Below, one piece after another: positions 1-22,348 of a stretch of DNA of 22,348 nt. The notes under the pieces were generated by a model. It saw only the letters and a list, made by a program, of their open reading frames with translations, made no database searches and had not been told where the DNA came from. This stretch comes from a virus, in the IMG/VR virus record IMGVR_UViG_3300006789_000196, positions 1 through 22,348 of that record. One strand, given 5' to 3'. Within the stretch, counting starts at the first letter, position 1. Each line of letters begins with the position of its first letter. Position numbers and translations under genes: made by a program.

Positions 1-1366
1 CATAGCCCATCGCTGAAGTATGTTTAGTACCGGGGCCAAATGGTGGTACGAGTAAATTATTCTCCGGGAGTTCATTATACCCTCCATCATGATAAATCTT
101 TATACCCCAACCGCTGGCTGGAGGTACACCGCCTTTTGTCGCAATAAATCCGAGCCATGTGTTGTTTCCTCCAGGAGAATTATGGAACGCTCCTATTACT
201 CCATTAGCGTCATCATCAGATTCGCTTGAATAGATTACAGTATCTAAAGTATAGCGGCTATAGTTCTTCGGGCCAATGAAGCCGTTATAGTAACTGGTAT
301 TGGTGGGTTGAATAAATGTATCTCCACCATAATCGGCAGAATAATACCAGCACTTTGCTGCTCCGCTGGAGGAATCGCAGCTACCAGGTATGGATTCTGG
401 TGTAATGTAGTATGTATTCGAGTTAAATCTAGGCCAGGTCGTGATTATCTCAGTAGCTGTAGGTGTCTCATCAATTTCAATTACATTCCCAAATGGTTCA
501 TGTATAAAAGATGATTGATCGCTAGTTCCATCTTGCGTGTGTTTGCTACTATCATGAATAATAACTGGATCTTCTACATCCTCATATAATTCAAGTACCT
601 CAAAATCTGGTATAGATACTGTAACTATTGGTGGTACCCAGTTATCTGGGTAGCAATCACAACCAACCATCGCAAAGAGATCGTCGACTTCACTACAAAG
701 TAGTATGTCTATTTCTCTTTCAGGAGGCCATGTTGTAATACCGCCGTCCTCCGGTTTGAGTATGGGAGTTTCTGGTAACGGTATATTATATTTAAAAACA
801 ACAGCTTTATCAGGTTTTGGCTTAGGACCGAGCCCTTTCGTGATTGGGAGTAGTATATTACCTGTCTTTTCTGGGTTAATTAATCCAGCTACAATTAACA
901 CACCAAACTTCTTCTCATCAACGTCAAATACATACGTCTTTTTTAAATCTATGGATTCATATTTGGTAACTTTAGGACGTTTAACTCTTACACCTAAAGT
1001 ATATGTATCATCAATGAGGTTATTTTTTATACCTTTAATAACCACTGTATAGCATTGTGATAGCAGTTGCGTACTTGGAAAGGTGTGTGAAAAATTATAT
1101 GTAAACCCTGTAAGAGCGGAGAGACCGGTTCCTGATGAAGAAGAAAGCGATGTAGATAAATTTATAATCTCAACCGGTGTACCATCGCCATAATCTACTG
1201 TAAATTTAATGTATGGGTATGTCTGAGATCTATATTTTACAATATCGTCAAGATTAAAGACGATATCCGTCGTTCCGGGCTGTATAGCTAGAGAGTCAGT
1301 TACATTTACACCAGATACAGACGCGGACACGAGTGGCTGCGGGACAGTATAAGTAACTTTCCTCAT
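1..1366 (-). CDS. PKD-like virion structural protein (3' end outside window)
   Basis: The frame is open from the ATG at 1366 to the window edge, giving about 455 residues with no stop; the C-terminus is missing. Residues 55-115 look like a PKD/Ig-type beta domain: a YGDG turn at 59-62, HTF at 94-96 and a closing YTVVI strand at 106-110. The rest is rich in Gly, Ser, Thr, Pro and aromatic residues, as in phage surface and fibre proteins. It is the last visible gene of the minus-strand structural group, 14 bases after the preceding stop. A GTAAATA box six bases before the ATG resembles a T4 late promoter, and a weak AAGG lies 12 bases upstream. I infer a tail, fibre or head-decoration protein that may bind carbohydrate or the host surface. 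The PKD call is from motif reading only. Confidence 0.75.
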   Translation of the reverse strand, partial: MRKVTYTVPQPLVSASVSGVNVTDSLAIQPGTTDIVFNLDDIVKYRSQTYPYIKFTVDYGDGTPVEIINLSTSLSSSSGTGLSALTGFTYNFSHTFPSTQLLSQCYTVVIKGIKNNLIDDTYTLGVRVKRPKVTKYESIDLKKTYVFDVDEKKFGVLIVAGLINPEKTGNILLPITKGLGPKPKPDKAVVFKYNIPLPETPILKPEDGGITTWPPEREIDILLCSEVDDLFAMVGCDCYPDNWVPPIVTVSIPDFEVLELYEDVEDPVIIHDSSKHTQDGTSDQSSFIHEPFGNVIEIDETPTATEIITTWPRFNSNTYYITPESIPGSCDSSSGAAKCWYYSADYGGDTFIQPTNTSYYNGFIGPKNYSRYTLDTVIYSSESDDDANGVIGAFHNSPGGNNTWLGFIATKGGVPPASGWGIKIYHDGGYNELPENNLLVPPFGPGTKHTSAMGY

Positions 1367-1372
1367 TTATAT

Positions 1373-1379
1373 TATTTAC
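1373..1379 (-). promoter_or_regulatory. Putative late promoter box GTAAATA
   Basis: GTAAATA on the minus strand lies six bases before the ATG at 1366. It resembles the T4 late -10 element TATAAATA recognised by gp55. Transcription starting about six bases downstream of the box would begin at or next to the start codon. Confidence 0.35.
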
Positions 1380-1380
1380 C

Positions 1381-1788
1381 TTAACTAGTTAAAGTATACC
1401 ATGCAGTACCGGAACTAATAATCGGGATTGTTTGATATGAAGATCGAGTCCCGGGTAAAGTTGCAGAATTGTTAATTGTTTCACCGGGAACTGGTATTAT
1501 ATCGATGATATTTGCCGAAGATGATGTGTTGACGATGTAAAAAACACGGGAATCTACTGCAGATACACTGGGTAAATTTAATGTATAGGCAATTCCCGCG
1601 GGGACAAGTATAATCGGTGGACAATCGATTGATATGTATATAGATGTTGGGACTCCAGCCGACAGTAATGATGTTACGGGTAAATGGAGTGTACTAAAAT
1701 TTGTATTTACTTTTACAAATGCAGCTCTTAGTGAATCACCAGTACCGTCATTTGGAGAACCACCAACATTTATTACATCTAGACCCAT
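1381..1788 (-). CDS. Small tail/fibre-type structural protein with phage INxG...NDGTGDxLR motif
   Basis: This 135-residue protein opens with a motif seen at the N-termini of many phage tail-fibre and baseplate-associated proteins: INVGGSPNDGTGDSLR, followed by AFVKVNTNF. That segment (residues 6-33) is usually a short structural module placed before a beta-rich domain. Here the rest is a compact beta-rich region with many Ser, Thr, Ile and Val. The gene starts five bases after the stop of the 1049-residue virion protein and precedes the PKD-like protein, so all three are probably co-transcribed late. No good Shine-Dalgarno is seen. I infer a virion component, perhaps a small fibre or adaptor; its exact position in the particle cannot be read from the sequence. 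Confidence 0.7.
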   Translation of the reverse strand: MGLDVINVGGSPNDGTGDSLRAAFVKVNTNFSTLHLPVTSLLSAGVPTSIYISIDCPPIILVPAGIAYTLNLPSVSAVDSRVFYIVNTSSSANIIDIIPVPGETINNSATLPGTRSSYQTIPIISSGTAWYTLTS

Positions 1789-1793
1789 TTTTA

Positions 1794-4700
1794 CTATGCA
1801 GCACCATAACTCGTTAATCTATCCCACGTGTAAATGAATGCTAGTTTTAATTGGTGTGTATCTAGCTTTATATTACCGGTTAGTGACTGTGTCCCAGAGT
1901 TACGCGAACCAGAGAATGTATATACATATCCTGGATATGTAGCTGCTTCCCACATATTACTAGTTTGTCGAGTACCAGCATGGTTGGCAATAATAGCTTT
2001 ACTGGTTGGACCGACTCCGACACTATTCCATGTACCGTTACCGACAGATGGTTCAAATACCGCGTATTTGACTCTCTTCTTACTACCTGGTGTATATGGT
2101 TCTAATCTTAATGGTAATTCAACCGCGCTTACTGAAGTCTGTAATCCGTCGTTATATGGCCCTCGATCAGAATCATGAGCATAACCGCCCCAGGAGCCGG
2201 TAGTTCCGTCCCACCTATTAAGCGTTGTTGATGATACTTGAGATACAAATGCATGGTAATTGGGATTAGAACCTTCATAGAGCTGTTCTCGCCAATTGGT
2301 TGCACTCACAGTGTATGCGTTGGTTTGGATATAACCATCCCATTCATCTGCATGCGGTAATGTCCATCTCGTAGATGTACCGAATGATGCAGTTGGAGGT
2401 GCTGACATAGTTGAGAGGAAACAGCTTGACCCAGCGACAAAATCATCTTTATATGGAATATCTCTGTTCCAGTCTGGCCAATATCCATAGCTATCGCAGC
2501 CGTGAACTTTTGCATCTCCTTGGAAATTCCCACAATTTCTATGGAATGATGTATTGGTTATTTGATGTGCGTTGGGATTTGGTTCTGGTACTGGGATTAA
2601 TTCGCCAGATAGTCCTAATACGTACGGTATAAATCCTTTTTCTTCAAACGCTGTTAAATTATTTGTATATACTGAATGACCTGCAGGATCACCGGTTGAG
2701 GAACACCAGGCAACGGGCAATGTACTTACCTGACCAGGACCGGTTACGATTCTCGTACCGGGGCAAAATGAATGCCAATAGCCAGATAAAAATACCCTAG
2801 CGGAACCGCATTGATGTTGATTTATGGCTGGAGCTCCTTGAGCTGGATCAAAGAAATTCATATAATGCGCATGATACCATGAAATTCTAGGGTCCCAATA
2901 ATCCGGTTTGGTTCCTGCTCCCGGGAGGGCTTTATAGTCGTAACCTTGTTTGTTCCAGGTTTCTTTTCCGATTTGATCAGATTGAGATTCCGGTTCCGGG
3001 AAATATGCTGATGAATAACCAACAAAATGGTCTGGGTCTGATCCGGCGGACCTGCCTAGCATCTTGGTTCCACTCGCATTTCGGTTTGTATAATGTGTGT
3101 AAATCTGGTTTGGGTATGAGCCTCTTCCAGTATTAAATTTAACAACTGGGTCCCATAGATGTGTTAAATTTTCAAATGAAGAAGGTCCAGTCATTCCGAA
3201 AAGTGATTCATATACAGATTCGTACTGCCATTGGGTGATGTCGGGCCCGCTGCCCGCGAGATCTTTATTTAAGTTTTTTCCGGTGTTTGCTACTCCTTTA
3301 TGGATTTGAGCTTCTTCTTTCCCTTGGCTATTTGGATCATAGTAATATATTGATTTAAAGTATCTTATTTGATTAAAAATATCATGGCCTACCACCACGT
3401 CAAAGGCATTCTGGTTTCTTACAGGAGTGTCAACAACGTTGGCGAGTGGATCTGATATGTAACCGTGATGCTGGCCTAGATTCTCCATTGTACCAGGTTG
3501 CCAGTAGTTGAAATATAAATAGCTCCTATAATCTGAAGTAAGTACGCTATTATACGTATTAGTCTCAAAGTCTGACTCACCGGTGGTTCGCATATACAAT
3601 GCGCCTTTAGTTAGATTTCCTTCTCTATCGACCCGGCCATCATTATTAACAGAAATTATATAATTTAACCATTCATGTGGATTCCTATACACTTTCGCTT
3701 GCGTCGTTACATCAGGCACGAATCCATCGATTAGGTTCAAATCAACATTACTCGTCGGTGGAGTGGTACTATTGCCGGCACCCCATCCTGAAAGTGCAAG
3801 ATTACCGAATGGACCGTCAACGGGATATGCTCCGGCGGTGACGTATGTTACATCTGTATAATCGTATAAAGGTCCTACTTCTGTGTACGGAGAACCGGAT
3901 AAGTATCCAACGGATGTAGCTCCTCCGTCAAAACCCATTTGCGCTAATGTACTATTTCTTTGATATGTAACTGCTCCGCCGTTTCGCCACCTGTTAGGAT
4001 ATCCGTAACCGGGGCCAAAACTACATGTTCCAGGAGCGAATGGTTCATTACAGAACCCAGCTTTGTCAATGGGTTTAGCCATACCATCTTCTGGGTCAAC
4101 GCCAGCCATTCCGACTAACTGTAATAGATGGAGATCATCAGCAGATGTGCTCCAGTTACTAATAACAGGTACAGTTGTGGTATTTCCTGGTGTACCAGAA
4201 GCTGGGAAACCGTACGAGTATAATGGGTTAGAAGTATCTGCTCTATCTGAAATTGAAGCTGTGGAAGGATCATTAGTATCGAGATTTCCGTATTGAGCAG
4301 CACTAAGCGTGCTGCCCCATGGAGCCATGACTACTTGTAATAGATACTCAACACGTAAAAATTGTCCGGCGTGGAGCTGCTGAGGAGGGTCTAATAAAAT
4401 TCTACTGAAGAGCTTTCTAGCTCCTGGAGATTCTTTAAATCCAATCTCAGTGATAACAGTAGGGCAAAATACTTTATAAAAATCAAACGTACGTCTGAGC
4501 TTGATTGTATTACCGGTAATTTCTGTACCAGTGTGAGGGTGACCGGTCATCCAAAACGAGTTAATTGAATGTGGATCTTTAAGTGTTGTTTCGGTTGCTT
4601 GTACAGCAGCTGTATCGGTTGTGGTACCTGCCATGCAGAATTGAAAAGCCTGTGCCCATGACATATGGGCAATCTTATCCAGGCCACAATCTAAAATCAT

Positions 4701-4943
4701 GTTCTTTTTCCACCCGGTAGTAGATACTTCGACTGCATCTTTATCTTCAGAACCGTCTGGTGAAGGTCCTATAACGGAGCATTTTACGAAACCGGCTGCT
4801 CCTCGGTGGAGATTAATCTCGAGGACGTCAGTCTGAATATCAGTATCAAGGACGTTGCGTGCATACTCCTCAGTTAAAACGTTCATATCATACACGTAAT
4901 TATCCGCTGTTACTACTTTTCCTTCTAGATCGCCAGTATTCAT
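1794..4943 (-). CDS. Large virion structural protein of unknown role (1049 aa)
   Basis: A single uninterrupted frame encodes 1049 residues rich in Gly, Ser, Thr, Asn, Tyr and Trp, the composition of a beta-rich tail or fibre protein. The first 210 residues are more ordered: an N-terminal segment with KVVTADNYVYDMNVL, then a part with alternating charged and hydrophobic residues ending in RVEYLLQVVMAPWGS. The rest is long loops with many NPxxY and WDxxxxW-like pieces. I recognise no enzymatic motif, signal peptide or membrane segment. It heads the structural cluster, has a late-promoter-like box just upstream, and is divergent from the JmjC-like gene. It may be a baseplate, fibre or adhesin subunit. 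That it is a virion protein is likely; the position is unknown. Confidence 0.7.
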   Translation of the reverse strand: MNTGDLEGKVVTADNYVYDMNVLTEEYARNVLDTDIQTDVLEINLHRGAAGFVKCSVIGPSPDGSEDKDAVEVSTTGWKKNMILDCGLDKIAHMSWAQAFQFCMAGTTTDTAAVQATETTLKDPHSINSFWMTGHPHTGTEITGNTIKLRRTFDFYKVFCPTVITEIGFKESPGARKLFSRILLDPPQQLHAGQFLRVEYLLQVVMAPWGSTLSAAQYGNLDTNDPSTASISDRADTSNPLYSYGFPASGTPGNTTTVPVISNWSTSADDLHLLQLVGMAGVDPEDGMAKPIDKAGFCNEPFAPGTCSFGPGYGYPNRWRNGGAVTYQRNSTLAQMGFDGGATSVGYLSGSPYTEVGPLYDYTDVTYVTAGAYPVDGPFGNLALSGWGAGNSTTPPTSNVDLNLIDGFVPDVTTQAKVYRNPHEWLNYIISVNNDGRVDREGNLTKGALYMRTTGESDFETNTYNSVLTSDYRSYLYFNYWQPGTMENLGQHHGYISDPLANVVDTPVRNQNAFDVVVGHDIFNQIRYFKSIYYYDPNSQGKEEAQIHKGVANTGKNLNKDLAGSGPDITQWQYESVYESLFGMTGPSSFENLTHLWDPVVKFNTGRGSYPNQIYTHYTNRNASGTKMLGRSAGSDPDHFVGYSSAYFPEPESQSDQIGKETWNKQGYDYKALPGAGTKPDYWDPRISWYHAHYMNFFDPAQGAPAINQHQCGSARVFLSGYWHSFCPGTRIVTGPGQVSTLPVAWCSSTGDPAGHSVYTNNLTAFEEKGFIPYVLGLSGELIPVPEPNPNAHQITNTSFHRNCGNFQGDAKVHGCDSYGYWPDWNRDIPYKDDFVAGSSCFLSTMSAPPTASFGTSTRWTLPHADEWDGYIQTNAYTVSATNWREQLYEGSNPNYHAFVSQVSSTTLNRWDGTTGSWGGYAHDSDRGPYNDGLQTSVSAVELPLRLEPYTPGSKKRVKYAVFEPSVGNGTWNSVGVGPTSKAIIANHAGTRQTSNMWEAATYPGYVYTFSGSRNSGTQSLTGNIKLDTHQLKLAFIYTWDRLTSYGAA

Positions 4944-4953
4944 TTTACATTAG

Positions 4954-4961
4954 TATTTATT
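4954..4961 (-). promoter_or_regulatory. Putative T4-type late promoter AATAAATA
   Basis: AATAAATA on the minus strand lies ten bases before the ATG at 4943 and differs from the T4 late consensus TATAAATA at one base. The predicted transcript would have a leader of only a few bases and no Shine-Dalgarno. It lies in the 93-base divergent gap with the oxygenase-like gene. Confidence 0.55.
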
Positions 4962-5036
4962 TTCGCGAACCCAATTTCAAGATTATTTAATTTGATTCTA
5001 TTTATTTTTAGTGATTGTGTCATAATTAATTATAGT

Positions 5037-5735
5037 ATGATTCTCCGAGATATTTTGCGGCCGCATTCATTGGCAGGGTTTCTTTATAACGGTGTTAAGT
5101 CATCCTGTTTAGTACATATACCTGGAGATCCGGATCGCTTTAGTAATCTCATTAATGATAAAGCTATTGATGACTATTTAGAGGAGATACCAGAAAAATC
5201 GACATTGCGCAATAGATCCGGTGAGTTATCATATATTGATATGGTGGATTGCTTAGTAGATGGGGAGAAGGTGGAAAAATGGAGTAAAGAAGAAGTGTTA
5301 GAGCATTTTAATAGCGGTGGAGCGACTGTTGTTAAGGATTTCGGTAAAGGTAGGTCTGCTCCTAGTGAATTGACCAAATTACTATCTGATATAGATAGAA
5401 TATTTCAATCTAATTGCAGTTTATGGTGTAACATTTATATGACTAAAGAAAAAACCGCTCTAGGAGCACATATTGATCAAGATTCAATTATTGTCATGCA
5501 ATATAAAGGTAGTAAAAGTTGGGATTTTTTCGGTAAAGTTCTGGACTGGAAGACGTCTAAGCCAGTAGGCAAACTTATTATGAAACAAGGTGATTTTTTA
5601 TATTTTAGTAAATGGGTCCCTCACAAAGTCGATACTATACCTGGTATTGAGACTGGTCAAATAACCATGGAAATACCAACTAATTTAGACCATAACGCGA
5701 TATATCCAGATAATTGGGAAGATGGTATTATATAA
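5037..5735 (+). CDS. JmjC/cupin-type 2-oxoglutarate Fe(II) oxygenase-like protein
   Basis: The 232-residue protein ends in a double-stranded beta-helix signature of the bacterial NO66/RoxA (cupin_4) branch of JmjC oxygenases. An HxD iron-binding pair (H145, D147) in GAHIDQDS is followed by VMQYKGSKSWDFF. A GDFLYFSKWVPHKV strand then supplies the distal histidine (H196). Known members hydroxylate ribosomal proteins (RoxA on uL16, NO66 on uL2), using 2-oxoglutarate and oxygen. ATG 5037 is preferred over the TTG at 4992, because the extra residues look like translated leader. No Shine-Dalgarno is seen; a CATAAT lies ten bases upstream. Its 3' end overlaps the convergent bS21 gene by eight bases. 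The fold assignment is fairly firm; the substrate is unknown. Neighbouring bS21 is an appealing candidate by context only. Confidence 0.75.
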   Translation: MILRDILRPHSLAGFLYNGVKSSCLVHIPGDPDRFSNLINDKAIDDYLEEIPEKSTLRNRSGELSYIDMVDCLVDGEKVEKWSKEEVLEHFNSGGATVVKDFGKGRSAPSELTKLLSDIDRIFQSNCSLWCNIYMTKEKTALGAHIDQDSIIVMQYKGSKSWDFFGKVLDWKTSKPVGKLIMKQGDFLYFSKWVPHKVDTIPGIETGQITMEIPTNLDHNAIYPDNWEDGII

Positions 5736-5934
5736 GCCAGCTCTGATTTTCGCGTTCTCTCAACATCTGATCAAATTTCGCGCGTTTTTTTCTCTCTCGC
5801 TTTCGAACTGATGGTTTAGTATAAGATCTACGTTCCCGGACTTCTTTGATAGTACCTTCACGGTCAACCTTTTTCTTTAAGCGGCGCAAAGCTCTATCAA
5901 TACTCTCACCTCTTCGTAATTTAATATCTGACAT
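5728..5934 (-). CDS. rpsU: Ribosomal protein bS21 homologue
   Basis: The 68-residue protein matches bS21 in length (E. coli has 71) and pattern: IKLRRGESIDRALRRLKKKVD, then EVRERRSYTKPSVRKRERKKRAK. bS21 sits on the 30S platform next to the anti-Shine-Dalgarno end of 16S rRNA and affects initiation. Marine phages, including pelagiphages, are known to carry such genes, and incorporation into host ribosomes is the favoured idea. The N-terminal and central motifs are intact, so it is probably functional. A sigma70-like promoter (TTGATA with CATAAT or TAATAT) lies within 40 bases of the ATG, which predicts separate early expression and a very short leader. It converges on the oxygenase-like gene with eight bases of overlap. 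Confidence 0.92.
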   Translation of the reverse strand: MSDIKLRRGESIDRALRRLKKKVDREGTIKEVRERRSYTKPSVRKRERKKRAKFDQMLRERENQSWLI

Positions 5935-5944
5935 GTGTATGTAT

Positions 5945-5971
5945 ATTATGCAGCTAGCTTAAAATTATCAA
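5945..5971 (-). promoter_or_regulatory. Putative sigma70-like promoter of rpsU
   Basis: On the minus strand, TTGATA (5966-5971) is followed either by CATAAT after 15 bases or by TAATAT after 17. The second -10 ends eight bases before the ATG at 5934. The -35 overlaps the stop codon of the upstream membrane-protein gene. Confidence 0.45.
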
Positions 5972-6327
5972 GTGGAATTATCTGGATTCACCGGACGTTT
6001 ATTTTGTAACTGTCTCATTAAATTATTAATTATCATGGATGCTTCTTGAAGATTTCCTTCTAAAGTCTCTACTCTTTGTTGCTGACGCCGTGTTAAATAT
6101 TCTTGAAAATTTATAAATTTATCCATCTCTATAACTAATTGGTTCTTTTCTTGTAAGATATTGGACAGATATTTCTTATTTTCATAATGCTGTGAATCTT
6201 TGTTAATTATAATCATTATGAAGATAATTGATGTTATTAGAACTGCAATTATTGATGTGCAATGTCTTGAAAGCCATGAATTAACAGTAACTCGAGCGAC
6301 ATTTACAATCTCTCTGAGAGAGGCCAT
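5968..6327 (-). CDS. Small membrane protein with coiled coil, spanin-like topology
   Basis: The 119-residue protein has a basic N-terminal stretch, one strongly hydrophobic segment at about residues 24-42 (SIIAVLITSIIFIMIII), then a long charged helix (43-110) rich in Gln, Glu, Lys and Asn with coiled-coil character. By the positive-inside rule the N-terminus is cytoplasmic and the coiled coil periplasmic. This is the layout of an Rz-type inner-membrane spanin, which acts in outer-membrane disruption at lysis. No overlapping Rz1-like lipoprotein frame was noticed, so the lysis role is only a suggestion; another phage inner-membrane protein is equally possible. A CATAAATA late-promoter-like box ends five bases before the ATG, consistent with late expression and an essentially leaderless mRNA. 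Confidence 0.65.
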   Translation of the reverse strand: MASLREIVNVARVTVNSWLSRHCTSIIAVLITSIIFIMIIINKDSQHYENKKYLSNILQEKNQLVIEMDKFINFQEYLTRRQQQRVETLEGNLQEASMIINNLMRQLQNKRPVNPDNST

Positions 6328-6332
6328 AAAGG

Positions 6333-6340
6333 TATTTATG
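6333..6340 (-). promoter_or_regulatory. Putative late promoter CATAAATA, five bases from ATG
   Basis: CATAAATA on the minus strand is one base from the T4 late consensus. Only CCTTT separates it from the ATG at 6327. With the T4 rule that the box covers about -13 to -6, the first transcribed base would be the A of the ATG. Confidence 0.5.
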
Positions 6341-6367
6341 CGAGAATATAAGTAGTCTGAAAATTAT

Positions 6368-7150
6368 TTACACACCAGTTGTCTGATTCCATGCAGAAAT
6401 GTGCAATCTGGTCATTCCTATATAGCCATACTTTTTTGCCATTTGTAAGCAAAACTCTGTTCTCTCATGAAAGTTATCTTGATTATCCAGCCCGGGCATC
6501 ATAAGAACCCTATGTGGAGGGATTTTTAACGGTTCAATAAAATCTTGCTGGATTTCCTGCATATCTAACTCATCACTGATAACAAATTTGAACCAATAAT
6601 TGGAATGAGCCATTATACGTTTTAGAGATAATGCTTGAAACCTCTCAACATATGAATGGCCGCTATTCGCGAGCTTTACTGAGCAGTTAATTTGATCTAA
6701 TTCTTCAAATAGATCGTCTTCGATATACTGAGTACCGTTTGTCTCGATCTCGTTATATAAATTACACCCTTCATACTCCTCGTAATACAAATGTCGGAGG
6801 CAGCTGACAATATCCTTCTGATGCTTTCGGAGAGTAGGCTCACCACCAGTCCATACTAGATGGACTCTCCCTTCTAGCACCCAATCTAAAATACCTTCCT
6901 TCTTCCAATCATCAATCAGTACTTGTAAACTTGTTTTTTGTCCACATCTCCACACTGCCTCGCTATCACACCACCATGTAGCCTTACCTTCCTTCATTAA
7001 GGATCCGGATTTACCGCCACACATTAAATTACAGCCTTTTAATCGAATAAAATATGATGGGTACCCTGTTGTTACTCCTTCACACTGGACTGAGTAGAAA
7101 CTCTCACTCAGTGATAGTGATGTTTGTATAGCTGATAATTGTTCTTCCAT
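6368..7150 (-). CDS. queE: 7-carboxy-7-deazaguanine synthase (radical SAM)
   Basis: QueE converts 6-carboxytetrahydropterin to 7-carboxy-7-deazaguanine with SAM, an iron-sulfur cluster and magnesium, the third step of the preQ0 pathway. The 260-residue protein shows the family landmarks: ESFYSVQCEG (residues 16-25) at the substrate-binding N-terminus, FIRLKGCNLMC with C40 and C44, a third cluster cysteine C61 in WWCDSE, the SAM-binding GGEP (102-105) and ETNGT (136-140). C44 and C61 are separated by 16 residues instead of the usual two, an insertion also seen in other QueE branches. The start overlaps a small upstream frame by 47 bases; no other ATG precedes the conserved core. It lies downstream of queD on the same strand, so the two are probably co-expressed. 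Confidence 0.93.
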   Translation of the reverse strand: MEEQLSAIQTSLSLSESFYSVQCEGVTTGYPSYFIRLKGCNLMCGGKSGSLMKEGKATWWCDSEAVWRCGQKTSLQVLIDDWKKEGILDWVLEGRVHLVWTGGEPTLRKHQKDIVSCLRHLYYEEYEGCNLYNEIETNGTQYIEDDLFEELDQINCSVKLANSGHSYVERFQALSLKRIMAHSNYWFKFVISDELDMQEIQQDFIEPLKIPPHRVLMMPGLDNQDNFHERTEFCLQMAKKYGYIGMTRLHISAWNQTTGV

Positions 7151-7262
7151 TTTTTTTGTGTTTAATCTTAGATTTATTATTACTTTTCCAATCTACTTCG
7201 TCGAAATTTTGTTTAAATTTCTTAGAAAAGCAATGACGGGGTCTATCTCCTTTACCTGGCAT
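7104..7262 (-). CDS. Small basic phage protein (52 aa), MPGKGDRPR type
   Basis: A 52-residue frame starts three bases after the queD stop and runs 47 bases into queE. Its N-terminus, MPGKGDRPRHCFSKKF followed by NFDEVDW, resembles a recurring family of tiny phage proteins that begin with a GDxPR motif and a short aromatic/acidic segment, then a Lys-rich tail. That family has no known function. It fills a gap of 115 bases that otherwise holds nothing. Only a weak GTGGA lies upstream, so it may depend on translation of queD. The C-terminal part that overlaps queE looks unconstrained. I consider it probable but not certain. Confidence 0.5.
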   Translation of the reverse strand: MPGKGDRPRHCFSKKFKQNFDEVDWKSNNKSKIKHKKNGRTIISYTNITITE

Positions 7263-7265
7263 AAA

Positions 7266-7901
7266 TTATATCCACTTTGTACCGAAGTTCCAGTTATGGT
7301 TTCGAGGATCATCAGCAGCTTTTGGATTACGGGTTGGATCCTCCGGCGGAGGTTCCGGCGTTGGTGTTGGATCCGGTTTGGGCGGAGCTTCTTCTAAAGG
7401 TTCAGATAGAGGTGCGTCCTTGGACGTCATATGTTCATCTTCTCTCCTATCATTAATATAGCATGCAGAATTATCATCATGTTTGTATTGTTCCCATACT
7501 TCTACCCTCTCTACCCAGCACCGATCGTTAGTAATCCTTCTAACTAACTCATCCCCAACACCGGCGCAAAACTCCGCTATTCGCTCAATACCGGTTCCGT
7601 TAGGCATGACTCTCAAATCACAGGCATCTGCTTGCGCTAACTGCTCAAATACGCCTAGCACCGGGTCATCAGCTGCAATGCATGTAGTATGGTCGAATTG
7701 ATTTCTAAGTACATCTCTTAGTTCTTGTAGACCTCCAAAGTCAACAACCCAGTTATTATCATCAAGCTCTTTAGAACCGAACCAATATTTAGCTGTTAAA
7801 TTGTAACCATGAATAAATCTGCAATTCGAATTGGATGCTTGAGGTTGCCTAAACGTACAACTGCCTAATTCAAAAACTTTCGTACTATAAAAATTTGACA
7901 T
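7266..7901 (-). CDS. queD: QueD-like 6-carboxytetrahydropterin synthase with Pro-rich tail
   Basis: QueD makes 6-carboxytetrahydropterin from dihydroneopterin triphosphate, between FolE and QueE. The core (about residues 1-150) carries CRFIHGYNL with C27 and H31, WVVDFGGLQELR (51-62), FDHT with D70 and H71, and a C-terminal VERVEVWEQ strand, at positions close to those of E. coli QueD. The zinc site is unusual: HGH is HGY here, and the first histidine segment reads LGSCTFRQ, a version I associate with a QueD-like subgroup. Residues after about 155 form an acidic, Pro-rich tail (PTPTPEPPPEDP) absent from ordinary QueD. ATG 7901 is chosen over 7928 because it matches the family start and sits six bases after a TATAAT. 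Confidence 0.85.
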   Translation of the reverse strand: MSNFYSTKVFELGSCTFRQPQASNSNCRFIHGYNLTAKYWFGSKELDDNNWVVDFGGLQELRDVLRNQFDHTTCIAADDPVLGVFEQLAQADACDLRVMPNGTGIERIAEFCAGVGDELVRRITNDRCWVERVEVWEQYKHDDNSACYINDRREDEHMTSKDAPLSEPLEEAPPKPDPTPTPEPPPEDPTRNPKAADDPRNHNWNFGTKWI

Positions 7902-7907
7902 GAAATG

Positions 7908-7935
7908 ATTATAACATGAAATAAACATAAATCAA
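7908..7935 (-). promoter_or_regulatory. Putative sigma70-like promoter of queD
   Basis: On the minus strand, TTGATT (7930-7935), a 16-base spacer and TATAAT (7908-7913) end six bases before the ATG at 7901. Transcription would be expected to begin at about the start codon. It is the mirror image of the folE promoter. Confidence 0.6.
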
Positions 7936-7945
7936 CATTTGATTT
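7929..7945. repeat. Inverted repeat joining two divergent -35 boxes
   Basis: AAATCAA-CAT-TTGATTT is a perfect palindrome with 7-base arms and a 3-base centre. Each arm contains the -35 hexamer TTGATT of one of the two divergent promoters. It may be a shared operator or simply the result of two identical -35 boxes placed back to back. Confidence 0.6.
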
Positions 7946-7966
7946 CATGCGATGCGTGTTTATAAT
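7939..7966 (+). promoter_or_regulatory. Putative sigma70-like promoter of folE
   Basis: TTGATT (7939-7944), a 16-base spacer and a perfect TATAAT (7961-7966) lie upstream of the ATG at 7974, with seven bases between -10 and ATG. This decides the start: the upstream in-frame ATG at 7947 lies inside the promoter. The mRNA would be leaderless or nearly so. Confidence 0.65.
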
Positions 7967-7973
7967 GTTATGT

Positions 7974-8618
7974 ATGAGCGTTGATGAATATAAACTACCA
8001 TATGCTAATGGGAATATGCCTAGAACCTGCCAAGAAAAGGAACAGATTATTGACCGGGCTGCTTATCATTATGGTAAGTACATGACTGCCCTTGGGTTTC
8101 AGTGGGAGGACGATCCGAACAGTGAAGATACACCGAGAAGAGTAGCAAAAGCTTTTGTAAATGACTTAGCTGAAGGGTGTTTTACTGATCCTCCCAAAAT
8201 TACAGCATTCGATAATGTAGATAAATATGATGGTTTAGTATTTCAAGGTAATATTAAAGTAAATTCTTTCTGTTCACATCACCATTTACCGTTTATTGGG
8301 CAGGCGCATGTATCATACATCCCAGGTAAGGATGGGAAGGTAATTGGATTGAGTAAGATTAACCGGATTGTTGAGTGGTTTTCACGTAGACCACAGGTTC
8401 AAGAGAACTTAACCATGCAAATTCATAAACATATGGATGAAGTATGTGAAGGTAACAAGGGAGTAGCTGTATTAATATCAGCGAACCACCTATGTGCGTG
8501 TGTTAGAGGTGTTAAGCACGACTCAACTATGAAGACAGCGCGCATGTCCGGTGCATTCCTCGATTCAACAGATTTAACTCGGCAAGAATTCTACGATTTT
8601 GTTAGGGATTTAAAATAG
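7974..8618 (+). CDS. folE: GTP cyclohydrolase I
   Basis: FolE opens GTP to 7,8-dihydroneopterin triphosphate, the first step of both folate and 7-deazaguanine synthesis. The 214-residue protein contains the family core: EDTPRRVAKAF, CSHHHLPFIGQAHVSYIP with the zinc cysteine and histidine, VIGLSKINRIVEWFSRRPQVQE, and HLCACVRGVK with the second zinc cysteine. Length and order match FolE type IA, so it should be active. The start at 7974 is set by the promoter. It is divergent from queD and convergent with the adenylyltransferase-like gene, overlapping its 3' end by 17 bases. Beside queD and queE its likely role is supplying 7-deazaguanine, probably for nucleic-acid modification, although queC and a DpdA-like transglycosylase are not in this window. 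Confidence 0.95.
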   Translation: MSVDEYKLPYANGNMPRTCQEKEQIIDRAAYHYGKYMTALGFQWEDDPNSEDTPRRVAKAFVNDLAEGCFTDPPKITAFDNVDKYDGLVFQGNIKVNSFCSHHHLPFIGQAHVSYIPGKDGKVIGLSKINRIVEWFSRRPQVQENLTMQIHKHMDEVCEGNKGVAVLISANHLCACVRGVKHDSTMKTARMSGAFLDSTDLTRQEFYDFVRDLK

Positions 8619-9162
8619 CCTTTACTTTGGCTATATCCTCCGGGGTTAAGACTTCAATAGGGAGACAATCCCATACCTTATCGCAAATACCATCCCGGGA
8701 TACTGTACCAGATATTCGCCCAAATTGATCTGGTATTTCAACAATCTCAGCATTACCGTATATTAATTCCCCAAATTCATCTACGGATGTATTGATAGCA
8801 GACCAGCGCTTTTGATCTTCAATACCAGCTCCAAGATAAAAAAAGTCGTTTGGATGTTGTTTAATGTGCTCATACACGGCTCTCACAGGATTATCTGGTA
8901 AAATAATCTGAAAATCTACGTTGATATACTTGCTATATACTTCCCAAATCTGCTTAGACTGGTCCGAAGTGAAGGCGACTTCACCGGTAATGTCATATCG
9001 CTCTTTATGACCAACAAATACAATAGCAGCGGTAGCACTATTCGAATTAATAAGGTAACGTAAAGCAGCGAGATGGCCTTTGTGCGGTGGTTTAAAGCCT
9101 CCGGGGAGGAGCGCGACTTTCTGCCCGGGCATCTCTAATAAGAATTGTCTAAATGTTAGCAT
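8602..9162 (-). CDS. HxGH nucleotidyltransferase (NMN adenylyltransferase-like) with capsid-targeting-like N-terminus
   Basis: After a 10-residue leader, the 186-residue protein shows the HIGH-superfamily nucleotide-binding loop: ALLPGGFKPPHKGH, with H27 and H30. A conserved C-terminal ISGTVSR (150-156) matches the ISxTxxR loop of NMN/FMN-type adenylyltransferases. It should transfer AMP or CMP to a phosphorylated small molecule; NAD synthesis from NMN is the closest match, but the substrate is not readable. Its first residues, MLTFRQFLLE, resemble the T4 internal-protein signal MKTYQEFIAE that the gp21 protease removes after LxE or IxE. That suggests packaging in the head. It is last in the operon, coupled to the ligase-like gene through TAATG, and converges on folE. 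Confidence 0.8.
   Translation of the reverse strand: MLTFRQFLLEMPGQKVALLPGGFKPPHKGHLAALRYLINSNSATAAIVFVGHKERYDITGEVAFTSDQSKQIWEVYSKYINVDFQIILPDNPVRAVYEHIKQHPNDFFYLGAGIEDQKRWSAINTSVDEFGELIYGNAEIVEIPDQFGRISGTVSRDGICDKVWDCLPIEVLTPEDIAKVKAILNP
8611..8634 (-). terminator. Weak candidate intrinsic terminator
   Basis: On the minus strand, ATAGCC-AAAGTAAA-GGCTAT forms a 6-bp hairpin followed by TTTTA. It lies just inside the last codons of the operon's final gene, between convergent genes. The stem is short, so this is tentative. Confidence 0.25.
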
Positions 9163-10487
9163 TATAGCTGGGCTAATTTAGCGTACCTTCCTCCTACGCC
9201 TTGTACAATAAACTCTCCTGTTATTTTAACTGGCTCGTTATCACCGGTTAATTCACTATCATAAATTGTTATACCTTCATGCTTAGCGATCCTAATCTCT
9301 GTAGACGGGTCAGACGGGTCTGGATGGAATGCAACAAAATCTCCTAACTTAGCTTCTTCCATCTTAGATAGAATTTCATGGCCTAATTCTCGTAATGTAT
9401 GCCATACCATTGCGCCTTGGATCGCTAGCTCGACATTATGTTCAGTCTGTTCATAGGTATCTCCAGCGTATACTGAATCTAAAGGTATCATTTTATTTAA
9501 AACAAGTAAATAATTTTTCTTACTAACAGCTCCAATAGGCTTATTAGCATGTATAATATTTTCACCACCATATTCACCAGCTGGTACTTCACGTGACGGT
9601 GTAAGATTAGTAGTCTGAAGTTGTTTCACATCACGTATCGTATTAACATACGAGAACAGTGATATTGAAGGGCTTTCTCTATCCGGGGATACAAATGCCG
9701 CAAATTGGGTGGCTAATACACCTTCTAAATCGATGGGCATTAAATTACCAGATTCATCTCGATGTGGTCTGATGTCCGCGAATTTATGATGTACTTGCAT
9801 CTTATACATTGACTCAGCATATGGGTTAACAATTGTAGCAATGTTATCTAAGTGCTTTGATTGAGATTCGGTAAGAGGTATTGTATGCTCGGATCGGCTG
9901 CCTGATGCTTCCTTTTCGAAAAAGTTTAATTTATGTAAAGCTATAAAATCAAAATCATACCCAATTACATTTTGTGCTCCGGCTCCTTCCGGTCTTTCTA
10001 GCCATTCAGCATCAATACATCTACCATATGCTCCGGATGGATTTTCCCATTTTGTATTAATAAGCTCTAAAGCGACAAGATCATCATATAATTGCTTCTT
10101 AACATCAGGATGCTCGAAAATATTAAATAGCTTCTCATAGGTACTCGCTAACCCAGGATTTGCTGGGAAGCGGTTTACCAAGTTAGGTATAGTAGCTCCA
10201 ATTATATCCCATTTTGTACTTTCAGATTTACCACTAGTACCTCTATCCGCGCAGAATATACCATCCTCATTCAATCTAAATGAACAATTATTACCGTCTA
10301 ATTTAGTGGTCATATTGATATCATGAGGTTCCCCAGAATGTAGTTTATCTCTAAATTTGTAAAAAAATTGTATTAAATCGTTTCCGCTCTTTACTGCTGG
10401 TACATCCATAGGATGGTGCATATGTTTTTTTTCTAGCAGAACATCATCATAACCTTCATTTAATACGAATTGTCTAAAGCTTCTCAT
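9162..10487 (-). CDS. Ligase-like covalent nucleotidyltransferase with capsid-targeting-like N-terminus
   Basis: The 441-residue protein carries features of the ATP-dependent DNA/RNA ligase superfamily: motif I TTKLDGNN (K62, D64, G65), an ADRGTSGK segment at 80-87 where ligases carry a conserved arginine, a motif III-like DAEW (159-162) followed by YDFDFIALH (177-185), and a possible motif IV EGV (255-257). K62 would be the AMP-accepting lysine. Motif V is less clear (SKKNYLLV is a candidate). It would join or adenylylate nucleic-acid ends; DNA or RNA preference is unknown. The N-terminus MRSFRQFVLNE has the (L/I)xE form of T4 capsid-targeting peptides. It overlaps the upstream gene by ATGA and the downstream one by TAATG, so all three are translationally coupled. 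Confidence 0.6.
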   Translation of the reverse strand: MRSFRQFVLNEGYDDVLLEKKHMHHPMDVPAVKSGNDLIQFFYKFRDKLHSGEPHDINMTTKLDGNNCSFRLNEDGIFCADRGTSGKSESTKWDIIGATIPNLVNRFPANPGLASTYEKLFNIFEHPDVKKQLYDDLVALELINTKWENPSGAYGRCIDAEWLERPEGAGAQNVIGYDFDFIALHKLNFFEKEASGSRSEHTIPLTESQSKHLDNIATIVNPYAESMYKMQVHHKFADIRPHRDESGNLMPIDLEGVLATQFAAFVSPDRESPSISLFSYVNTIRDVKQLQTTNLTPSREVPAGEYGGENIIHANKPIGAVSKKNYLLVLNKMIPLDSVYAGDTYEQTEHNVELAIQGAMVWHTLRELGHEILSKMEEAKLGDFVAFHPDPSDPSTEIRIAKHEGITIYDSELTGDNEPVKITGEFIVQGVGGRYAKLAQL

Positions 10488-12004
10488 TTTAATATCATCG
10501 ATACTCCTTTATTACGCTCATCAACATTTAGGTTATTTGTTATCCGAGGGTTCTGGACCTGCTTCCATACCTTTATAAAATTCTCCCGTAAACTACCACC
10601 AGTAAAGTCAAAGGCAATTGCATCTAGCGTGCTAGCGTTACATAATAAGAGATATGGAAAATTGTGAACTGATTGATAGGAAATCATCTGAATAGTTGAA
10701 ACGAGATTAACAAGCACCTCTCGTTTTTTCATATTCGCCCCTCTAAGTGTTTTAAACATCTCTGGAGTAACAACTTTGTTAATTGCTTCTGTCAACTCTC
10801 CTATCTGGAGTTGCATAGGTTCAGTTCTAACTTCAGCTAATGCTGTTATAATATCGCGGCGTTCAAGACCATGATTTACTAACATAAAATTCTGTAAAGT
10901 TTTAGTCCATGAAAGGGGAGAGTCGCTAGGTGGTAGTTGTTTTTTTCTAATTTTATCTAGATCAACTTTTTGATGTATTAGATCATCAATTAAATTTGTT
11001 ATGCCTTTCCTCTTAGGATCTTTCACTGCGTTAACAAATAACTTCTTATCATACTGACCGGCGAATATCATTGGATTATCATCATAAATTCTCACTAGCT
11101 GTTGCTTCCACGGAGATGCCATTGTTTCCCATAAGCTCTGCGTATCATACGCTATACTGAAGAATTCTGGATCAGCAATTTTATCTCTCACATCTTGAAT
11201 TATCATCCTTTCAGCTTCAGGTACTATCTGAAAGATATGATCCAGCTTTGAAACGAGCATTTCTAATATCTTTGTAAAATTATCTTCAGCCTTTCTTATT
11301 TCTTCACCTAGCATAATGTCTTTACCAGATCTTCGGAGTATTTCCGGATATGTCTCCGTAATTTTATGCGTGTAATTAGATGTACCTAACCTACCGCTAT
11401 CGGATTTTAATTCTACTTCACCTAGTCCTGCTACTTGTAAATCACCTACATCACCTTTAATAGCGTTTGTAAATAGTGAAAGGCATATCTCACCTGGACC
11501 GACTCCAACTACATTCGCAGCTGGGGCTACTTTCCATATTGCTTTAATTAAAGATTTTGGATTATTAGTAAACTTTAAATCACTTTTAAGCGCATCTAAT
11601 ATATTAAAAATTTTACCGGAGCGAATATGTGAATCTATTGCTGTTAATCTATCTGATACCTTTCTATCAGTAAACTCTCTAAATTTCTCCGGGTCTATCT
11701 CTACGTCATCAGCTTCAACAAGTTTATTAATAACTAGCTTTTTAACATCATTAACATACTCTAATCCTCCAGCATCTTCCCATCTACAGTGATCCAATAT
11801 CTTTACTAGTTCTTCATCCACTCCTCTAGGCCCACGTGTCAGTACTAATTTTTTAAGAACTTTATAATAATTATCATCAATTGTCCCTATCGGTTCTGCA
11901 GGGCTTTCGTCGGATGTTTTTGCATATATCTCTACTTCCCCCGGAGCTAATTCGTTTAGCACCTGAAGATTATAAACATCAGATATTGATTGAAACTTAC
12001 TCAT
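10484..12004 (-). CDS. PD-(D/E)XK nuclease-like protein (506 aa)
   Basis: I do not recognise a named family. Residues 166-207 nevertheless look like a PD-(D/E)XK core: VGVGPGEICLSLF (E172), then GDVGDLQV (D188) and GEVELKSDSGRLGT with E198 and K200. This E...D...ExK order is typical of restriction-enzyme-like nucleases. The remaining sequence is mostly helical and charged, without membrane segments. An N-terminal LNE at residues 16-18 could be a gp21-type cleavage site, though it is later than in classic targeting peptides. The stop overlaps the ligase-like start by ATGA. Its ATG is six bases after a TTAAATA late-promoter-like box. A nuclease beside a ligase suggests a joint role in processing DNA ends; this is inference. 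Confidence 0.55.
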   Translation of the reverse strand: MSKFQSISDVYNLQVLNELAPGEVEIYAKTSDESPAEPIGTIDDNYYKVLKKLVLTRGPRGVDEELVKILDHCRWEDAGGLEYVNDVKKLVINKLVEADDVEIDPEKFREFTDRKVSDRLTAIDSHIRSGKIFNILDALKSDLKFTNNPKSLIKAIWKVAPAANVVGVGPGEICLSLFTNAIKGDVGDLQVAGLGEVELKSDSGRLGTSNYTHKITETYPEILRRSGKDIMLGEEIRKAEDNFTKILEMLVSKLDHIFQIVPEAERMIIQDVRDKIADPEFFSIAYDTQSLWETMASPWKQQLVRIYDDNPMIFAGQYDKKLFVNAVKDPKRKGITNLIDDLIHQKVDLDKIRKKQLPPSDSPLSWTKTLQNFMLVNHGLERRDIITALAEVRTEPMQLQIGELTEAINKVVTPEMFKTLRGANMKKREVLVNLVSTIQMISYQSVHNFPYLLLCNASTLDAIAFDFTGGSLRENFIKVWKQVQNPRITNNLNVDERNKGVSMILK

Positions 12005-12010
12005 TATTAA

Positions 12011-12017
12011 TATTTAA
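12011..12017 (-). promoter_or_regulatory. Putative late promoter box TTAAATA
   Basis: TTAAATA on the minus strand lies six bases before the ATG at 12004, overlapping the stop codon of the upstream gene. The spacing matches the boxes before 1366 and 14120. The match to the late consensus is moderate, and part of it is forced by the TAA stop. Confidence 0.3.
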
Positions 12018-12340
12018 TGATCCTGCTTATCGACTGGTTCTTGCGCGACGAACATTCTATAAGTTTTTAATAAACCTTGATCACAATAGCCATCATCTTT
12101 TAGAAAAGCTTCTACTTGCTCTAAGTTTGAAGAATTTAGAATTTGTTTTACCTCTGCTGAATCTCTGGCTTTTCCATCATTCTTAATCATATGCCGGGCA
12201 ACTGATATCTTGAATTGATCTAAATTTGAATCATGACAGCTGCAATCATCGTCACTATTATCTTCTGCAGATTTTACTATTGTAACTGGAGTAGCATGCT
12301 GTGACATTAAGCTCGAGAGTATGTCATTAAAGTTTACCAT
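12014..12340 (-). CDS. Hypothetical protein, acidic with Cys cluster (108 aa)
   Basis: This 108-residue protein matches no family I know. It has a short amphipathic N-terminus (MVNFNDILSSLMSQH) similar in spacing to the targeting-like peptides of its operon neighbours but without the LxE site. An acidic DNSDDDCSCHD segment follows (residues 27-37), which could bind metal. A mainly helical C-terminal half (about 40-100) ends in a charged tail. The start overlaps the previous stop as TAATG, with a good Shine-Dalgarno AAGGA at 12347-12351. It therefore belongs to the same operon as the ligase-like and nuclease-like genes. A head-associated role is a guess from context. Confidence 0.6.
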   Translation of the reverse strand: MVNFNDILSSLMSQHATPVTIVKSAEDNSDDDCSCHDSNLDQFKISVARHMIKNDGKARDSAEVKQILNSSNLEQVEAFLKDDGYCDQGLLKTYRMFVAQEPVDKQDH

Positions 12341-12828
12341 TAGATATCCTTCGGTGGTAATTCAGATGCTGGTACGTCTCTACGACCTTCTTGCTTTTTA
12401 AGTATTGCTTCTAGCTTATCTCTAATAGCTCTACCTTGATCCGCTGTAAGTTCTCCATCTTCCATTTGACCGAGTAGTTCATTTATGGATTGTTGATCTT
12501 CCCATCCAATTTCTGTCGTCATAGCACGTGCTAGTAGTTCTACATAATCAAATTCTCCTTCTGAAGTCATAGGAGTTGGGTTGAGATCTGGCTCAGCTGG
12601 AGGTGCTGCTGGGTCTCCGACCATTGGTGCTGCTGGATCTTGTGCCATGGCTGGATCTATCGCGCCTCCGGGCATTGGTGGTGGACCTGCTTCCGGATCT
12701 CCGGGAACAGCCGGTTGCACTATAGCTGGTGGTTGATCTTGGCCAATATCTCTTGGCGGAGGTGGAGGTGGTAAATCAGCTTCTGGTAGAATGTGAGCAT
12801 ATTCATTTAATATATCTTGAAGTTTCAT
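12340..12828 (-). CDS. Pro-rich hypothetical protein with capsid-targeting-like N-terminus (162 aa)
   Basis: The protein has three parts: an N-terminal MKLQDILNE peptide, a long Pro/Ala/Gly/Asp-rich region (about residues 16-88) with repeated DPAAP units, and a helical acidic C-terminal part (about 92-150). The low-complexity middle is probably an unstructured linker. The first nine residues resemble T4 internal-protein targeting peptides and end in LNE, a plausible gp21 cleavage site. A Shine-Dalgarno AAAGGA (12834-12839) precedes the ATG, which overlaps the upstream stop as TAATG. No enzymatic motif is seen. It could be a head core or internal protein. The coding assignment is good; the function is unknown. 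Confidence 0.65.
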   Translation of the reverse strand: MKLQDILNEYAHILPEADLPPPPPPRDIGQDQPPAIVQPAVPGDPEAGPPPMPGGAIDPAMAQDPAAPMVGDPAAPPAEPDLNPTPMTSEGEFDYVELLARAMTTEIGWEDQQSINELLGQMEDGELTADQGRAIRDKLEAILKKQEGRRDVPASELPPKDI

Positions 12829-13124
12829 TAATATCCTTTCGGTTGACTGCTAGCTACAACTTTCTGTAATTGTGTATTTGCAGCACTAATATTTTTTTTA
12901 TGTGTATCAGCTTTAACTTGATCTAGTCTTTTCTTTTTACCTAATAATACCTTAGTCTTTTTTTCATCCGGCGTCAACTGTCGATCATTATTAGGATCAT
13001 TATCAGCATTCGCGTCAATTGCAGCAGCCGTACTATTCAATGCTTCACTCTCTTCTGGCTTCATCTCAACAATTATACCAGCCGCGACCATATACTTTTG
13101 TAAAACTTCATCTACTTTCCTCAT
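12828..13124 (-). CDS. Hypothetical small charged protein (98 aa)
   Basis: The 98-residue protein is highly charged, with an amphipathic N-terminal helix (MRKVDEVLQKYMVAAGIIVE), an Ala/Asn/Asp-rich middle and a Lys-rich C-terminal helix. No known family or motif was recognised. It is coupled through TAATG to the Pro-rich gene and is the first gene after a 62-base AT-rich gap on the minus strand (13125-13186), in which I see no convincing promoter. Its start lacks a strong Shine-Dalgarno. It may be a head or core component by association with the operon. Confidence 0.55.
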   Translation of the reverse strand: MRKVDEVLQKYMVAAGIIVEMKPEESEALNSTAAAIDANADNDPNNDRQLTPDEKKTKVLLGKKKRLDQVKADTHKKNISAANTQLQKVVASSQPKGY

Positions 13125-13186
13125 CTCATTAATTACTTATTTTTTTCTTAATAGTTTTATCATATAAGTATTATCTTTATTCAAAA

Positions 13187-13729
13187 TTAACTTATAATCA
13201 ACTGCTTATTTTCAATTTTTTCGAAAAAGTTCTTCGTAAGGAATTGTAGTCCGTATCTTTTACCGAATTTCTTAATCTTATTAAAGCTATATAAGGATTT
13301 CTTGCGAGTGTCTGTAAATTTATTCAGCTGATATTCAAGTTCTATTCGCTCTCCACTAGGGGTTTGGAGTACTTTCCTCATTACTTTAAAGTCATACGGT
13401 GATTCCCATATGTTGATAGGTAATAAGTTGTTCAATTTCTTCATCGTCTGTGCGAAGAATATAGAACTCTCTTCTTCTTTCATATATCCATCCAGAAATT
13501 TCACATCATGGTATGATACAACTTTATAGACTGACGTAGCTTCCTTAACCTCTGTACATATGTCCAGAATTAAATGGTGATATATAATACTTTTCAGATC
13601 TTTGCTACCTTTCTCCAAGGAAAGTTGATATTCATATATGTCATTAATGATTTTACGTTCAATATCCGGTAGAATTGACCTAATGTCAATGAGAGAGAGG
13701 TGAAATTTATCAATCTTTAGTCTTTTCAC
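13187..13729 (-). CDS. Hypothetical protein (about 180 aa)
   Basis: This frame encodes a basic, mostly helical protein with many Lys, Phe, Tyr and Ile; no motif or family was recognised. The start is uncertain. GTG 13729 is chosen, with a weak GGTAAG upstream, but TTG 13744 would also serve. With GTG the gene overlaps the GIY-YIG gene by 20 bases. Composition is similar to its neighbours, and the tight overlap suggests co-transcription with the GIY-YIG gene. The frame is long enough in this AT-rich sequence, with neighbours on the same strand, to be accepted as real. Confidence 0.6.
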   Translation of the reverse strand: MKRLKIDKFHLSLIDIRSILPDIERKIINDIYEYQLSLEKGSKDLKSIIYHHLILDICTEVKEATSVYKVVSYHDVKFLDGYMKEEESSIFFAQTMKKLNNLLPINIWESPYDFKVMRKVLQTPSGERIELEYQLNKFTDTRKKSLYSFNKIKKFGKRYGLQFLTKNFFEKIENKQLIIS

Positions 13730-14120
13730 GTGGTTTCTTACCAATTCTGCAGTTAATTATACCGTTGTAATACTGATTTGACAGTAAAACACCTAATTTA
13801 AATTGTAATTCAGCTTCATAATAGCTGAGCTCCCACTTATTATAACATAATCTCAGGATTTTAAAAGAAAAATTTTCCATTCCATGTTGCTCTATAGCTT
13901 CATTTAGGAAATTACTACTTCCAGTATAGGTTTTCCAATCAGATTCTTGTATAATGTGACGCTTATTACGTTTTCCCTTAAGAGGAGGCCGCTTTACAAC
14001 CTTAACCATTTGTTTTTTACCTATATATTTCCGGTTATCCGTAATATTAGTGATTTCATACACAAAACCATAGCAATCCTTAGGTATTTCACCATCATAT
14101 TGCCAATGACCCATGTCCAT
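13710..14120 (-). CDS. GIY-YIG nuclease-domain protein
   Basis: The 136-residue protein begins with a GIY-YIG type core: YGFVYEITNI (GFVY at 18-21) and RKYIGKK (31-36), then a conserved-looking DWKTYTGSSNFL, the LNEAIEQHG helix and a YYEAELQF segment that could supply the catalytic glutamate. GIY-YIG domains cut DNA in homing endonucleases, repair enzymes and restriction systems. There is no obvious DNA-binding domain beyond the core. It could be a free-standing homing endonuclease or a phage recombination/repair nuclease; I cannot separate these. A GTAAATA late-like box ends six bases before the ATG at 14120. The second ATG at 14114 is an alternative start. Confidence 0.7.
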   Translation of the reverse strand: MDMGHWQYDGEIPKDCYGFVYEITNITDNRKYIGKKQMVKVVKRPPLKGKRNKRHIIQESDWKTYTGSSNFLNEAIEQHGMENFSFKILRLCYNKWELSYYEAELQFKLGVLLSNQYYNGIINCRIGKKPREKTKD

Positions 14121-14126
14121 CAGGGA

Positions 14127-14133
14127 TATTTAC
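14127..14133 (-). promoter_or_regulatory. Putative late promoter box GTAAATA
   Basis: GTAAATA on the minus strand overlaps the stop codon of the upstream Lys-rich gene and ends six bases before the ATG at 14120. The arrangement is the same as before 1366 and 12004. Confidence 0.3.
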
Positions 14134-14426
14134 ATGGAATTGTTGAGATTTCTTCTTTGGATCGGGATTCCAGTACTTTCTTTCTTGGTTTTCCGCTTTT
14201 TCTTAGATCTTTTCCGGGATTTCTTGGATCTTTTGGCTTTTTTCTTAGAAACATCATCTCCGACGAATTTATCCGTACCGATATAGTTTGCTAAACGCTG
14301 ATCACCGGGATTCCATACACTCGCACCGGAAAATACACCATCCATTTGCGCGCCCGCGCCTAAAGCACTCACAACTGAGTTTTCCTCCAAGCACTTCAGA
14401 AAAATTTTTTCAAAACGGTTTGACAT
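14130..14426 (-). CDS. Small Lys/Arg-rich phage protein (98 aa)
   Basis: Residues 1-57 hold an N-terminal helix (MSNRFEKIFLKCLEEN) and a Gly/Ala-rich part with WNPGDQRLANYIG. Residues 58-84 are almost all Lys, Arg and Ser, followed by a short IPIQRRNL tail. The basic block would bind nucleic acid. The LEE near the N-terminus could be a gp21-type site, which with the basic tract would fit a DNA-associated head protein; this is a weak inference. No known family was recognised. It is divergent from uvsY, and a CATAAATA late-type box lies 18 bases before its ATG. That box overlaps the uvsY -10, so the two genes may be expressed at different times. Confidence 0.6.
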   Translation of the reverse strand: MSNRFEKIFLKCLEENSVVSALGAGAQMDGVFSGASVWNPGDQRLANYIGTDKFVGDDVSKKKAKRSKKSRKRSKKKRKTKKESTGIPIQRRNLNNSM

Positions 14427-14447
14427 TTCGAGATCTTACATTATTAT
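14420..14447 (+). promoter_or_regulatory. Putative sigma70-like promoter of uvsY
   Basis: A perfect -35 TTGACA (14420-14425), a 16-base spacer and TATTAT (14442-14447) lie 11 bases before the ATG at 14459. The -35 overlaps the start codon of the divergent gene. The expected leader is about five bases without Shine-Dalgarno. Confidence 0.5.
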
Positions 14448-14452
14448 TTATG
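14445..14452 (-). promoter_or_regulatory. Putative late promoter CATAAATA
   Basis: CATAAATA on the minus strand differs at one base from the T4 late element. It overlaps the -10 of the opposing early promoter and lies 18 bases before the ATG at 14426. It could drive the long minus-strand operon. Confidence 0.5.
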
Positions 14453-14458
14453 TTAGCG

Positions 14459-14854
14459 ATGACTATCCTAGACAAATATGATGAAGAGCTTAAGGGAGAC
14501 GTATCCATGGACGCCTTCACGGTGCATGATAGACAATTGGTTCTACCAGCTATTAAACATAAGTGGGTCGGGCGGCTGATGAGACATAAAATTAAATTAA
14601 ATGAGCGTAAGCATACAAAGAAAGTAGTCCGAGAAGATTTAATAACCCGGTTAAGGGAAGATGCAGCTGTTAGATTGTCACAAGCTGCGCTAGGTAACGC
14701 TGTGGATAATCATGACTCGATGAGAAAATTAACTATGGAAATAGAAGAAGAAAGAATTGTGATAGAATATCTCGAGAAGATTGAAAAGATTTTAAGTAGT
14801 ATGACGTTTGATATTAGAAATTTGACGGAGATTATGAAATTAGAGACACAGTAG
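14459..14854 (+). CDS. uvsY: Recombination mediator UvsY
   Basis: UvsY loads the UvsX recombinase onto single-stranded DNA coated by gp32. The 131-residue protein is close to the T4 length of 137 and resembles it at both ends: MTILDKYDEELKGDV against the T4 start MRLEDLQEELKKDV, and an ILSSMTFDIRNLTEIMKLE helix against the T4 IKSRGFAIKHIQDM ending. The middle is helical and basic (KHKWVGRLMRHKIKLNERK), as expected for DNA binding. Start 14459 is chosen because it aligns with T4; ATG 14450 is alternative. It is followed after one base by uvsW, the same pairing as in T4. Its promoter is sigma70-like, so expression is early or middle. Confidence 0.85.
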   Translation: MTILDKYDEELKGDVSMDAFTVHDRQLVLPAIKHKWVGRLMRHKIKLNERKHTKKVVREDLITRLREDAAVRLSQAALGNAVDNHDSMRKLTMEIEEERIVIEYLEKIEKILSSMTFDIRNLTEIMKLETQ

Positions 14855-14855
14855 T

Positions 14856-16304
14856 ATGCGGCTTAAGTTTGATTATGACAAAAATAAGAATCAGGGCATA
14901 GTTTCCGGTGATCTCTTCCATGAAATAAGGGAGCATTTTTCTGTACAGAACGACGCCGCGAGGTTTGCGCGACGTAGAGGGTTCTTCTGCCCGGCACGTA
15001 CATACTCTATAACACCTTCCGGGCGTTTTGATCTAGGATTGTACTATGAGATTGTAAAGTACATTGTAACTGAGCAATATGACCCGGATATAGAATGTAC
15101 AGATGAATTTAGAGATGTGTTAGGGCGGGTGAGTGCAATCGATATAGAGGAGGTAAAGCAATTAAAATTAAAATTGAGAGATTATCAGCAAGAAACCGTC
15201 GAGCAATGTCTTGAGAAGGGTTGGGGAGTCGTGAAGTTAGCCACAGGTGGTGGTAAGACATTGATTATGGCTAGTGTTATTGAAAATATATTTCAAATTA
15301 ACCCGGAAATGAAGTGCACTGTCATCGTACCAGATCTCGGACTCGTTGAGCAGACATATGCTAATTTTGAAGAGTATGGAGTTAGCTTTACATTTTCAAA
15401 ATGGACAGGTAATAACGAGTTAGATTTAAGCTCAAATGTCGTTATCTGTAATCTTGGTATATTACAGAGTAAGAATTCAAGCACAGAGTGGATGGAGGAT
15501 ATAGATATACTCATTATTGACGAAGTTCATAAGCTCAGACGTACAAATAAAATAAACAAAATAATTAATAAGGTGTATACAATGAACAGATTTGGGTTTA
15601 CTGGTACTATGCCTGAAGAGCATCTAGATCAATGGAATATTATTGGTAAGATAGGTCCAATTATCTCAGAAAAGAGCAGTGCTGATCTGAGAAAGAAGAA
15701 ATTTATTTCTAATGTTATGGTCCAGATCTTAGACGTACAGTATAAATCTAGACCAGCACCACCGGAAACAAACAGTCCGACAGAGAGGTATAGAAAAGAG
15801 TTAGAATTTATATCTAAAAATAAATTTCGGAATGATATGCTCCAAAAATTGAGTAGTAAGTTTGATAATAATTGCCTGATAATGGTAGATTATATTGAAC
15901 ATGGTGAAATTCTATACGATAAGCTAACAAAGGAATGTAAAGATAAACATGTATATTATATACGAGGTGAAGTTGATATTGAAGAAAGAGAGAAGGTACG
16001 CCAGCTGATGGAAACTCGGAAAGATATTATCATAGTGGCGATCTCAAAAATCTTTTCAACTGGTATTGATATTAAGAATTTACATTATATAATTTTTGCA
16101 TCAGGTGGTAAAGCAAAGATAAAGATAATACAATCAATAGGTCGAGGCTTACGGTTGCATAAGGACAAAGAGAGACTTATAATTTTTGATATCGCTGATA
16201 ATTTGCAGTATGGCTTGCAGCACGTTGCAAAAAGAATACAGTTTTATGAAAATGAAAGTATAACATATGCCACGCAAACCATCAAAGAAAATAAAAGTAG
16301 TTAA
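14856..16304 (+). CDS. uvsW: UvsW DNA/RNA helicase
   Basis: UvsW is an SF2 helicase that unwinds branched recombination intermediates and R-loops, shifting replication from origins to recombination. The 482-residue protein (T4: 503) shows the helicase motifs: a Q-like LRDYQQETVEQ, Walker A ATGGGKTL (129-136), DEVH in LIIDEVHKL, motif III FGFTGTMPE, and motif VI QSIGRGLRLH near the C-terminus. The first 100 residues form the small N-terminal domain typical of phage UvsW. It lies one base after uvsY and overlaps the gene 55 start by 38 bases. No Shine-Dalgarno is obvious, so it probably depends on coupled translation from uvsY. Confidence 0.95.
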   Translation: MRLKFDYDKNKNQGIVSGDLFHEIREHFSVQNDAARFARRRGFFCPARTYSITPSGRFDLGLYYEIVKYIVTEQYDPDIECTDEFRDVLGRVSAIDIEEVKQLKLKLRDYQQETVEQCLEKGWGVVKLATGGGKTLIMASVIENIFQINPEMKCTVIVPDLGLVEQTYANFEEYGVSFTFSKWTGNNELDLSSNVVICNLGILQSKNSSTEWMEDIDILIIDEVHKLRRTNKINKIINKVYTMNRFGFTGTMPEEHLDQWNIIGKIGPIISEKSSADLRKKKFISNVMVQILDVQYKSRPAPPETNSPTERYRKELEFISKNKFRNDMLQKLSSKFDNNCLIMVDYIEHGEILYDKLTKECKDKHVYYIRGEVDIEEREKVRQLMETRKDIIIVAISKIFSTGIDIKNLHYIIFASGGKAKIKIIQSIGRGLRLHKDKERLIIFDIADNLQYGLQHVAKRIQFYENESITYATQTIKENKSS

Positions 16305-16830
16305 GTCAGATCAGACTAAAGCTAATACACCGAAGAAACCGGTTTCTGCGAAGAAACCAAAAAAGAAACGTGCGAAGAAGTCTGCTAAGAAGAAGCACTA
16401 CTACGTCAACCCAGCTGAGTTTCTTCAAGATATAACAGATTATTATAGTCAAGATGAGGCAAAAAACATCCCGGAGAAGCTTGGCGAGTCTGTTTATAAA
16501 ATTGCTTCTGGATTAAGTTACGCACCTAATTTTATCAACTATTCATATAAGGATGAGATGATTGGGGATGCGATCTTAAAAATGATAACAGCTATTAAGA
16601 ATAAGAAGTTCGATATCACATCCGGTCATAATCCATTTTCATATTTTACGACTGTAGCTTTTCATGCCTTTATTAATAGGATAAAAAAAGAAAAGAAACA
16701 TCGGGAAACGATAACATCTTATCAGGAAAAAGTCTTCAATGATCTGCAGGCGGATGGCGATTATCCGGATAACATATATACACAACCGGGCAATCAGGAC
16801 GACCCGTATACTGGCGATCAAACAGACTAG
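16267..16830 (+). CDS. 55: Late transcription sigma factor gp55
   Basis: gp55 replaces the host sigma factor on RNA polymerase and recognises the late -10 element, working with gp33 and the sliding clamp gp45. The 187-residue protein matches T4 gp55 (185) through YYVNPAEFLQDITDYY, SYKDEMIGDAILKMITAIKN and PFSYFTTVAFHAFINRIKKEKKH, a sigma region 2-like segment. The first 43 residues are an unusual Lys/Pro/Ala-rich extension (KKPKKKRAKKSAKKK), not present in T4. No other ATG, GTG or TTG lies between 16267 and the conserved part, so the 38-base overlap with uvsW appears real. Its presence agrees with the late-type boxes on the minus strand. Confidence 0.92.
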   Translation: MPRKPSKKIKVVKSDQTKANTPKKPVSAKKPKKKRAKKSAKKKHYYVNPAEFLQDITDYYSQDEAKNIPEKLGESVYKIASGLSYAPNFINYSYKDEMIGDAILKMITAIKNKKFDITSGHNPFSYFTTVAFHAFINRIKKEKKHRETITSYQEKVFNDLQADGDYPDNIYTQPGNQDDPYTGDQTD

Positions 16831-16832
16831 TA

Positions 16833-17888
16833 ATGTCAAAGCCGATTACAATCCATGACACTAGTCGTGTCTGCTTAGTAAGTGATATTCATATCGGTGT
16901 ACATCAGAACACCAATGTGTGGCATAAGATCACTCTTAAGTGGGCAAAATGGTTGAGTAAGGAGCTGAAGAATAATAATGTAAAGGATATTATTATATGT
17001 GGTGATTTATTTCATTATAGAGATGAAGTTGCAGTGAATACAATTCATATAGCAACTCAAGTATTAGATATCTGGAAGGATTTTAACATAATAATACTAG
17101 TTGGTAATCATGATGCTTACTATAAAGATAGATCCGATATTAATTCACTATCTATATTAAGTGGCTGGCCGAACATTAACGTAATCTCAACTGTAACTGA
17201 TACAATCATCGATGATAAGCACTTAGTTTTTTGCCCATGGGGCACGTCGCAAGAGGATATCGCGGCCGGTGATATAATCTTCGGCCATTTTGAGATTGAA
17301 AGCTTTAAGCTGAATCATTTTAAGATATGTGACGAGGGGTTTAAGAGTTCAGATCTTTTAGATAAAACTAGATTAGTAGTGTCTGGGCATTTTCATCACA
17401 GAGAAGAAAGAGAATATTCGACCGGTACGATCTTGTATCTCGGTAATCCATTCCAAATGGACTTCGGAGATGTTGATTGCACGAAGGGTTATTATATCTT
17501 AGATATACCGAAAGCTGAGTATACGTTCACAGAGAATAAACTCTCACCTAGACATCATAAAATTAAATTGTCAGAATTATTAAAATCTGGAAAGATATCC
17601 AAGAAAATACAAGACCACATCAAAGGTAACTTCATAAAATTTTTCGTTGATCAGAATGTAACGAGTGATGATATAGACGAGTTACTTAAAACATTAACTA
17701 GTCTCAAGCCTCTATCTTTAAATGTAGATTATACTACTAACCTGAGTTATAATATCGACGATAGTGAGTATGACTTTTCGAGCGTTGACGTCTCTACCGC
17801 AATCGAGGAGTTCATATCCATGATGGAGTTAGATGATTCTCCCGATGTGGTGAAATATACACTAGATTTATATGAGAGGTGTAAATGA
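16833..17888 (+). CDS. 47: Recombination nuclease subunit gp47 (SbcD/Mre11-like)
   Basis: gp47 is the metallophosphoesterase subunit that, with gp46, resects DNA ends for recombination-dependent replication and host DNA degradation. All Mre11-type motifs are visible: SDIHIG (D18, H20), GDLFH (D58), GNHD (91-94) and SGHFHHRE. Length 351 is close to T4 gp47 (339). The gene starts two bases after the gene 55 stop, without a clear Shine-Dalgarno, and overlaps gene 46 by ATGA, so the two subunits are produced together. Assignment is firm from motifs and from the 55-47-46 order. Confidence 0.95.
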   Translation: MSKPITIHDTSRVCLVSDIHIGVHQNTNVWHKITLKWAKWLSKELKNNNVKDIIICGDLFHYRDEVAVNTIHIATQVLDIWKDFNIIILVGNHDAYYKDRSDINSLSILSGWPNINVISTVTDTIIDDKHLVFCPWGTSQEDIAAGDIIFGHFEIESFKLNHFKICDEGFKSSDLLDKTRLVVSGHFHHREEREYSTGTILYLGNPFQMDFGDVDCTKGYYILDIPKAEYTFTENKLSPRHHKIKLSELLKSGKISKKIQDHIKGNFIKFFVDQNVTSDDIDELLKTLTSLKPLSLNVDYTTNLSYNIDDSEYDFSSVDVSTAIEEFISMMELDDSPDVVKYTLDLYERCK

Positions 17889-19675
17889 GATACGTAAAAT
17901 TTAAGAAATTATCAATAAAAAATTTCTTATCAGTCGGTAGTGAGCCTGTCGTGGTAGAGTTTAGTAAAGGTCTTCATATCATCACCGGTATTAATAAGGA
18001 TAAGGAAGACCGGCGGAACGGAGTCGGTAAATCTACCGTCGCGGACGCAATCCACTTCGCCGTATTTGGAGATACATTAAGAGAATTAAAAAAGGAATTT
18101 ATCATCAATAATAAAGTACGTAAGGGTTGCGAGGTTATTTTAGAGTTAGAAGTAAAAAATAAAACATCTACAGATAAAGTAAAGATTACACGCAAGCTAG
18201 GACCTACAAAATGTTTTCTCATGATAAACGGAGAAGATAAGACACGTGATTCAATTCCGAACACAACAAAAGTCATACATGATATGCTATCTTGCACATC
18301 AGACATTTTTCAGAATTGTGTTATTATGACTGTCAATAATACAATTCCCTTCATGGCTAAGAAGAAGGTCGAGAAGAGGAAGTTTATTGAAGGTATTTTT
18401 AATTTACAGGTGTTTGGTGAAATGTTGCTTGGTGTTCGCGCTGATTTAAACCAAGAAAAACAACAACATCAGCTCACAAGAAGTAGATATGAGGAAGTGG
18501 AGAGTACAATTAAGACCTTAACAGATCAAAAAGATGAAATAGAAGATCAGAGAGAGAAGAGAGAGTTAAAATTACGAGCCCGTAAAAAGAATAATACGAA
18601 AGAAGTTAAGAATATTGATTTGCAGATTAATGAATTAAAAGAAGTAGATATTGATGATATTGATAATCAAATTATTAATCATGAAGCGAATATTGTAAAG
18701 TGCGAAGCTTCATTAGATACCTTTAACAAAGAGGTAGCTACGCGAGAAGCTAACATACAGCACTGCCATGCTGAACATAAGAAGATAGGGACTGACGCAG
18801 ATATATGCCCTACATGCTTAAAGTCTGTTACACATGATGATAGAGATAAAATAAGCACTAGAAAGTCAGCAATTGATTCAGAGATTAAAGATTTTAAAAA
18901 TGATATTAAAGACCTGAACACGCGCATCAGTACATATGTAAAGCTAAAAACAAAATTAAAAGATACAATTAATCAACAGCGTGATACTATTCTAAAAAGT
19001 AAAGATATTAATGCGCATAAGACTAGAAAACAGCAATTAGAAACATGGAATGAAGAAATTGACCAAGATCTGAAGGTGGGTAAAACTAATGCTGCTGGAA
19101 CGATTGTAAAAGCAATTAAGGATACAGAAGATAAGATAGCTGATATTAAATCGGAAATATCCAGAATTTCGAAAAAGATTGAAATGCTCGAGACAATAAA
19201 ATTTATTGTATCAGAAGAAGGTGTTAAGTCTTATATTGTTAAGAAGATTTTAAATCTATTTAATTCTAAATTAGCATACTATCTTAAAAGGATGGACGCT
19301 AATTGCCAGTGTACATTTAATGAATATTTTGAAGAAGAAATCATAAGTGAGAAAGGGAAGCATTGCTCATATTTTAATTTCTCCGGTGCAGAGAGGAAGA
19401 ATATCGATCTAGCATGTCTCTTTGCATTTATGGATATTCGCCGAATGCAAGGAGATGTGGCGTATAATATTAGTGTATATGATGAGTTATTTGATTCAAG
19501 CTTAGATGAGAAAGGTGTAGAGCTTGTATTGGAGATTTTAAAGGAGCGCGTAGAAAAACATAATGAGTGCATAATGGTGATTAGCCATAGAAAAGAAAGT
19601 ATTAAAGCCGCCACCGGTGATATTATTTTCTTAGAAAAAGAGAATGGCATTACGAGACGAATAGATTATAATTAA
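17885..19675 (+). CDS. 46: Recombination nuclease subunit gp46 (SbcC/Rad50-like)
   Basis: gp46 is the SMC-like ATPase partner of gp47. The 596-residue protein has an N-terminal Walker A NGVGKST (45-51), long coiled coils (about 180-420) split by a zinc hook CPTC (308-311), and a C-terminal ATPase half with a signature-like NFSGAERKNIDLA and Walker B with catalytic acidic residues in SVYDELFD. T4 gp46 has 560 residues, so the coiled-coil arm is slightly longer. A good Shine-Dalgarno AGAGG (17875-17879) lies five bases before the ATG, which overlaps the gene 47 stop by four bases. The protein is complete with no sign of damage. Confidence 0.95.
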   Translation: MRYVKFKKLSIKNFLSVGSEPVVVEFSKGLHIITGINKDKEDRRNGVGKSTVADAIHFAVFGDTLRELKKEFIINNKVRKGCEVILELEVKNKTSTDKVKITRKLGPTKCFLMINGEDKTRDSIPNTTKVIHDMLSCTSDIFQNCVIMTVNNTIPFMAKKKVEKRKFIEGIFNLQVFGEMLLGVRADLNQEKQQHQLTRSRYEEVESTIKTLTDQKDEIEDQREKRELKLRARKKNNTKEVKNIDLQINELKEVDIDDIDNQIINHEANIVKCEASLDTFNKEVATREANIQHCHAEHKKIGTDADICPTCLKSVTHDDRDKISTRKSAIDSEIKDFKNDIKDLNTRISTYVKLKTKLKDTINQQRDTILKSKDINAHKTRKQQLETWNEEIDQDLKVGKTNAAGTIVKAIKDTEDKIADIKSEISRISKKIEMLETIKFIVSEEGVKSYIVKKILNLFNSKLAYYLKRMDANCQCTFNEYFEEEIISEKGKHCSYFNFSGAERKNIDLACLFAFMDIRRMQGDVAYNISVYDELFDSSLDEKGVELVLEILKERVEKHNECIMVISHRKESIKAATGDIIFLEKENGITRRIDYN

Positions 19676-19682
19676 TGTAGAT

Positions 19683-20891
19683 ATGTTTACACCGTTTTCA
19701 CCATTTGGCCAGAACCCTTTCACCGGAGGTAAGCCGCAAGCTAAAGGCGATCTTCAGCCTGTGGGTCAAGATCCAGCAACTCCACCGGAGATGCATCTCC
19801 CGCGTAGTGTGCAATATTATGCAGATTATAGTGGCTGCGGATTCTGGAGAATGATTTGGCCGGAGCATTTCATAAACGCATATCAAAAAGCTATCATCAC
19901 CGGTCAAACGACGATGGTTCTAGACCCTCGATTCTATGAAAATGTCAAATGTGTACGGATTCAGCGACAAGCTACTGCAAATCAATTACAGTTTGTTCAA
20001 ATGCTTAAAGATATCCAAAAGAAGGCCGGGTTCCGTATCGTCTACGAAATTGATGATATTGTATTTAGAGAAGATATCCCAGACTATAATAAATTTAAAA
20101 CAGCATTTACATCAGATGAGATCCGAAATTCATCGCAGAAAATCATGGAGCTCTGTGACGAGATAACAGTTACAAATCACTTCATGAGAGATTATTATGC
20201 AGAGAAGACTGGTAATAAAAATGTAACTGTAATACCTAATTACGCTCCAAGATTTTGGATTGATCAATACTATAGCGAGCAAAAAGTCCGGGATAGATTT
20301 AGGAGACATAAAACGCGCCCTCGAATCCTATATGCTGGTAGTGGAGCTCACTTTGATGTAGATAACCGTGTTAAGCATCAAGATGACTTCGAGCATGTAT
20401 CAGATGCAATAATACGATCGCGTAACGAATTTAAATATGTTTTTATCGGCGCCTTTCCGGCCGCCATTGGACCGTACATACAGAATGGTGAGATGGAATT
20501 CCACCAATGGCAACCGCTATATGAGTATCCCAGCCTTGTTGATTCACTTCAGATTAACATGATGATTGCTCCTCTACAAGACAATACTTTTAACAAAGCT
20601 AAGAGCGATATTAAGCATCTAGAAGCATGCGCGCTAGGCATTCCTTGCGCACTTCAAAATCTTGTAACATATAAAAACGCCCCGATCAAATTTGATACCG
20701 GAGATCAGATGGTAAACTCTATTCGCCGAGTTCTTAATAACAAGAATGATTATCTCCGAGCATCGCGCGATGGAAGACAGGTAGCCAAGGCCCGGTGGTT
20801 AGAATCACCAGATAATCTAGGTAAGTATGTTGAATTATTTACATTACCTTACAAACACCCGGACCGGAAATTAATCAACGCTATTCAATGA
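19683..20891 (+). CDS. GT-B glycosyltransferase (GT4-like)
   Basis: The 402-residue protein has a Pro/Gly-rich N-terminal 60 residues, then a two-domain GT-B layout. The first domain includes VYEIDDIVFREDIPDYN and VTVIPNYAP. The second begins RPRILYAGSGAHFDV and ends with KSDIKHLEACALGIPCALQN, the nucleotide-sugar binding pattern of GT4-like enzymes. The donor and acceptor sugars are unknown. It starts seven bases after gene 46 and overlaps the aminotransferase-like gene by ATGA, so the two are coupled. Together they could build or transfer an amino sugar onto phage DNA, a virion protein or a host surface. Similar enzymes are frequent in marine T4-like phages. Family level is fairly firm. Confidence 0.8.
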   Translation: MFTPFSPFGQNPFTGGKPQAKGDLQPVGQDPATPPEMHLPRSVQYYADYSGCGFWRMIWPEHFINAYQKAIITGQTTMVLDPRFYENVKCVRIQRQATANQLQFVQMLKDIQKKAGFRIVYEIDDIVFREDIPDYNKFKTAFTSDEIRNSSQKIMELCDEITVTNHFMRDYYAEKTGNKNVTVIPNYAPRFWIDQYYSEQKVRDRFRRHKTRPRILYAGSGAHFDVDNRVKHQDDFEHVSDAIIRSRNEFKYVFIGAFPAAIGPYIQNGEMEFHQWQPLYEYPSLVDSLQINMMIAPLQDNTFNKAKSDIKHLEACALGIPCALQNLVTYKNAPIKFDTGDQMVNSIRRVLNNKNDYLRASRDGRQVAKARWLESPDNLGKYVELFTLPYKHPDRKLINAIQ

Positions 20892-21508
20892 TACAGAGCT
20901 GGGAAAATGTAGATAGATTTGAAGAGATAGTTGCAGATTACGCAGGAGCAAAATACGGTATAGCGACGGATAGTTGCACTAATTCGATTTTTCTTTGCTT
21001 AAAATACCTCCAGATAAAATCAAGTATTTGTACGGAGATTGATATTGATGTACCAAAGCAGACGTACGTGTCAGTACCGATGTCAGTTAAACATGCTGGT
21101 CATAAGATCAATTTTGTTGATGATCACTGGACCGGGACATACAAGTTTAAGCCATTCGATATAACAGATGGAGCAGTCCGGTTTACTCAAGGCATGTACG
21201 AAGGAGGATTCCATTGCCTATCTTTTCATATTAAGAAGCATCTACCAATCGGTAGAGGTGGAATGATATTAACAGACGATGCTGATGCTCGAGATTGGTT
21301 TAAACAAGCGCGATATGATGGCCGGTCCTCTATATTCTTTAACGATGTAAAGGATATTAAAGTATGTGGCTGGCATATGTATATGACACCGGAGCAGGCC
21401 TCTAGAGGCATAGAATTATTTTACAGGCTCCCTAAAGATAACCCGGATCTAGCATGCTGGCAGGATTATAATTACGATTTATCTGAATTTAGTTGCTTTA
21501 AGAACTAA
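20888..21508 (+). CDS. Short DegT/DnrJ-type PLP aminotransferase-like protein
   Basis: The 206-residue protein matches the large domain of DegT/DnrJ/EryC1/StrS sugar aminotransferases. It has VADYAGAKYGIATDSCTNSI at the N-terminus, PKQTYVSVPMSVKHAGHKINFVD in the middle, and the PLP-lysine region LSFHIKKHLPIGRGGMILTD, with K117 the likely Schiff-base lysine. Typical members have 360-400 residues, so the C-terminal domain is mostly absent. The gene ends cleanly, with the polymerase gene 21 bases downstream, so this looks like an inherited short form rather than a fresh truncation. It is coupled to the glycosyltransferase. Activity would need a dimer or a partner. It may make an amino sugar nucleotide. 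Confidence 0.75.
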   Translation: MIQSWENVDRFEEIVADYAGAKYGIATDSCTNSIFLCLKYLQIKSSICTEIDIDVPKQTYVSVPMSVKHAGHKINFVDDHWTGTYKFKPFDITDGAVRFTQGMYEGGFHCLSFHIKKHLPIGRGGMILTDDADARDWFKQARYDGRSSIFFNDVKDIKVCGWHMYMTPEQASRGIELFYRLPKDNPDLACWQDYNYDLSEFSCFKN

Positions 21509-21521
21509 TATATCATATAAT
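21493..21521 (+). promoter_or_regulatory. Putative sigma70-like promoter of gene 43
   Basis: TTGCTT (21493-21498), a 17-base spacer and TATAAT (21516-21521) end eight bases before the ATG at 21530. The -35 lies inside the end of the aminotransferase-like gene. A nearly leaderless transcript is predicted. Confidence 0.5.
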
Positions 21522-21529
21522 ACAACCAT

Positions 21530-22348
21530 ATGTATAGGAACGTCGTTTACGATCCAAGCAATCAATCAATGCGATTATTTACTTGGGATGAAGAAGGTAA
21601 TCGGGTCAGTGCAGACGTGACATATGAGCCTTATTTTTACTATGAAGATCCAAACGGTCGTGATGGTGTATCTTTATTCAATACACCTTTATCAAAAAAG
21701 ACATTCTCAACATCTTACGAGAGGGGGATCGATACTGGTCAATATGCTCGAAATGGAGTTAGACGTACCAATAATAAGAGAGTATTTGAAAACTTAAAAC
21801 CGGAAACACAATTTCTAATTGATCAATTTTGGACTGAATATGATAAGCCAGAATTTTCACAGCATCCGTTAAAGATATGGTTTATTGATATAGAAACATA
21901 TTCACCTGGAGCATTCCCAGAGCCATCAAGAGCGAAAGATCCAATCAACGTAATTACAATATATGACACATTAGAGAAGCATTTTTATTCATGGGGAACT
22001 AAACCATATAAAAGTAAAGAAGAGGATGTTACATATACAAGTTGCCGCAACGAACGCGAAATGCTCTTAAAGTTCATCCAGCATATGGAAAAGGATTACC
22101 CAGATTTATTGACTGGTTGGAATAGTGACTTTTTTGATATCCCTTACATCGTTAGACGTGTTGGAAAGCAACTAGGTGATGAAGCGATTAATAGATTATC
22201 TCCTGCGAACCACCTTCGCGATCCGGTATATTCAAGAATACTACCTGGAGAATTTTATAAAGATAAAGAGAGATTTTATATTAAAGGTCTATCGTGTATT
22301 GACTACTTGGATGTATATAAGATTTTTACTCAAGGGTTGAGAGAGTCA
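21530..22348 (+). CDS. 43: Family B DNA polymerase gp43 (5' part)
   Basis: The frame is open from ATG 21530 to the window end, 273 residues. It contains the N-terminal domain (YEPYFYYEDPNGRDGV) and the start of the 3'-5' exonuclease domain: Exo I WFIDIETYSPGAFPEP with the catalytic DIE, and Exo II LTGWNSDFFDIPYIVRRV. Both match T4 gp43, the replicative polymerase. The polymerase domain lies outside the window. The gene follows the short aminotransferase by 21 bases, has its own sigma70-like promoter and no Shine-Dalgarno. Gene 43 lies close to genes 46/47 as in other T4-like phages, here with the sugar genes between. Confidence 0.93.
   Translation, partial: MYRNVVYDPSNQSMRLFTWDEEGNRVSADVTYEPYFYYEDPNGRDGVSLFNTPLSKKTFSTSYERGIDTGQYARNGVRRTNNKRVFENLKPETQFLIDQFWTEYDKPEFSQHPLKIWFIDIETYSPGAFPEPSRAKDPINVITIYDTLEKHFYSWGTKPYKSKEEDVTYTSCRNEREMLLKFIQHMEKDYPDLLTGWNSDFFDIPYIVRRVGKQLGDEAINRLSPANHLRDPVYSRILPGEFYKDKERFYIKGLSCIDYLDVYKIFTQGLRES

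Follow-up and report, generated by a model that had tools for sequence, protein, structure and literature searches.

A T4-like phage fragment carries an operon whose nuclease-like, ligase-like and adenylyltransferase-like proteins are probably capsid cargo, packaging in the virus head being the best explanation for the short leaders with which these unrelated enzymes begin. The fragment, a 22,348-bp environmental virus record derived from a bacterial virus, was analysed over its whole length and is referred to here as the window. In T4, the unrelated internal proteins IPI–IPIII and Alt, which are packaged and ejected, carry a leader ending in [L/I]xE that is cut by gp21 (PMC9026906, PMC3012670), and it has already been suggested that T4-like phages employ such capsid-targeting sequences for cargo of various kinds (PMC9026906). 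The T4 internal proteins, the capsid-targeting sequence and the occurrence of NMNATs in virions are therefore already known; the additions made here are the enzyme operon, a second leader type, a leader swap and an association between leader and virion proteome. The literature searched contained nothing that names DUF6267 or joins "capsid targeting sequence" with metagenomes, and no link between capsid targeting and cyanophages.

Other genes of the window resemble gp46, gp47, gp55, UvsW, SegE, QueD, QueE and FolE. The minus-strand genes at 8602-14426 form one coupled block, and the coupling proposed in a preliminary description of the window is borne out by overlaps of 1–4 bases between neighbours, the sole exception being a 9-base gap from 12004 to 12014. 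The four leader peptides of that description all lie on the minus strand where it had placed them, and two further operon proteins have a comparable site (IVE and LEE). The features are as follows.

8602..9162, minus strand: adenylyltransferase-like protein (NMNAT/CTP_transf-like), 186 aa, with leader MLTFRQFLLE, then the catalytic GGFKPPHKGH
9162..10487, minus strand: ligase-like nucleotidyltransferase, 441 aa, with leader MRSFRQFVLNE followed by G
10484..12004, minus strand: PD-(D/E)xK nuclease-like protein, 506 aa, with leader MSKFQSISDVYNLQVLNE and LNE at residues 16-18
12014..12340, minus strand: operon protein, 108 aa, with no clear leader
12340..12828, minus strand: Pro/Ala-rich protein, 162 aa, with leader MKLQDILNE followed by Y
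12828..13124, minus strand: operon protein, 98 aa, with IVE at residues 18-20
14130..14426, minus strand: small basic protein, 98 aa, with a leader and LEE at residues 13-15
14445..14452, minus strand: CATAAATA, possible late promoter upstream of the operon, with one mismatch to TATAAATA

In the window alone, only one-mismatch matches to the late promoter occur near the operon; these are frequent by chance and not significant. In four relatives, the first operon gene is preceded at exactly 32 nt by an exact TATAAATA late-promoter box. A PADLOC search returned no defence assignment.

Six of the seven genes of the extended operon encode an [L/I]xE site within the first 20 residues, against 0.91 of 7 predicted from internal stretches of these proteins; elsewhere in the window the site is found in 2 of 17 genes (Fisher p=0.0013). 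The protein at 12014-12340 has no [LI]xE among its first 60 residues. The bare motif is also frequent at the N-termini of UvsW (24/30) and SegE (18/27), where it stems from the domain sequence itself, and it was therefore rejected as unspecific. Since it is a weak motif, the argument depends on how well the leaders are conserved, on where they lie and on the virion proteome test. A strict leader pattern, requiring hydrophobic residues at P7, P4 and P3 and E at P1 near the protein start, matched 2 of 26 window genes versus 0.1 expected from internal positions. As in the T4 capsid-targeting sequence, a short amphipathic N-terminal leader ending in [L/I]xE is present in the ligase, nuclease, Pro-rich and adenylyltransferase proteins of the window.

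The names given to the enzymes are borne out at the level of motifs. The adenylyltransferase-like protein matches CTP_transf_like (PF01467) just below the cut-off (E=0.001, 19.7 bits against 21), and the active site typical of NMNATs and cytidylyltransferases, GGFKPPHKGH (HxGH type), is present together with ISGTxxR. Its homologues were found at 38% identity, and a scan of IMG/VR with an adenylyltransferase profile yielded 80 loci. Of 27 distinct homologues, 23 have an amphipathic leader such as MKTFKQFVTE, located 12–17 residues ahead of the active site, versus 3.7 in shuffled N-termini. In the ligase-like protein, the motifs KxDG, E161, EG and K are invariant in 10/10 homologues (19–31% identity), and the comparison with RNA_ligase (PF09414) gives E=0.12 and 13 bits against a cut-off of 27. 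The ligase model is of low confidence (pLDDT 66); a Foldseek search with it ranked 2hvr (T4 Rnl2) best at E=0.018 with a low TM score, which is not significant, and the leading matches are mostly ligases. Assignment of this protein to DUF6267 (PF19782) was rejected, with no Pfam match and profile comparisons at E=0.075 and 0.032 and a probability of about 1%. Searches of phage records with the DNA and protein of the window ligase and nuclease gave no useful match, and no relatives of the ligase were found in cyanophage records. The nuclease-like protein contains the PD-(D/E)xK catalytic signature E172...GD188...E198xK200, which is invariant in 28/28 homologues; a fold search with its model (pLDDT 76) gave no informative match.

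The alignment of homologous N-termini proposed in the preliminary description showed that the leaders are kept along with the catalytic motifs. At the relatives' loci the strict leader occurs in 71 of 1193 proteins versus 5.4 expected, and the conserved leaders are located directly before catalytic domains whose active-site motifs are intact. The sequence [LI]xE-G (a hyphen follows the glutamate of the site here and below) is kept in 10/10 aligned ligase-like members, with E11-G12 invariant and L or I at P3, and [LI]xE is present at 11/11 ligase N-termini versus 3.4 in shuffled ones. The corresponding counts are 30/38 versus 14.6 in the nuclease family and 35/39 versus 16.5 in the Pro-rich family, and LNE-Y of the Pro/Ala-rich protein is retained in the relatives G005-G007. 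The amphipathic pattern is not enriched in control families (gp46, gp47, gp55, UvsW, QueD, QueE, FolE), while SegE and a gp2-like family exceed their shuffles, which counts against the cargo reading. In HTVC008M, a loose leader pattern gave 11 matches versus 10.6 expected, no excess.

Furthermore, the leader is separable from the protein behind it. A second, longer leader type, xSLxDxYxxxxGKxxPxLPRQ...LxE, also exists. The ligases of two relatives, L018 and L055, start with a nuclease-type leader. The L055 ligase leader is identical to the nuclease leader of locus L028 at 18 of 28 positions, a similarity equalled in 0 of 20000 shuffles, and at the L018 and L055 loci no nuclease gene separates the Pro-rich gene from the ligase. 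Because the ligase carries the leader of the nuclease in these two relatives, the leader is a transferable module with an exchangeable body behind it. Independence of leader and body, a property of the T4 capsid-targeting sequence, is thus found both in the different folds and in the L018 and L055 swap.

The preliminary description had called for a gp21 protease. No gp21 gene is present in the 22-kb fragment; among eight long relatives (89–162 kb records), Peptidase S77 of the gp21 type was found in seven and gp23 in six. The gp21 of the relatives starts ALRLIVE-T and their gp22 contains VLKE-ATKDILSE-E, and these sites (IVE in gp21; LKE and LSE in gp22) are in line with the L/I-X-E specificity published for T4 gp21 (PMC9026906). 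Cleavage after LxE or IxE, proposed for all the leaders, is likely for the ligase and the nuclease, judging from the enrichment of [LI]xE at their N-termini. It is not general in the adenylyltransferase family, in which strict [LI]xE occurs in 6 of 27 homologues, equal to shuffled sequences, and most leaders end in an FxE-like sequence.

Virion proteomes of cultured cyanophages provide a test of the association between leader and particle. The strict pattern was fixed before it was applied to the S-CREM2 virion proteome (PMC10665884), where it is matched by 4 of the 13 non-structural proteins that were detected in virions and lie outside the tail block, versus 2 of 163 that went undetected (p=2.5e-4). 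The four matches are a SAM hydrolase (MKDFDSFLEE), gp13 (MKDLHSFLTE), a kinase (MKRFDAFLTEE) and a cytidylyltransferase (MKNFSSFLTEA). A Cas9-like virion protein of S-CREM2 was observed post hoc to contain RFASFMAE around residues 18-25. In S-SCSM1 (PMC9602691), the sole strict match is the virion-detected NMNAT (1/10 detected versus 0/205, p=0.047). A leader of the MKxFxxF[LF]xE type, matching the strict pattern, is present on 10/10 cyanophage cytidylyltransferases examined, and enzymes of the NMNAT/cytidylyltransferase type have been reported in virions of S-SM1 (PMC3037559) and of S-SCSM1 and S-CBWM1 (PMC9602691). The authors of the S-CREM2 and S-SCSM1 proteomes considered contamination possible, raising it as an alternative, and offered no targeting mechanism (PMC10665884, PMC9602691); contamination becomes less likely because the detected enzymes share a packaging leader. 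The leader is missing from several proteins detected in S-CREM2 and S-SCSM1 virions, indicating that it is not the sole route into the virion.

The targeting part of the capsid-cargo proposal is thus upheld by conserved leaders on unrelated enzymes, the swap, the relatives' protease and virion mass spectrometry of cultured relatives, whereas gp21 cleavage is not general for the adenylyltransferases. Since the start peptides mark particle-internal proteins in related phages, the enzymes are probably carried into the next host with the DNA. Like the T4 capsid-targeting sequence, the N-terminal leaders would attach to the core of the prohead, and the enzymes would thereby be incorporated next to the scaffold. 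Many of the leaders would then be cut after [L/I]xE by a protease of the gp21 type, and the freed nuclease, ligase-like and adenylyltransferase domains would be packaged together with the DNA and leave the head with it when the phage infects. Right after entry they may serve nucleic-acid end repair and the supply of NAD and nucleotides, perhaps against host defence; a proposed role in mending ends and providing NAD this early fits the enzyme types.

A different fate after targeting is unlikely but retains some weight, namely that the leader brings the proteins into the prohead, where, instead of being injected, they help to assemble the head or package the DNA as core or maturation factors. 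Head morphogenesis is influenced by T4 IPIII (PMC9026906), and in relatives of the small protein at 14130..14426 the segment behind the leader resembles part of their own gp23 (E=4e-12, 2e-7 and 2e-6). Such a fate sits poorly with catalytic motifs that are intact in three unrelated enzyme families and with a nuclease that is dispensable in L018 and L055. It is improbable that the leaders are ordinary parts of the N-terminal folds, with coincidental [LI]xE, and the enzymes free late or repair proteins. The bare motif in UvsW and SegE and the virion-detected proteins devoid of a leader are consistent with coincidence, but one kind of leader precedes folds that are unrelated and has been exchanged between families, and it associates with virion detection in S-CREM2. 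Moreover, where DUF6267 and adenylyltransferase are fused, as in L003, the leader is located at the start of the fusion and is absent from the internal domain boundary, and the ligase leader is predicted to be disordered (residues 1-21, pLDDT <50). Direction of the leader to the tail, the baseplate or a host site instead of the head is very improbable: virion detection by itself carries no proof of position inside the head (PMC10665884), but [LI]xE fits the published gp21 motif (PMC9026906), comparable N-terminal sites occur on gp21 and gp22 of the same relatives, and only 1 of 37 structural and tail-block virion proteins of S-CREM2 has the strict leader.

Beyond packaging of the operon proteins, a broader proposal can be advanced tentatively, with somewhat less than even confidence: environmental T4-like phages may have in common a transferable system of two leader types, used to load the capsid with a first-minute kit of enzymes. 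This kit would comprise a nuclease, an RNA-ligase-like repair enzyme, an enzyme that makes NAD and, among relatives, a retropepsin-like protease, a SAM hydrolase, a kinase and a Cas9-like nuclease, and leader sequence alone would predict injected effectors across genomes. If true, injected phage proteins could be found by sequence alone, and many unknown phage genes would become testable candidates for proteins that affect the host ahead of the phage's own gene expression. The recurrence of NMNAT-like and other enzymes in cyanophage virion proteomes, where contamination was left as an alternative, would also be explained. Both the [LI]xE-G leader and that of the nuclease type are candidates for use as tags with which enzymes could be loaded into phage heads.

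Comparison with known systems places the operon as follows. The cyanophage virion NMNAT/cytidylyltransferases (S-SM1 T4-GC190, S-SCSM1 ORF91, S-CREM2 gp154) are of the same nucleotidyltransferase type as the window adenylyltransferase and carry the same MKxFxxFLxE-type leader, and the S-CREM2 cytidylyltransferase gene adjoins gp55/UvsW, as in the window. The cyanophage enzymes are distant in sequence, and their relation to the window adenylyltransferase is confined to the domain (hhalign, 23 columns around the active site, E=2e-6). DUF6267 has in common with the window ligase the HxxH...KxDG...EG...K pattern and the position before the adenylyltransferase gene, but most of its cyanophage members examined lack the leader, and there is no significant family match either. 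Clade 1 of the Far-T4 phages, uncultivated T4 relatives, has been described with a T4-like core and queuosine and GTP cyclohydrolase genes (PMC4360716), and the accessible part of that description mentions no packaging signal. The T4 proteins IPI–IPIII and Alt are like the window proteins in their short N-terminal leader ending in [L/I]xE on otherwise unrelated proteins. The differences from T4 are that the cargo here consists of nuclease, ligase-like and NMNAT-like enzymes encoded in one operon beside gp55/UvsW, and that the second, longer leader type accompanies the short one.

The small basic leader protein at the upstream end of the proposed capsid-cargo operon has relatives in other virus records:

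Window 14130-14426, minus strand: small basic protein with leader
L111:1345-1575: relative
L118:12639-12896: relative
L132:14399-14647: relative

In these relatives, a segment resembling part of gp23, the major capsid protein, directly follows the leader (E=2e-7, 4e-12, and 2e-6), and a Lys-rich tail forms the end; this small protein possibly originated from gp23. The leader of the nuclease type is fused to ligase-like proteins at two loci (L018:3153-4418 and L055:3422-4729), where the nuclease gene is missing.

A retropepsin-like PF05618 (Zn_protease) protein with the leader MKTFKNFFIE (L111:7153-7551) adjoins the cargo operon in the relative G006, and similar proteins occur in G005, G007, and G008. 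The L066 protein (L066:8138-8824) begins with MKTLKQYIKILNE followed by GG and carries a nucleotidyltransferase-like GSTG...DIDIVV stretch, with no Pfam match; gp156 of cyanophage S-CREM2 (L140:10013-10726), which has a PF01909 domain, was detected in the virion (PMC10665884). In the 462-kb uncultured phage LR756500 (L138:3948-10422), MKFxxxYEEFLNE-like leaders occur on several adjacent proteins, one distantly related to the window ligase. The virion of S-CREM2 was also reported to contain a Cas9-like nuclease; this protein (L139:7704-10313, minus strand) carries a leader-like stretch, RFASFMAE, approximately 17 residues into the protein.

Within the operon, a SegE-type GIY-YIG homing endonuclease gene (13710-14120) keeps its position in relatives. 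The stretch 5968-6327 encodes a 119-aa protein with one membrane-spanning stretch and a coiled coil in a spanin-like layout, and QueE-, QueD-, and FolE-like genes (6368-8618) adjoin the operon; such 7-deazaguanine pathway genes are likewise described for Far-T4 clade 1 (PMC4360716).
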